Assembly: GCA_016213825.1 (NCBI GenBank)
Contig: JACQZP010000026.1
Location: 248,001-312,000 of the forward strand
Origin: Acetobacterium woodii
GTDB taxonomy: Bacteria; Bacillota; Clostridia; Eubacteriales; Eubacteriaceae
Reading direction: 5' to 3'
Length of the DNA stretch: 64,000 nucleotides
Under the pieces are notes generated by a model that was not told where the DNA came from, made no database searches, and worked only from the letters and a program-made list of their open reading frames with translations. The position numbers were made by a program, and so were the translations under genes. This document shows, one piece after another, positions 1-64,000 of the stretch (position 1 is its first letter; each line of letters opens with the position of its first letter).

Positions 1-2
1 GT

Positions 3-323
3 TTTGGGGTTCAGGTTTCCTTCGATGCCAGTGATATCGTTTTTATGAAAGCAATATACCATCCAGATGAAAGTAAAATCGCAGCTCTTAGTGGTGCCGA
101 CGTTACCAAAGAAAAGGGCGCCGGTATTACCGAAGGTATGACCTATGATGAAGTGAAGAACCTGCTCGGTTCAGAGGGTCTGGAAGTGGTACAAGCAGCA
201 AACCCAGCTGATCCGAATACCCCCGTTGTTATGATGATCTGGTTTAATAAAAATGCGACAGGTTATTATATTGCCTTTGTGGGCGAGAAGGGAACCGTTA
301 GCAGTATTAATTATTATGAGTGA
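3..323 (+). CDS. C-terminal part of a small secreted or lipoprotein-like protein (5' end outside window)
   Basis: The reading frame is open from the left edge of the window, so the first ATG (base 45) is internal and the true start lies upstream. The visible ~106 residues contain ITEGMTYDEVKNLLG followed by a short beta-rich tail with WFN and GYYIAFV. This pattern (a helix with 'G-M-T-x-x-E-V' and then strands) resembles the SmpA/BLIP-like repeat found in many Gram-positive lipoproteins such as DUF3862 proteins. That assignment is by shape only and no signal peptide can be seen. A rho-independent terminator lies about 130 bases downstream. Confidence 0.6.
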   Translation, partial: FGVQVSFDASDIVFMKAIYHPDESKIAALSGADVTKEKGAGITEGMTYDEVKNLLGSEGLEVVQAANPADPNTPVVMMIWFNKNATGYYIAFVGEKGTVSSINYYE

Positions 324-454
324 TAAATAGCCTTGGTTGACTATTTGCTTACAGGGGTATAAGTACCGTTCCTTTTAGTTGGAACAGAGACGTTATGATG
401 TGTAAATAAACTATGTAAAAATTTTTAACGCTGCTCTCAATCTATACTAAGAGT

Positions 455-486
455 TTTAGCACTGGTTTTATATCAGTGCTTTTTTG
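455..486 (+). terminator. Rho-independent terminator
   Basis: Stem AGCACTG (458-464) pairs with CAGTGCT (474-480) over a 9-base loop and is followed by a run of six T. It separates the left-edge gene from the sigma factor gene. Confidence 0.75.
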
Positions 487-584
487 TGAGGTATCCAACA
501 ATTTTATTTTTTTAAAAATTTTGGGAAGAAAACCGTGGGCTCAGCCGTTATATAGATGTGCAGAAAAAACGGAGGTGGAATTTG

Positions 585-1145
585 TTGAAAGAAAAAAAAG
601 AAGGGGAAACTGACGATGCGTTAATTAAGAAATATATCACAACCGGAAATTCTGGTTATTTCGGACCCATCGTTGAACGATATGAACGATATGCATATGT
701 TTATGCTTATTCTCTTCTTAAAAACGAATTTGACGCACAGGATGTGGTGGCGGAAAGTTTTTTAAAGGCATTTACTAAAATTAAACAGTATCGGTTGGAC
801 AGCAGTTTTAAAAACTGGTTTCTGAAAATTGTTCATAACAACAGTCTCGATTTGTTGAGAAAAAACAAAACGATGGTTTATCTGGATGATCAGGAAAACG
901 GCGAAAGCCTGTTTGCCGATGAGGCGCTGAGTTATGACAACATTGATTCATTAGATTTTGGTGAGCTTAAAAAATCTCTTGATCTGTTGCCCCACGAACT
1001 CAAAGGGGCGGTGATCCTTCGATATTATTATGACTGGGACTATAAAAAGATCTGTGAATTTTTAAATATTCCCATGGGAACCCTATCCTCCCGGTTGAAC
1101 CGGGCCTGTAAAAAACTCAAAAACCTATATGAAGGAGGAATGTGA
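585..1145 (+). CDS. RNA polymerase ECF-type sigma-70 factor
   Basis: An alternative sigma factor of about 186 residues, the usual ECF size. Region 2 is seen around FGPIVERYERYAYVYAYSLL and the conserved DAQDVVAESFLKAF stretch. Region 4 is seen near the C-terminus with LPHELKGAVILRYYYD, DYKKICEFLNIPMGT and LSSRLNRACKKLK, an HTH typical of sigma-70 region 4. The start is taken as TTG 585 because GGAGGTGG (571-578) lies 6 bases before it; a GTG at 558 would put that site inside the gene. The stop overlaps the next gene's GTG start. Its target promoters are unknown; the downstream bactofilin-like envelope protein is a plausible one. Confidence 0.9.
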   Translation: MKEKKEGETDDALIKKYITTGNSGYFGPIVERYERYAYVYAYSLLKNEFDAQDVVAESFLKAFTKIKQYRLDSSFKNWFLKIVHNNSLDLLRKNKTMVYLDDQENGESLFADEALSYDNIDSLDFGELKKSLDLLPHELKGAVILRYYYDWDYKKICEFLNIPMGTLSSRLNRACKKLKNLYEGGM

Positions 1146-1537
1146 CAATGAACGAATGTGATAAAATGATGTCCTGTCTGGGCTTTAATGAAACCACCGT
1201 GAAAAATTATGTAAATGCCATTCCATTTACCAGCCGAAAATTGGATATTATGAAACGGATCAGCCAGCAGGCCGGTATGGAAACCACCGGGAATTCAGAT
1301 TTGTTTGCCCTATTTTATATTTTGTCCATCGCCTTTTCCGTTATGGTGATGCGATTTATCGTCTTTGCCCAAACTGGCGATTCAACGGCAATTACGGTGT
1401 TCACAAGTATTGTCATCCGCTATTCTCACCAGCTCCAGAACAGTTTAACCGCCTTGTCGTTTTTACTTTCGGTCGTTATTTGTGTCGGAACAGGCTTTAT
1501 GATTAATCATTTGAAAAATGAGAATCATTTCTGTTAG
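1142..1537 (+). CDS. Small two-helix membrane protein coupled to the sigma factor (possible anti-sigma factor)
   Basis: About 130 residues, overlapping the sigma factor stop codon (GTGA). The ribosome site GGAGGA (1134-1139) also fits the ATG at 1148, so either start is possible. The N-terminal ~50 residues are soluble and are followed by two hydrophobic segments, roughly residues 54-75 (LFALFYILSIAFSV region) and 103-121 (LSFLLSVVICVGTGF). No zinc anti-sigma HxxxCxxC motif is visible. Position directly after an ECF sigma gene and the soluble-plus-membrane build suggest an anti-sigma or sensor partner, but this is inference; I do not recognise the family. Confidence 0.65.
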   Translation: MTMNECDKMMSCLGFNETTVKNYVNAIPFTSRKLDIMKRISQQAGMETTGNSDLFALFYILSIAFSVMVMRFIVFAQTGDSTAITVFTSIVIRYSHQLQNSLTALSFLLSVVICVGTGFMINHLKNENHFC

Positions 1538-1556
1538 GCTTAATAAATATAAAAAT

Positions 1557-1725
1557 AGGCATTTGCGAAATTAAAAAACATCAAACTACGGTTGCTTTGG
1601 GTGCAGTTTCCACAAACAATTTCGTAACGTGTAGGCGAACAGTTCATTGAACTGTCCGCCGTACAGTGTAGAAATTGTTTCGTGCGAAACTGGGCTCAAA
1701 GCTCACGGCACTTTCGCAATTACCT
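1557..1725. mobile_element. MITE-like palindromic element flanked by 12-bp direct repeats
   Basis: The two ends are near-perfect inverted repeats: AGGCATTTGCGAAA at the left and AGGTAATTGCGAAA read inward from the right. Almost the whole 169 bases can fold back on itself: AAACAATTTC (1614-1623) pairs with GAAATTGTTT (1671-1680), and ACAGTTCA pairs with TGAACTGT at the apex. The sequence TAAATATAAAAA occurs at 1544-1555 and again at 1725-1736, as expected for a target-site duplication. No ORF lies inside. It sits between the small membrane protein gene and the bactofilin-like gene, just upstream of the latter's ribosome site. Confidence 0.6.
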
Positions 1726-1752
1726 AAATATAAAAAATGAAGGAGAAAGAAA

Positions 1753-3045
1753 ATGTTTAAAAAAATAAGTGTATCAGTTTTAATGATGGTGATGGTATTG
1801 CTTCTCACCGTGTCTACTGCTTTCGGAGCTACCGATAAGAATACCAGTAGCTTTGAGGATTCAGCGGGGAATGTAAATATTGAAGGTCCATCGGTACCAA
1901 ATGCGGAATTTGCTTTTGCCGGATCAAATATCACCGCCAACTCGGTGTTTGATACAACCACCTTTTTTGCTGGTAATGCGATCACTTTAGATGGCGAATA
2001 CAACGGCGATGTTTTCGCAACTGGTAATACTGTAACGGTCAATGGGAAGATCAATGGGAACCTCTACACGGCAGCTAACCAAGTTATCATTAATGGTGAA
2101 ATAGTCCGGGATTTATTTGGGGCTTGTTCCGATCTGACCATCAGTAAATCAGCCAACATCAACCGAGATGCCTTTCTTGCCGGTGCCAACGTAAACATTG
2201 ATGGAACCGTGGGACGAAATCTTCGGGCTGGAGCTGGAAACGTTTCGATTAATGGCGTTGTCAAAGGCTTTGTCGAAACGGACGTGGATCAACTGGCAAT
2301 CAACAGTGGTGCAACCATTGCCGGACCAATCAATAACCGCAGTGCCAACGAAGCCATTGTATCTCCAGGAGCTAGCGCCCCTGCTGTTAATTGGGAAAAG
2401 GTTACAGAAGAACAGGCGATTAAAGAAAATCAGGGACCATCAGTTGGCTCAATTCTGCTATCCATTATCACCAAACTGGCATTTATTCTAGTAATCTGGG
2501 TATTGATCACATTCCTGACGAAAGAGTTTAATGCCAATACCTCAATTTTGGCGAAAAAGCATATTTTAGCTTCATTGGGAATCGGGGCAGGATTCTTTTT
2601 TCTGACACCATTGGCATTAATTGTGTCCTTTATTATTTACGTACCTTTTGGGATAGCCATGACTCTTGGGATCATCGCCATGTCAATCTTGGCAATGCCA
2701 GTAGCGGCAGTGGTCTTTTCCAAACTGCTGACTCGATTCTTTGATGATAAAATGAAACCGCTGCTTAGCTCATTTGTATCAATTCTGATTATCGCCGTCG
2801 CTGCCATCATATTGGGATACATTCCAATTGTAAACTTCCTTGTGTTCCTGTTCCTGGATGTTGTGGGAGTGGGCTTTATTTGCTACAATGTGCTGTTCAC
2901 CAATAAAAAATTGAAAGATGAACGGGCAGAAGCGAATGCGGGGATTTTAATGATCGATGAAACAATTGAAAAAGAAGATAATTCAGTAGCTGTTGTGGAA
3001 TCAGCGGAAGTGATTAATCTAAATGATGACGATACCATTAAATAA
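1753..3045 (+). CDS. Bactofilin-like polymer-forming protein with C-terminal membrane domain
   Basis: 430 residues with RBS AAGGAGAAAG just upstream. An N-terminal signal peptide (residues ~1-25, SVLMMVMVLLLTVSTAFGA) is followed by a run of short beta-helical repeats (~55-195) with the repeated 'G-x-V/I-N-G-x-I' pattern (for example VTVNGKINGNLYTA and VNIDGTVGRNLRAG), characteristic of bactofilin/polymer-forming cytoskeletal domains. The C-terminal half (~230-390) holds several hydrophobic membrane spans and ends in an acidic cytoplasmic tail. An exported beta-helix fused to a polytopic membrane domain is common in Firmicutes and differs from the soluble cytoskeletal bactofilins. Likely an envelope protein; possible member of the upstream sigma factor's regulon. 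Confidence 0.8.
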   Translation: MFKKISVSVLMMVMVLLLTVSTAFGATDKNTSSFEDSAGNVNIEGPSVPNAEFAFAGSNITANSVFDTTTFFAGNAITLDGEYNGDVFATGNTVTVNGKINGNLYTAANQVIINGEIVRDLFGACSDLTISKSANINRDAFLAGANVNIDGTVGRNLRAGAGNVSINGVVKGFVETDVDQLAINSGATIAGPINNRSANEAIVSPGASAPAVNWEKVTEEQAIKENQGPSVGSILLSIITKLAFILVIWVLITFLTKEFNANTSILAKKHILASLGIGAGFFFLTPLALIVSFIIYVPFGIAMTLGIIAMSILAMPVAAVVFSKLLTRFFDDKMKPLLSSFVSILIIAVAAIILGYIPIVNFLVFLFLDVVGVGFICYNVLFTNKKLKDERAEANAGILMIDETIEKEDNSVAVVESAEVINLNDDDTIK

Positions 3046-3057
3046 ATATTGCTAAAC

Positions 3058-3091
3058 AAAAACAGGCATCTTCACAGGTGCCTGTTTTTTG
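3058..3091. terminator. Bidirectional rho-independent terminator
   Basis: AACAGGCA pairs with TGCCTGTT over a short loop, with A-rich sequence on the left and a T run on the right. It serves the bactofilin-like gene on the plus strand and possibly the converging chemotaxis pseudogene on the minus strand. Confidence 0.75.
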
Positions 3092-3144
3092 TTTGGATTT
3101 CACAGATAAATTGCGATCAAGAGACGGGACAACTATTATAACTT

Positions 3145-5007
3145 TTAGTACTTATCCATCTCCATATCATCTAGGTCGATCCGGGGAGCGGTCGGGGTGG
3201 AATCTTCCGGCACTACCGATCTTTTTGTTACTTGTTGTGGTGGCATGACGCGATGGGCTGATCCTTTTCTTTTTATCTTGAAAGCGCTAACCATCTGCTT
3301 GAGCATTTCGGCCTGGCCGGACAGTTCTTCGCTGGCACCAGCACTTTCCTCGGCTGTGGCCGAGTTGGTCTGAACTACCGTCGAAACCTGTTCAATGCCC
3401 TGGGTGATCTGGGCGATTTCAGTGGCCTGATCGTTGGAGGCACGGGCGATGTTGCCAACCAAACTGGTTACTTTTTCAATTTCGTTGAGAATCTCAACTA
3501 AACTGGATGCCGTTTCATCGGCAATTTTGGTGCCAGTCTCAACCTTGTCAATCGAGCCTTCGATGAGACCGGTGGTTTCTTTGGCGGCTTCGGCACTACG
3601 GGCAGCCAGAGAACGGACTTCTTCGGCTACAACGGCAAAGCCTTTGCCGTGTTGGCCAGCCCGGGCAGCTTCGACAGCGGCGTTAAGCGCCAGTATATTG
3701 GTCTGGAAGGCAATATCGTCAATGACCTTAATGATTTTTGAAATACTATTAGAGGATTCGTTAATGTCAATCATGGCCGCGACCATCTTGGTCATCTGTT
3801 CATTACCAACCTCGGCGTTGCTGCGAACTTCTAAAGCCCGTTCATTGGCTTCATTGGCATGGGAGGCGTTTCGTTTGGTTTCACCAGCCACCTCTTCAAT
3901 CGAAGCATTCAGTTGTTGAATGGCACTGGCCTGTTCGGTAGTACCTTGAGATAAAGCCTGTCCACCATCGGAAATCTGCCGTGCTCCGGCTTCAACCTGA
4001 CTGGCAGCTTCACTGATTTCATTCATGGTTTCACTGAGGGTGGCGGTAATTCCATTAAGCGCTGTTTTTATCGCTTGGAAATCGCCCAGATACTCGGCCG
4101 TGATTTCCAGATCAAGGTTGCCATTACCCATTTCTTCCAAGGTATTAGTAATTTCACTCACATATTGTTTTAGTGCTGAAATGGTTTGGTTCATATCATT
4201 TTTAATTAAAATATAATCACCATTGTAATTACCAACCATGCCAGTATTGAGATTCCCTTGAGCCAATTCTTTAAGCGTTTCGGATGCTTCTGTCAATGGT
4301 TCGATCACAGCATCCAGGGTGCTATTGATACCCTCTACAATTTTAGCGAAATCTCCCTCGTGTCTCTGGACATTAGCCCGAGTATCCAAACGGCCTTCTA
4401 ATGCCGCCTGCGACAGCATGTTTGCATCCTCAACCAGAGCATTGATCGATTCAACACATTTGTTCACCGAGTCACCGAGGATCTGGAAGGTACTATGGAC
4501 ATCCTGAGTATCTTCATCTTCCGCGGCAAGCACAATATTTACCGCCATATTTCCAACGGAAAGCTTGGTAAGACCATCGACCAACTTTTCAGTCTCATTT
4601 TGTTGGTAAGCAGCGATTTTATCATGCGTCGCTCCGCTTGTTTGATGGCGGTGAGATCGGTGATGATTTCCAGTGCACCAATCGTTTTTCCAGAACGATC
4701 GGTGATGGGAACACCTGTATATGAAATATCCAGATCCGAACCAACTGGGTGGGCATCTGTTTCACTGGTTGCAGCACAACCAGAACTCATCGCTTTTGAA
4801 CAGGCACAATTTTCAGTACGACAATCTGAGGTATCAAAAAGGTTATAACAATTTTTGCCAATTGCTTCAGTTTTGTCAAGCCCAGCGATCTGAGCACCCA
4901 ATTCGTTCAAATAGTGAATCACATAATCATTATCAATGATCAAAACCGGACTGGGCAATAACATCGATGAATCCAACCAAAGCGTCAAGTGTATCGTTCA
5001 CACCTTC
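3145..5007 (-). pseudogene. Decayed methyl-accepting chemotaxis protein (N-terminus lost, two frameshifts)
   Basis: Reading inward from base 5007 the frame gives EGVNDTLDALVGFIDV. One extra base near 4957-4958 then moves the frame to PSPVLIIDNDY and a PAS domain (to about 4630), and one missing base near 4623-4628 returns the original frame (IAAYQQNETEKLVDGLTKL). The HAMP-like repeats and methyl-accepting signalling domain then read intact to the stop (open frame 3145-4584). The signalling part is nearly identical to the MCP at 5240-8413, including the hairpin-tip region and the DDMEMDKY tail. A stop codon directly precedes EGVN, so sensor and membrane segments are missing. The open C-terminal module could still be translated from an internal start, but no convincing ribosome site was found. 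Confidence 0.8.
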
Positions 5008-5189
5008 TTAGAATAAATGGTATAAAATAGCCCGAACTAAAGAAAAATTTTACTGTCTGTTCACATTTTATAAATAAAAAATTATATGTAGTTAAATTAT
5101 AAAAATGATAAAGACTATTAATTTTTAATCAAAATGAAATAATCGTTTTGTTTAAAAAAGACCAAGCGGGGTGATCTTATAAATATATT

Positions 5190-5223
5190 AAAAAGCAGGT
5201 ACCGATATGGTTCCTGCTTTTTT
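5190..5223. terminator. Terminator downstream of chemotaxis gene (minus strand; works in both directions)
   Basis: AAAGCAGG (5192-5199) pairs with CCTGCTTT (5213-5220), with A-rich and T-rich flanks on either side. It ends the MCP transcript that reads leftwards. Confidence 0.75.
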
Positions 5224-5239
5224 GATTAAAAGATTTTAG

Positions 5240-8200
5240 CTAGTATTTATCCATCTCCATATCATCCAGGACGATCCGGGGTGGAGCTGGTGGATTTTCT
5301 GCCGGTTTTACTGTTTTTTCAACCGGGGTGGAGGAAGCATGGTGAGTAGAGCCCTTTTTCTTTAATTTAAAAGCACCAACCATTTGCTTGAGCATTTCGG
5401 CCTGACCGGACAGTTCCTCACTGGCAGCAGCACTTTCCTCGGCAGTGGCGGAGTTGGTCTGAACCACGGTGGAAACCTGTTCAATGCCCTGGGTGATTTG
5501 AGCGATTTCAGTGGCTTGATCATTAGAGGCTCGGGCGATGTTGCCCACTAGACCAGTTACTTTTTCAATTTCATTCAAAATTTCAACTAAGCTGGCGGCC
5601 GTTTCATCGGCAATTTTTGTTCCAGCTTCGACCTTGTCAATTGAACCTTCAATGAGACCAGTGGTTTCTTTGGCAGCTTCGGCGCTGCGGGCAGCCAGTG
5701 ATCGGACTTCTTCGGCAACAACGGCAAAGCCTTTGCCGTGTTGGCCAGCCCGGGCGGCTTCGACTGCGGCGTTTAGAGCCAGAATGTTGGTCTGGAAGGC
5801 GATATCGTCAATGACCTTGATAATTTTTGAAATGCTTTTAGAGGATTCGTTAATGTCGATCATGGCAGCAACCATCTTGGTCATCTGTTCATTACCAACC
5901 TCGGCGTTACTGCGAACCTCCAGGGCCCGTTCATTAGCTTCATTGGCATGTGAGGCGTTCTTTTTCGTTTCTCCCGCCACTTCTTCAATGGAGGCATTGA
6001 GTTGTTGGATGGCACTGGCTTGTTCGGTAGTCCCTTGAGATAAGGCCTGTCCACCATCAGAAATCTGTCGTGCACCGGCTTCTACCTGTCCGGCGGCTTC
6101 GTTAATTTCTGCCATGGTTTCGCTGAGGGTGGCGGCGATTCCATTGAGACCGGTTTTAATGGCCTGGAAATCGCCCAGATATTCGGCCGTAATTTCCATA
6201 TCCAGGTTACCGTTACCCATTTCGGCCAGGGTATTGGCAATCTCATCAACATAGCTTTTTAGGAAGGCAACGGTCTGGTTCATTGCGTCTTTAATTTGGG
6301 TGTAATCACCGTTGTAGTTACCAACCATACCGGTGTTCAGATTGCCTCTGGCGAGTTCCTGAAGGGTATCTGAAGCTTCCTTGACCGGTGCAACTACGGC
6401 ATCCAGAGTGGCATTAACACCATCAACAATTTTGGCGAAGTCGCCCTGATGCTTGCTGGCATCGGCCCTTGTACTCAGTTTGCCATCAATCCCGGCCTGA
6501 GCGAGCATGCTCGCATCATCAATTAGATTGCCAATGGATTGTCTCACATCAGCCAAGGTTCCCCCAATTTTGTGGAACTGGGTGCTGACCTCGGTGGTGT
6601 ATTCATCGGGTTCACCTATATTCATGTCAAAGTTGAGATTTCCCTGGGCTAAGCAGCTCAGGTTATTTTCAAGGCGGGTGACCTCATTGCTGGTATAGGT
6701 GCTGACCCGGATAATCGGGGTTAAGTCGGTGACGACTTCGACGAAGCCAATATTTTCACCGTTTCTATTTTTAAGATAAGCGGTATCTTGCTTGTTGTTT
6801 CGACCAACCCATTCGAAATAGCTGTCGCTTAAACCTTGATCAACCAGACGTCGAATCCCGCAGCCTTCGGTTCGACAAATATCGGCATTAGCATTGTAGC
6901 AGTCCATACCACAGGCTGAATTGCGATCTTTAATGACACCATTGGCAATCATTAAATCGGCAAAAGGTTTATTTAAAAATGTCCATTTCATATCCATATC
7001 GGTAACGTGAACAGGGAACGGAATAGCATCGATAATGGCTTCATACCAGACCATTTTATCCACTACGGTATCCAGGGTGGCGTTAACACCTTCAACGATT
7101 TCTTTGAAACCGCCATTAAACGCTTCGGCATTTCCACGGGTTTCCCATTGACCATTGATGGCAGCCTGAGCAAGCATCGTGGCTTCGGAGATCAAACCGC
7201 GAATGGTTTCTGTTGTCAGTTTCAGCGCCGGGGCAATTTCGTCCTGGGGATCTCTTAACTCGATGTTTGCAGACACATCACCATTGGCAATCTGGTTCAT
7301 GGTGCCGATCACCACATTCTGGAGATCATCGGCCAGTTGGTTCATGGAGGTGGTCATTTCACCGACCTCATCTTTGGAGTCCACTTTCAGACGTACGCCC
7401 AGATGTCCCTGGGTTATTTCTTTGATCATGTGATTTAGCGAAATAATCGGCTTGGTGATTTTTCGGGCTAGAATATAGGTAGCCAGACCGCCGACTAACA
7501 AAATCAGCAAGGATGCAATCACTATGACATTTCTCAGATTGTTAATGGGAGCCAGCACATCACTTTCAAATTTGGTGACGATGAGAGTCCAGTTGGTTCC
7601 GGGAATCGGGGCAGTATAGGCCAATTTTTGGTCGCCCTTATAGTTGTAGGCAATACTTCCGGTTTGTTCCACACCCAAATCCTGGATGGCTAGTCCGAAA
7701 TCTTTTAAAGGCCCATTAGCATCGATTTCTTTGAAAATGTTGGTTTGATCCAGGATCAGCTGATCATTGGGATGAGCCATGACGGCTCCGTCTTCATTAA
7801 TGACCATGCCGTATTTTCTGACTCCGTCACCCATGCCATTGGTGACATCTTTCATAAAGGTGGGATCTCGCCGTCCGACGAGTAGACCAACCACTTGACC
7901 ATTGTTTTTAATAGGAGCCACTTCAAAGACAACAGGGGCGTTGGTGACCTGGCTGATGGCAACATCAGAAATGGAGGTGTTGCCGGCAAAGCCCTCTTTA
8001 TACCAGAATTGACCCTCTGATTTAAATTCCTGGCCGCCTTTGATATACCTGGCGTTGCCGTTCATATCCATTACTGCAATGTCCTGATATCCCAGACGAT
8101 CCACATCCCCGGAGATGGAGGTAACCTGAGTGTTCCAGTCCATAGTGGCGGTTCGTGCCCGGAGGGCAATTTCATCTAAGATTGAAAGATTACCGTGGAT

Positions 8201-8413
8201 GATAGCGCCAATATGGCCGGCTCCTTCTGTGGCAAAAGCTTCTTCCTGAGTACGGGATTCATTAGTCAGGGCAGCTGACCCTAAATTGATGGCAATCAGT
8301 CCCAGAGTGAGAACTGCAGCGGCTAGAATAAGCGTTGTAAATAATACTAGTTTGGTGGATAGCCGCATTTTTACAGAGGTTTGATTGTGTTCTTTTGTTT
8401 GTGTGTCTTTCAT
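5240..8413 (-). CDS. Methyl-accepting chemotaxis protein with Cache sensor, HAMP and cysteine-rich PAS domains
   Basis: About 1057 residues. The start at 8413 ([11 protein letters not shown]) is chosen because AAGGAG lies 7 bases upstream; the longer frame to 8497 would swallow that site. Order: TM1 (~19-42), extracellular dCache-like sensor (~45-305), TM2 (~310-332, [19 protein letters not shown]), HAMP, a second HAMP-like segment, PAS (~470-580) carrying CGMDC...C...C cysteines, further HAMP-like repeats, then the cytoplasmic signalling domain with the conserved tip ([17 protein letters not shown]). It ends after a proline-rich linker in DDMEMDKY. A sigma-D-type promoter lies upstream. Ligand unknown. 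Acts at the membrane to control CheA/CheW. Confidence 0.93.
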
Positions 8414-8546
8414 GATATTGCTCCTTTCTGAATGGTACATAAAACGAAGTGTGATTGGACGAAATGGACTGATCTTGTTTTTAATTGAGATTTTCACACA
8501 AACATAGATCAGTCATTCCACTGTAATCGATTACCCTCATATTAAT

Positions 8547-8573
8547 ATATCGACAAATAGACATACAGTTTTA
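8547..8573 (-). promoter_or_regulatory. Sigma-28 (SigD/FliA) type promoter for the MCP gene
   Basis: On the minus strand TAAAACTG is followed by 11 bases and then GTCGATAT, close to the flagellar sigma consensus TAAA-N15-GCCGATAA. It lies about 135 bases before the chosen start of the MCP at 8413, which fits co-regulation with motility. Confidence 0.6.
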
Positions 8574-8654
8574 GAAAAATTTTGTTTGAATCAGGTAATT
8601 AAACTATCTGGTTATTTGGGGGTCAATTACCGGAACCGAAATTTATTCTATTGA

Positions 8655-8687
8655 TGAAAACAGACGTCTTTTACGACGCCTGTTTTT
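8655..8687. terminator. Bidirectional terminator between two chemotaxis genes
   Basis: AAAACAGACGTC (8657-8668) pairs with GACGCCTGTTTT (8675-8686) with one mismatch. Followed by T on both strands; ends the leftward transcript of the next MCP. Confidence 0.7.
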
Positions 8688-8705
8688 GAAAGTGTGTGTA
8701 GCCGT

Positions 8706-11700
8706 TTAGTATTTATCCATGTCGATATCACCCAGATCGATGCTGGGCTCGGGTGCCGTTACAGGCATGTCTTGGATTGGTTTTTGAGTGGTTGATGAAG
8801 CAGTGTTTGATTTTGCTTTGCTTCTAAGCTTAAAGGTGTCGACCAGTTGTTTAAGTAACTCAGCCTGACCAGAAAGTTCTTCGCTGGCAGCGGCGCTTTC
8901 TTCGGCGGTAGCGGAGTTCTGCTGAACCACATGAGCTACCTGTTCAACTCCGGTATCAATTTGAGCGATTCCGGATGCCTGTTCGTTAGAGGCAACGGCA
9001 ATATTGCCAATCAGAGTAGTGACTTTTTCGATGCCAGCGACAATATCGTCCAAAGCGACAGCCGTGTCATCGGCAATCTTCGTACCTTCCTGAACCTTGT
9101 CGATGGAACCTTCGATCAAAGCGGTGGTTTCTTTGGCAGCGTCGGCGCTTCTTGCCGCCAGACTTCTGACTTCCTCGGCGACGACGGCAAAGCCTTTACC
9201 ATGCTGTCCAGCTCGAGCCGCTTCCACGGCAGCGTTGAGTGCTAGAATATTAGTTTGGAAAGCAATGTCATCAATCACTTTGATAATTTTTGAAATGTCT
9301 TCAGAGGACTGGTTGATGGCCACCATGGAATTCTGCATTTGTGACATCTGAGCATTGCCCTTGGCAGCATGATCTTTAACTGTGTCAGCTAATTCCCGGG
9401 CTTTATTGGCATCAACCGCATTGTTTTTGGTTTGATCGGCTATTTCAGCAATGGAGGCTGTTAGTTCCTGAACTGAGCTGGCTTGTTCGGTGGATCCTTG
9501 AGCCAGGGACTGACTTCCAGCAGAAACCTGTCCAGAGCCGGAGGCAACCTGTTCGGCGGCGATATTAATATCACCCATGACATCGTTAAGCGATTGGATA
9601 ATCACATTGATGGCGTTGGAGATGGTGATCCAGTCGCCCCGGAATTCCCGGGCATTTTCAATGTCCAGGTTGCCTTTGGATAATTCTTCGATTTTTTCAG
9701 TAATTTCACTTACTACCATTTCTAAACGGCTGGCAGTGGTATTGACTGTTTGCTTGAGAATATCAATGTCACCTTTATAATTTCCAGTGATACGTTCACT
9801 GAGGTTGCCGTTCGAAATGGCATCCATTACCACCATGACTTCACCGATCGGTTTGTTTATTTCTTCCAGAATTTCATTCATGCCACTGACCAGTTCTTCC
9901 CAGGCGCCATTGAAATTTGTGGCATCTGCTCGAGTCTGCAGGTTACCTTCGGCGACTGCATTGGTGATCATGGTAGCGCCTTCGATCATTTCGCCGATGG
10001 ATGCTTTGACGGCGGCTAAACTGTTGCTGATTTCATTGAACTGAACACTGACTTCGCTGGTGTATTCATCCGCTTCACTGATGTTCATGTCGAAGTCAAG
10101 ATCGCCTGATGACAAACGATTCAAGTTATCAGCCAATCTGGTGACTTCAGTTTTAGTATAATCGCTGACGCGGATAATCGGGGTTAAATCAGTGACGATT
10201 TCTACGAAGCCAATATTTTCACCTTTTTTATTCTTGAGATAGGCGGTATCTTGTTTGTTGTTACGGCCAACCCATTCAAAGTAAGAATCAGACAGTCCCT
10301 GATCAACCAGTCGGCGGATCCCGCAGCCTTCGGTCTGACAAATGTTGGCACCGGCATTGTAGCAATCCATGCCACAGGCGGAAACACGATCTTTGATGAC
10401 GCCGTTGGCAATCATGAGATTTTCAAAGGCATGGTTCATAAAGGTCCATTTCATATCCATGTCGGTGACGTGGACAGGGAAGGGGATGCCGTCAATAATC
10501 GCTTCGTACCAGAACATATTATCGACCACCGTATCCAGGGTCTGATTGACACCAGAAATAACTTTGCCATACTCTCCGGCATGTTTGCTGACCTCAGCCC
10601 GCTTGGTGAAATCGCCGCGAATGGCTGAATCGGACAGCATGATGGTATCGGAAACCAGGCTACCAATGGCATTTTTTATCGAGACCATACTATTACTCAG
10701 AACATCATTTTCAGATTTGGGTTGAATATCAATGGATAAATTACCCAGCGCCATATTTTGGGCAGCTTCGGCTTGATCCCGAATATTTTCGGCCATATTG
10801 ACAAAGGATTTGGTTAACTCACCGATTTCATCAGATTTAGCGTCATCAGCCATGGAAAAGTCAATATCAACAGCGCCAAGAGCTAAGTGATCGGCAGCGT
10901 CAGCCAGCTTAGTAATGGGACGGATAAAACTGCGGGTAGAAATGACGATCAGACCGACGATGACTAAGAGCCCCAAAGCGAAGATAATCAGCATCATGGT
11001 CTGAATGGTATTGAATTGCTGGTTGAATTCCGCCAGCGGCAGACCTGTGGCCAGCACCCAACCGGTATCGCCAATTTCAGTTACATAACCCTGACTTTGG
11101 ATTCCTCCAATCGTGTAGCTAATCGCTCCGGGTGTTTTTTCGGTTAAGGCTGTAATGATATTTTTTGACATGTCGGTTTCAGCAAGGGGGGTATTATTAA
11201 AGTCAGGGTTGGGATTGTCAAAGACCGTTCCGCTATTGGTTGAGACAATGAAAAACCCGGTATCGCCAATTTTATTTTCGGCAATGATTTCTTTGGTGCG
11301 ATCAATGGAGACGTCCACACAGGTGGCACCGACTAAGTCCTTAGTACCTGGTTTAAATACCGGTGCGACCACACTTACAATGATTTGATTGGTAACAACG
11401 TCTAAATAGGGTTCGGAGATGAATACCTCTTTTTTGGCCACTAATTCCTGGTACCAGGGACGCGCATTGATATCATAGGTGCCGTCGGATGATGAACCGT
11501 CAGATTGAGTAAACTGACTGGAGTCGACATCGGCAACCCAGGCCACTCGAATGTTCTCTGGGTCGGTGGCGACCACATTATCCAGAGTCTGCTTAATTTC
11601 AGGAAAATTGGCTGTTGAGGTGATCCCGACTCCCGGGGTGACCTGATTAAATAAGCTTTGAATTTCGGGATTGGTGGATAGTTGGTTGGCGGTCTCCAGA

Positions 11701-11891
11701 TATTTAGTGAAATAGCTATCGATTTCATTGGAGACCGATTGCGACCGAGCAGATAATTCATTGATGGTAATTTTGGTTATCGCCTGGTTCACAACATAAA
11801 GGGATATACCGGCAACGATTGCAAAAATAATCGCAACCGGCAATCCGATGGACAGCAACATTTTGAAGAGTAAACCTTTTTTCTTATTCAT
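8706..11891 (-). CDS. Methyl-accepting chemotaxis protein with amino-acid-type dCache sensor
   Basis: About 1061 residues. Start at 11891 ([10 protein letters not shown]) because AAAGGAG sits just upstream; the longer TTG start at 11912 would include it. TM1 (~12-35) is followed by a dCache_1 sensor (~36-300) with Y139, R144, W146, Y147 (YDINARPWY) and D193 (CVDVS), the spacing described for the universal amino-acid-binding dCache motif. Then TM2 (~307-330), HAMP, extra HAMP-like segments, a PAS domain with the same CGMDC-type cysteines as its neighbours, more HAMP-like repeats and the methyl-accepting signalling domain. The tail is GDIDMDKY. Predicted amino-acid chemoreceptor; ligand specificity cannot be read from the sequence. 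Confidence 0.93.
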
Positions 11892-12398
11892 TTCTTTTCT
11901 CCTTTGGTTCAAAATAATGGATATTCGAATAGTGTGGTTCTTTGGAATGGGATTCGATAGGATTTAGTTTAGTTGAAATAGGAAATTAGATCAAGTGATA
12001 AATTGTGCCTTATACACGGAATTTTACCCTGTTATTGGAAGAATAAACAAAGAAATCGCAGCAGCTGAAAATTTATTATTAGAAAATTTTTGTGTCTCAA
12101 AACAGTATAGTATCTTCTTTAGTACAAAACTAAAAAATAAGCTACTTATATTGTTGTATTTCTTTGCATAAAAGATTAAGATAGTTAGAAAAGTGACCCA
12201 TTATTTTGAAACTATTATAGAGATAAATTATCCAGATGTTGGTCAATTAACGGGGTTACGGTAGTAAAAAATATCGATTCCTATCGTTAATAGCAGGTTT
12301 GTTGGCGTTAAATAAGGGTATATTGATAGCAAATCATTTTTAAAATTGGTTTTTGCTTAGTCATTCAATCGCTAAACCCCGAAAAGGAGTTGTTGACC
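11892..12398. other. AT-rich divergent intergenic region
   Basis: 507 bases between the leftward MCP and the rightward binding-protein gene. It must carry both promoters, but none stands out. TTGAGA-N16-TAATAA on the minus strand (about 12070-12100) is a weak candidate for the MCP. No ORF or recognised riboswitch was seen. Confidence 0.4.
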
Positions 12399-13523
12399 AT
12401 GAAACGAAAAAGAGCTTTTTTAGGATTGTTTTTTCCCATTATTATAACGTTAGCGCTCACTGCCTGTATGTCACAGAAACCGCTAACCATTGGTTTTGTC
12501 GCTAGTCTCACTGGGAGCACATCAGAGCTGGGGGTTAATGGTCGCAATGGTTTGATGATGGCAGTGGAAGAAGTAAATGCTGGCGGCGGTATTAACGGTA
12601 AATCAGTGGAAGTTGTTGTCAAGGATGATAAAAATGATCCCGAAACCGGGCTGACTGTCGATCAGGAATTATACGAAGCTGGTGTTTCATTTATTATCGG
12701 CCATATGACTAGCAATATGGCAGCCTTGAGTATCCCTTTTGTCAACAGTAAAGACATGTTGATGATTAACCCGACTATGAGTGCTACCACCCTGTTTAAT
12801 CAGGATGATCATCTTGTCGGGGTCATTTCTCCCAACAGCGATCAGGCGGTGGTTATTAAAGAAAGTATGGTGAAAAATGGCGGCGGAAAGAACGTGGCTG
12901 TTATTTATGAGTCGCAGAACCTTGCTTATACTGGTACGGTCAAAGACGGTGTTGCCCAGGAAATAGCACCGCTTGGCGGCCAAATTATTTATGAAGAAGC
13001 TTTTTTGTCAGAAGCTAACCCAAACTATCTGGAGATATCCCAACATGTTTTAAATAGCAAACCCGACAGTATTGTAATTTTAGCCTCATCGTTTGATGCC
13101 GCCATGTTTTGTCAGCAGTTTTATAAGCTGAATAATCAGACTCATATCTATCTTGCTGCATGGTCGATGAACAATGACCTGCTCTTGCAGGGGGGGGGAT
13201 CCGTCGAAGGTGTCACAATTACAAGCCTGATCGCTTCAGATTCACAGATGCCGACTTACATAGCGTTTCGGGAAAAATATCTTAATAAGTATGGTGCCGA
13301 ACCCACCTTTGCCGCAGTATACACATATGAAGCTGCGATGATGTTATTTAATACCATGGCGGATACCCGCAGCGACAAGCCGGAAACGATCAAAAGTGCA
13401 ATTATTAAAAAAGGCACATATCAGGGGCTTCAGAGTGATATAATCATTAATGAGTACGGGGATGCCAGTCGCACTATTTATGAATACGTTGTGAAGAATG
13501 GTCAATTTAAAAAGGCGGAATAG
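12399..13523 (+). CDS. Branched-chain amino acid-type ABC substrate-binding lipoprotein (Peripla_BP_6)
   Basis: 374 residues. ATG 12399 is chosen because AAAAGGAG (12382-12389) lies 9 bases before it. A lipoprotein signal peptide with lipobox LTAC places Cys near residue 23. The mature part begins with LTIGFVASLTGSTSELG and continues with GLMMAVEEVNAGGGINGK and KDDKNDPETG, typical of LivJ/type-I periplasmic binding proteins. No permease or ATPase follows. Instead a sensor GGDEF-EAL gene starts 3 bases after the stop, so the protein probably presents a ligand to that receptor rather than to a transporter. The ligand is unknown (amino acid or similar carboxylate by family). Confidence 0.88.
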   Translation: MKRKRAFLGLFFPIIITLALTACMSQKPLTIGFVASLTGSTSELGVNGRNGLMMAVEEVNAGGGINGKSVEVVVKDDKNDPETGLTVDQELYEAGVSFIIGHMTSNMAALSIPFVNSKDMLMINPTMSATTLFNQDDHLVGVISPNSDQAVVIKESMVKNGGGKNVAVIYESQNLAYTGTVKDGVAQEIAPLGGQIIYEEAFLSEANPNYLEISQHVLNSKPDSIVILASSFDAAMFCQQFYKLNNQTHIYLAAWSMNNDLLLQGGGSVEGVTITSLIASDSQMPTYIAFREKYLNKYGAEPTFAAVYTYEAAMMLFNTMADTRSDKPETIKSAIIKKGTYQGLQSDIIINEYGDASRTIYEYVVKNGQFKKAE

Positions 13524-13526
13524 AAA

Positions 13527-15869
13527 ATGAAGCGTATTAAAAAGCTGCGAGATTTCATTTTGATCAATAATATGCTTTCTATTGTTATCCCATTGATTCT
13601 CGTGGGGCTTTTAGTTACGCCACTAATATATAATTATCTGATCAAAGATATGCATGAAAAGAATACGATGATTGCAACAACTATTGCCCAGCGGATGTCA
13701 GATTTTATCGATGAATCATTCCAGGTGCTTTATCAGATTAATCATTTACTTGATGATGGGATGCTAAAGGATGACGTCTCCATTCAGATTTATTTAGATG
13801 CGCTGCTCGATAGCTCTGACTCGGTTGAGGGATTTGAAATTCTTGATACGAATGGAATAGTAAAAATCAGCGCCCCTCAAAATGTCAACATTCTGGGAGC
13901 AAATCGCACCAGTCAACCATTTTTCACCGAGACTAAGGCCACCAGACAACCCTTTGTGTCATCTTCTTTTATTTCTCAGCAAACAGGAAATCCCACGATT
14001 ACCATTGCCATTCCCCAAGCCGACGGGGTACTGGTAGCTTATTTAAATCTGGAAGAAATCAGTATGCTTTCGCTAAATCATATCAAAACCTTTGGAAATA
14101 CTGTGACGGTAGCCATCACCGACGGCAACGGCGTATTTATCTCCAATAAGGATATCATTAAGGTATATCAACGGGAAATGGAAGCAAATTATCAATCCAT
14201 CCATCCTGAATTTGAAATAGAAGATCAAGTTCATGCTTTTACTTATGAAGGAAAAACGGCCATGGTCAGTCATGCCGATGTTGACAATGCCAACTGGCAT
14301 GTCTTTGTCTATGAATCCTATGATTCGATTTTTGCTGCATTAAGACCCTTTTTAGCGATTATGCTGTTGTGTACCGGTTTACTGCTGTTCTTTTCCCGGT
14401 TTATTGCCCGGTTGGTCTTTAAAGACATCAACCACTCTTTTGGCGAACTGAACCAGCAGACCAAAGAAATTGCTGCCGGAGATTACCATCCGATTAATAC
14501 AGATAATCGTTTTGACGAATTTAATCGACTCACCGAAAATTTCAATGGTATGGTAGCCTGTGTGAAAGAGCGTGATGAAGCTTTGCAAATTCTTGCCTAC
14601 TATGACTCCCAGACCAGATTGCCCAATGCCGTCTATCTATCAGAGCATCTGAATCAACTGATTTTGAACGATCGGGGTAAAATTGCCGTGATCTGTTTTG
14701 ACATCCATAATTTCAAGCGAATTAATGATACCTATGGACCATCCTTTGGGGATAAGATTCTGGAAATGATGGGAGCTCGGTTATTGGAACTCAATTTATC
14801 CCAGGGCTTTGTTGCCCGGATCAACGGTTCCAATTTTGCCCGGGTGCTGACGGAAATTGAGAACCCGGATGATGTTCTTTTAGAGATTGAAAAGCTTAGA
14901 GCTGTTTTTAATCAGGCGATGACCTTTAATGAGAACAATGTTTATCTCCGCTTTCACGTGGGCATCGCCCTCTATCCCGATGATGCCCGGGTTGTGGAAG
15001 AATTGCTGCAATATGCTAATACGGCGGCAGAAATGGCGAAACAACGGGGTGTTTCCCAGTATGCTTTTTTTGAAAACAGTATGAAGCAGAATCTGCTCCG
15101 AAACATGACCCTGGAGAATTCGTTGCGGTCAGCTTTGGAGAATGGCGAGTTTTTTCTGCATTATCAGCCGCAAATCGATGTTAATAATAAAAAAATCCGA
15201 GGGTTTGAGGCGCTCATCCGTTGGGATCATCCGCAACTGGGAATGGTATCCCCACTGGATTTTATCCATATCGCCGAATCAACCGGACTGATTATTCCGA
15301 TTGGTGCTTGGGTACTGGAAACAGCCTGCCGACAAATGGTTTGCATTAATAAAAAAATGGGTACCCAGATTATGATTTCGGTCAATGTTTCGCCGGTGCA
15401 ATTGAGTCATGAGCAGTTCCCAGAAATGGTGGAAGAAACCCTGAAGCAATGTGGGCTTGAACCAAATTTACTGGAACTGGAAATTACTGAAAATTTATTT
15501 ATCAACTCTTTTGAAGAAGCTATTAAAATTTTCAATCGACTAAAGCGAATTGGAATTCGGATGTCGCTGGATGATTTTGGTACCGGTTATTCGTCCCTGG
15601 CTTATCTCAAAAACTTGCCCATCGATACCTTGAAAATTGATCAAGCCTTTACCCGAGATCTATTGATCAAGAAAGCTAATGAGAATTTAATGGAGTCCAT
15701 TATTTTGATGGCGCATACCCTACAAATGGATGTGATTGTGGAGGGGGTTGAAGAGTTAGAACAGTTCGATTGTTTGAAGTCTTATCATTGTGATCATGTC
15801 CAGGGATATTATTTCAGCCGCCCAATTGATCAATCAGAACTGGAAGATTGTTTTAAAAAGATGGGATAG
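13527..15869 (+). CDS. Membrane sensor protein with degenerate GGDEF and intact EAL (c-di-GMP phosphodiesterase)
   Basis: 780 residues. TM1 (~15-36), an extracytoplasmic dCache-like sensor (~37-270), TM2 (~275-297), HAMP-like linker, GGDEF domain (~350-510) and EAL domain (~525-780). The GGDEF signature is replaced by NGSNF (ARINGSNFARVL), so cyclase activity is unlikely. The EAL domain keeps its catalytic set: FEALIRW, VNVSPVQ, LELEITEN, DDFGTGYSS, LKIDQ and VEGVEE. It should hydrolyse c-di-GMP to pGpG at the membrane. The gene follows the binding lipoprotein by 3 bases, so periplasmic-type ligand capture may control EAL activity. Confidence 0.9.
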   Translation: MKRIKKLRDFILINNMLSIVIPLILVGLLVTPLIYNYLIKDMHEKNTMIATTIAQRMSDFIDESFQVLYQINHLLDDGMLKDDVSIQIYLDALLDSSDSVEGFEILDTNGIVKISAPQNVNILGANRTSQPFFTETKATRQPFVSSSFISQQTGNPTITIAIPQADGVLVAYLNLEEISMLSLNHIKTFGNTVTVAITDGNGVFISNKDIIKVYQREMEANYQSIHPEFEIEDQVHAFTYEGKTAMVSHADVDNANWHVFVYESYDSIFAALRPFLAIMLLCTGLLLFFSRFIARLVFKDINHSFGELNQQTKEIAAGDYHPINTDNRFDEFNRLTENFNGMVACVKERDEALQILAYYDSQTRLPNAVYLSEHLNQLILNDRGKIAVICFDIHNFKRINDTYGPSFGDKILEMMGARLLELNLSQGFVARINGSNFARVLTEIENPDDVLLEIEKLRAVFNQAMTFNENNVYLRFHVGIALYPDDARVVEELLQYANTAAEMAKQRGVSQYAFFENSMKQNLLRNMTLENSLRSALENGEFFLHYQPQIDVNNKKIRGFEALIRWDHPQLGMVSPLDFIHIAESTGLIIPIGAWVLETACRQMVCINKKMGTQIMISVNVSPVQLSHEQFPEMVEETLKQCGLEPNLLELEITENLFINSFEEAIKIFNRLKRIGIRMSLDDFGTGYSSLAYLKNLPIDTLKIDQAFTRDLLIKKANENLMESIILMAHTLQMDVIVEGVEELEQFDCLKSYHCDHVQGYYFSRPIDQSELEDCFKKMG

Positions 15870-15944
15870 TGATTCAGCCAAGCAATTTTTTGTTTGATTA
15901 TAAATTTTCCATGTCCGATCATACTAAATATTTAGGAGAACAAC

Positions 15945-16949
15945 ATGATAAAACCAATCCTAGCGATTCCGATGGGAGATGCCGCCGGCATCGGCCCTGA
16001 AATAACAGTAAAAGCCCTGGCTGACGATTCCGTTCACGAAATGGCCCGACTGGTGGTGGTGGGGGATCGGAAGGTGCTTGAGCAAGCCCAAGAGTTTTCA
16101 AAAGTAAAGCTGACCATTAATTGTATTAATGATCCGCATCGTGGCAACTATGAACCCGGGATTCTCAATCTGTTTGATTTGGATAATATTGACATGGATC
16201 AACTCAAAATCGGCGCGGTTCAGGCGATGACAGGAAAAGCGGCCTATGAATATATTGAAACAGCTACTCGGCTTTGTCTAGAAAAGAAAGCCGATGTGTT
16301 GACCACCACAGCTATTAATAAAGAATCCCTGAAAGCTGCCAAGGTACCCTTCATTGGTCATACCGAAATTGTAGGAGCCTTAACCCATACTAATAATCCT
16401 TTGACGATGTTTCAGGTTCATAACCTTCGGGTGTTCTTTCTCAGCCGCCATGTTTCACTCAAGCAAGCTTGTGATCTGGTGACCAGAGAAAATCTGTCAG
16501 CCTTTATTGATCAAAGTGTGGCAGCGTTGAAAAATTTGGGGGTTAAAAATCCCCGCATTGCCATTGCTGGGCTTAATCCCCACAGTGGTGAACACGGCTT
16601 ATTTGGGATGGAAGAAGTGGATGGGGTTACGCCGGCTGTGGTAGATGCGCAAAAGCGTGGTATTAACATTGACGGACCGATTGGAGCTGACAGTGTTTTT
16701 CATTTTGCTTTAAAAGGGAAATATGACGGGGTCTTATCGCTTTATCACGATCAGGGTCATATTGCTACCAAGATGGTGGATTTTGAAAAAACTATTTCGA
16801 TAACCATCGGGATGCCGATTCTCAGAACATCGGTGGATCATGGAACCGCCCTGGATATTGCCGGGCAGGGCATTGCCAGTCCGGTGAGTTTGATTGAAGC
16901 GATTCGGCTGGGGGCAGAGTATGCACCTTTTTTCAATCAGGAGCGGTAA
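15945..16949 (+). CDS. pdxA: PdxA-family dehydrogenase (4-hydroxythreonine-4-phosphate dehydrogenase or PdxA2)
   Basis: 334 residues, the normal family length, with RBS TAGGAG. It begins IPMGDAAGIGPEI, the PdxA nucleotide/substrate region, and keeps the metal-binding histidines in IGHTE, NPHSGEHG and LYHDQGHIATK. Family members oxidise 4-phosphohydroxy-L-threonine in vitamin B6 synthesis; the PdxA2 branch oxidises D-threonate or D-erythronate 4-phosphate. Usual partners of either pathway (pdxJ, or a DUF1537 kinase) are absent here, so the substrate cannot be chosen from context. It stands alone between two signalling genes. Confidence 0.85.
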   Translation: MIKPILAIPMGDAAGIGPEITVKALADDSVHEMARLVVVGDRKVLEQAQEFSKVKLTINCINDPHRGNYEPGILNLFDLDNIDMDQLKIGAVQAMTGKAAYEYIETATRLCLEKKADVLTTTAINKESLKAAKVPFIGHTEIVGALTHTNNPLTMFQVHNLRVFFLSRHVSLKQACDLVTRENLSAFIDQSVAALKNLGVKNPRIAIAGLNPHSGEHGLFGMEEVDGVTPAVVDAQKRGINIDGPIGADSVFHFALKGKYDGVLSLYHDQGHIATKMVDFEKTISITIGMPILRTSVDHGTALDIAGQGIASPVSLIEAIRLGAEYAPFFNQER

Positions 16950-17015
16950 GTTCGACTTGTGATTGCAGATTGGCGTATAGTCAGATGTTAATCGTTTAAT
17001 ATTATAAAATAGTAA

Positions 17016-17044
17016 TTGACTTATATTATGCAAAATAGTATAAT
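17016..17044 (+). promoter_or_regulatory. Sigma-A promoter for the MCP at 17243
   Basis: TTGACT (17016-17021), 17-base spacer, TATAAT (17039-17044). The spacer end and -10 region (GCAAAATAGTATAAT) recur exactly at 20402-20416 before a GGDEF-EAL gene. Confidence 0.75.
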
Positions 17045-17242
17045 TTTTTCTAATATATCATAATAATTATCAAAAAAGAAATCAAAGAAATTTTGGTTTC
17101 TTGAGACATCAAGTACGGATCGTAGTTCTATGCGAAATGATTTGTTTCGTTTTTTTTTATGCCTAAATACAAAAGCAATTGCTGTTATGGAGAGACTTGC
17201 AGCGAAGTAGTATTAATATTAACGAATCTGAAGGAGAAAAAG
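17045..17242 (+). promoter_or_regulatory. Long 5' leader with attenuator-like hairpin
   Basis: About 190 bases separate the promoter from the MCP start. Near 17130-17160 CGAAA pairs with TTTCG, followed by a run of T, a weak intrinsic-terminator shape inside the leader. No known riboswitch consensus (in particular no GEMM c-di-GMP core) was recognised. Confidence 0.3.
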
Positions 17243-20113
17243 ATGAAATGGATGTATAACATGAAAATTGGTGCGAAGCTACTGGTTAGCTTCATCATTG
17301 TCGCCCTGATTACCGGGGTGGTGGGAATTGTCGGAATTGTAAATGTTCAGAAGCTTGAAGACTCAAATATTATCCTTTATGAAAAAATGACTCTACCGAT
17401 TGCCGAGGTCGGCCAGATCTCCACCTCCTACCAGCGGATGCGGGTGATCGTCAGGGATATGATTATTGAAAATGATCCTGCCTTGATTAAGTCCAATGCT
17501 GATAAGGTTAATATCCGCAATCAGGAAATTGACGAGGCCGCTGCGGCTTTTCAGGAGACCTTAATTGATCCGGAGATGCAGGCAGTTTTTGATGAATTTA
17601 TGGCCTCCCGAAAGGTTTTGGCAACCGAATTTGAAAAGGTCAAAGTCCTGGCACTTGAAAACCGAGATGTTGAAGCCTTTGCGCTACTGGCGGATGAAGG
17701 CTCTTACGAAAAAGCCGCGTCCATAGAAATGGAGGCCATCAATAAACTGGTGCCCATGAAGCTGGAAGAAGCTCAGACTTTCGAAGAACTGGATATAACC
17801 ACAGCTAGTGCGGCAAAGAATACCATGGTTATTGTTACGTTGATCTCGTTTGCTGTGGCCATTGCCTTTGGATTAATACTGCGTTCGTTGATCAGCAAGC
17901 CTTTGCAACAGGCAACTCTGATGAGTAAAGAAATGAACATGGGTCATTTTACCATGCGTCTGAATATGAAGCGCAAGGATGAGATTGGTGAAATGGCTGA
18001 GTCTATGGACTCCTTCTCTGATGCCATCCAGAACGTTGTTATTGGAACCATGAATCAGCTGGCCAACGGCGATGTCAGTGCCGATATCGAACCAAGGGAT
18101 GAGCAGGACGAATTGGCACCAGCCATTAAGCAGACTATTGAAACGATTCGGGGACTCATTGATGAGGCGACCATGTTGGCTTTAGCGGCGATCCAGGGTC
18201 AATGGGAGACCCGGGGCGATGCTGATCGTTTCAACGGCGGTTACAAAGAAATTGTTGATGGAGTCAACGCCACCCTGGATACCGTGGTGGACAAAATGGT
18301 CTGGTATGAAGCCATTATTGATGCCGTACCATTTCCAATTCACGTTACCGATAACGACATGAAATGGACTTTTATGAATAAAGCCTTTGAAACCATGATG
18401 ATTAACAACAACGTCATCACCGATCGGGCTTCTGGCTGTGGCATGGACTGCTACAATGCCGGTGCTAATATCTGTCAGACTGAAGACTGCGGGATCCGCC
18501 GACTTGTTGACCAGGGTCTAGCTGACAGCTATTTTGACTGGTACGGCCGCAACTACAAACAAGATACGGCCTACCTCAAAGATTCCAAAGGCGAGAATGT
18601 CGGCTTTGTCGAAGTGGTCACTGATTTAACCCCAATGATCCGGGTCAGCGACTATACCAAAAACGAGGTCACCCGCCTGGGAAATAATCTGATCAAGTTA
18701 TCCGAAGGGGATCTGGCCTTTGATTTGGAGATTGGTGAAGCCGATGAATATACTTCAGAAGTCAGTGCCCAATTTAATGAAATCAGAAACAGTCTTGAAG
18801 AGGTGCAAACCTCGGTTGAGAATTTGATTAGCGATGCCAATATGCTGGCACAAGCTGGTATTGAAGGGCAATTGGATACAAGGGCTGATGCCAGCAAACA
18901 TCAAGGCGACTTTGCTAAAATTGTTAATGGGGTCAATGCGACCTTGGATGCTGTGGTGGCACCAGTGCAGGAAGCTTCGGCCACCCTCAATGAGTTAGCC
19001 AAAGGGAATTTAAATACCGGCATGACGGGTTATTATAATGGTGATTACTCAGTAATCAAAGAAGCAATGAATAATACCGTTGCCTTCCTGAAACGCTATG
19101 TCGATGAAATCACCCATACCCTGGAACAAATGGGGCAGGGAAATCTGAATCAGGAAATCACGACTGAATATCTGGGCGACTTCCAGGCCATCAAGACAGC
19201 TCTGAATGATATCACCACAACCCTCAGCACCACTATGGGTGAAATTAATGAAGCCGCCGGACAGGTTGAAGCCGGTGCCATTCAAATATCTGACGGTGGT
19301 CAGGCACTGTCTCAGGGAACCACCGAACAGGCCAGCTCGATTCAGGAACTGAACGCCTCGATTGAAGAAGTGGCCGGGGAAACCAAGAAAAACGCCATGC
19401 GTGCCAACGAAGCCAATCAACGGGCTCAGGAAGTTCGGGGTAATGCTGAAGTTGGAAATGCACAAATGACAAAAATGGTCACTGCCATGGTCGATATCAA
19501 CGAGTCGTCCAAAAATATTTCGCGAATCATCAAGGTCATAGACGACATCGCCTTCCAGACCAATATTCTGGCCCTAAATGCAGCCGTGGAAGCGGCCCGA
19601 GCAGGTCAGCATGGCAAGGGTTTTGCTGTGGTTGCCGAAGAAGTAAGATCTCTGGCAGCCCGTAGTGCCGATGCCGCCAAGGAAACCACTGGTCTGATTG
19701 AAGGCTCCATTGACAATGTCGAAACCGGAACTAAAATAGCCGACGAAACGGCGGAGAGCTTAAAAGAAATTCTCCGCGAAATTGAAAAGGTCACCGGACT
19801 GGTGGGCGACATTGCCCAGGCCTCTAACGAACAGGCCTCGGAAATCGCTCAGATCACCCAGGGAATCGAACAGGTTTCTGCCGTGGTTCAAACCAATTCT
19901 GCTACTGCTGAAGAAAGTGCAGCTGCCAGCGAAGAACTCTCCGGTCAGGCAGAAATGCTCAAACAGATGGTGGGGGCGTTTCAACTTAAGGCGGCAGGAA
20001 ATAGAGCTAGAAGTTCTCACGAACCAACTCCCAAAACGATGGTAATGGCCGATAACACGCCGGCACCGCAACCTAAAATTGTTTTGGATGATATGGAGAT
20101 GGATAAGTACTGA
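17243..20113 (+). CDS. Methyl-accepting chemotaxis protein with four-helix-bundle sensor and cysteine-rich PAS
   Basis: 956 residues from ATG 17243, chosen because AAGGAG (17231-17236) lies 6 bases upstream; an in-frame ATG at 17159 would place that site inside the gene. TM1 (~9-33), periplasmic-side four-helix bundle of 4HB_MCP type (~34-190), TM2 (~194-214), HAMP, second HAMP-like segment, PAS with CGMDC...C...C, further HAMP-like repeats and an intact signalling domain. The tail is DDMEMDKY. From the second HAMP onward it is closely related to the MCP at 5240-8413, but the sensor is a different type, so the sensors have been swapped on a common cytoplasmic chassis. Confidence 0.93.
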   Translation: MKWMYNMKIGAKLLVSFIIVALITGVVGIVGIVNVQKLEDSNIILYEKMTLPIAEVGQISTSYQRMRVIVRDMIIENDPALIKSNADKVNIRNQEIDEAAAAFQETLIDPEMQAVFDEFMASRKVLATEFEKVKVLALENRDVEAFALLADEGSYEKAASIEMEAINKLVPMKLEEAQTFEELDITTASAAKNTMVIVTLISFAVAIAFGLILRSLISKPLQQATLMSKEMNMGHFTMRLNMKRKDEIGEMAESMDSFSDAIQNVVIGTMNQLANGDVSADIEPRDEQDELAPAIKQTIETIRGLIDEATMLALAAIQGQWETRGDADRFNGGYKEIVDGVNATLDTVVDKMVWYEAIIDAVPFPIHVTDNDMKWTFMNKAFETMMINNNVITDRASGCGMDCYNAGANICQTEDCGIRRLVDQGLADSYFDWYGRNYKQDTAYLKDSKGENVGFVEVVTDLTPMIRVSDYTKNEVTRLGNNLIKLSEGDLAFDLEIGEADEYTSEVSAQFNEIRNSLEEVQTSVENLISDANMLAQAGIEGQLDTRADASKHQGDFAKIVNGVNATLDAVVAPVQEASATLNELAKGNLNTGMTGYYNGDYSVIKEAMNNTVAFLKRYVDEITHTLEQMGQGNLNQEITTEYLGDFQAIKTALNDITTTLSTTMGEINEAAGQVEAGAIQISDGGQALSQGTTEQASSIQELNASIEEVAGETKKNAMRANEANQRAQEVRGNAEVGNAQMTKMVTAMVDINESSKNISRIIKVIDDIAFQTNILALNAAVEAARAGQHGKGFAVVAEEVRSLAARSADAAKETTGLIEGSIDNVETGTKIADETAESLKEILREIEKVTGLVGDIAQASNEQASEIAQITQGIEQVSAVVQTNSATAEESAAASEELSGQAEMLKQMVGAFQLKAAGNRARSSHEPTPKTMVMADNTPAPQPKIVLDDMEMDKY

Positions 20114-20148
20114 TATTAGTCAAGTGATAAAAAAATATAAATAATTTT

Positions 20149-20180
20149 TGACCTCCTTATTCAGGGAGGTCATTTATTTT
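20149..20180 (+). terminator. Rho-independent terminator after MCP
   Basis: TGACCTCC (20149-20156) pairs with GGAGGTCA (20165-20172) and is followed by TTTATTTT. Confidence 0.7.
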
Positions 20181-20387
20181 GCGAGATGGATTTGTATCGG
20201 CTTAAAGTCAAAGGAGCATTCTAAAAATATGGTTTTGTGAAAAAAGATGATCTCAGTAATTTCATGAACCCATTGACTTAACACAAGTCTGTGTAACGGA
20301 TATAATGATAACCATGATTGCGTCAGTGGCGCAGTTTTTAAAAATAGGTAATAAAATTACCGGTTATACCAATGGCAGAATAAGGAA
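20181..20387. other. Intergenic region without recognised gene
   Basis: Holds a perfect ACACA/TGTGT inverted repeat near 20281-20295 and a small GGTAAT-AAA-ATTACC hairpin near 20347-20361. Neither matches a site I recognise. No ORF seen. Confidence 0.3.
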
Positions 20388-20416
20388 TTGATTATCCAGC
20401 TGCAAAATAGTATAAT
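20388..20416 (+). promoter_or_regulatory. Sigma-A promoter for the tandem GGDEF-EAL genes
   Basis: TTGATT (20388-20393), 17-base spacer, TATAAT (20411-20416), about 40 bases before the start. It shares GCAAAATAGTATAAT with the promoter at 17016. Confidence 0.7.
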
Positions 20417-20457
20417 ATCAAATATTAGCATTGATTAATTACTATCAAGGAGGACAA

Positions 20458-23400
20458 ATGACACTTCAGAATATCATATCTATGACACTCTATATTACAT
20501 TTGTCGTCTATGTTATTTTTGGAACCTATAGTTTAACTCTTAATAAAAATGCCAGGCTAAATCGAGTGTTTGCGGCATTGTGTTTTTGTTTTGCCATCTG
20601 GAGTTTTGTGGTGGCTGCCACCAATTCATCAGGGACTGCCGAAGAAGCTGTTATGTGGCGGCGATTTTCGGTACTGGGCTGGGGTATTGCTTATAGCATT
20701 CTGCTCCATGTCATCATTATTCTCAGAAAAGCGCCCTGGAGTTTACCGAATAAAAGAAACCTACTGTTAACTGTTCTCTATCTGCCAGCATTGACTAATA
20801 TCATTGCCTTCTTTATTTTCAGCATGCCCAAGAATGGAAATATCCAGATGATCCTTACCGACGCAGGATGGATTTCGGAGATGGGTAACCCCTGGTTTAA
20901 TCTATGGTTCATTTGTTATTATTTAAGTTTTGCCTTTATTTCGATGATGCTACTGGTACGCTGGTATAAAAAAAGAAAAGATACCACTGATCAGGCAAAG
21001 GCCATTTTGCTAATAGTATCCTTCGGAGCAGCTTTCTTTTTAGGCACAATTACAGATTTCTTAGTGGCGAGTCTACCCTATGGACGGATTCCTTCTATGG
21101 CACCGGTGGAGGTTCTTATTCCGGTGGCCTGTATCTTTTATATTATCTATAAGTATGGTCTGATGTTGTCGCCTCAAAACGAAGATGAATCGCAACAGGA
21201 AGGGGTAATCCTCAGTACTGTCAGCCGTATCAGGCTGTTTAAATATATCAGCATTGTGATGATTATTGGTAGTATTCTGAACTTCTATGGCCGGATCGAT
21301 GGTGACGATATCCGCTTAACAGGGTTGCTGTTAAGTTTTATACTGGTGCTGATGGGAGCCTTTGTTATGGGTATCCCTTATCTATTTAAGTCCATCAAGG
21401 CTCAGGAAAATGCCCTGGGAATTTTTCTGGGCATTCTGATGCCGGTTGTCATGCTTGTTCATTGTAATGGGGATTTTAGCAACATCATCTGGCCGGTTCC
21501 GATATTTTTTATGATGCTTACCGTCATTTTTAACAATAAAAATATCTTCTTTGGTTTGGGAGTCTTAAGTTTGCTACTAGAAGTGGCTTTCTGGATACTC
21601 ATGCCAGATTTATGGCTGATGATGGACAGACGATTTTATTTTTACCGACTGCTGTTCTACGCAATCGGGATTGGATTGACGGCCATCATAACTCAAATCT
21701 ATGTTTTGCGATTGCTGGAAAACAGTAAACAGGATGCTTTTCAGAAAATGATAACAGAACTGTCAGCTGATTTTGTAACTGTAAATCCCACCAATTTCAA
21801 TGAAAAGGTTAATCGTTTTCTGCAAAAAAGCGGGAATTTTACCAATGTTGACCGGATTTATGTTGGTCGATTTTCCAAGGATAAAAACACCGTTTTTTAT
21901 TCCCATGAATGGCATCGTGACGGTTTGACATCTCTAATCGACGAGACTGAAACTGATGGAATATCGGCATTTCCCTGGAGTGCCGGACAGCTTCTTCAAA
22001 ATAAGATTGTCTCGATTCCCAGTATTGATCAACTGCCCCCAGAGGCCGAGGATGAACGGCGTTGGCTTAAAAATAAAAAAGTCCGATCGCAGATGTTTAT
22101 TCCCATTCAGAGCAATCATTGTATCATCGGCTTAATGGGATTAGATGAGGTTCGGAGCAGCAAAGCCTTGCGAATTATCGACCACGACTGGTTGAGAGTG
22201 CTAACCAATATTCTGTCCGATGCCATCGCCAAGGTGGAAACCGAACATGACATGAATTATCTGGCCTATTATGATCCCCTCACCGGCATCCCCAATCGGG
22301 CGCTGTTTTATCGACGGTTAGAGCAGGCGATTGATCTGTCAAAAAAAACCGGGAAAAATCTGGGCGTGATCTTTATTGATTTGGATGGTTTTAAAGAAGT
22401 TAACGACACCCTGGGTCATGACTGGGGTGATCAGTTGCTCAATCGGATTGGGAAGCGACTCACCGATTGTCTTGGCGAAGCCGAGGTGGTGGGGCGTTTT
22501 GGCGGCGATGAGTTTTTGATTATGGTTCCCCAGTTTTGCCACAAGCATGAGTTGGAAGAAGTCGCCGAAAAAGTGATGTCTATTTTTCATCGCCCCATGC
22601 TGGTTGCCGAACAGGAGTTGTATATTTCGGGCAGCGGTGGGATTGCTATTTATCCCAAGGACGGAGAAAGTGTCAATAGCCTGATTAAAAATGCGGATCT
22701 GGCCATGTATGCCGCTAAAAAAAACGGAAAAGGACGGATTGCATACTGTTCAGGGGAGATGAAAGAGGCCGTTCAGGAAAAAATGACGCTGACAAACAGT
22801 CTGTATCGAGCCCTAGAACGGCAGGAGTTGTTTCTTCATTACCAGCCCCAGGTTTCGGGAATCAGTCAGGAGATCACTGGTTTTGAAGCTCTGCTTCGTT
22901 GGCAGCATCCAGAACGCGGACTCATTTCCCCGGAGGTGTTCATTCCTCTGGCGGAACAAAGTGGATTAATCAGCAGCATTGGCGAGTGGGTGCTGAAGAC
23001 CGCCTGTGCTCAGAATAAGGCCTGGCAGGATCGGGGCTACAAACCAGTACGGATGGCGGTTAATTTGTCGGTGGAGCAGTTTCGTAGCACTAACCTGGAG
23101 CGTATTATCAAGACTTGTCTGGATGTCACTGGTCTCGAACCCCAATATCTGGAATTAGAAATCACCGAGGGCATTGCCATGAAAACCTCCCAATATGTGA
23201 TCCGTCAGCTCCATGCATTAAAAGACCTGGGTGTGGCCATCAGCATTGATGACTTCGGCACTGCTTTTTCTTCGATGAGTCGTTTAAAAGAATTGCCGGT
23301 GGATCGGATCAAAATCGATCGCCAGTTTATCTGGGGAATCGGCGAGAATCCCCGGGATGAAGCGGTTATTTCGGTGATGATTCATCTGGCTCAGCAACTG

Positions 23401-23607
23401 GGGATGGAAATTACCGCCGAAGGGGTGGAAACAGCGGCGCAATTGGCATTTCTCCAAGCTGAGGACTGTGATGAAATTCAAGGTTTTTATTTCTCAAAAC
23501 CGATTTCTGCTGACGCCGTTCAGCAGGATATCTACGAGAGCCAAACGTCCAATATGAAAACAAACACCAGTGATGTGCAAACCTTGGCTAGTTCATTTCC
23601 TTTGTAA
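20458..23607 (+). CDS. Membrane GAF-GGDEF-EAL protein (c-di-GMP cyclase/phosphodiesterase), first of a tandem pair
   Basis: 1049 residues. ATG 20458 follows AAGGAGG (20447-20453); the longer TTG frame would include that site. The N-terminal third is a histidine-kinase-type 7TM sensor followed by more hydrophobic helices (to about residue 420). Then a GAF-like domain (~440-590), GGDEF (~600-765, with intact RFGGDEF) and EAL (~785-1030, with FEALLRW, VNLSVEQF, LELEITEG, DDFGTAFSS, IKIDRQF and AEGVET). Both catalytic signatures are intact. The cyclase inhibitory RxxD site is absent (GEAE in its place). A close paralogue starts 96 bases downstream. Confidence 0.92.
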   Translation: MTLQNIISMTLYITFVVYVIFGTYSLTLNKNARLNRVFAALCFCFAIWSFVVAATNSSGTAEEAVMWRRFSVLGWGIAYSILLHVIIILRKAPWSLPNKRNLLLTVLYLPALTNIIAFFIFSMPKNGNIQMILTDAGWISEMGNPWFNLWFICYYLSFAFISMMLLVRWYKKRKDTTDQAKAILLIVSFGAAFFLGTITDFLVASLPYGRIPSMAPVEVLIPVACIFYIIYKYGLMLSPQNEDESQQEGVILSTVSRIRLFKYISIVMIIGSILNFYGRIDGDDIRLTGLLLSFILVLMGAFVMGIPYLFKSIKAQENALGIFLGILMPVVMLVHCNGDFSNIIWPVPIFFMMLTVIFNNKNIFFGLGVLSLLLEVAFWILMPDLWLMMDRRFYFYRLLFYAIGIGLTAIITQIYVLRLLENSKQDAFQKMITELSADFVTVNPTNFNEKVNRFLQKSGNFTNVDRIYVGRFSKDKNTVFYSHEWHRDGLTSLIDETETDGISAFPWSAGQLLQNKIVSIPSIDQLPPEAEDERRWLKNKKVRSQMFIPIQSNHCIIGLMGLDEVRSSKALRIIDHDWLRVLTNILSDAIAKVETEHDMNYLAYYDPLTGIPNRALFYRRLEQAIDLSKKTGKNLGVIFIDLDGFKEVNDTLGHDWGDQLLNRIGKRLTDCLGEAEVVGRFGGDEFLIMVPQFCHKHELEEVAEKVMSIFHRPMLVAEQELYISGSGGIAIYPKDGESVNSLIKNADLAMYAAKKNGKGRIAYCSGEMKEAVQEKMTLTNSLYRALERQELFLHYQPQVSGISQEITGFEALLRWQHPERGLISPEVFIPLAEQSGLISSIGEWVLKTACAQNKAWQDRGYKPVRMAVNLSVEQFRSTNLERIIKTCLDVTGLEPQYLELEITEGIAMKTSQYVIRQLHALKDLGVAISIDDFGTAFSSMSRLKELPVDRIKIDRQFIWGIGENPRDEAVISVMIHLAQQLGMEITAEGVETAAQLAFLQAEDCDEIQGFYFSKPISADAVQQDIYESQTSNMKTNTSDVQTLASSFPL

Positions 23608-23703
23608 AGAAATCCTCATCACTGGGTGAAGAAGGTTAGACGACATAAACATCGGGAACTAACTCTTCCAAAATTTTAATTATAAAACTTTTATGGAGGA
23701 TAA

Positions 23704-26700
23704 ATGATGTTACAGATCCAAATTTCGATGCTATTCTATTTAACATTTATCCTATATGTTTGCCTCGGTTTTTTTTGTCTTTTTCTCAACAATAAGGAAA
23801 GGCTTAATCAGGTTTTTTTCTGGCTATGTATGAGCTATGCCGTTTGGGCCTTTGCTTTTGCCATTTCCAATTCATTGAACGATATTGAGAGTGTGTTGAT
23901 CTGGCGGAGAATCGCAGCATTGGGCTGGGGCAGTGCCTTTAGTTTGATGCTTCATTTTATGCTTGTTTTAACGGAAAAACATGTTCTGCTCCGTTCCTCA
24001 AAAGTACTTATTGTCATTTATCTGCCGGCAGTCATTACCATTTCAGTTTTCGCCCTGTTTCCTGATCTGGCGAATGCCCAGTATAATCTGGTTCAGACAG
24101 GAGCCGGTTGGGGAAATATTCCCATTAATAATTTCTGGGATATTTTTTATAACCTTTATTACCTGAGCTTTTCTTTAATTACCTTGGTGGTCTTATTTAA
24201 TTGGTATCGTACAACCCTTGACAGACAAAAACAGCAGCAGGCATTCTGGTTGCTGTTGGCTTTTTCAGTGTCCGTCGCTTTGGGCACTGCGTCTGAAATG
24301 CTGGCAAATAACTTGCTGTCCTATAAAATCCCTTCTATTGCACCCATTCTGATCCTGATTCCGGTGATGGCATTTGCTTATGATATCTGGAAATATAAGC
24401 TGTTGATGCCGGAGGTGGAAAATAAAACAGTAAAGCTCAGTGAAATTCTCAGCAACGACGCACATTTAGCGCTGTTTAGATATATCGCAATTGTTTTTGT
24501 GGTGATCAGCATCTTAAATCTTGGCCATTTCTTTTTTCACCCAACTGTATTATGGCGGGGCATGCTGATCAGTACCATCAATCTGGCTCTTGGTCTTTGT
24601 ATTTATAGTCTCCCTTTTTCCGGTTTATCGACCCCAAACCAGGATCGGATCATGACGATGATCTTGGCTGTTGCCATTCCCCTGGCGCTCTTTAAACCCC
24701 TTGACAATTTAGCCAACACAGTGTGGTGTATACCGCTTGTCTTTATGATGACCACGATTATTTTTAATCGTAAAAAAATGTTTGCTCTTTTTGCATTGGT
24801 AACACTTATCTCGGGGATAATCATTTTGTTTTGGAAACCGGATCAAGGGATTCTCATCGGGACGCCAGACTATCTGGCAAGACTATTTATTTGTCTTGTT
24901 GCCATCCTGTTAGCCGGCTATACTAACCGCATTTATATTGCCAGACTCAAAGAAAATGACCGTCAAATTGGCTTTCAGAAGATGATCTCCCAGGTGACAA
25001 CCCATTTTGTTTCGGTGTCCGCCAGTAATTTTGAAAAAAAAGTGGGGGATTTGTTAAAAACCAGTGGCGAATTTACCAATTCAGATCGCGCCTATGTGGG
25101 CATGTTTTCTGATGAGACGGATGAGTTTTGTTACACCTATGAATGGTTGGCTGGAGACAATTTCCCGCCAGTCCGAAAGACCGGAAAAATTCACCAATCA
25201 GCTTTCCCATGGTGTATCAAACAGCTCCTGAACAATCAGATTGTTTATCTGGAATCAATTGACAAACTGCCGGACGAAGAGAAAGACGAACAGGAAAGGT
25301 TGCGTAAATACCAGGTGTCGGCGCTGATTTTGATTCCCATTCAGAGCCGAGACAAAATCATTGGATTTTTGGGATTTGATCAAATCAAAAAAGACAGAGT
25401 ATGGCGAATGGATGAACCGGAACTGCTGCGAGTGCTGGCCAATATTCTAGCCGATGCCATTGGAAAGATCGAAAACGAGAAAGAAATTCACAACCGGGCT
25501 TATTATGATACCCTCACCGGCCTACCGAACCGGATTCTTTTTCATGAACGGTTGGAAAAGTCCATCGAAACGGCTAATGCCAGCGGAAGCCATCTCGGTG
25601 TAGTTTTTGTGGACATTGACGGATTCAAAGAAGTCAACGATACCATGGGACATGACTGGGGCGATCATCTGCTGAACCGGATCGGCAGAAGATTGTCGGA
25701 CAGTCTGCGAAAAGGCGATTCAATGGCGCGGTTTGGTGGGGATGAGTTTCTGATTCTGGTTGCTAATTTGAACGATAGAAAAGATCTGGTCGAGGTAGCA
25801 AATCGGGTGATGTCGGTTTTCCATCACCCGGTCAGACTCGGTGATCAGGAATTTTATATTTCCGGAAGCGGCGGGATAGCAGTTTACCCACAAGATGGAG
25901 AAACCGTCCAGTCCTTGATTAAACATGCAGATCTGGCCATGTATGATGCTAAAAAAAATGGCAAAGGTCAGGTGGTCTTTTGTTCCGAGGCAATGAAAAA
26001 GGATGTCCGGGAGAAAATGATCCTGACGAATAGCCTCTATCGCGCACTGGAAAGACAGGAGCTTTACCTCAACTATCAGCCCATGTTTGCTCAAAACAGC
26101 CTTGAAGTAGTTGGGATCGAAGCCCTGCTTCGGTGGGATCATCCGGAACTGGGAACGGTAGCTCCAGAGGTATTTATTCCCTTTGCTGAGCAGAATGGTC
26201 TGATCAACAGCATTGGCGAATGGGTACTGATGACGGCTTGTGCCCAGAACAAAGACTGGCAGGAGCGGGGATTTAAGCCGGTGCCGGTGGCGGTGAATTT
26301 GTCGCTGGAACAGTTTGGCACCAATACGCTGCTAACGATGGTGAAACATTGTCTAGAAAAAACCGGCCTGAAGCCGGAATATCTGGAGCTGGAAATCACC
26401 GAAACCATTGCTATGGAAGAATCAAAAGATGTAATTCAGACTCTTCACCAGTTAAATACTCTGGGAGTGAGTATCAGTATCGACGATTTCGGCACTGAAT
26501 TTTCGTCGTTGAGCCAATTAAAAGACCTGCCAGTGGATCGGATTAAAATCGATGAGTCCTTTATTCGGGGAATTGGGGTGAACCCCAAGGACGAATCGAT
26601 TATCACTGTCATGATTCATCTGGCCCAAAAGTTGGGGCTTAGCGTGGTTGCCGAAGGGGTGGAAACCGCAGTTCAGCTGCAGTATCTCAAAGTGCAGGGC

Positions 26701-26811
26701 TGCGATGAAGTGCAGGGCTACTATTGCGGCCGGCCAATGGCGGCGGGCCCATTTGAGCACAGCATGGCGGCGGGAACTCTGATTGCTGATCAAGGACAAA
26801 TAAGTAGTTAG
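23704..26811 (+). CDS. Membrane GAF-GGDEF-EAL protein, second of a tandem pair
   Basis: 1035 residues with RBS GGAGG before ATG 23704. Same order as the preceding gene: 7TM histidine-kinase-type sensor plus extra helices (to ~410), GAF-like domain (~430-580), GGDEF (ARFGGDEF, ~590-760) and EAL (IEALLRWDHP, VNLSLEQF, LELEITET, DDFGTEFSS, IKIDESF and AEGVET). Here the cyclase keeps a product-inhibition site, RKGD, five residues before GGDEF, unlike its neighbour. The two probably arose by tandem duplication and diverged in regulation. No separate promoter was evident, so they may be cotranscribed. Confidence 0.92.
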   Translation: MMLQIQISMLFYLTFILYVCLGFFCLFLNNKERLNQVFFWLCMSYAVWAFAFAISNSLNDIESVLIWRRIAALGWGSAFSLMLHFMLVLTEKHVLLRSSKVLIVIYLPAVITISVFALFPDLANAQYNLVQTGAGWGNIPINNFWDIFYNLYYLSFSLITLVVLFNWYRTTLDRQKQQQAFWLLLAFSVSVALGTASEMLANNLLSYKIPSIAPILILIPVMAFAYDIWKYKLLMPEVENKTVKLSEILSNDAHLALFRYIAIVFVVISILNLGHFFFHPTVLWRGMLISTINLALGLCIYSLPFSGLSTPNQDRIMTMILAVAIPLALFKPLDNLANTVWCIPLVFMMTTIIFNRKKMFALFALVTLISGIIILFWKPDQGILIGTPDYLARLFICLVAILLAGYTNRIYIARLKENDRQIGFQKMISQVTTHFVSVSASNFEKKVGDLLKTSGEFTNSDRAYVGMFSDETDEFCYTYEWLAGDNFPPVRKTGKIHQSAFPWCIKQLLNNQIVYLESIDKLPDEEKDEQERLRKYQVSALILIPIQSRDKIIGFLGFDQIKKDRVWRMDEPELLRVLANILADAIGKIENEKEIHNRAYYDTLTGLPNRILFHERLEKSIETANASGSHLGVVFVDIDGFKEVNDTMGHDWGDHLLNRIGRRLSDSLRKGDSMARFGGDEFLILVANLNDRKDLVEVANRVMSVFHHPVRLGDQEFYISGSGGIAVYPQDGETVQSLIKHADLAMYDAKKNGKGQVVFCSEAMKKDVREKMILTNSLYRALERQELYLNYQPMFAQNSLEVVGIEALLRWDHPELGTVAPEVFIPFAEQNGLINSIGEWVLMTACAQNKDWQERGFKPVPVAVNLSLEQFGTNTLLTMVKHCLEKTGLKPEYLELEITETIAMEESKDVIQTLHQLNTLGVSISIDDFGTEFSSLSQLKDLPVDRIKIDESFIRGIGVNPKDESIITVMIHLAQKLGLSVVAEGVETAVQLQYLKVQGCDEVQGYYCGRPMAAGPFEHSMAAGTLIADQGQISS

Positions 26812-26829
26812 TTTAACTGTCAACACGAT

Positions 26830-26862
26830 TAAAGGCCTCCACAATTACGTGGTGGCCTTTTG
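26830..26862 (+). terminator. Rho-independent terminator after GGDEF-EAL pair
   Basis: AAAGGCC-T-CCAC pairs with GTGG-T-GGCCTTT over a 6-base loop; followed by TT. Confidence 0.75.
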
Positions 26863-26988
26863 CTTTAACCTTATTTTTTAGGGTATCAATGAAACTGTAG
26901 AAAAGTGATCGCTTTGATGCGATAAATCATTGAATATGTTGACAAATTAAAAGCGATTAAAAACAACTGGAAAGTGACGGGAAAGCCC

Positions 26989-27630
26989 ATGGAATTCATG
27001 AAAAATTTAGGCGAATTGCTGCAGACCCGCAGTGACTTTTTTATCGAACTGCTGCTGCAGCATATTGTGCTGAGTCTGATCGCGATTGTGATTATTACGG
27101 TGGTGGGGGTTACCACCGGGATTCTGATTTCCAAATCGAAAAAGGCTGCCAGTGTGGTGATTGGCCTCACTAACGTGCTCTATACCATCCCCTCCATTGC
27201 GATGTTCGGTTTTTTTGTCTCGATTACCGGTATCGGTAATACCACAGCGATCATTGCCCTGGTGATTTATGGACTGCTACCGGTGATCCGTAACACCTAT
27301 GTGGGGCTCACCGAGGTGGATGATCAGATTCTGGAGGCTGCGGTGGGGATGGGCAGCACCCCCTGGCAGCTGCTTTCAAAGATCCAGTTTCCCCTGGCCT
27401 TGCCGGTGATCATCGCCGGGATCCGCAACATGGTGGTAATGACCATTGCCCTGGCCGGGATTGCTTCCTTTATCGGCGCCGGCGGCCTGGGCGTGGCGAT
27501 CTGGCGGGGCATCACCACGAATTTTGATGAGATGACCGTAGCCGGCAGTCTGCTGGTAGCGCTGTTGGCCTTTGTGGCCGACGGAATTTTGGGAATAATT
27601 GAGAAAAGATTACTGAGGAGGACAAAATGA
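26989..27630 (+). CDS. opuCB: Osmoprotectant (glycine betaine/choline type) ABC transporter permease
   Basis: About 213 residues with five or six hydrophobic spans. The EAA-loop region reads EAAVGMGSTPWQLLSKIQFPLALPVI, matching OpuCB/OpuBB/ProW-type permeases; IASFIGAGGLGVAIWRGI follows. The start is uncertain: ATG 26989 or 26998 with a weak GGGAAAG site, or GTG 26974. The stop overlaps the next gene by four bases (ATGA), so the operon is translationally coupled. Imports compatible solutes through the membrane with the following lipoprotein and ATPase. Confidence 0.88.
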   Translation: MEFMKNLGELLQTRSDFFIELLLQHIVLSLIAIVIITVVGVTTGILISKSKKAASVVIGLTNVLYTIPSIAMFGFFVSITGIGNTTAIIALVIYGLLPVIRNTYVGLTEVDDQILEAAVGMGSTPWQLLSKIQFPLALPVIIAGIRNMVVMTIALAGIASFIGAGGLGVAIWRGITTNFDEMTVAGSLLVALLAFVADGILGIIEKRLLRRTK

Positions 27631-28511
27631 AAAAGTGGATGGGTTTAGCATTAATCGTTGTACTGGTATTTTTAGCGGCCGGTTGTCAAGCCGAGGATAA
27701 GAAGGTGGTTATCGCTTCAAAACCGATGGCGGAAAGCTATATCATTGCTGAAATGATGGGCCAGCTGATCGAAGCCAACTCCGATATTAAAGTAGAGTAT
27801 AAAATGGGCATTGGTGGCGGAACCTCCAATATTCAACCAGCCATGGAAGCTGGAGAAATTGACATGTACCCGGAATATACCGGCACCGGCTGGCTGTTTG
27901 TCCTGAAAAATGAATTGGTTACCGATCCGGAAGCCCTTTACGAAGGGGTCAAAACGCAGTATCAGGAAAAGTACAATTTTGCTTGGCTGGATCGCTATGG
28001 CTTTAATGATACCTACGCTTTGGCGATGGATAAAACCAAAGCTGATAGTATGGGCATTAATACTTTTTTAGATCTGGCGGCTCAAAGTGGCAACCTGGTA
28101 CTGGGCTCGGAATATGATTTTTATGAACGTGAAGACGGCTACCCGGGTTTAGTGACGGCCTATGGTTTTAATTTCAAGGAAACCAAAGAGCTGGATATCG
28201 GTTTGAAATACAAGGCCATTGGTGAGGGTCAGGTGGATGTCATCAATAACTTTTCCACTGATGGACTACTGGCTGAATATGATTTAAAGGTGTTAAAAGA
28301 CGATAAGGGGTTTTTCCCGGCCTACGAAGCCGCCACCGTGATCCGTCAGGAAACCCTGGACAAGTATCCGGAACTGGAAGGGATTCTTAATAAGCTGGAG
28401 GGACAGATCAGTGATCAGGAAATGCAGCAGATGAATTATTATGTGGAAAAAGAAAACCGGGATGCCGGTGACGTTGCCGCCGAATTTCTGAAAAACAAAG
28501 GCTTGTTATAA
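27627..28511 (+). CDS. opuCC: Osmoprotectant-binding lipoprotein (OpuAC/OpuCC family)
   Basis: 294 residues with RBS GAGGA. A lipoprotein signal peptide ends in lipobox LAAGC. Mature sequence VVIASKPMAESYIIAEMMGQLIE and MEAGEIDMYPEYTGTGW is characteristic of glycine betaine/carnitine/choline-binding proteins (QAT family). It sits at the outer face of the membrane and delivers substrate to the permease encoded immediately upstream. The exact solute cannot be assigned. Confidence 0.9.
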   Translation: MKKWMGLALIVVLVFLAAGCQAEDKKVVIASKPMAESYIIAEMMGQLIEANSDIKVEYKMGIGGGTSNIQPAMEAGEIDMYPEYTGTGWLFVLKNELVTDPEALYEGVKTQYQEKYNFAWLDRYGFNDTYALAMDKTKADSMGINTFLDLAAQSGNLVLGSEYDFYEREDGYPGLVTAYGFNFKETKELDIGLKYKAIGEGQVDVINNFSTDGLLAEYDLKVLKDDKGFFPAYEAATVIRQETLDKYPELEGILNKLEGQISDQEMQQMNYYVEKENRDAGDVAAEFLKNKGLL

Positions 28512-28515
28512 CCCG

Positions 28516-29472
28516 ATGATTGAGTTTAGAGATGTCAGCCAGCAGTATGAAGCCGAGAAACCGATTATCCGAAATTTGAGCCTGACCGTTGACAGGGGGG
28601 AGTTTGTAGTGCTGATCGGCCCGTCCGGCTGCGGGAAAACGACCCTGTTAAAAATGATCAATGGTCTGATTCAGCCGGACCGTGGTGAAATCCGGATCAA
28701 GGGAAAAGAGATAAAAGCGTGGGATTCGATTACCCTGAAACGAAACATCGGCTATGTGATTCAGCAGGTGGGGCTGTTTCCTCATCTGACCATTGAAAAA
28801 AATATTGCTTATGCTCTGGAGCTTCAAAAGGCCAGCGAAACCCTGAAAAAAGAACGAGCCCGGGAGCTGATTCAACTGGTCGGGCTGGAAGAAAATTATC
28901 TGCCTAAATATCCCAACGAATTAAGCGGCGGCCAGAAGCAACGGGTGGGTATTGCCCGGGCGCTGGCGGCGGATCCGGAAATAATCCTGATGGATGAGCC
29001 TTTGGGTGCGGTGGATCAGATTAACCGGGGAGTGCTCCAGGATGAAATCATCCGGATTTATCAGACTCTGAATAAAACCATTGTTTTTGTCACTCACGAC
29101 ATTGAGGAAGCCATCAAACTGGGAACCAAAATTGTGGTGATGAACCAGGGAGAAATCATGGAAGTGGGTACCCGGGATGAGATTGTCTTTGATAATAAGA
29201 GTCGTTATGTCCAAGATTTTATCGGCAACAAGGGCTTTTTATCCTACTTGAATATTGTCAAAATTGGACAGGTGGTTTGTCCTGTTAATGGCAGCACCAA
29301 CAGACAGGTCTCGGAAAAAAATATGAATTTTTGGGTGACCGATGCCGATCCGCTGATTGTGGGCATCCGGATCTGTCTGGAAAACGGCGTGAATCAGATT
29401 GGGGTTCGGGATGCGGCTGGGCGAGCCGTTGGTGTCTTTGATCTAAGCTGTTTATCCCGGCTGAAGTTTTAA
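28516..29472 (+). CDS. opuCA: Osmoprotectant ABC transporter ATP-binding protein
   Basis: 318 residues. Walker A GPSGCGKTT, Q-loop VIQQVG, signature LSGGQKQR, Walker B ILMDEPLGAVD and switch THDIEEA are all intact. The C-terminal ~80 residues follow the nucleotide-binding domain as a single short CBS-like region (ITPLIVGIR-type fold, NGVNQIGVRDAAGRAVGVFD) instead of the two CBS domains usual in OpuCA. Last gene of the three-gene operon. A second permease (OpuCD) is absent, so the permease is probably a homodimer. Confidence 0.9.
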   Translation: MIEFRDVSQQYEAEKPIIRNLSLTVDRGEFVVLIGPSGCGKTTLLKMINGLIQPDRGEIRIKGKEIKAWDSITLKRNIGYVIQQVGLFPHLTIEKNIAYALELQKASETLKKERARELIQLVGLEENYLPKYPNELSGGQKQRVGIARALAADPEIILMDEPLGAVDQINRGVLQDEIIRIYQTLNKTIVFVTHDIEEAIKLGTKIVVMNQGEIMEVGTRDEIVFDNKSRYVQDFIGNKGFLSYLNIVKIGQVVCPVNGSTNRQVSEKNMNFWVTDADPLIVGIRICLENGVNQIGVRDAAGRAVGVFDLSCLSRLKF

Positions 29473-29519
29473 ATGATCTCGATGAAATAATAATAAAAAC
29501 CAAAACAACAAACCCAAAA

Positions 29520-29567
29520 TAAAAAGCCGTCGGTATCCCCGAAAAACAATGGGGATACCGACGGCTT
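29520..29567 (-). terminator. Strong terminator for the CPBP protease gene (minus strand)
   Basis: A perfect 17-bp stem: the arm at 29524-29540 (AAGCCGTCGGTATCCCC) pairs with 29551-29567. On the minus strand it is followed by TTTTTATTTT. On the plus strand there is no T run, so it works mainly for the leftward gene. Confidence 0.8.
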
Positions 29568-29593
29568 CATGCATTGTTACTACGCTTCATGCA

Positions 29594-30469
29594 TTATTCC
29601 GAAACAATAGGTTTTGGTTCTCCAACCCGAACAAAACAGATGGCGCCAACAACGATCAGCCCGATGCCACCGATGATCCCGGTAGGTAGGGGACCGATGA
29701 AGGGGCTGGGGGTTCCCAGGGTAAACCAGATCGAAATGGCCGCAAATCCGTTTAGGGAACCATGGGCGATTGAAGCCGGCAAAAAGCTTTTGGTGCGGAT
29801 GGCCAGCAATGAGAAAAATGAACCAATAAACAAACAAAAGAGAACCATCGCCAGAATGCCACCCCAGGGAGCGGTGGGATAGCCAGTTCCGTAATTATGT
29901 CCCATAGCGATGATCGGCGCATGCCACAAACCCCAGATAATCCCGGAAATGACAATCGCAACCCGGGGGCTGTACATTTCCATCAGTTTTGGCAGCAGGT
30001 AACCCCGCCAGCCAATTTCTTCACCAGAGGTGGTGATGATGTTAATTAGGGGGCTGATAAAAATACCTAATGCCAGTTGGGTGATAAAGATGGTCAATAG
30101 GCTGCCTTCCGGCAGAGACACGCCCTGAGCTGCGTAGAGGCTGGCCATCTGGCTCATGGTAGGGTCAAACTGACTAGGAAACAGCAGAAAATAGATCACG
30201 GCTCCCAACGCAATCAGCAGAGCCGGGCCAAACCAGGCGATCAGATAATAGCGGACATTGCCTCTTACGTGCGGCTTAAGACCGAAGTCCTTAAACCCTT
30301 CCTTAGTGATAAGCCGGGTGATCACCACCGAAATGGCCGGCATCAGCATCACTGCCGATAGTACAAAAATGCTATAACTGTTAGCCAGCCCGCCATTGGC
30401 CATTAAAGCGAATTCCAGAGTCCAGGTCAGAAAAAAAGTTAGTCCTAAAAATATTGCTAATCGTTTCAT
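29594..30469 (-). CDS. CPBP-family intramembrane metalloprotease (CAAX protease-like)
   Basis: 291 residues with RBS AAGGAGA. Polytopic membrane protein with the family motifs EEIGWRGYLLP (EExxxR), a following IIWGLWHAPI (FxxxH-type) and SIAHGSLNG (second histidine region). These glutamates and histidines form the zinc/glutamate active site of CPBP (Abi/Rce1-like) proteases. Follows the XRE regulator gene by 25 bases on the same strand, so the two likely form one transcript. In other Firmicutes such pairs act in bacteriocin self-immunity or membrane protein processing; no bacteriocin gene is visible here. Confidence 0.87.
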   Translation of the reverse strand: MKRLAIFLGLTFFLTWTLEFALMANGGLANSYSIFVLSAVMLMPAISVVITRLITKEGFKDFGLKPHVRGNVRYYLIAWFGPALLIALGAVIYFLLFPSQFDPTMSQMASLYAAQGVSLPEGSLLTIFITQLALGIFISPLINIITTSGEEIGWRGYLLPKLMEMYSPRVAIVISGIIWGLWHAPIIAMGHNYGTGYPTAPWGGILAMVLFCLFIGSFFSLLAIRTKSFLPASIAHGSLNGFAAISIWFTLGTPSPFIGPLPTGIIGGIGLIVVGAICFVRVGEPKPIVSE

Positions 30470-30494
30470 AGAGTGTCTCCTTGTAGTTTAATAG

Positions 30495-31607
30495 TTAAAT
30501 ATTCAAATATTCTTTCAATTGTTTAACCAGATCAAGAAAGCGGCGATCCGCTTTAATAAAGTCAAATTGGGGGTTAGCAACCAGTCCGTCCAGCATACTT
30601 TGCTTGATGACTTCCTCGCTGCGGGGTGCCCCGACTCCCAGGTCGAAATCCTCAAACCAGGGCTGGATGGCGTCAAAATAGCCGTCACCGTGGAGTGTGT
30701 AGGGGAAAAAACCAGAAATGCAGACCTGAGTATAATCAGCCAGGTAAGCAAGGGTGGTATCGGCATCCTGATGGATGGCATAGACCTGGGCGGCGGCGCA
30801 ATAAACCTGGGCCATGGTGTTGGGGTGGAGGGCATCCAAATCATAGAGTTCGGCGACGCCCAGGGTGCGGGTCAGAATCGTTTCGATCCGTTCGAGCTCG
30901 CCGGCATTTAGCATCAGATAAGCGGAAGCCGAGGAAACCAGAAACAGCAGATGTTGGTACATGCTGATCTGCAGTACCTGTTTGGCTTTATCCAGATTTC
31001 CGGCCATCTGATAAGCCATGGCCAGCATTTCGGTATCAGTGGGGAAGGGGCGGACGGTTTCACCCACTAGCGCCATGATCTGATCGGGTTGATTGAGCAT
31101 CAGATAACTGGTGGCTTCCATAGACATTGCGTCCCGAACCAGAAACCGGTCATCACTTTCAGTTTGGATTCGCTGGCACAGCTTCACGGTATTTTCCAGA
31201 ATCGCCCGGCCTTTATCCGCATCGTCAGCAAGCATATGGTGGTTGATCAGAAGAATCGCCATCTGCAGCAGCAGCGGAAAACAGGAGTAGTATTTTTTAA
31301 TAATCGCTTCACATTCGGCTAGCACCTCGGCAAAAGCTTTTGTTGCGAAATCATCAGCCAGCCGATGATACAAGGCTTTGATATCCTCGGGAGTCAGCTG
31401 GGGCGAATAGCCCATCAGATCATCGATACTGATATTAAAATAGGCGCCAAGCTGGGGCAGAAAGGTAATATCCGGGTAGCTCTGGCCAGTTTCCCATTTG
31501 GAAACCGATGCTTTGGAAACCCCGATATAGGCGGCCAGGTCTTCCTGGGTAATGCCCTTCTCCCGACGCTTGGCCACAATAATTTTGCCAATATTAATTT
31601 CTTTCAT
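30495..31607 (-). CDS. XRE-family transcriptional regulator with C-terminal helical-repeat domain
   Basis: 370 residues with a strong site GAGGTGATG before the ATG. The N-terminal ~65 residues are a Cro/C1-type HTH (IIVAKRREKGITQEDLAAYIGVS, then KASVSKWETGQSYPD). The rest is all-helical and TPR-like (repeated 'LxxLAxxY' patterns), a build seen in Rgg/PlcR-type peptide-responsive regulators, though no specific peptide-binding signature can be claimed. A promoter and a 7-3-7 palindrome lie upstream, suggesting autoregulation. Confidence 0.85.
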   Translation of the reverse strand: MKEINIGKIIVAKRREKGITQEDLAAYIGVSKASVSKWETGQSYPDITFLPQLGAYFNISIDDLMGYSPQLTPEDIKALYHRLADDFATKAFAEVLAECEAIIKKYYSCFPLLLQMAILLINHHMLADDADKGRAILENTVKLCQRIQTESDDRFLVRDAMSMEATSYLMLNQPDQIMALVGETVRPFPTDTEMLAMAYQMAGNLDKAKQVLQISMYQHLLFLVSSASAYLMLNAGELERIETILTRTLGVAELYDLDALHPNTMAQVYCAAAQVYAIHQDADTTLAYLADYTQVCISGFFPYTLHGDGYFDAIQPWFEDFDLGVGAPRSEEVIKQSMLDGLVANPQFDFIKADRRFLDLVKQLKEYLNI

Positions 31608-31624
31608 TTCATCACCTCAACCCA

Positions 31625-31653
31625 ATTATAGAACCATCTGAAGAAAAGCACAA
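31625..31653 (-). promoter_or_regulatory. Sigma-A promoter of the XRE regulator
   Basis: Minus strand TTGTGC (31653-31648), 17-base spacer, TATAAT (31630-31625), just before the GAGGTGATG ribosome site. Confidence 0.65.
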
Positions 31654-31672
31654 TCGATTTGCGGTTGATTTT

Positions 31673-31689
31673 AGTTGATTAAATCAACT
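31673..31689. promoter_or_regulatory. Palindromic operator candidate AGTTGAT-TAA-ATCAACT
   Basis: A perfect 7-3-7 inverted repeat about 20 bases upstream of the -35 element of the XRE gene. Likely site for the XRE protein, by position. Confidence 0.45.
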
Positions 31690-31801
31690 TTAGGTTAACG
31701 AAGACGTTGATTAAGGGTCTTAATAAAAATTAATTATGGTTAGTCAACAAGGTCACTGCTTATTAAATAGTGAAAAAATAGTCAAAAAAAAAAGAATCAA
31801 G

Positions 31802-31830
31802 TTGACAAATATCAAGATATGTTGTAAATT
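31802..31830 (+). promoter_or_regulatory. Sigma-A promoter for the CorC-type transporter leader
   Basis: TTGACA (31802-31807), 17-base spacer, TAAATT (31825-31830). Confidence 0.7.
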
Positions 31831-31875
31831 TAAATACGTCTATGTAAGATTTTTTAAACGAAAGGAAATAAAAAA

Positions 31876-31980
31876 ATGGATGATGAACCTGGGGAAGCTG
31901 AGAATTGCGTAAATCGCACAAAACTGGATAGAACGAATTTTAATCAATTTAATCGTTTATTTTATCATTTGAGGCCATAA
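31876..31980 (+). CDS. Possible 34-residue leader peptide
   Basis: ATG at 31876 is preceded by AAAGGAAA and opens a 34-codon frame starting MDDEPGEAENC and ending FYHLRP before TAA. It lies between a strong promoter and an attenuator-like hairpin upstream of a CorC/HlyC-type gene. The N-terminal half is acidic and contains Pro and Gly codons; the C-terminal half is rich in Asn and Phe. Translation-dependent attenuation, as in mgtL-type leaders, would fit but is inferred from layout alone. It may instead be a structured non-coding leader. Confidence 0.35.
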   Translation: MDDEPGEAENCVNRTKLDRTNFNQFNRLFYHLRP

Positions 31981-31985
31981 TATCC

Positions 31986-32016
31986 AAAAGACGGGGTATT
32001 GTTGTGTCTTTTTTTT
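31986..32016 (+). terminator. Attenuator-like hairpin in leader
   Basis: AAAAGAC (31986-31992) pairs with GTCTTTT (32006-32012), followed by more T. It lies 25 bases before the transporter gene and would end the leader transcript. Confidence 0.5.
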
Positions 32017-32040
32017 GTAATTAAATAAGGAGGATTATAA

Positions 32041-33366
32041 TTGATTATACAAATTTTATTTTTATTTTTATTAGTTCTATTAAATGCGTTTTTTGCAGCG
32101 TCAGAAATGGCTCTGATCTCATTAAATGATACAAAAATCAAAGTGATGGCAGAGGATGGTAATAAAAAAGCCAAACAACTGGTAAAACTGCTGGGAGAAC
32201 CCAGCCGCTTCCTGGCAACTATTCAAATCGGCATCACTCTGGCCGGTTTTTTAGCCAGTGCCTTTGCGGCAGAGAGTTTTGCCGATCCTATCGTGGCGAT
32301 TTTAAAACAATACAACCTTCCGGTTTCGGAGGGGGTATTAAAAGCCACCACCCTGGTGGTGATTACCTTGATTCTTTCATATTTTACGCTGGTTCTGGGC
32401 GAATTGGTACCAAAACGAATCGCTATGAAAAAAGCTGAAAGCATCGCTTTTTTTGCAGTAGGAATTTTATCGATTTTGTCAAAAGTTACTGCCCCAATAG
32501 TTAAACTCTTAACCGTTTCAACTAACTTCTTTGTCCGCTTGGCGGGCATCGATCCCAATTCGGATGATGATGATGTCACCGAAGAAGAAATCAGAATGAT
32601 GGTGGATGTGGGGGAAGAACGCGGTGCCATTAACGAACGTGAAAAAACGATGATTAATAATATCTTTGAGTTTAATAATAAAACGGTTTCGGACATTATG
32701 ACCCATCGGGTCGATTTATTCAGTGTGTCGGTTACCATCGAGCTTGAAGAACTAATCAGTTATGTTAAGGATGAAAAGTATACGAGAATCCCTGTGTATG
32801 AAGGAACCGTGGACAATATCATTGGAATTTTACATGTTAAGGATCTGATTTTTCTGATTAATGAAGAATCAACCGATGATTTTAGAATCATGGACAAGAT
32901 TAGAAAACCTTATTACGTTTCGACGGGTAAGAAAATCGATGAATTGTTTGTGGACTTGCAGAAAGCCAAGACCCACATCGCCGTTGTTATTGACGAATAC
33001 GGCGGCACTGCTGGGATTGTCACTATCGAAGATCTGATCGAAGAGATCGTCGGCAATATTTTTGATGAATTCGATGAAGAAGAAATTGAGTTCAAAAAGA
33101 TTGATGAACTGACCTATGAAGTCAGTGGGATGATCAGTCTTGACGATCTGGAAGAATTGCTGGATACCGATTTACCGATTGAAGACTATGATACCTTAAG
33201 CGGATTTCTGATTGGCCTGATCGGAAACATTCCCACTAAAGAAGATCTTCAGGAAATTGAGTATCGGCATCTAAAATTCAAGATTCTCGATGTCTCTGAG
33301 AAACGGATTGAAAAGGCCATTGTTTATATTGGCGAACTGAATGCCGATATGGATCAAAATAATTAG
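32041..33366 (+). CDS. HlyC/CorC-family transporter (DUF21-CBS-CBS-CorC_HlyC)
   Basis: 441 residues. TTG start fixed by AAGGAGG seven bases upstream. Four hydrophobic helices in an N-terminal CNNM/DUF21 domain (~1-190), two CBS domains (~205-330, with the typical R-I-PVYE and [15 protein letters not shown] motifs) and the C-terminal CorC_HlyC domain (~345-430). Related proteins (MpfA/YhdP, CNNM) export or regulate magnesium or other divalent ions. A leader with a small ORF and a terminator-like hairpin precedes it, hinting at ion- or translation-dependent control. Confidence 0.9.
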
Positions 33367-33382
33367 CAAAAATACGGATACG

Positions 33383-33419
33383 TGGTGGCGTTGAATAATA
33401 GACGTCACCATTTTTTTTT
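33383..33419 (+). terminator. Rho-independent terminator
   Basis: TGGTGGCGT (33383-33391) pairs with ACGTCACCA (33402-33410, one G-U), then nine T. Confidence 0.85.
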
Positions 33420-33556
33420 AATTTCCAAAGCTTTCCAAAATAGCGTTAGCCTATTAAAAATTGTGGGAATAAACCTGAAAAATTGGGTATATAAAAAATA
33501 CAAATTAATAACTGTATAATTCACACAAGACTTTATGCAAAAAAGGAGAAAACCAA

Positions 33557-33880
33557 ATGGTAGAGCAAATTTTTAAACTTGCCGGTGGAAATGAAAAAGT
33601 TGTTGAAAAGGTAATTCTTGATGAAAATCTTCATTATATGCACATTGTTATTAATCAGAGTGATGGATTTCCCGAGCACTTTACTAATGCGACGGTGTAT
33701 ATGACGGTGGTGCGGGGGTTTGTCTCGCTGCAACTGGACGATCAAGATTATTACGCCTATCCAGCTGGTACGGTATTAAAGATTCCTGTTAACACAAGAA
33801 TGAATCTCAATAATTTCAACCCGGAAACCCTGGAACTGATCATTATTAAAGCACCGCCGCCAGCCGAATTACCGGAATAA
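33557..33880 (+). CDS. Small cupin-domain protein
   Basis: 107 residues with RBS AAAAGGAG. A single beta-barrel with cupin spacing: HYMHIVINQSDGFPEHFTNATVYMTVVRG, then YYAYPAGTVLKIPVNTRM. The first motif keeps H and E (EHF) but the second cupin motif lacks the usual metal histidine, so metal binding is doubtful. A D-2-hydroxyacid dehydrogenase gene starts 32 bases downstream and is probably cotranscribed. Function unknown. Confidence 0.7.
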   Translation: MVEQIFKLAGGNEKVVEKVILDENLHYMHIVINQSDGFPEHFTNATVYMTVVRGFVSLQLDDQDYYAYPAGTVLKIPVNTRMNLNNFNPETLELIIIKAPPPAELPE

Positions 33881-33912
33881 GGACAAAAAAATTTGCAAAG
33901 CAGGAGAATAAT

Positions 33913-34872
33913 ATGAAAATAGTCGTATTGGACGGATATACCTTAAACCCGGGCGATCTCTCCTGGGATCGGTTAAAAAAGATTGGAATGCTGACAGTCT
34001 ATGACCGGACTACAGAAGACGAGGTGGCTCAGCGGATCGGTGATGCTGAAATTGTGTTCACCAACAAGACTCCCATTTCTAAAGAAATATTGACAATCTG
34101 CAAGGGGATAAAATACATTGGGGTGTTGGCGACCGGTTATAATAGTGTCGATGTGGTAGCTGCTAGTGAAAATAATATCGTCGTAACCAATATTCCTAAC
34201 TATGGCACCGATGCGGTGTCACAGTTTGCCATCGCCTTATTGATGGAACTGTGCCACCGCATTGGCGATCACTCCCAGTCAGTATTGGCTGGCGACTGGG
34301 CTAATAACTCAGACTGGAGTTATTGGAATTATCCGCTGATTGAGTTGTCAGGAAAAACTATGGGGATCATTGGGTTCGGAAAAATCGGTCAGCGTACCGG
34401 TCACATTGCCCAGTCTTTAGGGATGAAGGTGTTGGCCTATGATATGAATAAATTTCCGGAACTGGAGTCAGAAACCTGCCAATATGTATCCCTAGACGAA
34501 TTGTTTGCTGGTTCAGATGTGATTATTCTCCATATCCCGCTTTTCGCAATAACAAGGGGTATCATCAATGCCGAGAGTATTGAAAAAATGAAGGATGGGG
34601 TTCTGATTATCAACAACTCCCGAGGTCAGCTGATCGTCGAAGAAGATCTTAAAGAGGCGTTAAATGCCGGTAAGGTGGGAGGCGCTGCTGTGGATGTGGT
34701 ATCTACCGAGCCCATCAAACTGAATAACCCCTTGCTCCAGGCCAAAAATATAATCATTACCCCTCATATTTCATGGGCTCCCCGGGAAAGTCGACAACGG
34801 CTGATGGATATTGCGGTTGAAAATCTGGCCAAGTTTCTAGTCGGTGAGTCTCGAAATGTGGTGAATGGATAG
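33913..34872 (+). CDS. D-2-hydroxyacid dehydrogenase (glycerate/hydroxypyruvate-type)
   Basis: 319 residues with RBS AGGAG. Rossmann NAD motif GIIGFGKIGQ, then the family signature INNSRGQLIVEEDL with catalytic Arg region and AAVDVVSTEPI, and catalytic His in TPHISWAP. The N-terminus LDGYTLNPGDLSWDRL resembles glycerate dehydrogenases of Firmicutes. Reversibly reduces a 2-oxoacid with NAD(P)H in the cytoplasm. The substrate is not fixed by sequence. Confidence 0.88.
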   Translation: MKIVVLDGYTLNPGDLSWDRLKKIGMLTVYDRTTEDEVAQRIGDAEIVFTNKTPISKEILTICKGIKYIGVLATGYNSVDVVAASENNIVVTNIPNYGTDAVSQFAIALLMELCHRIGDHSQSVLAGDWANNSDWSYWNYPLIELSGKTMGIIGFGKIGQRTGHIAQSLGMKVLAYDMNKFPELESETCQYVSLDELFAGSDVIILHIPLFAITRGIINAESIEKMKDGVLIINNSRGQLIVEEDLKEALNAGKVGGAAVDVVSTEPIKLNNPLLQAKNIIITPHISWAPRESRQRLMDIAVENLAKFLVGESRNVVNG

Positions 34873-34889
34873 AGCTTTCGGTTTTATAA

Positions 34890-34930
34890 CAAAAAACACA
34901 TCAAAGCCTGACAGCTTTGATGTGTTTTTG
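34890..34930. terminator. Bidirectional terminator between convergent genes
   Basis: AACACATCAAAGC pairs with GCTTTGATGTGTT; A run before and T run after. Serves the dehydrogenase (+) and the crcB pair (-). Confidence 0.85.
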
Positions 34931-34955
34931 TTGTTGTTAACTGCTTTTTCAGTCA

Positions 34956-35309
34956 CTAGAAAGTGGCTGAAATCAGGAATCCTCCGTAAAAAGCGAGAAA
35001 GCTCAATACCAGCGTGACCAGTACATAAACAATAGCGCTGAGGATCCGGTTATTTTGTAACAGCACAAAATCTTCAAACATAAAGGTTGAAAAGGTTGTA
35101 TAGGCTCCTAGAAAGCCTTCGGCAAATAAACCATAAAGAAGCGTTGAGATATCAAAACCGGTTACCACCCCTAAAAGAAAGGCACCAGAAACATTGATGA
35201 TAAAGGTACCAATAGGGATGTGCTGATGCCGGGAAGCAAAACGCTTACCCAGATAGTAACGGGTGGTGCTACCCAAAGCTCCACCAAGGATGACACATAA
35301 AGTTTCCAT
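34956..35309 (-). CDS. crcB: Fluoride channel subunit, CrcB/FluC family
   Basis: 117 residues, four hydrophobic helices. Family motifs GGALGSTTRYYL, GTFIINVSGAFLLG and GAYTTFSTF are present. Fluc channels are dual-topology dimers; Firmicutes often encode two different subunits side by side, as here. Starts 11 bases after the stop of the other crcB, in one transcript under a fluoride riboswitch. Exports fluoride across the membrane. Confidence 0.93.
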   Translation of the reverse strand: METLCVILGGALGSTTRYYLGKRFASRHQHIPIGTFIINVSGAFLLGVVTGFDISTLLYGLFAEGFLGAYTTFSTFMFEDFVLLQNNRILSAIVYVLVTLVLSFLAFYGGFLISATF

Positions 35310-35320
35310 CGGGAAAATCC

Positions 35321-35758
35321 TTAATTATAATCAAAACTGAAACGAGAGACCAGAGTTTTACCAAAGGGATGTAACAGATGATGGCCGATCAGATGACCCA
35401 TGTAAACAGCCCCTAAACCAAGAAGAATAGAAGCCACAACATAGTAACAGAAGACTCGCAGATAACCGGAATCCAGAATATCAATACTTTCTTTGCAGAA
35501 GGTTGAGTAGGTGGTAAAGGCACCCACCAGTCCGGTGGTCAGACCCAGTTTCAGCTCATCACTGATTCGATCAGTTTTCGAGAACACTGCGTTTAACATC
35601 CCCAGAATTAGGCATCCGACAAGGTTGATTAAAAGGATGGTCAAAGCCAGATTCAACAATTGATCCCCGGATTGAAAAAGTGACGGTGAAGTTTTAAGTT
35701 CGAACCGCAACAGAGCTCCAATAGCCCCGCCAACGGCGATAAAATAGTATTTTTTCAT
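35321..35758 (-). CDS. crcB: Fluoride channel subunit, CrcB/FluC family (first of pair)
   Basis: 145 residues with RBS AGGAGG. N-terminus VGGAIGALLRFEL, then NLVGCLILGMLNA and GLVGAFTTYSTFCKES mark the CrcB fold. It carries a longer C-terminal tail than its partner, with HLIGHHLLHPFG. First gene downstream of the minus-strand fluoride riboswitch. Together with the following crcB it should form a fluoride-specific heterodimeric channel. Confidence 0.93.
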   Translation of the reverse strand: MKKYYFIAVGGAIGALLRFELKTSPSLFQSGDQLLNLALTILLINLVGCLILGMLNAVFSKTDRISDELKLGLTTGLVGAFTTYSTFCKESIDILDSGYLRVFCYYVVASILLGLGAVYMGHLIGHHLLHPFGKTLVSRFSFDYN

Positions 35759-35838
35759 GACAGTCCTCCTGACTCAAGTGACAAAAATAATTAGACACGA
35801 AGGTGTTTAATAATAAGATATTGGCTATTTCAGGCAAT

Positions 35839-35913
35839 AAAAAACCCGCAGCATTGAAAAATCCTGCAGGAGTCATCAGCTGTAAAGCAATTCAGGTGAA
35901 CTCCATCACCTTT
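35839..35913 (-). ncRNA. Fluoride riboswitch (crcB motif) controlling the crcB pair
   Basis: Minus strand reads GGTGATGGAGTTCACC, then GCT...AGCTGATGACTCCTGC, the crcB/fluoride aptamer. GGAGT can pair with ACTCC to form the pseudoknot. The 3' strand continues into a terminator (CCTGCAG with CTGCGGG, then six T) that shares CTCCTGC with the aptamer. Fluoride binding would therefore prevent termination (ON switch). It lies about 80 bases before the first crcB gene. Confidence 0.93.
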
Positions 35914-35921
35914 ATAAAATA

Positions 35922-35950
35922 ATGTTAACATGTGGCAATAAACGTGTCAA
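35922..35950 (-). promoter_or_regulatory. Sigma-A promoter for the crcB transcript
   Basis: Minus strand TTGACA (35950-35945), 17-base spacer, TAACAT (35927-35922), immediately before the riboswitch. Confidence 0.75.
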
Positions 35951-36053
35951 TCAAACATGAGATTGCAATCGAAATCAAAATTAAATATATATTAAAATCA
36001 AGATAAAATTAAAATAAATGTGGTGAACTTATAAAATTACAGACAATAACAGA

Positions 36054-36082
36054 TTGATATTTTCTACTGGATCGATTAAACT
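36054..36082 (+). promoter_or_regulatory. Sigma-A promoter for the dynamin-like gene
   Basis: TTGATA (36054-36059), 17-base spacer, TAAACT (36077-36082), ending about 8 bases before the second aptamer. Confidence 0.65.
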
Positions 36083-36089
36083 AATACAA

Positions 36090-36179
36090 AAGGTGATGAA
36101 GTTCGCCCTGGCGCTGGCCAAAATGCTGATAAGCTGATGACTTCTGCAAAATACCATGCAGAGGCAACAGCTTTTTTTT
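36090..36179 (+). ncRNA. Second fluoride riboswitch, upstream of a dynamin-like GTPase gene
   Basis: Plus strand reads GGTGATGAAGTTCGCC (36092-36107), then AGCTGATGACTTCTGC (36132-36147). Compared with the crcB copy, the pseudoknot pair changed from GGAGT/ACTCC to GAAGT/ACTTC, a compensating change that keeps pairing. A terminator follows: AAGCTG with CAGCTT plus TCTGCA with TGCAGA, then eight T. Its 5' arm is the aptamer's own 3' strand, so ligand binding should favour read-through. The next gene starts about 30 bases after the T run. Confidence 0.85.
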
Positions 36180-36209
36180 GCGTGATATATTATAAATGAG
36201 GAAGTGTAT

Positions 36210-37898
36210 ATGAATAAAGACAGAATGATGATGACTTTAAATGATGTTGTAGAATTGCTGATATTTACTGACGTTTGTAACGACGATATAATAAAAATCC
36301 GCAATCTTCAAACGAAAATACAAAATAAAGAACTGGTGATCTCGGTCATCGGTCAGTTTAAACGGGGGAAAACCTCCTTTATTAATGCGGTGTTGGGGGC
36401 AGAAGTACTGCCGGTGGGAATTATCCCAGTGACCTCAGTGGCCACCAAAATTCAGTTTGGGGAAGCGCGGGCGGTGGTGCATTATCAAAATGACGAAGAA
36501 ACCAGTGTTTCATTGGACGAATTGGAGGGGTTTATCAGCGAGCAGGCTAACCCTAACAATAACAAAGGGGTCGCTTTTGTTAATCTCTATCTGCCCTATG
36601 ATTTTCTCAAAGATGGTGTTACCCTGGTGGATACTCCAGGTGTCGGTTCCATTCATCAGAATAATACCGATGAAGCTTATGCTTTTATGAAAGACAGCGT
36701 CGCCATTATTTTTATGTTGTCGGTGGATAGTCCCATCAATGAAATTGAGCGGGAATTTCTGTCAACCGCTAAAAACTATGCGTCGAAGTTCTATTTTACG
36801 GTGAATAAAATCGATACCATTAGCAGCGCTGATCTGGAGGCGTATCTGGGCTACTGTCACCAAATTATCGGGTCGATTATGGATGAAGAGAAGATCGAGC
36901 TGTTTCCCATCAGCGCGAAAACAAAATCGGGAATGGCGGAACTATTCGCTCAAATTGAAGGAGATATCGAGGTCTCGGTGGACAGTATTATTATGGACTC
37001 GATGCAAATTAAGTTCGGGGAAGTTCTGAGTACGACGCTGTCGCATCTAGAGCTGTACCGCAGTGCCACCAGCATGCCGCTGGAAAATCTGGAAGAAAAA
37101 CGGTTAGAACTGGTGGATCGCTTGGGACGGCTGGATCAGATCACCAAAGAAGCCAGCTTTTATCTGCTTCAGAATATTGATGATTTACTGGAACAGATTC
37201 GTACTACCCTTTCTAATGGTTCTGAAGAATTAAAGCAGAAGCTGAAAGCGGTGCTGGAGACGGTCTACCAGGAGAACAGCCATATAAAGTCCAAACAGTT
37301 GGAAAAGCAATTGACGGCGATTATGGAAAATGATCTCAATCAGCATCTCAGTGAGTTGAGTGATCTGGGATTGATCACCCTTTCAAGCGGTTATGAAAGG
37401 CTGGCAGAGGTGCTAAATAAAAAGATTAATGACCTCAAAGATTTTCTCAAAACCCTGGTATTTGAGCTGTTTGGCATCAGCTATCACTATGAAAATACGG
37501 TTCATACGCTGTCCATCCGGGATGATTTTTACGTCCGGGTGAATCAGAAACCCTCCGCATTTCTGGTAGATATGAATGACCTGGTCTATCTAATGCCCCG
37601 AAGCGTGGCCAATAAAAAAATCATCAACCGTTATTTTAGTAAAATGGAAAATGATGTGGATTGCAATATCAACAACATGATCTACAATTACCAGTATAAA
37701 ATCAGAGAGAGTGTGCGGTCTTTTAAATCGGTTCTACAGAATGAATCGGATACTTTAAAAACAGATCTTGAAGAGTTGGTTAACCGGGTTATTGCCGATA
37801 AGGAAGATACCAGTCAGGAGCTGGGCGAAAAAATTGCCGAACTGGATGATGTTTGCCAGCGATTAACCTTGGTACTGGGGGAGCTTTGGAATAAATAA
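36210..37898 (+). CDS. Dynamin-family GTPase (bacterial dynamin-like protein)
   Basis: 562 residues. ATG 36210 follows GAGGAAG; GTG 36204 is a less likely start. GTPase motifs: G1 GQFKRGKT (residues ~48-55), G2 Thr in PVTSV, G3 DTPG (~141-144), G4 NKID (~199-202). The remaining ~350 residues are mostly helical and coiled-coil-like (EKRLELVDRLGRLDQ region), as in dynamin stalks. No clear transmembrane span is visible. Bacterial dynamin-like proteins remodel or protect membranes. The gene is the first after a fluoride riboswitch, so its expression should rise with fluoride. No second dynamin-like gene is adjacent. Confidence 0.87.
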   Translation: MNKDRMMMTLNDVVELLIFTDVCNDDIIKIRNLQTKIQNKELVISVIGQFKRGKTSFINAVLGAEVLPVGIIPVTSVATKIQFGEARAVVHYQNDEETSVSLDELEGFISEQANPNNNKGVAFVNLYLPYDFLKDGVTLVDTPGVGSIHQNNTDEAYAFMKDSVAIIFMLSVDSPINEIEREFLSTAKNYASKFYFTVNKIDTISSADLEAYLGYCHQIIGSIMDEEKIELFPISAKTKSGMAELFAQIEGDIEVSVDSIIMDSMQIKFGEVLSTTLSHLELYRSATSMPLENLEEKRLELVDRLGRLDQITKEASFYLLQNIDDLLEQIRTTLSNGSEELKQKLKAVLETVYQENSHIKSKQLEKQLTAIMENDLNQHLSELSDLGLITLSSGYERLAEVLNKKINDLKDFLKTLVFELFGISYHYENTVHTLSIRDDFYVRVNQKPSAFLVDMNDLVYLMPRSVANKKIINRYFSKMENDVDCNINNMIYNYQYKIRESVRSFKSVLQNESDTLKTDLEELVNRVIADKEDTSQELGEKIAELDDVCQRLTLVLGELWNK

Positions 37899-38063
37899 TT
37901 GCGCGGGAAACGATGCTAACCATTGTGATAGCATTCAAGCCTGAAAAACCACATTTAAGAAAATAACTTGAAAAATATGGGATAATCAGTGATGGTTAAA
38001 TAAAGCGCTTGTTTTTTCATACGCCCACATTTGCCGGTATTTTACAGTAAAGAGGTGGTCACT

Positions 38064-39053
38064 ATGTTTATAAATAATCATGACGGATTGGAATTGTCAA
38101 CTGCCATGCTGATTGATGCGGCCGAGCAGCGGGGTATTACAGTTGATATTCTCGATCGGGAAGACAATTTTATCCGGCTAAAAAAAGGCGGCAAGACCGA
38201 ATACATCAAACAGGCAACCCGGACATCCGCCGATAGCTACATTGCGCCCTTAATTATGGAAAACAAAGAAGTTACCAAGCTGATTCTCCGGGAAAAGAGT
38301 ATTAACGTGCCGTCGGGGATTAAGGTCAAATCGGCGGCTGAAGCGATGGTGCACTATCAATCATTTAGGGGCAAAGATATTGTAGTCAAGCCCAAATCTT
38401 CCAATTTTGGTCTGGGCATCGTGATCCATAAAAACCTACAGTGTGAAAACTGCTACCGGACGGCGGTGATCCAGGCATTCACTCATGATACATCGGTATT
38501 GATTGAAGAATTCGTGCCTGGCAAGGAGTATCGGTTTTTAGTTATCGGTGATGAGGTGGTAGGGATTCTCCATCGAGTTTCGGCCAATGTGGTGGGGGAT
38601 GGGGTTCATAGCATTGTTGAACTGGTAACTGAAAAGAACCAGAATCCTCTGCGGGGAAAGGGCTATGTCACACCGCTGGAAAAGATCCAGCTAGGAAAAA
38701 CTGAAATTGCTTTTCTCAGTGAGCAGAATAAATCCATCCAGACCATTCCCGAGGATGGCGAAACCGTCTTTCTCAGGGAAAATTCCAATATCAGCACCGG
38801 CGGGGACAGCATCGATTTTACCGACGATATTATTGATGAATACAAGACCATAGCGGTGGCAGCTGCCCAGGCTGTCGGCGCCAGGATCTGCGGAGCCGAT
38901 ATCATCATCCGGGATATTCAAAAAAAACCGGATAGCCAGAATTACAGCATCATCGAACTGAATTTCAATCCAGCCTTGCATATTCACAATTATCCCTTTG
39001 TCGGCGAAAACCGGCATGTGGATGACAAAGTGTTAGATCTGTTGGGGTTTTAG
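38064..39053 (+). CDS. Stand-alone ATP-grasp ligase like the C-terminal half of GshF (glutathione synthetase/cyanophycin-type)
   Basis: About 329 residues from ATG 38064, chosen because GAGGTGG lies upstream. The start NNHDGLELSTAMLIDAAEQRG matches the beginning of the ATP-grasp part of bifunctional GshF proteins. ATP-grasp features: VVKPKSSNFGLG, VLIEEFVPGKEYRFLV and, at the end, IIELNFNPALHIHNYP (Mg-binding E and N). The gamma-glutamylcysteine ligase half normally fused in front is absent and is not encoded nearby. It probably joins an amino acid or peptide to a carboxylate with ATP; the product is unknown. Possibly in the fluoride-responsive transcript, since no clear terminator separates it from the dynamin-like gene. 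Confidence 0.82.
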   Translation: MFINNHDGLELSTAMLIDAAEQRGITVDILDREDNFIRLKKGGKTEYIKQATRTSADSYIAPLIMENKEVTKLILREKSINVPSGIKVKSAAEAMVHYQSFRGKDIVVKPKSSNFGLGIVIHKNLQCENCYRTAVIQAFTHDTSVLIEEFVPGKEYRFLVIGDEVVGILHRVSANVVGDGVHSIVELVTEKNQNPLRGKGYVTPLEKIQLGKTEIAFLSEQNKSIQTIPEDGETVFLRENSNISTGGDSIDFTDDIIDEYKTIAVAAAQAVGARICGADIIIRDIQKKPDSQNYSIIELNFNPALHIHNYPFVGENRHVDDKVLDLLGF

Positions 39054-39072
39054 GTGGAATAGAATAACACAG

Positions 39073-39107
39073 AAACCAGCTTTTCTAACTGTGAAGCTGG
39101 TTTTTTT
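39073..39107 (+). terminator. Rho-independent terminator
   Basis: AACCAGCTT pairs with AAGCTGGTT, followed by T run; between the ATP-grasp gene and the convergent lysR gene. Confidence 0.8.
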
Positions 39108-40025
39108 CTAGATCAGCCGGCCAACCGGTTCTACTGTCAGGATGTCGGTGTTTCCGTATTTTCGGGCAATATCCATAAAACCCAGCATCCCCTGGCTGAG
39201 GTGTTTGTTTTTATGATAAACCAGGTTAAAGGTTCGATTCCAAATCGATTCCTGATGTCGGATTACATAAATATCACTATTCTTGACTTCTTCCTCAACT
39301 AATCGTATCGAAATAGCGGCCAGACAATTATTTTTCATGATAATTGTTTTTATGATTTCCGGGGAGGTCACTTCCCATCCAATTTTCAGATTAAGACCTT
39401 TGCTCCGGGCAAAATCCATGAATAATTCCCGGGTGCCACTGCCTTCTTCCCGTATCACAAAAACTTCTTTTTCCAGTTCCTGGGTCTCTAGTTGTCCACA
39501 CCCCGCAAAGCGATGCTGGCGACTGCAGGCAATCACCAGATAATCGTCGATCACCGGCTCAACGATCAAATCCGGGTGTTTTATTTCACCTTCCACTAGT
39601 CCGATATCCAGCTCAGCTTTCAATAAACGCTCTTCGATCATTTTTGTATTGTTGACGTAACTGAAGCTGTCGATATCCGGGTTGTTTTTATTAAAGTCAG
39701 TGATCAACGAAGAAAGCAGGCAAGATCCAACGGTGATGGTTGAACCCACACGGACAACTTCTTTTCGACCGATGCCGGACATGTTTTCTTCCAATTCATC
39801 AAATTGACGGATTACAATACGAGCCTGGGCACTTAATTGTTTTCCAGCTGTGGTGATGAATAGGCGTTTGCCCAGCCGCTCAAATAATAGGATATTATAA
39901 TGAGTTTCCAGTTCTTTGATCACCTGACTAACCGAGGGTTGGGTGATGAAAAATATTTTTGCCGTTGCCGACATGGATCCGGTTTCTGCTACAGAAATAA
40001 ATATTTTTAAATGACGTAAATCCAT
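39108..40025 (-). CDS. LysR-family transcriptional regulator
   Basis: 305 residues with RBS GGAGGA. N-terminal winged HTH (MDLRHLKIFISVAETGSMS, then TQPSVSQVIKELE) and a C-terminal periplasmic-binding-type effector domain (~90-295). Transcribed divergently from the siroheme/4Fe-4S reductase-like gene, the usual arrangement for a LysR protein and its target. A TATAAT-N9-ATTATA inverted repeat between them is a candidate binding site. Effector unknown; CysL-like control of sulfur metabolism is a reasonable guess. Confidence 0.88.
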   Translation of the reverse strand: MDLRHLKIFISVAETGSMSATAKIFFITQPSVSQVIKELETHYNILLFERLGKRLFITTAGKQLSAQARIVIRQFDELEENMSGIGRKEVVRVGSTITVGSCLLSSLITDFNKNNPDIDSFSYVNNTKMIEERLLKAELDIGLVEGEIKHPDLIVEPVIDDYLVIACSRQHRFAGCGQLETQELEKEVFVIREEGSGTRELFMDFARSKGLNLKIGWEVTSPEIIKTIIMKNNCLAAISIRLVEEEVKNSDIYVIRHQESIWNRTFNLVYHKNKHLSQGMLGFMDIARKYGNTDILTVEPVGRLI

Positions 40026-40118
40026 TTTTCCTCCACGTTTATCCGTTTATCATTTTATAATAAATAGGCTTGTATATAGGTAGTGATTATAGATAATATA
40101 AAATAATACCATTTTACT

Positions 40119-40139
40119 TATAATGTAGCAAGGATTATA
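40119..40139. promoter_or_regulatory. Candidate LysR box
   Basis: TATAAT (40119-40124), nine bases, ATTATA (40134-40139): an inverted repeat with the T-N11-A pattern, between divergent lysR and its neighbour. Confidence 0.4.
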
Positions 40140-40204
40140 CTAAAGCTAACATGTGCATGAAATGAAAAGAAAGTAAAAATGGGAACCTATTTAGAGAAAA
40201 TCAA

Positions 40205-41086
40205 TTGGCAACACTGACAATCAGCAAAGAAGACGAAAAAAGAGTTAAAGGACTGGGCTTTTTAAGTAATAAGGGAACCGATGATTTTTCTGGTCGTGTG
40301 ATCACTGAAAATGGACTAATCTCAGTGGAACAGGCAAAGAAAATAATAGCAGCGGCGGAAAAATACGGCAACGGTAATCTGGCGTTAACCACTCGCCTAA
40401 CCATCGAGTGTCAGGGAATTCCCTTCGATCAGATCGATGATTTCAGGAATTGTCTGGCAGAAGGTGGATTGGAAACCGGGGGAACCGGAGCAAAGGTGCG
40501 TCCGGTGATGTCCTGTAAAGGCACCACCTGTCAATATGGATTAATTGATACCTTTGGGCTTTCAAAAGAAATTCATGACCGGTTCTATACCGGGATGCGA
40601 AATATCACATTGCCTCATAAATTTAAAATAGCGGTGGGCGGCTGTCCCAACAATTGTGTCAAGCCTGACTTGAACGATGTGGGTATTATTGGTCAGTACA
40701 TTCCGGTAGTTAATCAGGCGGAATGTCGAAACTGCAAAAACTGTGGTGTAGTGAAAGCATGTGCCGTCGGAGCGACCCAATTGGCTGATGAAAAGATTGC
40801 AATCAATGAACAGATATGTCTCAATTGTGGGTTGTGTATTGGAAAATGCCCCTTTCAGGCTGTTACTGGCGGTGACATCGGCTACAAAATTGTCATTGGT
40901 GGTCGCTGGGGCAAGCAGGTGGCTCAGGGAAAAGCCTTGAATCGGATCTTCGTGGAACGGGAAGAACTGTTAAACACCGTTGAGAAAATAATCCTTTTTT
41001 ATCTGGAAAATGGGCTACCAAGAGAACGGTTTGCGCAGACTATCGAACGGATCGGGTTTGAAACGGTTGAAGCGATGCTGATGTGA
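40205..41086 (+). CDS. Small sulfite/nitrite reductase-like protein with siroheme-4Fe-4S and ferredoxin domains
   Basis: 293 residues, TTG start with a weak AGAGAAAA site. An N-terminal ferredoxin-like half-domain (VITENGLISVEQAKKI) is followed by the siroheme/4Fe-4S signature CKGTTC (with GTTCQYG) and GGCPNNC. Inserted after it is a two-cluster ferredoxin segment (CRNCKNCGVVKAC and CLNCGLCIGKCPF). This build matches the AsrC/Dsr-like small assimilatory-type sulfite reductases of anaerobes. It should reduce sulfite or a similar oxyanion in the cytoplasm using ferredoxin. No AsrA/AsrB partners are adjacent. Confidence 0.82.
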   Translation: MATLTISKEDEKRVKGLGFLSNKGTDDFSGRVITENGLISVEQAKKIIAAAEKYGNGNLALTTRLTIECQGIPFDQIDDFRNCLAEGGLETGGTGAKVRPVMSCKGTTCQYGLIDTFGLSKEIHDRFYTGMRNITLPHKFKIAVGGCPNNCVKPDLNDVGIIGQYIPVVNQAECRNCKNCGVVKACAVGATQLADEKIAINEQICLNCGLCIGKCPFQAVTGGDIGYKIVIGGRWGKQVAQGKALNRIFVEREELLNTVEKIILFYLENGLPRERFAQTIERIGFETVEAMLM

Positions 41087-41266
41087 TGCTGAAATGACTG
41101 ACATAGTAATAAAATCAATCAAATGAAAAATAAGATAGGCTTGATCAAACAATTTCTATCAACACCAAGAATAAAGGCCATGTTAATTTCTCCAATATAT
41201 GGTTAGATTTTATTCTATTATAACATATATGGTCATTTGTTAGACAGTCTGACGTACGGTGGTGTA

Positions 41267-41303
41267 GGAGGTCGGCTGATCAATTAATGGTCAGCCGATC
41301 TCC
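41267..41303. repeat. Strong 13-bp inverted repeat (hairpin) without T run
   Basis: GGAGGTCGGCTGA pairs with TCAGCCGATCTCC (one G-U) over an 11-base loop. It lies between the convergent reductase-like gene and the cooS operon; no poly-T on either strand, so it may be a transcript-end or mRNA-stabilising structure. Confidence 0.55.
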
Positions 41304-41346
41304 CGATTAACTTCTATTATGATATAGGGTACGTTTTTTACCTGGA

Positions 41347-41514
41347 TTATTGTTGTTTTCTTTTACAACTGCTACAGATTTTAAGGGACTGTAATTCTTC
41401 TTCAGAAATATCCGGTATTCTTTTTTTGATATAGTCCATTTTTATTGGCTTGATTTTACGACCACATACAGGACAGCTATCAATTTTGTTATAATCATCC
41501 TTAGAAATATTCAA
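41347..41514 (-). CDS. 55-residue zinc-ribbon-like protein overlapping the cooS stop codon
   Basis: The frame opens with TTG at 41514, sharing TTGA with the cooS stop, and GAGGTGC lies eight bases upstream inside cooS. It encodes 55 residues with CPVCG near residue 14 and CSSC near residue 47, a two-knuckle CxxC...CxxC metal-ribbon pattern with a lysine-rich C-terminus. Translational coupling with cooS suggests a role in CODH expression or maturation, by position only. No known family is recognised. It is short, but the paired CxxC knuckles, coupled start and uninterrupted frame argue that it is real. Confidence 0.6.
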   Translation of the reverse strand: MNISKDDYNKIDSCPVCGRKIKPIKMDYIKKRIPDISEEELQSLKICSSCKRKQQ

Positions 41515-43454
41515 GAAAGCACCTCGATATTGTTTGCGGAATCCAAACTGGAGTCCAGATTCAGACCCAGTCTTTTTTCTTCAATGATACTGATGATTTT
41601 GTCAGCCGCTTCTTCGGGATCTTCTTCAACCATGAAGTAACCGTCAACAATATTTTTTAATTCCGAGGTTAACACATTGGTTACCAGACTGCTTCCAGTA
41701 ACAGGGGGCGTCAGACCAACGTGAAGAGGAATACCCAGGGTGACCACCCAGGAGCCGATAGCTATTGCTTTCTCACTCATGAGCTCCGGAGCTGAGGCAA
41801 CCAACGGCAATTGATTTAAGTCGACGCCTAAACGGTTGGCAATAGCCACGGCCAGATCAATGCTTCTGACATTATCAACGCAGGATCCCATATGTAAAAC
41901 TGGCGGTAATGGGGCATTTAAACCTGCTTCAAAACCCAGAAATGTCAGAACTTCTTTTAAGGTGTTGCCGGCATAATTTTCAGTTGCTTCGGAATTCATC
42001 AGTGAGTTTTTTGCAAAAGCCCCAGCACCGCAACCGGTCGCCAATATTAAGATATTTTGCGCCATCAGTTTTTTGGCTATGGCAACGAAATTGTGATCCT
42101 GTTTGACTTTAACATTGTTGCATCCGGCAAAAAGGACAATGCCTCTGATCTTGCCATTGACAATATTTTCGATCAGCGGGCTTAGCGGATCTTCACTGTT
42201 GATTGAACCCAGCAGATCAATAATGGCTTCGGCACTGAAACCGGCGATGACCTTATTTTTTTCCGCCGGGATGGAAAGCCGATCATCATCTCTGTTCTTA
42301 TAGGCATCGATTGCTTTTCGGATAATCAATTCAGCCTTTTTCAAACTGTCGCCACTGCCCAATTCAATATGGGTTACACCGGCAATTTTAGCATCGGGCA
42401 TGGTTGTAATGAGCTCGGTATGATAGCAAGCAGATACCTTGGCGAGTGATGGCATTATACATTGGACATCAACAATCATGGCATCTAAAGCACCGGTTAT
42501 TATTGCCAGTTCCTGGGACAGATAATTTGTGGCAAGGGGGATTCCGTGTCTGAGCAGAACTTCATTGCCGGTACAGCAAACGCCGACAATATTGATGCCA
42601 TAGGTGGCGCCGGCTGCGACAGCTTCCGCCTGCATTTTATAGGCAACGTCGACGATGATTTCACTCAACAGGGGATTGTGACCATGGATGGCGATATTGA
42701 CAGCATCTTTTCGGAGGACCCCCAGACTGGCCTGGCTAACCACCGGTTGCGGGGTTCCGAACAGAACGTCAGAAAGATTGGTCGCAACCTGCATCCCCGA
42801 ATAATCGGCCAATGCACAGCGGAGACCGGCAAGCAAGATATTTACCGCATCAGCATCGGTTCCCACATGAGTTCGGGCCATGATATCACTGATGGAGCCA
42901 TCAATATTACTGGTGGTGATGCCAAGACTTTTTAGTTTTTTCAGTCTGGCATCGGGGATGGTGTATTTTAGCCAATTACAGACTTCTTCCTCATCCATAC
43001 GGCTGTAATCCATCAGGCTGTTGGCCGCCACAACGCCAGCCAGGGGGATCAAATCATTGCCATCGGTTTCGATGTTTAACTTATGAGCAATATTGCGCAG
43101 CTTGATCGCATCTTTGACCGAATAGATAGCGGTCTCGCCCCTGGCGACATGCATCAGGGTTTTGGCCACTTCTTTGCCATGAAGCGAGTGGGCTGATGTA
43201 CCGGAAGCAATCATTCTGACCAGGTTTCTGGCAACGATAGTATCCGCTGAGGCGCCGCAGATACCGACACTGCGTTTTTTACCAAAGGGGTTGATCCGGC
43301 AGGGACCTTTCATGCAAATCCGGCAGCAGATGCCTTGTTCACCAAAGCCACACAGGGGTTTCATCTTTTCGTATCGTTGCCATACTAAATCTATTTTTTC
43401 GCTTTCAGCTTTTTCAATCAGACTCTGGTCGGAACAGTTATAACAATCATTCAT
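41511..43454 (-). CDS. cooS: Anaerobic Ni-Fe carbon monoxide dehydrogenase, catalytic subunit
   Basis: 647 residues with RBS AAGGAGAAAAATT. The N-terminus carries the D- and B-cluster cysteines (QGICCRICMKGPCRI, GICGA). C-cluster ligand regions are visible in GVCCTGNEVLLRHG, FAGCNNVKVKQD, ATGCGAGAFAK and GSCVDNVRS. Oxidises CO to CO2 or the reverse, passing electrons to the ferredoxin encoded 52 bases upstream. No acetyl-CoA synthase genes are beside it, so this is a monofunctional CODH (CooS) rather than the CODH/ACS subunit. Transcribed from the sigma-54 promoter at 44028-44044. Confidence 0.96.
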   Translation of the reverse strand: MNDCYNCSDQSLIEKAESEKIDLVWQRYEKMKPLCGFGEQGICCRICMKGPCRINPFGKKRSVGICGASADTIVARNLVRMIASGTSAHSLHGKEVAKTLMHVARGETAIYSVKDAIKLRNIAHKLNIETDGNDLIPLAGVVAANSLMDYSRMDEEEVCNWLKYTIPDARLKKLKSLGITTSNIDGSISDIMARTHVGTDADAVNILLAGLRCALADYSGMQVATNLSDVLFGTPQPVVSQASLGVLRKDAVNIAIHGHNPLLSEIIVDVAYKMQAEAVAAGATYGINIVGVCCTGNEVLLRHGIPLATNYLSQELAIITGALDAMIVDVQCIMPSLAKVSACYHTELITTMPDAKIAGVTHIELGSGDSLKKAELIIRKAIDAYKNRDDDRLSIPAEKNKVIAGFSAEAIIDLLGSINSEDPLSPLIENIVNGKIRGIVLFAGCNNVKVKQDHNFVAIAKKLMAQNILILATGCGAGAFAKNSLMNSEATENYAGNTLKEVLTFLGFEAGLNAPLPPVLHMGSCVDNVRSIDLAVAIANRLGVDLNQLPLVASAPELMSEKAIAIGSWVVTLGIPLHVGLTPPVTGSSLVTNVLTSELKNIVDGYFMVEEDPEEAADKIISIIEEKRLGLNLDSSLDSANNIEVLS

Positions 43455-43506
43455 AATTTTTCTCCTTCATTTCAATCTTCAACACAATCTTGGTAGAAAC
43501 AACTCT

Positions 43507-43974
43507 TTAAACAAGCGCTAAAGCTTTGGTTGGACAAGCCGCATAACAGGCCGGTTCTTTGCCAACTGACTGCTGATCGAAGCATAGATCGCATTTGTGG
43601 GCAATTGTTTTTGTTTTATCACCGATTTTAAAACTACCCAGGGTGATTACACCATAAGGGCAGACCTGTTCGCAGATCCCACATCCCAGGCACTTATCCT
43701 TGTCCAGGATGATGACACCGTTTTCTTGGGAAATGGCATGAGCAGGACAAAGATCTTTGCAAAATGCCGCACTGCAATGTCGGCAGTATGCGGGTGTTTT
43801 GGTAAGGCCATTCTGGCCGACGAAAATGTTGGGAACAATCCTGATATTTCCCAGAATTCCTTCAGCTTGATACTGTGCAGCTTTTCTGGAAGAACAAGCT
43901 AATTCACAGTTTCGACAGCCCATACATTGGGAGGCATCCACCACCAGGAACTTCAATTCTTTTGGTATGCACAT
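43507..43974 (-). CDS. cooF: CooF-like ferredoxin with multiple [4Fe-4S] clusters
   Basis: 155 residues. Start at 43974 (MCIPKELKFL) after AAGGCGGTG; the longer frame would include that site. Four cysteine groups, among them CMGCRNCELAC, CRHCSAAFCKDLCP, CLGCGICEQVCP and CDLCFDQQ...CYAACP, give the HycB/CooF build for up to four clusters. Encoded directly before cooS in the same transcript and therefore the likely electron partner of the CO dehydrogenase. Confidence 0.92.
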   Translation of the reverse strand: MCIPKELKFLVVDASQCMGCRNCELACSSRKAAQYQAEGILGNIRIVPNIFVGQNGLTKTPAYCRHCSAAFCKDLCPAHAISQENGVIILDKDKCLGCGICEQVCPYGVITLGSFKIGDKTKTIAHKCDLCFDQQSVGKEPACYAACPTKALALV

Positions 43975-44027
43975 ATTTTCACCGCCTTTCAAATTTCAAT
44001 TAAAAAATGTGGTTATGCCATAGTCAT

Positions 44028-44044
44028 CGCAAATACCATGCCAA
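44028..44044 (-). promoter_or_regulatory. Sigma-54 (-24/-12) promoter of the cooF-cooS operon
   Basis: Minus strand TTGGCATGGTATTTGCG matches YTGGCAYGRNNNTTGCW, with GG and GC exactly ten bases apart. It lies about 55 bases before the ferredoxin start and directly after the terminator of the sigma-54 activator gene. Confidence 0.88.
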
Positions 44045-44050
44045 AAAATA

Positions 44051-44085
44051 AACCAACCCGCCGATGGCTTAATCGGCGGGTTGGT
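44051..44085 (-). terminator. Terminator of the sigma-54 activator gene
   Basis: Perfect 13-bp stem CCAACCCGCCGAT (44053-44065) with its complement at 44072-44084; on the minus strand followed by TTTATTTTTT, whose end abuts the -24 element. Confidence 0.85.
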
Positions 44086-44117
44086 GAGGTTAATTGATCA
44101 TTGATCAGGTTAAAAAT

Positions 44118-44172
44118 AGTGTCAAATATATTGACAGTGTCAAGTAAAGGTTTACACTTTAGACAGTGTCAA
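44118..44172 (-). promoter_or_regulatory. Upstream activator sequences for the V4R/sigma-54 regulator
   Basis: AGTGTCAA occurs three times (44118-44125, 44136-44143, 44165-44172). TGTCAA-N5-TTGACA (44120-44136) and ACACT-N6-AGTGT (44154-44169) are inverted repeats built from it. They lie 75-130 bases upstream of the -24/-12 promoter, the normal enhancer distance. Confidence 0.65.
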
Positions 44173-44182
44173 TGACCGTTGA

Positions 44183-46114
44183 TCACAGTAGCTGATACTT
44201 TTTAATTTTATTATAGAGGGTCTGCCGGGTAAAACCCAGTCTAAGGGCGGCATCAGATTTATTGTTATTGCAGTCCTTGATCACTTTGAGGATCAGGTCT
44301 TTTTCATTGAGATTGGTTTCCCGTGCCAGTGGGGCTCTTTCATAGCGATTGAGACCATCGGCAGCAGTGAGTTCTTTTAAAATAATATCCTCACCAATGA
44401 CATTTTCATCGGCCAGGAAGAAAAGTCGTCTGATCAGGTTTTCCAGCTCGCGGATATTGCCAGGCCAATTATATTGGATTAAGTGTTTTATCCCGGCAGA
44501 ATCAATGATTTTTGGTTCCGATCCGGTTTCGGCACTGATTTCAAGGAGCACTTTACCGATTAGGCCAGGTATTTCGGAACGTCTTTCTTTCAGTGATGGC
44601 ATCATCACATTAATAACGTTTAGCCGGTAGTACAGATCTTTTCTGAATAAGCCTTCCCGGATCAGCGTTTCAAGCGGCTGATTGGTTGCGGCAATGATTC
44701 GGACATCGACACTTCTGGTTACCACTGAACCCAATTTTTCAAATTGTTTTTCCTGGAGGAAGCGCAGCAATTTTGATTGGATCTCGATGGGGATTTCCCC
44801 AATTTCATCCAGAAAAACGGTGCCACCCTGGGCCATTTCCAGTTTGCCGATTTTGCCATTCTTATTAGCACCAGTAAAGCAACTTGGTTCATATCCAAAC
44901 AGCTCGGTTTCAAAAAAATTCTTGGGAATGGTGGTACAATCAATGTAAACAAATGGGTGTTGACTGCGGCCGCTTTCCTGGTGAATCTGTTTGGCAAAGA
45001 GGGTCTTTCCGGTGCCGCTTTCACCGCGTATTAAGATGGAAGCATCGGTTCTTGATATTTTTTTGATATAATGAACGAGATCTTTCATCGCGGGACTGTC
45101 AACAATTATATTTTTATCACAGAGGCTTTCCTGTTTAATGGTTCGCTTTTTACGGGGCATCACTTCAGGTTCGTAGTCAGGTATCTTATCCAGCAGCTGT
45201 TTAACGAATTCAGATTCTAACGGGATGACCTGTCTTAAAACAGTGTTTGATTCGATAATCGGGCTTTCAAAGATAACGTGTTCAGCACCGTAAATCAGCT
45301 GCTGCCAGATAGCCGGTTTCCCGGTTTCCAGGACTTCGGCAAATTTTGATTCCCATTTTAAATCAGAGATACTGGTCTCGCTGATAAATGCAACAGCGAG
45401 GGTTTCGCGATACTTTTCATTAATTCGGATCACTGAACCATTACTGTCAATCACGGCAACATAATTGGGAATACTATCGAAAATATGTTGATTGAAATTG
45501 TTCAATTCCAGAGCATTCTTCAGAGCTTCGTTCAGTTTATGGTTAGTTTCTTCAGAGCGCTGACTTTGGTATTGAATCTGATTGTTGCTTTTAGCTAAAG
45601 TTAATGAGTTAATGGTTAAAAACAGCAGATTCATATTATCTTGATCATCGTTTTTTTCAGCCGTGTCATATTTTTCGTCGGGAATTCCTCTTGTGACTTC
45701 GAATTCGCAAAAATCATCACCCAGGGCATTGCATTTAACTTCGTTGGCATCCATGTTCTGTTTGCGAATATTCGAGACCGCACCCGCCAAGATACCCGCT
45801 TCAAAAAAGCAGATCGGTTTGCCAAGATGTTTCATATTAGAGCAGGTAAAGCAGTCAAATAACCGTAAGATAATCTTTTCGTCCGTCATATCGGTGATGA
45901 CGATTTCGCCGATCCCCAATTCCATTATTTTTGCCGACAAACTGTTATAATCTGTAACATTGAGTCGGCTGCCAATGTTTTTGGCGGTATGATAATATAT
46001 TTCTTCCTCAACGGCCTTTGAATAATGATCGGCGTTGGCTAAATTCAATACATTTTTTAGGTTCTTTTCGACTTGGTTATACCGTTCATAGTCTACAATA
46101 ATATTATTATACAA
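44183..46114 (-). CDS. Sigma-54-dependent activator with V4R sensor, PAS, AAA+ and Fis domains
   Basis: 643 residues; TTG start after AAGGAGA. The N-terminal V4R (4-vinyl reductase-type) domain (~40-142) has Cys88, Cys91, Cys102, Cys128 and Cys136 (FDCFTCSN, KPICFFEAG, KCNALGDDFCEFEV), a possible metal or cluster site. Then a coiled-coil linker (~170-205), PAS (~210-300), AAA+ (~335-580) with Walker A GESGTGKT (~364-371), loop SCFTGA in place of GAFTGA (~411-416) and FLDEIGE, and a C-terminal Fis-type HTH (~600-643). Activates the adjacent cooF-cooS promoter; CO or redox state is the likely signal, by context. Confidence 0.9.
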   Translation of the reverse strand: MYNNIIVDYERYNQVEKNLKNVLNLANADHYSKAVEEEIYYHTAKNIGSRLNVTDYNSLSAKIMELGIGEIVITDMTDEKIILRLFDCFTCSNMKHLGKPICFFEAGILAGAVSNIRKQNMDANEVKCNALGDDFCEFEVTRGIPDEKYDTAEKNDDQDNMNLLFLTINSLTLAKSNNQIQYQSQRSEETNHKLNEALKNALELNNFNQHIFDSIPNYVAVIDSNGSVIRINEKYRETLAVAFISETSISDLKWESKFAEVLETGKPAIWQQLIYGAEHVIFESPIIESNTVLRQVIPLESEFVKQLLDKIPDYEPEVMPRKKRTIKQESLCDKNIIVDSPAMKDLVHYIKKISRTDASILIRGESGTGKTLFAKQIHQESGRSQHPFVYIDCTTIPKNFFETELFGYEPSCFTGANKNGKIGKLEMAQGGTVFLDEIGEIPIEIQSKLLRFLQEKQFEKLGSVVTRSVDVRIIAATNQPLETLIREGLFRKDLYYRLNVINVMMPSLKERRSEIPGLIGKVLLEISAETGSEPKIIDSAGIKHLIQYNWPGNIRELENLIRRLFFLADENVIGEDIILKELTAADGLNRYERAPLARETNLNEKDLILKVIKDCNNNKSDAALRLGFTRQTLYNKIKKYQLL

Positions 46115-46493
46115 AGCGAGTTCTCCTTCGATTCATCTTGTCCAGATATACGTCATGTCAGACGATATCTGATAATTTTCAAAATGCAGGCAGCAGGCTG
46201 GGCAATCCTTCACGTAGGACCAGCTGTTTTGATTATTATCTGTAGTTTATCTTATTTCTGGAAGGGTGTCCAATCATATTAGCTTAAATTGAATGGATTA
46301 AAGGAAAAGTCAGAATAGCAAAAGTGAAAAGACCGTTTATCAGTTCGTTTCCTGTTTGTTTAACGGAAAGCCAGATGCCCTGATCAATCCGCAAGATACG
46401 ATTTTTTAATAAGTGCTAGGGTACCTGACCTGGGGCTACCTGACAAAATTATCATAATCCTGATAAACTTGTCGGGAATAGGCATAGCACCAC
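46115..46493. other. Intergenic region upstream of the sigma-54 activator gene
   Basis: 379 bases between the activator and DUF2252 genes (both leftward). ACCTGAC is repeated (near 46424 and 46436). No convincing promoter, gene or riboswitch was recognised. Confidence 0.3.
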
Positions 46494-47834
46494 TTAACGA
46501 TTGCCTTTTCGAAAGTATTGGACTTGCCCATGTAAGCCGGCAACCCAGTTGGCGTTGGGGCTTTGCGCATGAGCCCGAGCCAGCAGCAGGCCACAGCCTT
46601 CTACGTACTCCAGAAAACCCTGACTGGTGAGTTCATTCATTTCAAAGGAGCCCTTCATATCCCGGAATTGACGGACGTAAAAATCCCGGCCGTTGGCCTG
46701 AAAGTGTCCCAGAAAGGGATCCGAGTAGGCCTGAAGAATCTGCTGATAGGTGGTGACGCGGAGGCCGTTACTTGATTTGGGGTTAAGATTTCCCAGTGGC
46801 GAGCCGATAATGGGATTGTAGCGAGACACCACTGATTGAGAGGCCTCTTTGATCTGGAGTACCAGATGGCTGGTATTTTCACAGGTTAACACCAACAGAT
46901 AACACCGGGTGCCGACACTGCCGACACCGACAACCCGGCGAGCCACGTCGGTTAACAGGTGCTGGGATAAGAGCAGGGCGATATCCGGACGGACAGTTTT
47001 TTTATAGGCTTTAAAGGCAGCTTCAACATCTCCGGCCAATCCGGGATCCAGGTGGGTAAGCACCGGGGGTTTCTCCATAAAAACTCGCCGACCGTAGGCA
47101 TCGTTCTGCGTCATTTTAGAAATAACCTGAGCAGAATCGCTTTGTTTCGCTTTTTTGAGAACCTTTTTAAAGGTCTCTTTATTTTTTTTTGATACCGTAT
47201 CCAGAATGTCGTCTTCGCCGATGCTGCTGTAAAAGCGATCCAAAGAGCTGGATTCCAGCAGTTTGCGGAGTTCATACCGATAGTGCAGGGCGGCTTTGAT
47301 GGCGGCCTCTTTCACCTGATCATCGTGCAGTCCCAGGTCTTCGCCACAGAGGATAATACTGGTGATGAGCCGTTTCAGATCCCATTCCCAGGGACCCGGG
47401 GCAGCCTCGTCAAAATCGTTGAGATCAAAAACCAAACGACGTTCAGGTGAGGCATACAGCCCGAAATTAGTGATGTGGGCATCACCACTGATAATCAACT
47501 GAGTCCCGGTAATCGCCTGTTTCGACAGATCATGAGCCATCAGCAGGGCAGTGCCGCGGTAAAAGGTGAAAGGTGAAACCGCCATCCGTTCCCGGCGCAA
47601 ATCGATCAGTTCAGGAATCCGGGTTTTATTTTGCTCATCGATCATGGCATTGACATCCCGGTCAACCGAAACAAAGGTGCTTTGGTTTGCAAAGCTGACA
47701 ACAGCTCGGGCTGCTTTTCCTTTTTGCCATAGAGCCGGGGCAGTGGGGATCATCTGATTGGGATTGAGTTCATACAAAATCAGTTCTACCTCCGGTGATT
47801 TAGTATTGGCCAGTAATAGTGTAGCAACATGCAT
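46494..47834 (-). CDS. DUF2252 family protein
   Basis: 446 residues. Matches the DUF2252 pattern: FYRGTALLMAHDL, ISGDAHITNFGLYASPERR, VFDLNDFDEAAPGPWEWDLKRL. The HDAH/NFG and FDLNDFDE stretches resemble aminoglycoside-phosphotransferase/kinase-like active-site motifs, and the family is thought to have a protein-kinase-like fold; its function is unknown. The start is uncertain, since no good ribosome site precedes ATG 47834. Neighbour genes on the left and right are unrelated. Confidence 0.8.
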   Translation of the reverse strand: MHVATLLLANTKSPEVELILYELNPNQMIPTAPALWQKGKAARAVVSFANQSTFVSVDRDVNAMIDEQNKTRIPELIDLRRERMAVSPFTFYRGTALLMAHDLSKQAITGTQLIISGDAHITNFGLYASPERRLVFDLNDFDEAAPGPWEWDLKRLITSIILCGEDLGLHDDQVKEAAIKAALHYRYELRKLLESSSLDRFYSSIGEDDILDTVSKKNKETFKKVLKKAKQSDSAQVISKMTQNDAYGRRVFMEKPPVLTHLDPGLAGDVEAAFKAYKKTVRPDIALLLSQHLLTDVARRVVGVGSVGTRCYLLVLTCENTSHLVLQIKEASQSVVSRYNPIIGSPLGNLNPKSSNGLRVTTYQQILQAYSDPFLGHFQANGRDFYVRQFRDMKGSFEMNELTSQGFLEYVEGCGLLLARAHAQSPNANWVAGLHGQVQYFRKGNR

Positions 47835-47925
47835 TCTTTTTAGAAATTCAGTAATCGTTATTTTGTTACTCCATTATACTTTTGACAATCGGAGAAAATA
47901 AGCGTTGATCGGGACAATCAAAAAA

Positions 47926-47946
47926 TTGCGACAAAATATGTCGTAA
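47926..47946. promoter_or_regulatory. Inverted-repeat operator candidate before the CrtI-like operon
   Basis: TTGCGACA (47926-47933), five bases, TGTCGTAA (47939-47946); differs from a perfect palindrome at one position. About 75 bases upstream of the first desaturase start. Confidence 0.45.
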
Positions 47947-48019
47947 TTAAAATGATTCTGGGTAAGAATAGTAAATAGAAACAAATATCAAAAAAATGAG
48001 CGTAAAAGAGGGTAAGATA

Positions 48020-49879
48020 ATGGAATTTGATGCGATTATTATTGGCGGGGGAGTATCTGGCCTGACTGCCGGGAGTCTGCTGGCTAAAAGCGGGCTGAAG
48101 GTTGCGGTGATTGAAAAAAGCTACAATCCCGGTGGTTCCTGTGGTATTTTCAAACGCAATGGGATGACCTTTGATATTGGTGCGGCGATGTTGTTTGGCT
48201 TTGGCGATAAGGGCTTCAATGCCCACCGCTTTGTTTTTGATTGTCTAGAAGAACCGATTGAGGTGGTCAAACACGAGATGCTTTACTGCATGAATTTCAA
48301 AGGCCACCGGATTCGCTTCGGTGAGGATATCAATGGATTTGCTGAAGAGCTGGGAGCCGTTTTCCCAACAGAGAGAGCCAATATCAAGCGGTTTTATCGG
48401 GATCTGGAAAAAATGTACAACGATGTGATGGTAGCCAACCCCAATTACACCACACCGGACGAAACTGCGGCAAAGGGAGCCATGAAAAGTTTAGTCAGGC
48501 ATCCGCTTTCATATGCCCGGTTTCTGGGATACTTGAATAAAAGTGCCCGGAGCCTTCTGGCGGGCTATTTTTCCGATCTGGAAATTTTCAAGTTCTTTGA
48601 TAAGATCACCTCGACTTACTGTTATGCCACCCTGGAGGAGTCTCCGGCGGTGCTGGCGGCGGTGATGTTTGTGGACAATCATGCGGGAGGGAGCTATTAT
48701 CCTGCCGGATCGACCATCTTTCTGCCCGGCAAACTGGAAAAGGTGATCGAAGAAAACGGTGGTATTATGCTGCTGGAAAAAGAGGTCACGCAGATCCTTT
48801 TTAAGGATAAAAAACCGATGGGGGTAGAACTGACCGACGGTGAGAAAATATTCGCCCGAGATCTGATCTATTCGGGAACCGTCTGGAATTTATACGGAAA
48901 ACTCATCGGTCGACCCTACCTGACCCTTGATCGGGCCCGCTGGGCCGCCAGGCAGGTACCCACCTATCCCAGTGTGGTTCTTTATGCCCAGGTGGACAGC
49001 GCTGTCATCCCTGAGGACACTCAGCCGGTGGAAATGCTGGTGGGCAACCCGGATCGTTTGGATGAAAGTGAGGTCACCGTCTATATTTCCAGCATTGATG
49101 ACCATACTCTCTGTGATCAGGACAGCCATGTTGTGCTGGCCATCGGGCCTACTTTCGAAAACTGGGAGCTGGGGGATGAATCGAATTATCTGGATAAAAA
49201 GGAAACCGAAAAAGCACGGTTAATCCGGGTGCTGGAAAAACGGTTTCCGGGATTTGGCGACGGTATCCGTTATGCTGAACTGGCTACTCCCCGGACTATT
49301 GAGCGTTATACCAATAAAAACGGCGGTGCCGTGGCAGGCCCCAAACAGATGCTGGGTCAGCACATGTTCAAGCGGCTCCATACCCGAACCGAATGGGACA
49401 ATCTGTTCTGTTGCGGCGAATCCACAGTGATGGGCACCGGCACTCCCACGGTAACCACCTCGGGGATCAGTGCGGCTAATGCCGTATTAAAGAAACGGGG
49501 CTTAAGCCCCTATGTCTACCGGCCGGGTCGAAAGAACATGGTGCGGATTCTGGAAAAACCGGTGACCGCCCAAAAACTCTATGCCGATCTTCCGGCAGAG
49601 ATTCGGACATTGATGCAGAAAGCCTCCCGGTGTCAGTATTGTGAACACCCAACCTGCAGCCTGGGAATGCACTTGGATATCCGGGGAATCATGCGCCGGG
49701 TGGCGGTGGGGAATCTGGCAGGCGCAAAAATGAAGATTGAGCATTATATAAAAGAAAGTCTGATTTTTATGGAAAATGATCCGCTGGATTGTTCTTTCTG
49801 TGAAATACGTTGTGTTTTGAATACTGACAGCGGAAAACCGGTTGAAATCCAGGCTGTGATAGACCAGTTGATGGCATAA
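48020..49879 (+). CDS. CrtI/CrtN-type FAD-dependent desaturase with six-cysteine C-terminal extension
   Basis: 619 residues; ATG 48020 chosen after GAGGG, with an in-frame ATG 24 bases earlier as alternative. N-terminal Rossmann FAD motif (AIIIGGGVSGLTAGSLLAKSG, partly) and the phytoene-desaturase features NPGGSCGIFKRNGMTFDIGAAM and, late in the chain, GTGTPTVTTSGISAANAV. Normal CrtI proteins end near residue 510. Here an extra ~100 residues carry C538, C541, C546 and C591, C594, C598 (CxxCx4C and CxxCx3C), which could hold an iron-sulfur cluster. Followed 13 bases later by a second desaturase. Substrate unknown; an isoprenoid or other lipid is expected. Confidence 0.85.
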   Translation: MEFDAIIIGGGVSGLTAGSLLAKSGLKVAVIEKSYNPGGSCGIFKRNGMTFDIGAAMLFGFGDKGFNAHRFVFDCLEEPIEVVKHEMLYCMNFKGHRIRFGEDINGFAEELGAVFPTERANIKRFYRDLEKMYNDVMVANPNYTTPDETAAKGAMKSLVRHPLSYARFLGYLNKSARSLLAGYFSDLEIFKFFDKITSTYCYATLEESPAVLAAVMFVDNHAGGSYYPAGSTIFLPGKLEKVIEENGGIMLLEKEVTQILFKDKKPMGVELTDGEKIFARDLIYSGTVWNLYGKLIGRPYLTLDRARWAARQVPTYPSVVLYAQVDSAVIPEDTQPVEMLVGNPDRLDESEVTVYISSIDDHTLCDQDSHVVLAIGPTFENWELGDESNYLDKKETEKARLIRVLEKRFPGFGDGIRYAELATPRTIERYTNKNGGAVAGPKQMLGQHMFKRLHTRTEWDNLFCCGESTVMGTGTPTVTTSGISAANAVLKKRGLSPYVYRPGRKNMVRILEKPVTAQKLYADLPAEIRTLMQKASRCQYCEHPTCSLGMHLDIRGIMRRVAVGNLAGAKMKIEHYIKESLIFMENDPLDCSFCEIRCVLNTDSGKPVEIQAVIDQLMA

Positions 49880-49892
49880 GGAGGCGGCTGCG

Positions 49893-51593
49893 ATGAAGGA
49901 TTTGAGAACGGCTGAAGCTGTCAAGACGAAGTACACCCGGAAAATGTATGACGTGATTGTGGTGGGTGCCGGCATCGCTGGTTTGACCAGTGCTGCCTAC
50001 GCTGCCAAAGCCGGCTATACTACCCTGCTCTGTGAAAAAAGCGAAAAACCCGGGGGCCTGGTGGCAAGTTTTACCCGCAACGGATTTACTTTTGACGCCG
50101 GCATCCGGGCCTTTGAAAATTCGGGAATTGTTTTTCCGATGCTGAGGCAGCTGGGGATTGAGCTGGACTTTGTCAAAAATCCGGTGGCCATCGGGATTGA
50201 AGATGAGCTGATGATTCTTAAAGGGGTGAAAAGTCTGGTTGATTATGCCGCTATGCTGACCCGTAAATTTCCCAACAATCAATCGGAAATTGAGGCAATC
50301 ATCAGCGAAATCAGAAAAGTGACCGGTTATATGGATGTGCTCTACGGTATCGAAAACCCGCTTTTTATGGATCTTACCATCGATAAGTCATATCTTTATA
50401 AAACGTTGCTACCCTGGCTGTTAAAATACCAGGTGAATATCCGCAAAGCACAAAAGCTTGACGAACCGATTGAGGATTATTTACTGCACTTTACCATAAA
50501 CCAGGCGCTCATCGATGTAATCATCCAGCATTTTTTTGAGAATATGCCGACTTTTTTTGCCTTGAGCTATTTCGGTTTATATAGCGATTACAGTTATCCT
50601 CTGGGAGGAACTGGGATGTTGGTCAAACAGATGACCGACTTGATCGCTGCCCATCAGGGTGTACTAGCGCTGAATACCGAAATCACACAGATTGATATGA
50701 TTGCGAAAGCCATCAAAACCCGGGATGGCCGAAGCTTTGGCTATCGTGAGTTGATCTGGTGCGGGGATATGAAAGCCCTGTATGTCGCCGTCGATATGAA
50801 TCCGCCCGATCACCGGGTTTTGGAGCAGCAAAAACGGATCAACCAGAACCACGGCGGCGATTCAATATTCTCCCTTTACCTCTCAGTAGATTTGGATCAG
50901 TCTTATTTTGGTTACCACTGCGGCCCCCATTGTTTTTACACCCCTAGCAAAGCCGGGCTCTCAGCGATCCAGGCGGAAAACGGGAAGGTGGTACTGGTTG
51001 ACGACGGTCGATCTGAAGCAGAGAAATTGACCGCTCTGCAAGTCTGGGTCATGGAATACCTGGCTCTGACCACCTATGAGATCTCCTGCCCGGCACTGCG
51101 GGATCCAGCGCTGGCTCCGGCCGGGAAAACCGGAGTGATTGTCAGCACCCTGATGGATTATCGACTGGTCAAAGCGATTAATGAGGCAGGCTGGTATGGG
51201 ATCTTTAAAGAGTTCTGCGAAGAAAAAATCATTTCGGTGTTAAATGAAACCATTTTCCCCGATTGGATAACTCACGTTGAAGATCAGTTCAGCTCCACGC
51301 CGCTAACGATTGAGCGCTTTACTGGCAATTCCGATGGGGCGATCACTGGCTGGGCCTTTCCCGATGATCCGGGAACCGGAAAACTACCAGCGGTTAGTGT
51401 TTTTCGAAAAATTGCTAAAACCATTGAGACGCCCTTACCTCATATTCACCAGGCCGGGCAATGGACCTTCAGCCCATCAGGGCTGCCGGTGTCGATTCTT
51501 ACCGGTAAACTAGCGGCGGATGAGGTAATTAAAATGTTGGCAAAGCAGAGGAAAAAAGCTCAGCTCAGGGAATGTCCGGGAGCAAGTCGATGA
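49893..51593 (+). CDS. Second CrtI-type FAD-dependent desaturase/oxidoreductase
   Basis: 566 residues; RBS AAGGAGG. FAD motif VVGAGIAGLTSAAYAAKAG, then GGLVASFTRNGFTFDAG as in phytoene desaturases. Near the C-terminus PHIHQAGQWTFSPSGLPVSILTG matches the family's FAD-site signature. No cysteine extension, unlike its neighbour. In staphyloxanthin-type clusters two CrtI-type enzymes (CrtN and CrtP) work one after the other; here the order is the same. The stop overlaps the glycosyltransferase start by 22 bases. Confidence 0.87.
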   Translation: MKDLRTAEAVKTKYTRKMYDVIVVGAGIAGLTSAAYAAKAGYTTLLCEKSEKPGGLVASFTRNGFTFDAGIRAFENSGIVFPMLRQLGIELDFVKNPVAIGIEDELMILKGVKSLVDYAAMLTRKFPNNQSEIEAIISEIRKVTGYMDVLYGIENPLFMDLTIDKSYLYKTLLPWLLKYQVNIRKAQKLDEPIEDYLLHFTINQALIDVIIQHFFENMPTFFALSYFGLYSDYSYPLGGTGMLVKQMTDLIAAHQGVLALNTEITQIDMIAKAIKTRDGRSFGYRELIWCGDMKALYVAVDMNPPDHRVLEQQKRINQNHGGDSIFSLYLSVDLDQSYFGYHCGPHCFYTPSKAGLSAIQAENGKVVLVDDGRSEAEKLTALQVWVMEYLALTTYEISCPALRDPALAPAGKTGVIVSTLMDYRLVKAINEAGWYGIFKEFCEEKIISVLNETIFPDWITHVEDQFSSTPLTIERFTGNSDGAITGWAFPDDPGTGKLPAVSVFRKIAKTIETPLPHIHQAGQWTFSPSGLPVSILTGKLAADEVIKMLAKQRKKAQLRECPGASR

Positions 51594-52723
51594 TTATTGT
51601 CAGCGGGATGTTTCTGTTGGGACTGCTGGCCAGCCGGATACTCTTTCGCCATTTTCACGGACTGGCTGGGATCGATCCAGTTGATCGAGATGATCTGGCC
51701 AACGAGATGCCCCGGCTTTCGATTATCATCCCTGCCCGCAATGAAGAAAAAAACCTGCCCTTGCTTTTGGGCGATTTAAAAAAGCAGCAGGCGGCGATTG
51801 ATGAAATTATCTGTGTGGATGACGGCTCGACGGATCAAACGGCCAAAATCATAACGGAAACTGGAGTTTTGTTGCTTACGCCGGCTCCAAAGCCATCCGG
51901 CTGGATGGGGAAGTCCTGGGTCTGCCAGCAGGGGAGCGAAGCCGCCACCGGGGAACTGCTGTTATTTCTCGATGCCGATATGCGGCTGAGTCCGCTAGGG
52001 ATCGGCAAGTTGGTACAGGCCTATGAACAGGCCGGTTCGGTGATCTCGGTGATGCCCTATCATCAAATGGAGAAAAAAACAGAGGCCTTCTCGCTGTTTT
52101 TTAATTTGATCCAAATGGGTGCCAATGGTATGGGTTTGCCGGTTGGTTATGAAAAAAACAAAGCAAACAAAGCGATTGGCCTCTATGGCCCGGTGATTCT
52201 AATTAGTCGTAATGATTACCAGACTGTCGGCGGGCATGCCGCAATTAAAGACAGCATTGTCGATGATATGGCACTGGGCGAAAAACTGCGGGAAAAAGAC
52301 ATTCCCTTTACGCTGTTTCTGGGCGATCAGGATGTTTCTTATCGGATGTACGGCGGGGGACTGAAAGATCTGGTTCAGGGCTGGACCAAAAATCAGGCCG
52401 CCGGAGCCTTGAAAACTCCAGGATATATTATTTTGCTGGTGTTTCTCTGGATAACTTCCTGTGCGTCGGTGCCTGTTTATCTGACCTTGAATCTGTTCTG
52501 GCAGCATTGGCTCTGGGTTGGAATACTGGCGGTGTGCTATGGCGTCTGGGTGCTGGAGCTGATCCGGATTGCCCGACATATTGGCAGTTTCTCGGTTGGG
52601 AGTCTTTTCTTTTATCCGGTGTTGCTGATTTTTTATTTGATAATTTTTCTGCGCTCGATGATCAAAAAAATGTTTGGGTTCCCGGTTATCTGGAAAGACC
52701 GGGAAATTCGCCTGGACAAATAA
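51572..52723 (+). CDS. Family 2 glycosyltransferase, CrtQ-like
   Basis: 383 residues. An N-terminal signal-anchor helix is followed by the GT-A core: LSIIIPARNEEKNLPLLL, VDDGSTDQT, FLDADM (DxD) and a QxxRW-type region near SYRMYGGGLKDLVQGWTKN. Two or three hydrophobic spans close the C-terminus. It resembles CrtQ, which attaches glucose to diaponeurosporenoate. The start overlaps the preceding desaturase, showing an operon. The acceptor here is unknown. Confidence 0.87.
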   Translation: MSGSKSMIIVSGMFLLGLLASRILFRHFHGLAGIDPVDRDDLANEMPRLSIIIPARNEEKNLPLLLGDLKKQQAAIDEIICVDDGSTDQTAKIITETGVLLLTPAPKPSGWMGKSWVCQQGSEAATGELLLFLDADMRLSPLGIGKLVQAYEQAGSVISVMPYHQMEKKTEAFSLFFNLIQMGANGMGLPVGYEKNKANKAIGLYGPVILISRNDYQTVGGHAAIKDSIVDDMALGEKLREKDIPFTLFLGDQDVSYRMYGGGLKDLVQGWTKNQAAGALKTPGYIILLVFLWITSCASVPVYLTLNLFWQHWLWVGILAVCYGVWVLELIRIARHIGSFSVGSLFFYPVLLIFYLIIFLRSMIKKMFGFPVIWKDREIRLDK

Positions 52724-52761
52724 GAGGGGAGAAATAGTGTGAATAAATTGGGAGGAATAAA

Positions 52762-53253
52762 ATGCAAGTGATTTTTCTGCCCTCACTGACCGCCATCCTA
52801 CTGTGTTTTATCGTCTGGCCGATCCTCCAGGTGACAGCGGCGCTGATCTGCACCCATCTGCCGGAGCGTTTTTTTGACTATACTGCCTTTTTTTACCGGA
52901 CCCATCACTGGGAAAAGGACGGCGAGATCTATCAAAAATGGTTTCGGGTGCGACGCTGGAAAAAACACCTGCCGGATGGGGGATCACTGGTAAAAGGCGG
53001 CTTTGAAAAGAAAAAACTGGTCAGTTTTTCAAAAGACAATCTGGACAAATACCTACTGGAATCCTGTCGGGCTGAAATGATTCACTGGCTGGCCATTCTG
53101 CCCTTCTGGCTCTTCGGCTTTTTTACTCCGCCTATTGTCATTTTCTATATGCTGATCTACGCCATAGCCATCAACATGCCCTGCATTATTGCCCAACGGT
53201 ATAACCGGCCTCGGATTGTCCGAATAATTGAGCGACAAGACCTTTCTGCTTAA
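52762..53253 (+). CDS. CrtO-like glycosyl carotenoid acyltransferase
   Basis: 163 residues, RBS GGGAGG. Matches the glycosyl-4,4'-diaponeurosporenoate acyltransferase family: short N-terminal membrane segment, YTAFFYRTHHWEKDGEIYQKW, FRVRRWKKHLPDGG and a C-terminal hydrophobic segment ending in NMPCIIAQRYNRPR. In staphyloxanthin synthesis it adds a fatty acyl chain to the glucosyl ester. Last gene of the four-gene set; followed by a bidirectional terminator. Confidence 0.85.
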   Translation: MQVIFLPSLTAILLCFIVWPILQVTAALICTHLPERFFDYTAFFYRTHHWEKDGEIYQKWFRVRRWKKHLPDGGSLVKGGFEKKKLVSFSKDNLDKYLLESCRAEMIHWLAILPFWLFGFFTPPIVIFYMLIYAIAINMPCIIAQRYNRPRIVRIIERQDLSA

Positions 53254-53294
53254 AAAAAACTGCTTTACAAATAATCTTGCAAAGCAGTTTTTTA
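53254..53294. terminator. Bidirectional terminator
   Basis: AAAACTGCTTT pairs with AAAGCAGTTTT across a short loop; A and T runs on the two sides. Between crtO-like (+) and padR (-). Confidence 0.8.
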
Positions 53295-53320
53295 TTTAGT
53301 GAACTTTTAATGAGCTGATA

Positions 53321-53869
53321 TTACTCCCGTTGACTAACCGCCTCCAGGCAGACCTTCAGCCAGGCAATGTATGAATCTTCCCGCATGATAGCGCCTAATA
53401 AAACGGCATAATCACCAAATTCTTTGGTGCCATATTTGGGAATGGCTTTAAATGACTTATCCAGGGAAGTTTCCAGGTAGTCTTTTTTAAAATTATGTTT
53501 ACCCAACTGGCTGTGTAAATGCCGTTCAAAATCCGATGCTGACATAAAATCGCTGAAAAAAGTGCGCAATCGAAAGACATCTTTGGGCGTGACCCCTAGT
53601 GGTTCGTCCTGCAATAGCCAATCGACAAATTCCGCATGTCCTTTTGGCGTGATCGTATATAATTTTTTTTCCATTTTTTCGCCTTGAATAATGAGTTCAA
53701 AGGAAATGAGCTCTTCGTCCAATAGGCGTTTTAATTCCGGGTAGACCTGGCTGTGTTTGGCATGCCAAAAATTTGCCATGATCCGCTTTTCGAATTCTTT
53801 GGAAATATCATATCCGGTAATCGGTTCTCGATCTATTAATCCGAGCAGCGCATATTTTAATGTTCTCAT
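53321..53869 (-). CDS. PadR-family transcriptional regulator
   Basis: 182 residues from ATG 53869 (MRTLKYALLGLIDREP), preceded by AAAGGGGAA; the longer frame to 53929 is less likely. N-terminal PadR winged HTH (GYDISKEFE, HSQVYPELKRLLDE, YTITPKGHAEF) and a C-terminal helical domain of the Vir-type subgroup (~100-180) for dimerisation. PadR proteins commonly repress phenolic-acid or membrane-stress genes. It lies between the CrtI-like operon (convergent) and the caffeate operon (divergent, starting 350 bases upstream), so caffeate-dependent control of carA is a candidate. Confidence 0.85.
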   Translation of the reverse strand: MRTLKYALLGLIDREPITGYDISKEFEKRIMANFWHAKHSQVYPELKRLLDEELISFELIIQGEKMEKKLYTITPKGHAEFVDWLLQDEPLGVTPKDVFRLRTFFSDFMSASDFERHLHSQLGKHNFKKDYLETSLDKSFKAIPKYGTKEFGDYAVLLGAIMREDSYIAWLKVCLEAVSQRE

Positions 53870-54113
53870 ATGTATTCCCCTTTCAAAGTTTTGTACAGAT
53901 AATTCATGCACAATTAAATATTTTAGCACAACAAAATAAAGATAGATAGAATTAAATGTAAGCTTTAGGGTAAATTACTTTATAGAAGAAAGGAAAAGCT
54001 TTATGATGATCATTTGTAAATAGTTTACTGCTAAAGAGATATTATACTTGAAATCGATAACAAGATCAAGAAAAATATGTATTTCTTAAAATGTTTAATA
54101 TAACATGTAACTA
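53870..54113. other. Divergent intergenic region between padR and the caffeate operon
   Basis: AT-rich with no gene. No clear PadR-type ATGT-N8-ACAT operator; TAACATGTAAC near 54101 is a short palindromic candidate just upstream of the carA -35 element. Confidence 0.35.
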
Positions 54114-54142
54114 TTGACATGATTGACGAACTGTGATAAATT
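54114..54142 (+). promoter_or_regulatory. Sigma-A promoter of the caffeate operon
   Basis: TTGACA (54114-54119), 17-base spacer, TAAATT (54137-54142); about 77 bases before carA. Confidence 0.75.
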
Positions 54143-54218
54143 ATTCACATAAAATATAAACAATTTACTAAAAAACTTTGAATGAACTGGGTAATATTTT
54201 ATCAAGGAGGACAATTTT

Positions 54219-55793
54219 ATGGCTAAATTTATTTCGGCAGCAGAAGCAGCTAAGTTAATTCCAGATGGAGCAACAGTAGGTGTGGCTGGAATGGGACTGG
54301 CTGGCTGGCCAGAAGAAGTAGCAGTTGCAATTGCGGATAACTTTAAAGAAACCGGCCATCCCTGCAACCTCTCAATGAAACAAGGAAGTGCCATGGGTGA
54401 CTGGCGCGAAAGAGGAATGACCCGCTTGGGACTGGAAGGACTAGTGACAAAATGGTCGGCTGCTCATATTGGTTCAGCTTTTGCCATGAACGATCTGGTA
54501 CGGGCAGAAAAAATGGCTTGTCATTGTTTGCCACAAGGTGTAATCGTTAATCTTTGGCGGGAAATTGCCGCTAAACGACCCGGTTTGATCACAAAAGTCG
54601 GCTTGGGTACCTTTGTGGATCCCCGTTTAGAAGGCGGGAAAATGAATAAGGTCACAACCGAGGATCTAGTTGAACTAATCGACTTTAATGGGGAAGAATA
54701 CCTTTTCTATAAATCATTCAAGCTGGACGTTGCGATGTTGCGGGGTACTACCGCAGATGAAAACGGCAACATCACCTTTGAAAATGAAGGCCCCATCAAT
54801 GAAGGTCTAGCAGTTGCTCAGGCGGCTAAAAACAGCGGTGGGATTGTCATTGTTCAGGTGGAATATGAAGCCTTGAAAAACACTTTAAAACCGAAAGATG
54901 TAAAAATACCGGGTGCATTGGTTGATTATGTTGTAGTCGCCACCGATAAAAATGCCTGCTGGCAGACCGAAGGTCTGTATTATGAACCAGCTTTTGCGGG
55001 TAATCTGAGAAAACCACTCAACGCTATTCCAACTCTGCCACTGACTGAAAGAAAAGTTATGGCCAGACGAGCAGCGATGGAATTGTCAAAAGGCGATCTC
55101 GTAAATCTTGGGGTAGGTATTCCTTCGGATGTTGCCAGTATTGTTTCAGAAGCTGGCTATATTGATGAAATTGTCATGACAACAGAAGCCGGTGGTTTTG
55201 GTGGAATCCCAGCAAGCATGCCAAATTTTGGTAGTTCATACAATGCCGAAGCCAATATCGATCATGGTTCGATGTTTGATTTATATGATGGTGGCGGTAT
55301 CAATGTGGCTGTCTTGGGTCTGGCTCAAGCTGATGCAGCGGGAAATATCAATGTCAGTAAATTCACTATCCCGGGGATGGGTGCACGATTGACTGGTCCT
55401 GGTGGTTTTATCAATATCACATCTAATACCAAGAAAATTGTCTTTGCTGGTTCCTTCAATGCAAAATGTGAAGTTGAAGTCAGCGACGGTAAACTGACAA
55501 TTAAAAAAGAAGGTAAGGGCAAAAAATTCCTAAATGAAGTTGAACAAATTACTTTTAGTGGAAAATACGCAGCCGAAAAAGGACAGGAAGTCCTGTATGT
55601 TACCGAGCGATGTGTCTTAAAACTGATTGACGGAAAAATGACCGTCATTGAAGTGGCTCCAGGGATCGACTTGGAAAAAGATATCCTGAATCAGATGGAT
55701 TTCAAACCTGAGGTTTCAGCAGATCTTAAAGAAATGGATCCGGGTCTGTTTTCTGAAAAATGGGATGGTCTTGACACAATAATGGGCAAGTAG
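54219..55793 (+). CDS. carA: Hydrocaffeyl-CoA:caffeate CoA transferase
   Basis: 524 residues with RBS AAGGAGG. Fused alpha-beta family I CoA transferase: the first half has GATVGVAGMGLAG (GxGGF-like) and the second half the beta-type MTTEAGGFGGIPAS with catalytic Glu in EAGG. Activates caffeate using hydrocaffeyl-CoA, in the steady state of caffeate respiration, per A. woodii knowledge. First gene of carABCDE here, in the same order and with the same proteins expected for that operon. Cytoplasmic. Confidence 0.9.
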   Translation: MAKFISAAEAAKLIPDGATVGVAGMGLAGWPEEVAVAIADNFKETGHPCNLSMKQGSAMGDWRERGMTRLGLEGLVTKWSAAHIGSAFAMNDLVRAEKMACHCLPQGVIVNLWREIAAKRPGLITKVGLGTFVDPRLEGGKMNKVTTEDLVELIDFNGEEYLFYKSFKLDVAMLRGTTADENGNITFENEGPINEGLAVAQAAKNSGGIVIVQVEYEALKNTLKPKDVKIPGALVDYVVVATDKNACWQTEGLYYEPAFAGNLRKPLNAIPTLPLTERKVMARRAAMELSKGDLVNLGVGIPSDVASIVSEAGYIDEIVMTTEAGGFGGIPASMPNFGSSYNAEANIDHGSMFDLYDGGGINVAVLGLAQADAAGNINVSKFTIPGMGARLTGPGGFINITSNTKKIVFAGSFNAKCEVEVSDGKLTIKKEGKGKKFLNEVEQITFSGKYAAEKGQEVLYVTERCVLKLIDGKMTVIEVAPGIDLEKDILNQMDFKPEVSADLKEMDPGLFSEKWDGLDTIMGK

Positions 55794-55816
55794 TTGGTGC
55801 TTAGGTTTAGGAAGTG

Positions 55817-57391
55817 ATGGACGTGGAACTAATAAGGTATACAATCAATTCTTTTTTAAATGAAAGAGTAAAAAACACACCAGATAAGATTGCTATCGTC
55901 TTTGAGGATGATGTTTACACATGGTTGGAAATGGATCAGATTTCGGATGGCATTGCCTTGGCATTGCTAAAATCCGGGGTGGTCAAAGGAACTCATGTCG
56001 GCATCTGGAGTCTAAATAGTCCGCTGTTCATGCTCTACACCCTGGCACTGACAAAAATTGGGGCGGTTGCCGTCCTGATCAATACCCGATGTCATCGAAT
56101 TGAACTTGAAGATCTGCTGGATTATGCCGATGTGGCAGCCTTATGTTATGGAGAAGATACACATACCCTTAAATTCTCTGAGAAGATCAAACAGCTAGAC
56201 AGAAACAGGCTTTCTTTGTTGAAGCGAACTGTTGCTATGGGAAAGACGAAAGAAGATATTCCCGAGCAATGCAAAATAAAGATTGTTGACAATGATGATC
56301 TGGCGCTGCTCGGCAACGCTAAGGAAAAGGTCATGCCAGAAGATGTGCTGGGGATCTTATTCACTTCCGGAACGACTTCCGCAGCCAAAGGCGTGATGCT
56401 TAGTCATTTTGCAACTATCAACATTGCTATCGAAACGGCCACCCAGATGCATTGGAACGAAACCGACAAAAGCTGTCTGGGGATTCCCTTATTTCATTGC
56501 TTCGGCCTTTCGTCGGGATTTATGGCCGCCATTCATGCTGGTATCGAGATCCATTTACTGGAAAGCCATAAAACCCTCCGGGTTTTAAAATGTGTGGAAC
56601 AGAACCAATGCACCATTTTTAATGGGGTGCCAACCATGTTTATGGCGATGCTCAAGCATCCCCGATTTGAAACTTACACACTCAGTTCATTAAACAGTGG
56701 CATCATTGCCGGATCTTATGTGAATGCCAATGATTATCTGACCATTTGTGAGAAATTGGGAATGGAAAAACTGCAGATGTCCTATGGTCAGACCGAAGCA
56801 TCGCCGAGTATTACCTTCTCTGATTATAATGACAGCATTCTTTATAAAAGCAGATCGGTGGGCAAAGTGATTCCCCATGTGGAACTAAAAATACTGGCAG
56901 CCAATCAGAATGAAATCTGCATTAAAGGCTACAATACCATGCTGGGTTATTATAAACTAGAAGCAGAAACGCAAAAGGCCATTGATGCTGAGGGCTGGCT
57001 CCATACCGGTGACCTGGGATATCTGGATAGCGATGGAAATCTTTGTATTACCGGTCGGTTAAAAGAAATGATCGTCCGTGGTGGCGAAAATATCTCTCCC
57101 TATGAGATTGAAAACCACATCAAGAATTTCCCCTACGTTGCCGATGTCAAAGTCATTGGCATTGAAGCCGAAGTGCTCCAGGAAGAAATTGCGGCTTGTA
57201 TTGTCACCGATGGCCGAAAAAAATTAAGCGAAACCGAAATGCGGGAATTCTTAAGTCACCATCTGGCGGATTACAAGATCCCCAAGTATTTTATCTTTTT
57301 AAAGAAGTTTCCCTTAAATGCCAGTGGAAAAATAGTTCTGACTGAACTGAAAAATCAGATCAAGATGATTATAGAAGAAAATAAAAATTAA
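55817..57391 (+). CDS. carB: Caffeyl-CoA synthetase (AMP-forming)
   Basis: 524 residues from ATG 55817 (MDVELIRYTIN); GTG 55814 is also possible, and ribosome-site spacing does not decide. ANL-superfamily motifs: LFTSGTTSAAKGVML (A3), SYGQTEASP (A5), HTGDLGYL (A7) and the late KIVLTELK lysine. Ligates CoA to caffeate with ATP to AMP and PPi, the priming step before the CoA transferase takes over. Second gene of the caffeate operon. Confidence 0.9.
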   Translation: MDVELIRYTINSFLNERVKNTPDKIAIVFEDDVYTWLEMDQISDGIALALLKSGVVKGTHVGIWSLNSPLFMLYTLALTKIGAVAVLINTRCHRIELEDLLDYADVAALCYGEDTHTLKFSEKIKQLDRNRLSLLKRTVAMGKTKEDIPEQCKIKIVDNDDLALLGNAKEKVMPEDVLGILFTSGTTSAAKGVMLSHFATINIAIETATQMHWNETDKSCLGIPLFHCFGLSSGFMAAIHAGIEIHLLESHKTLRVLKCVEQNQCTIFNGVPTMFMAMLKHPRFETYTLSSLNSGIIAGSYVNANDYLTICEKLGMEKLQMSYGQTEASPSITFSDYNDSILYKSRSVGKVIPHVELKILAANQNEICIKGYNTMLGYYKLEAETQKAIDAEGWLHTGDLGYLDSDGNLCITGRLKEMIVRGGENISPYEIENHIKNFPYVADVKVIGIEAEVLQEEIAACIVTDGRKKLSETEMREFLSHHLADYKIPKYFIFLKKFPLNASGKIVLTELKNQIKMIIEENKN

Positions 57392-57410
57392 TTGCACTAA
57401 GGAGGAAAAA

Positions 57411-58550
57411 ATGTATTTCAGTGAACAAAATAAAATGATTCGAAAATTGGCAAGAGAGTTTGCTCAAAAAGAATTAACAACCGAAATATTGGATCAAGTG
57501 GAAGAATCAGGTGAATTTCCCCAGGAGATTCTTGATAAAATGGCAAAATTCGGTTTCTTTGGAATTAAGATTCCTAAGTCATTAGGGGGTTCCGGCGGGG
57601 ATCACATGTCTTATGTCATTTGTATGGAAGAATTTGCCCGGGTTAGTGGGGTTGCCAGCGTCTATTTGTCAGCACCCAACTCTCTGGCCGGTGGTCCATT
57701 ACTGCTTTCCGGAACCGATGAACAAATCGAAAAATACTTAAAACCTATTATCACTGGCAAGAAAAAACTGGCCTTTGCCTTAACTGAACCGGGAGCTGGT
57801 TCAGATGCCGGCGGGATGACAACCACTGCTGTGGATATGGGCGATTATTATCTCTTAAACGGTCGTAAAACCTTTATTACCATGGCACCTTTATGCGATG
57901 ATGCTGTTATCTATGCCAAAACCGATATGTCAAAAGGCACTCGAGGCATTTCAGCATTTATTGTTGACCTGAAATCCGAAGGGGTTTCCTTGGGTAAAAA
58001 CGAGCACAAGATGGGTCTGATTGGTTGTGCCACATCCGATATTATCATGGAAGACGTGAAAGTACCGAAAGAAAATCGTTTGGGAGAAGTTAACAAAGGC
58101 TTCAGTAATGCTATGAAAACGCTGGACGTTGGTCGACTTGGAGTAGCATCACAATCTATCGGTGTAGCTCAGGGTGCTTTAGACGAAGCCATTAAATATG
58201 CCAAAGAAAGAAAACAATTCGGTAGACGAATTGCCGATTTCCAGGCCATCGCCTTTATGATCGCCGATATGGCCACTAAACTGGAAGCTGCCAAACTATT
58301 GGTTTACAATGCCGCCAGCTTAATGGACAACAAGCAGAATGCCTCCAAAGAAGCATCTATGGCTAAGTTCTATGCTTCCGAAATCTGTAACGAAATCTGT
58401 GCTAAAGCCGTTCAGATTCACGGTGGATATGGATTCATTAAAGATTATAAAGTTGAACGTATGTATCGCGACTGTCGCGTCTTTACTATCTACGAAGGAA
58501 CCTCTCAGGTTCAACAGATGGTTATTTCCGGCATGCTGTTAAAGAAATAG
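57411..58550 (+). CDS. carC: Caffeyl-CoA reductase, acyl-CoA dehydrogenase subunit
   Basis: 379 residues, RBS AAGGAGG. Acyl-CoA dehydrogenase features: FALTEPGAGSDAG (FAD-binding), FITMAPLC, RKQFGRRIADFQAI and catalytic Glu in YEGTSQVQQ. Works with the Etf pair encoded next; the CarCDE complex reduces caffeyl-CoA to hydrocaffeyl-CoA and couples it to ferredoxin reduction by electron bifurcation from NADH, as known from A. woodii. Confidence 0.92.
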   Translation: MYFSEQNKMIRKLAREFAQKELTTEILDQVEESGEFPQEILDKMAKFGFFGIKIPKSLGGSGGDHMSYVICMEEFARVSGVASVYLSAPNSLAGGPLLLSGTDEQIEKYLKPIITGKKKLAFALTEPGAGSDAGGMTTTAVDMGDYYLLNGRKTFITMAPLCDDAVIYAKTDMSKGTRGISAFIVDLKSEGVSLGKNEHKMGLIGCATSDIIMEDVKVPKENRLGEVNKGFSNAMKTLDVGRLGVASQSIGVAQGALDEAIKYAKERKQFGRRIADFQAIAFMIADMATKLEAAKLLVYNAASLMDNKQNASKEASMAKFYASEICNEICAKAVQIHGGYGFIKDYKVERMYRDCRVFTIYEGTSQVQQMVISGMLLKK

Positions 58551-58575
58551 AGACTAAGAAAGGAACTAAATATAG

Positions 58576-59364
58576 ATGAGAATTCTAGTTTGTGCAAAAC
58601 AAGTACCGGATACGAATGAGGTAAAAATCGATCCGAAAACAGGAACAATGATCCGTGAAGGCGTACCAAGTATTTTAAATCCCGACGATGCCAACGCTTT
58701 AGAAGCAGCCCTGGTAATCAAGGACGAAAACCCGGGAACCGAAGTCATTGTCATGACGATGGGACCACCTCAAGCAGCAGAAATGCTGCGAGAATGTTTG
58801 GCAATGGGAGCAGATGAAGCTTATTTGTTAAGCGACCGTGCTTTCGGAGGCGCCGATACCTGGGCAACATCAGCTACCCTGGCAGCCGGGATCAAAAAAG
58901 TCAAAAAAGTTGACCTGGTTCTAGCCGGCCGACAAGCCATCGATGGCGATACCGCTCAGGTTGGCTCACAGATTGCTCAACGGCTGAAAATGCCAGTGGT
59001 TACCTATGTTGAAGATATCAAAATCGAAGACAAAAAAGCGATCGTTCATCGTCAAATGGAAGATGGTTATGAAGTCATCGAAGTTCAATTACCTTGTCTG
59101 CTGACCTGTGTGAAAGAACTGAATGAACCACGATATATGAGTGTCGGTGGGATTATGGATGCTTACGAACAACCAATTACTACCTGGAATCATGAAGACA
59201 TCGGGCTGTCACCAGAAGCCTGTGGTCTGAATGCCTCCCCAACTCAGGTATTCCGATCGTTCTCACCACCAGCAAAGGGTGTCGGTGAAATGATCACCGG
59301 GACAAACGTGAGCGAAATTGCCGGCAACCTGGTTTCGAAGCTTAAAGAAAAGCACATAATATAG
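58576..59364 (+). CDS. carD: Electron-transferring flavoprotein beta subunit of caffeyl-CoA reductase
   Basis: 262 residues with site AAAGGAAC. EtfB sequence: MRILVCAKQVPDTNEVKIDP, DANALEAAL, AGRQAIDGDTAQVG. Binds the bifurcating or AMP-site flavin and NADH in Etf proteins. Immediately followed by its alpha partner in the operon. Cytoplasmic. Confidence 0.92.
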   Translation: MRILVCAKQVPDTNEVKIDPKTGTMIREGVPSILNPDDANALEAALVIKDENPGTEVIVMTMGPPQAAEMLRECLAMGADEAYLLSDRAFGGADTWATSATLAAGIKKVKKVDLVLAGRQAIDGDTAQVGSQIAQRLKMPVVTYVEDIKIEDKKAIVHRQMEDGYEVIEVQLPCLLTCVKELNEPRYMSVGGIMDAYEQPITTWNHEDIGLSPEACGLNASPTQVFRSFSPPAKGVGEMITGTNVSEIAGNLVSKLKEKHII

Positions 59365-59379
59365 AAAGGACAAATAAAA

Positions 59380-60570
59380 ATGGCGATTAAAGTAATAGAT
59401 GAAAAATGTATCGGATGTTCAAAATGTCAGAAAAGCTGTCCTTTTGATGCCATCACAATTGAAAATAAAATAGCGGTTATTGGCGACGCATGTACCAATT
59501 GCGGAACCTGTATTGATGTTTGCCCGACTGATGCCATTCTTCAGGAAGGTACCGAAAAAATTGTCCGCGACCTGAGCATGTATAAAGGCGTCTGGGTTTT
59601 TGCTGAACAGCGTGAAGGAAAAATCATGCCAGTTGTTTTCGAACTACTGGGCGAAGGTAAAAAACTGGCCAATGAAATCGGCACCGAATTGTGTGCGATT
59701 CTGTGCGGCAGCAATGTTGGCGGATTAACCGATGAACTGTTTGCCTATGGTGCTGACAAGGTTTATCTCGCCGATGCTCCAGAACTGGAAAAATATACCA
59801 CCGACGGTTATTCCAAAGTGATCAACGAAGCCATCGGAATCTACAAGCCGGAAATTGTTTTATACGGCGCTACTCATATCGGCCGGGATCTGGCTCCTTG
59901 TCTGGCGGTTAAAGTCAACACCGGTCTAACTGCTGACTGTACCAAACTGGAAATTGATCCTGATGATAAAAAAATCAGACAGACCCGACCTGCCTTTGGC
60001 GGAAACCTGATGGCCACGATTGTCTGCCCGGGTAGCCGTCCGCAGATGTCGACCGTTCGACCAGGGGTTATGGATAAAGCTGCTTATGATCCAAGTAAAA
60101 AAGGCGAAGTGGTTAAACTGGACGCCGTTTTTGAAGAAGGCGATATCCGTACAAAAGTACTGGAGATTGTCAAAACAACCGCTGATATCATTTCCATTTC
60201 TGACGCTGATTTCATTGTCGCCGGCGGAATGGGTCTGGGCAAACCGGAAGGTTTGGAACTGCTGAAACAACTGGCCGATAAACTGGGCGGTACCGTAGCG
60301 GCATCACGTGCCTGTGTCGATGCCGGATGGGCTGATCATAATATCCAGGTTGGTCAGACGGGAACCACTGTAAAACCGCAAATTTATTTTGCCTGCGGGA
60401 TTTCCGGGGCGATCCAACATATTGCTGGGATGCAGGATTCAGACTTGATCATTGCGATTAACAAAAACGAAAATGCACCAATTTTCGAAGTAGCCGATTA
60501 TGGTATTGTTGGCGACCTCTACAAAGTGATTCCGGCCATCATTGATGAGCTGGACAAACTCGGTAAATAA
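59380..60570 (+). CDS. carE: Electron-transferring flavoprotein alpha subunit with N-terminal ferredoxin domain
   Basis: 396 residues with RBS AAAGGAC. The first ~60 residues are a two-cluster ferredoxin domain ([12 protein letters not shown] and [12 protein letters not shown]), a fusion typical of bifurcating Etf proteins. The EtfA part follows, with the C-terminal FAD signature [20 protein letters not shown] and [11 protein letters not shown]. Together with carD and carC it forms the bifurcating caffeyl-CoA reductase. Last gene of the operon; followed by a terminator. Confidence 0.93.
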
Positions 60571-60623
60571 TTAACATCTAAATTATTTCTCCAATCCTTT
60601 TAAATATAAACTAAATAAACTAG

Positions 60624-60661
60624 ACAGCCGGCTGCAGATAATCTGTGGCCGGCTGTTTTTA
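60624..60661 (+). terminator. Terminator of the caffeate operon
   Basis: ACAGCCGGC pairs with GCCGGCTGT, with a further CAG/CTG stack inside, then TTTTT. Confidence 0.8.
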
Positions 60662-60744
60662 ATAGCTAGCGTGTTAGCTGATATCCATGTATAATAGAAA
60701 GAAAATGCAAAATAGAAATATTGACAAAACAAGGAGGCCGGCAA

Positions 60745-61854
60745 ATGCGCTCATTTTTAAAACTGGAAGGCCAGGCAAAGAAGGATTTTTACCAGGCTAA
60801 ATACGAGTATTATCGGCATTTTAATCTGGGGACTCTGTTTATCTCGGCGATTATGTTCTTTGTTCTGCTAGTGCCGTTCTGGCAGGTTTATGAACAGTTT
60901 TCCTGGCAGTTCCTGGCGATCCGCTGTCTGGTGGTGATTCCCCTGGCGGTGGTATTTTTAGCCTATCGTAAGACCCGTAATTACAAGCTCATGTCGGTCT
61001 TATCACTGTTGATGGTGCATGCCATGATCTGGGGAAACATCTGGTCTGCGACCTATATGACGGATCACTCCTATGTTAATGAAGGCTTTCTGATCATGAA
61101 CGTGGTTCTGATGTTGGTCTCTTTCAGTGCCCCGCCGTTTTATACCATGGTGGCCCAGCTGGGGCTGATTGGCAATATCCTATTGGCGAATCAACTCTTT
61201 CATTTTGCCAAACTGGATGTGATTCTGTCCTTTAACGTTAAGGCAATCGTCCTGCTGTGCCTGGTGAATCTGATTATCACCGGATTCTATTATGATCATT
61301 ACATCACCCAGAAAAAACTGGAGTTTGCCTTGTTTCACGATCCGCTGACCCGGGTTTTTAACCGCCGTCAGCTCCACAAGATTATGGGGGAGGGGCACGA
61401 TTTGTCTTTTATGAGTGATAACGTCGTCATTCTGATCATGGATGTGGACCATTTTAAGCAGGTCAATGACACCTACGGACATGATGAAGGTGACCGGATT
61501 CTGCAGTTTGCAGCGGACTGCATTCGTCACTGTCTCCGCGGCCCGGATCTGTTGATTCGCTGGGGCGGTGAGGAGTTTGTGGCGATTCTGTCTGATTGCC
61601 AACGTGACCAGGCCAGCGTGGTGGCCGAGCGGATCCGCCGTTCGGTGGAAATGTCAGTCAACGGTGTATGTAAGATTACCCTTTCACTGGGGGTTGCCAT
61701 CTATGAGGGGGGCGACTGTTTCGAGACCATTAAAAAAGCCGATCAGGCCCTTTTTGTAGCCAAACACAACGGCCGCAACCAGGTGGTTTATTATGAGTCG
61801 CTGGACCAGGAGGCTCTGGAAGCAGCAGGGATTAACGGGCAAACCAACGCTTGA
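60745..61854 (+). CDS. Membrane diguanylate cyclase (GGDEF)
   Basis: 369 residues from ATG 60745, which follows AAGGAGG; the longer frame to 60721 would cover that site. Six or so membrane helices (~25-190) are followed by the GGDEF domain (~205-360). The signature is GGEEF (IRWGGEEFVAIL) with inhibitory RGPD five residues upstream, so both cyclase and product control look intact. Makes c-di-GMP from two GTP at the membrane. A lysR gene starts about 50 bases downstream. Confidence 0.92.
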   Translation: MRSFLKLEGQAKKDFYQAKYEYYRHFNLGTLFISAIMFFVLLVPFWQVYEQFSWQFLAIRCLVVIPLAVVFLAYRKTRNYKLMSVLSLLMVHAMIWGNIWSATYMTDHSYVNEGFLIMNVVLMLVSFSAPPFYTMVAQLGLIGNILLANQLFHFAKLDVILSFNVKAIVLLCLVNLIITGFYYDHYITQKKLEFALFHDPLTRVFNRRQLHKIMGEGHDLSFMSDNVVILIMDVDHFKQVNDTYGHDEGDRILQFAADCIRHCLRGPDLLIRWGGEEFVAILSDCQRDQASVVAERIRRSVEMSVNGVCKITLSLGVAIYEGGDCFETIKKADQALFVAKHNGRNQVVYYESLDQEALEAAGINGQTNA

Positions 61855-61903
61855 ATGATTGCAAAAAATACAATTAGATAGTCTTCCCAACGAGGTGGAA
61901 AAA

Positions 61904-62797
61904 ATGGATTTCAGAAAATTGGAGTATTTTATTGCGGCGGTTGAGCAGGGCAGTTTTACCAAAGCGGCTCAGGAATGCTTTGTCTCCCAGACGGCCATGA
62001 GCCAGCAGATGGCCGCCATGGAGCAGGAACTGGATTTTCCGCTGTTTGACCGCTCCGGATATCGGCCTATCTTGACGCTGGCAGGCAAAGCTTTTTATGA
62101 AAGCAGCAAGGCCATTGTAGATTCTTATGAAAAGGCGGTTAAACAAGCCAAGGCACTAAAGCATGAAACGGCTGGCTCCCTTAGAATTGGTATTTCCGGT
62201 CCGGTTGAAAAGCGCTTTCTGCCGGAGATCTTGAGTAAGTTTGTCGCCAGTTATCCCGAAGTGAATCTGGAACTGCTGGAGCTCAGTTTCAGAAAGCTGG
62301 CTGAGAAAATAAGAGGTGGTGAGATTGACATCATGTTTGGGCTGGCCGATGAAATTGAAACGTATTCGCAAATTGAGATTACAACCTTGTTTACCAGTAC
62401 CTTGTGCGTGATTGTGTCAACCAGCCATCCCTGGCATGATCGTTTTGAAATCTATGGCAACGAATTGAAATCTGAAAAACTGATCATTTTTTCAAAAATC
62501 TATGGTCCCAAATATCATGACTCTTTTTTCAGGGGCTGTGAGCTGGACGGTTTTGAACCGAATGTTATCAAAGAGGTTGACAATTTTGATGAAATGATTT
62601 TATTGGTCAGTGCCAATAAAGGGATTGCTATTATTTCTGAGGAAGTGTTGACCGAAGCCTTCGGCATTCACAAAATAAAACTGATCGAAACCCATCATCA
62701 TTCCGAATTCTGCATGGCCCGAAATAAGAATGAGATTAATCCTTTGATTGATGAATTTATGCAATTGATTATCAAAAAAGACGTAAACCATAAGTAA
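61904..62797 (+). CDS. LysR-family transcriptional regulator
   Basis: 297 residues from ATG 61904 after GAGGTGG; a longer ATT/TTG-type frame to 61859 is unlikely. Winged HTH (MDFRKLEYFIAAVEQGSF, TQTAMSQQMAAMEQELD-like) with the LysR domain, then an effector domain (~90-290). Same direction as the diguanylate cyclase before and the NmrA-type reductase 100 bases after, which may be its target. Effector unknown. Confidence 0.88.
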   Translation: MDFRKLEYFIAAVEQGSFTKAAQECFVSQTAMSQQMAAMEQELDFPLFDRSGYRPILTLAGKAFYESSKAIVDSYEKAVKQAKALKHETAGSLRIGISGPVEKRFLPEILSKFVASYPEVNLELLELSFRKLAEKIRGGEIDIMFGLADEIETYSQIEITTLFTSTLCVIVSTSHPWHDRFEIYGNELKSEKLIIFSKIYGPKYHDSFFRGCELDGFEPNVIKEVDNFDEMILLVSANKGIAIISEEVLTEAFGIHKIKLIETHHHSEFCMARNKNEINPLIDEFMQLIIKKDVNHK

Positions 62798-62896
62798 ACC
62801 TGATCATCATCTTTGCCTCTTTGAATTATCTTTTTGGACAGAGATTCGTTATACTTGTTTTAGTTAGATAAATAACAAACAAGGAGAAACGAATTA

Positions 62897-63841
62897 ATGG
62901 GAAAAATAATAATGACCGGTGTAGACGGAAATTTTGGCGGTTATTCTGCGCGCAGTATTTTAAAAAAAGTGCCGAAAGACCAGCTGATCTTTACAACCCC
63001 GAACCAGGAAATGATTAAAAAATTTCAAGAGCAGGGTGTTGATACACGCTATGCCGATATCTTTAATAAAGAAACTTTATTAAAGGCTTTTGACGGCGGT
63101 GAGGTGCTGCTGCTCATCTCCATGCCTTTTGTTGGTGAACGAAGAGTAACCGCCCACAAAACAGCAATTGATGCCGCTGTCGAAGTCGGTGTAAAAAAAA
63201 TCGTGTATACTTCGATTGTCGGTGCCGGTGAAGAAGACTGCGACACCTATGAGGTTGCGGATCATAAAGTAACTGAAGCTTACTTGAAAAGCCTGGATAT
63301 AGACTATATTATTTTACGGGATTCACAGTATGCGGAAGCGATGGTGTCGGTGTTTGAACAAAGTGCCGCTGAAAATGGCGTAATGGCCAACAACATGGGC
63401 AATGGGCATATGGCTTTTATTTCACGGGATGATTGTGCCGAAGCCGCCGCCTGTGTGGCAGCAGGAGCCGGAGAAAACAATTCCATTTATGATATCAGCG
63501 GATCGGAAGCGATGACGATTAGCGAATTCTGTAAAATCGGCAGTGAAGTAACCGGCAAGCAAGTCAGTTATCAGGAATTGTCTGATGACGAGATGTATGC
63601 CTTTTTCGATTCCATTGGGGTGCCGAGAAATACCGAAGGGGAATGGGCCGAAGCGGCTAAAAACTTCCCATACTGTTCAGATGGGATGGTAACTTTTGGC
63701 CGGGCTCTGCGGCTGGAGCAGATGAACGCCTGTTCCAATCATTTTGAAATGCTCACTGGCAGAAAACCATTATCGGTACGAGAAGTTTTTGAGGATCTGG
63801 AAAATCACCGAATTGGTAGCCGAACCTCAACTGAAAATTAA
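62897..63841 (+). CDS. NmrA/SDR-type NAD(P)-binding oxidoreductase
   Basis: 314 residues with RBS AAGGAG. N-terminal nucleotide motif TGVDGNFGG (GxxGxxG) after MGKIIM, then VYTSIVGAGEEDCDTYEVADHKVTEAYLKS, as in QorB/NmrA-like atypical short-chain dehydrogenases that bind NADPH. The catalytic YxxxK is not clear. Role may be quinone or flavin reduction or redox sensing. The upstream LysR gene is its probable regulator, by position. Confidence 0.82.
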   Translation: MGKIIMTGVDGNFGGYSARSILKKVPKDQLIFTTPNQEMIKKFQEQGVDTRYADIFNKETLLKAFDGGEVLLLISMPFVGERRVTAHKTAIDAAVEVGVKKIVYTSIVGAGEEDCDTYEVADHKVTEAYLKSLDIDYIILRDSQYAEAMVSVFEQSAAENGVMANNMGNGHMAFISRDDCAEAAACVAAGAGENNSIYDISGSEAMTISEFCKIGSEVTGKQVSYQELSDDEMYAFFDSIGVPRNTEGEWAEAAKNFPYCSDGMVTFGRALRLEQMNACSNHFEMLTGRKPLSVREVFEDLENHRIGSRTSTEN

Positions 63842-63857
63842 CAAAGCAAGTAAAGAT

Positions 63858-63895
63858 AAAAACAGCATCACCAAATTTTGGAGATGCTGTTTTTG
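63858..63895 (+). terminator. Rho-independent terminator
   Basis: AAAACAGCATC pairs with GATGCTGTTTT; followed by T run. Beyond it (63896-64000) only a small GCGGT/ACCGC hairpin near 63933-63961 is seen. Confidence 0.8.
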
Positions 63896-64000
63896 TTTGT
63901 CTTTATAAAAGGAATACAAATGATTTCTTATTGCGGTGCATTTCGCAATAAAATACCGCAGGACAAAAACAATTGAAACATCATGTCGTCCTGGAGCATC

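Follow-up and report, generated by a model that had tools for sequence, protein, structure and literature searches.

The genes placed behind fluoride riboswitches form a varied set. Sections of a review (PMC11139923) name crcB, CLC-F, Na+/H+ antiporters, enolase, pyrophosphatase, HAD proteins and formate hydrogenlyase as targets, sections of PMC2864571 list mutS, K+ or Cl- transport and formate hydrogen lyase among the linked genes, and uspA appears in sections of PMC5533749. The latter also describe a fluoride operon in Enterobacter cloacae FRM, which consists of ppaC, uspA, eno, gpmA, crcB and orf5249. Fluoride enters the cell as HF, acidifies it and becomes trapped, and in a variety of bacteria fluoride upregulates genes for the structure and integrity of the cell membrane (both from sections of PMC11139923). 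Fluoride defence, as described in the portions of these sources considered here, comprises export, pH control and the replacement of inhibited enzymes. Among bacterial dynamins, DynA of Bacillus subtilis has been linked to the surveillance of membranes in stressed cells (parts of PMC8844932), and IniA is drug-induced (parts of PMC6715688).

Here we describe a locus of Acetobacterium woodii in which, judging by sequence, a dynamin-like gene is almost certainly controlled by a fluoride riboswitch of the ON type, alongside a divergently oriented crcB pair. The window, i.e. the whole stretch of DNA that was analysed, comprises 64,000 nucleotides. It contains both RF01734 matches of the genome, which lie back to back. 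The features of the locus are as follows.

34956-35309, minus strand: crcB, second gene of the pair (PF02537, E 1.8e-26; TIGR00494 above cut-off)
35321-35758, minus strand: crcB, first gene of the pair, fluoride exporter (PF02537, E 3.7e-23; TIGR00494 above cut-off)
35860-35919, minus strand: fluoride riboswitch aptamer (RF01734) of the crcB pair, in divergent orientation (cmscan, 54.7 bits)
36054-36082, plus strand: promoter-like site TTGATA-17-TAAACT immediately 5' of the dynamin-side aptamer (consensus scan, 9/12 matches)
36083-36153, plus strand: dynamin-side aptamer of the fluoride riboswitch class RF01734 (47.6 bits and E 4.3e-10 by cmscan)
36092-36095/36104-36107 and 36125-36127/36132-36134, plus strand: helices P1 and P3 (pairs counted on 26 aptamers; fold)
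36098-36102/36140-36144, plus strand: aptamer pseudoknot, intact in the window (pair counts on 26 aptamers)
36109-36112/36117-36120, plus strand: extra hairpin of 4 bp inside the dynamin-side aptamer
36131-36179, plus strand: putative intrinsic terminator, the expression platform, overlapping the 3' part of the aptamer (RNA fold; terminal U run)
36198-36204, plus strand: Shine-Dalgarno-like GAGGAAG (sequence reading)
36210-37898, plus strand: dynamin-like GTPase gene, 562 aa (PF00350 Dynamin_N, E 4.9e-30, 105 bits against a cut-off of 27)

A sequence-only reading of this DNA had proposed a fluoride aptamer upstream of a dynamin-family gene, and both assignments held up against reference models: the RF01734 covariance model, a failed match to which would by that reading have refuted the proposal, scores the aptamer well above its gathering score of 34 bits, and the Dynamin_N profile identifies the gene. 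The open reading frame of the latter spans 36204-37898 and its likely start is the ATG at 36210, preceded by GAGGAAG, which places the gene 56 nt behind the end of the aptamer. The promoter-like site adds little weight, because the scanned region has six such sites and shuffled sequence 2.6. Further downstream (38067-39053), a glutathione-synthetase-like protein is encoded whose match to the GshAB model is confined to the C-terminal half of that model; a gene of this kind lies 3' of dynamin in several genomes of the genus and is absent from the stretches examined in G003, G018, G005 and G015.

The pseudoknot reads GGAGT/ACTCC on the crcB side and GAAGT/ACTTC on the dynamin side. This difference had been read as a compensating change, and it proved to be genuine covariation, since the two altered columns hold an AU pair in 17 and a GC pair in the other 9 of 26 aptamers from this and related genomes and are unpaired in none. 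Over the same 26 aptamers, 95.4% of the pseudoknot cells are paired, with two-sided changes in four of its five pairs, and the whole structure of P1, P3 and pseudoknot pairs in 93.8% of cells, with two-sided changes in 8 of 12 pairs. Shifting the 3' partners by one to three columns as a control lowers pairing to 40-60%. The ligand-free leader (36120-36178) folds into a stem at 36131-36173 followed by a U run, with a minimum free energy of -20.7 kcal/mol (z -4.9) that none of 200 shuffles equalled. A simple pattern scanner for terminators did not have the hairpin at 36131-36179 among its calls. Because the terminator stem consumes the 3' strand of P3 and the pseudoknot strand 36140-36144, aptamer and terminator are mutually exclusive. 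The overlapping terminator and ON-switch layout claimed at the outset are thus borne out by the fold, from which the leader is predicted to be a transcriptional fluoride ON switch.

The lower score of the dynamin-side aptamer compared with the crcB aptamer (47.6 against 54.7 bits) might indicate a degenerate relic that has lost switching, and decay does occur in the genus: in G006 (L064), a fragmented dynamin gene at about 4600-5100 lies beside a weakened aptamer of 32.5 bits, as if gene and switch were decaying jointly. However, the paired elements in the window are intact, and the aptamer core is conserved among ten aligned genus sequences, all of which retain the U run. Loss of switching is therefore very improbable here. 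The aptamer had also been called divergent from the crcB one. It does differ, but the word understates the case, because, within the genus, the aptamers on the dynamin side contain an insert of 10-11 nt, which is more than drift, whereas those on the crcB side are without it; in the window, this insert forms the 4-bp hairpin at 36109-36120. An origin of the dynamin aptamer as a copy of the crcB aptamer was considered and rejected: with an insert found on the dynamin side only, recent duplication of the neighbouring aptamer seems an unlikely source.

The protein encoded downstream models as a dynamin of the BDLP/IniA/mitofusin type. Its AlphaFold2 model (mean pLDDT 81.8, pTM 0.66; residues 433-454 under pLDDT 50) shows a GTPase head and long helices that would form neck and trunk. 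The best matches among solved structures are BDLP, IniA, the bacterial dynamin pair 5owv/5oxf, SynDLP and Fzo1/mitofusins; superposition of the model gives Z 21.7 and rmsd 9.2 over 501 residues for IniA (6j72), and Z 19.2 and rmsd 9.9 over 502 residues for BDLP (2j68). The GTPase motifs are intact (G1 GQFKRGKT, G3 DTPG, G4 NKID). No transmembrane-like stretch was found in the 562 residues, and the most hydrophobic stretch falls within the GTPase domain. The protein scores below the cut-offs of two dedicated family models, namely DynA (NF052648, 51 bits against 1600) and the clamp-binding dynamin CrfC (NF007368, 37.3 bits against 1146).

Within the genus, represented by 19 genomes, full-length orthologues with 57-100% identity are present in nine, and in all nine a same-strand RF01734 match above cut-off lies 60-114 nt upstream, measured from the aptamer to where the protein match begins. 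The linkage, the absence of which in all relatives had been named as an argument against the proposal, is therefore a regular feature of the genus. Five of the nine genes stand back to back with crcB (G000, G004, G005, G016 and G017), an arrangement that could suggest mere hitch-hiking, in which dynamin happens to lie beside the crcB locus and the aptamer is irrelevant to it. Yet each of the nine genes has its own same-strand aptamer, and the linkage persists where crcB is elsewhere: in G003 and G018 the dynamin gene and its aptamer lie far from crcB, and the linkage thus cannot be read-through from the crcB locus. In Acetobacterium tundrae (G015; L069/L078), the crcB-side aptamer is kept and dynamin with its own aptamer is intact, and no crcB gene was found in the 12-kb stretch examined. 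As the linkage holds away from crcB, hitch-hiking is refuted as a general account, and we give it next to no probability for this locus; in the phylum sample described below, the aptamer also occurs at 26 of 36 loci against a roughly estimated 0.2% expected by chance for a random gene.

Other genomes of the genus vary in content and order. In G002, dynamin and crcB are separated by a MutS-like pair that has an aptamer of its own, and this locus (L065) carries four fluoride aptamers in about 4 kb, one each for dynamin and the MutS-like pair and two before crcB genes. Ten of the 19 genomes have no full-length dynamin gene; four of these are without any RF01734 match, and six have RF01734 (G001, G006, G008, G009, G010 and G014), with the contig of G009 ending 32 nt past the aptamer.

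A scan of one genome per species returned 101 dynamin relatives, and 80 of these were retained. An upstream same-strand aptamer was recognized in 11 of them by a covariance model (R1) built from 26 aptamers, including those of the window and of other members of the genus. The genus matches to R1 are therefore not independent evidence, and the RF01734 counts are. Six of the 11 are Acetobacterium records already counted for the genus. The remaining five come from Thermobrachium celere, a Caloramator MAG, the dynamin gene of which has a frame break, and three Clostridiales/Bacillota MAGs, and all five aptamers are above the Rfam cut-off. One further locus (L079), by length the same contig as G628 of the phylum sample below, begins at the dynamin gene and offers no upstream sequence to judge. 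The 68 more distant relatives (L087-L154), 64 of which have at least 1 kb of sequence before the protein match, gave no aptamer match above 16 bits; many apparently derive from gut or rumen samples, many are shorter, and the 26 placed in a tree form one clade. A general rule that this dynamin fold means fluoride was accordingly discarded, given these 68 of the 80 loci and G324, a genome with a related dynamin at 656 bits and no RF01734 match.

Of 398 genomes in an evenly drawn sample of the phylum, 37 gave a dynamin match (E <= 1e-50), and RF01734 was searched in the stretches around the dynamin loci. Leaving out the window's own gene, 26 of 36 loci have a same-strand RF01734 match above cut-off within 2.4 kb upstream, and R1 adds five weaker ones (G433, 39.5 bits; G489, 37.1; G425, 29.7; G535, 24.6; G556, 19.5), which brings the count to 31 of 36. 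Two loci have no upstream aptamer (G771 and G648), one has an aptamer on the opposite strand only (G749), and two offer just 4 and 873 nt of upstream sequence to judge by (G628 and G392). The aptamer is less than 250 nt from dynamin in 16 of the 31 loci; in the other 15, further open reading frames or more than 250 nt lie between the two. The sequence-only reading had spoken of a response of this anaerobe, and this scope proved too narrow, because the linkage extends to further families and classes within the sample.

How often dynamin is a riboswitch target can be judged from a class sample of 341 genomes, in which 68 have RF01734 and ten a dynamin gene (seven full-length and three shorter). 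Six of the seven full-length genes are in RF01734 genomes (p 3e-4), the exception being that of G324, or six of ten with the shorter ones included (p 6e-3). A weak profile match in G185 (32 bits) was left uncounted; in G088 the aptamer before dynamin scores 26.8 bits, under the Rfam cut-off, and the locus falls under the E limit of the survey. Since five of 81 aptamer sites lead into a strong dynamin gene (G000, G004, G018, G147 and G196), with less than 1.5 kb of downstream sequence at five of the 81, dynamin is a minor target in that class. Three to four candidates per genome were scored in the class and phylum searches and in that for MutS-B, so that relatives may have been missed.

Two trees cluster the fluoride label, with 4 changes against 14.1 in shuffles in one and 6 against 18.7 in the other. 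Both were built by a quick method, contain several long branches and leave a single origin unsettled. The first covers 37 of the 80 one-genome-per-species loci. In the second, 13 rows were omitted, L284 gave no usable row, and L292, L293, L297, L317 and L318, which have weak or R1-only aptamers, were labelled fluoride. Some arrangements of the aptamers themselves also recur. Back-to-back aptamers in opposite directions, as in the window, are found by R1 at L299, L306, L310, L313 and L314, some of them weak, and tandem aptamers occur 28 nt apart before a Na+/H+ exchanger (L185, 9818-9879 and 9908-9969) and 44 nt apart in G370:C42 (372-434 and 479-540).

The genes that share these loci suggest what dynamin may be part of. 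Gene orders include crcB-crcB-DUF190-dynamin (L201), aptamer-dynamin-enolase (L186), aptamer-Na+/H+ antiporter-universal stress protein (Usp)-dynamin (L294) and, in one run, aptamer-mutSA-mutSB-dynamin (L062, L080, L084 and L085); at L298, dynamin lies near a H+-pyrophosphatase. Co-transcription of dynamin with these neighbours is assumed from gene order and strand. DUF6062 proteins are encoded between aptamer and dynamin at L290, L291, L317 and L318. The label CLC for one neighbour profile (20 of 43 open reading frames) was dropped, because by Pfam both proteins checked (L206 and L309) are Na+/H+ exchangers. A NifU-like and/or a GGGtGRT protein (PF14057) stands behind fluoride aptamers in several genomes (L083, 3481-5243; L084, 715-2615; L085, 713-2614; L183, 10332-11195; L257; L306, 7454-8893) and represents a putative further fluoride-linked gene pair.

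The proximity to enolase and H+-pyrophosphatase raises the question whether the GTPase is itself a fluoride target that is overproduced in compensation. Metal fluorides inhibit GTPases, and GDP-metal-fluoride complexes mimic the transition state. Enolase and pyrophosphatase are both named as fluoride-inhibited in sections of PMC11139923. Dynamin would be produced in larger amounts, just as these two enzymes are. Enolase, however, is a housekeeping enzyme, while dynamin is patchy. In the family of G196, exactly the three of six genomes with RF01734 have a dynamin gene and none of the three without it does (p 0.1), and the ten genus genomes without a full-length gene include all four that are without RF01734, although some genomes are incomplete. 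The gene is patchy and tends to accompany the switch, which makes compensation weaker than a membrane function, and we regard it as unlikely; dynamin looks like a dedicated rather than a vulnerable housekeeping protein.

The company of mutS bears on a different possibility, namely that the GTPase acts with the MutS-like pair in the repair of nucleic acid or protein and not on membranes. The mutS of several fluoride regulons is a two-gene pair of MutS_V proteins of about 500 aa each (L080, 2853-5869; L062, 5032-8129; L065, 6160-9269; L084; L085; L183; L184; L294; L299; L306). The MutS-B protein of L080 scores best to the model of the lysine 5,6-aminomutase reactivase KamC, and the DNA-repair reading of the name mutS may therefore be wrong. 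A partnership would fit the four loci in which mutSA, mutSB and dynamin form one run behind an aptamer, as well as the weak CrfC match of dynamin (37 bits) and the KamC match of MutS-B (74.5 bits). Both matches nevertheless stay under their cut-offs (1146 bits for CrfC, 300 for KamC), and the source genome, G004 and G018 have dynamin and no MutS-B match at E 1e-40. A repair partnership is thus quite improbable, somewhat more so than compensation.

With these alternatives weighed, we consider it reasonably probable, taking regulation and function jointly, that the gene belongs to the fluoride regulon as a dedicated component and that its protein acts on the membrane under fluoride stress. For the function by itself, action on the membrane under fluoride or HF stress in the manner of a bacterial dynamin, we see an even chance; a membrane task is the likeliest one because of the protein fold and the role of DynA in membrane surveillance. 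In the absence of fluoride, the nascent leader would form the terminator, and transcription would halt before the dynamin gene. Fluoride together with Mg2+ would stabilize the pseudoknotted aptamer and block the terminator, RNA polymerase would pass into the dynamin gene as into crcB, and the GTPase would be made together with the CrcB exporters. Acid, fluoride or the loss of divalent cations could damage the membrane or make it leaky, and GTP-driven self-assembly of dynamin might then fuse, seal or remodel it. Fluoride binding, induction, co-transcription across intervening genes, membrane action and a benefit to the cell are what we infer for this chain.

For the Bacillota as a whole, we tentatively suggest, at slightly less than even probability, an old and dedicated family of fluoride-stress dynamins, i.e. 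membrane-remodelling GTPases that are chiefly regulated by fluoride riboswitches. Together with CrcB, the Na+/H+ antiporter, Usp, enolase and the MutS-like pair, they would belong to a wider defence in which membrane integrity forms a separate, previously undescribed arm. A dynamin under a fluoride switch implies that fluoride may target membranes and that a specific protein may be devoted to them; for bacterial dynamins, it would provide a defined chemical inducer that can readily be assayed. The finding also bears on Acetobacterium as PFAS defluorinators, as, according to sections of the review PMC11139923, defluorination failed in strains that had no working fluoride exporter.

The sequence-only reading knew of no dynamin-like target of fluoride riboswitches. 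This agrees with open-licence PMC text, in which no link between the two was found, old supplementary gene lists being outside the scope of the search. The co-mentions of crcB and dynamin in this text look unrelated, judged by title, and the main texts of PMC11139923, PMC13273304 and PMC2864571 do not contain the word dynamin.

Compared with bacterial dynamins described so far, the window protein resembles BDLP (2j68) and IniA in its modelled fold, at 12-16% identity to these structures, and falls short of the model of B. subtilis DynA by the margin given above. Relative to BDLP, mycobacterial IniA and DynA, predicted fluoride control is a distinguishing feature. The E. cloacae FRM operon likewise places several kinds of genes behind one riboswitch, and its enolase, Usp and crcB recur beside dynamin in the loci described here; none of its six genes is called dynamin in the sections of PMC5533749 that describe it. 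The switch itself shares with known riboswitches of the RF01734 transcriptional ON type the score, P1, P3, the covarying pseudoknot and the overlapping terminator, and differs in that its target is a dynamin-like GTPase. Thus, a familiar class of riboswitch is paired at this locus with a target of a kind that is widespread and apparently unreported.
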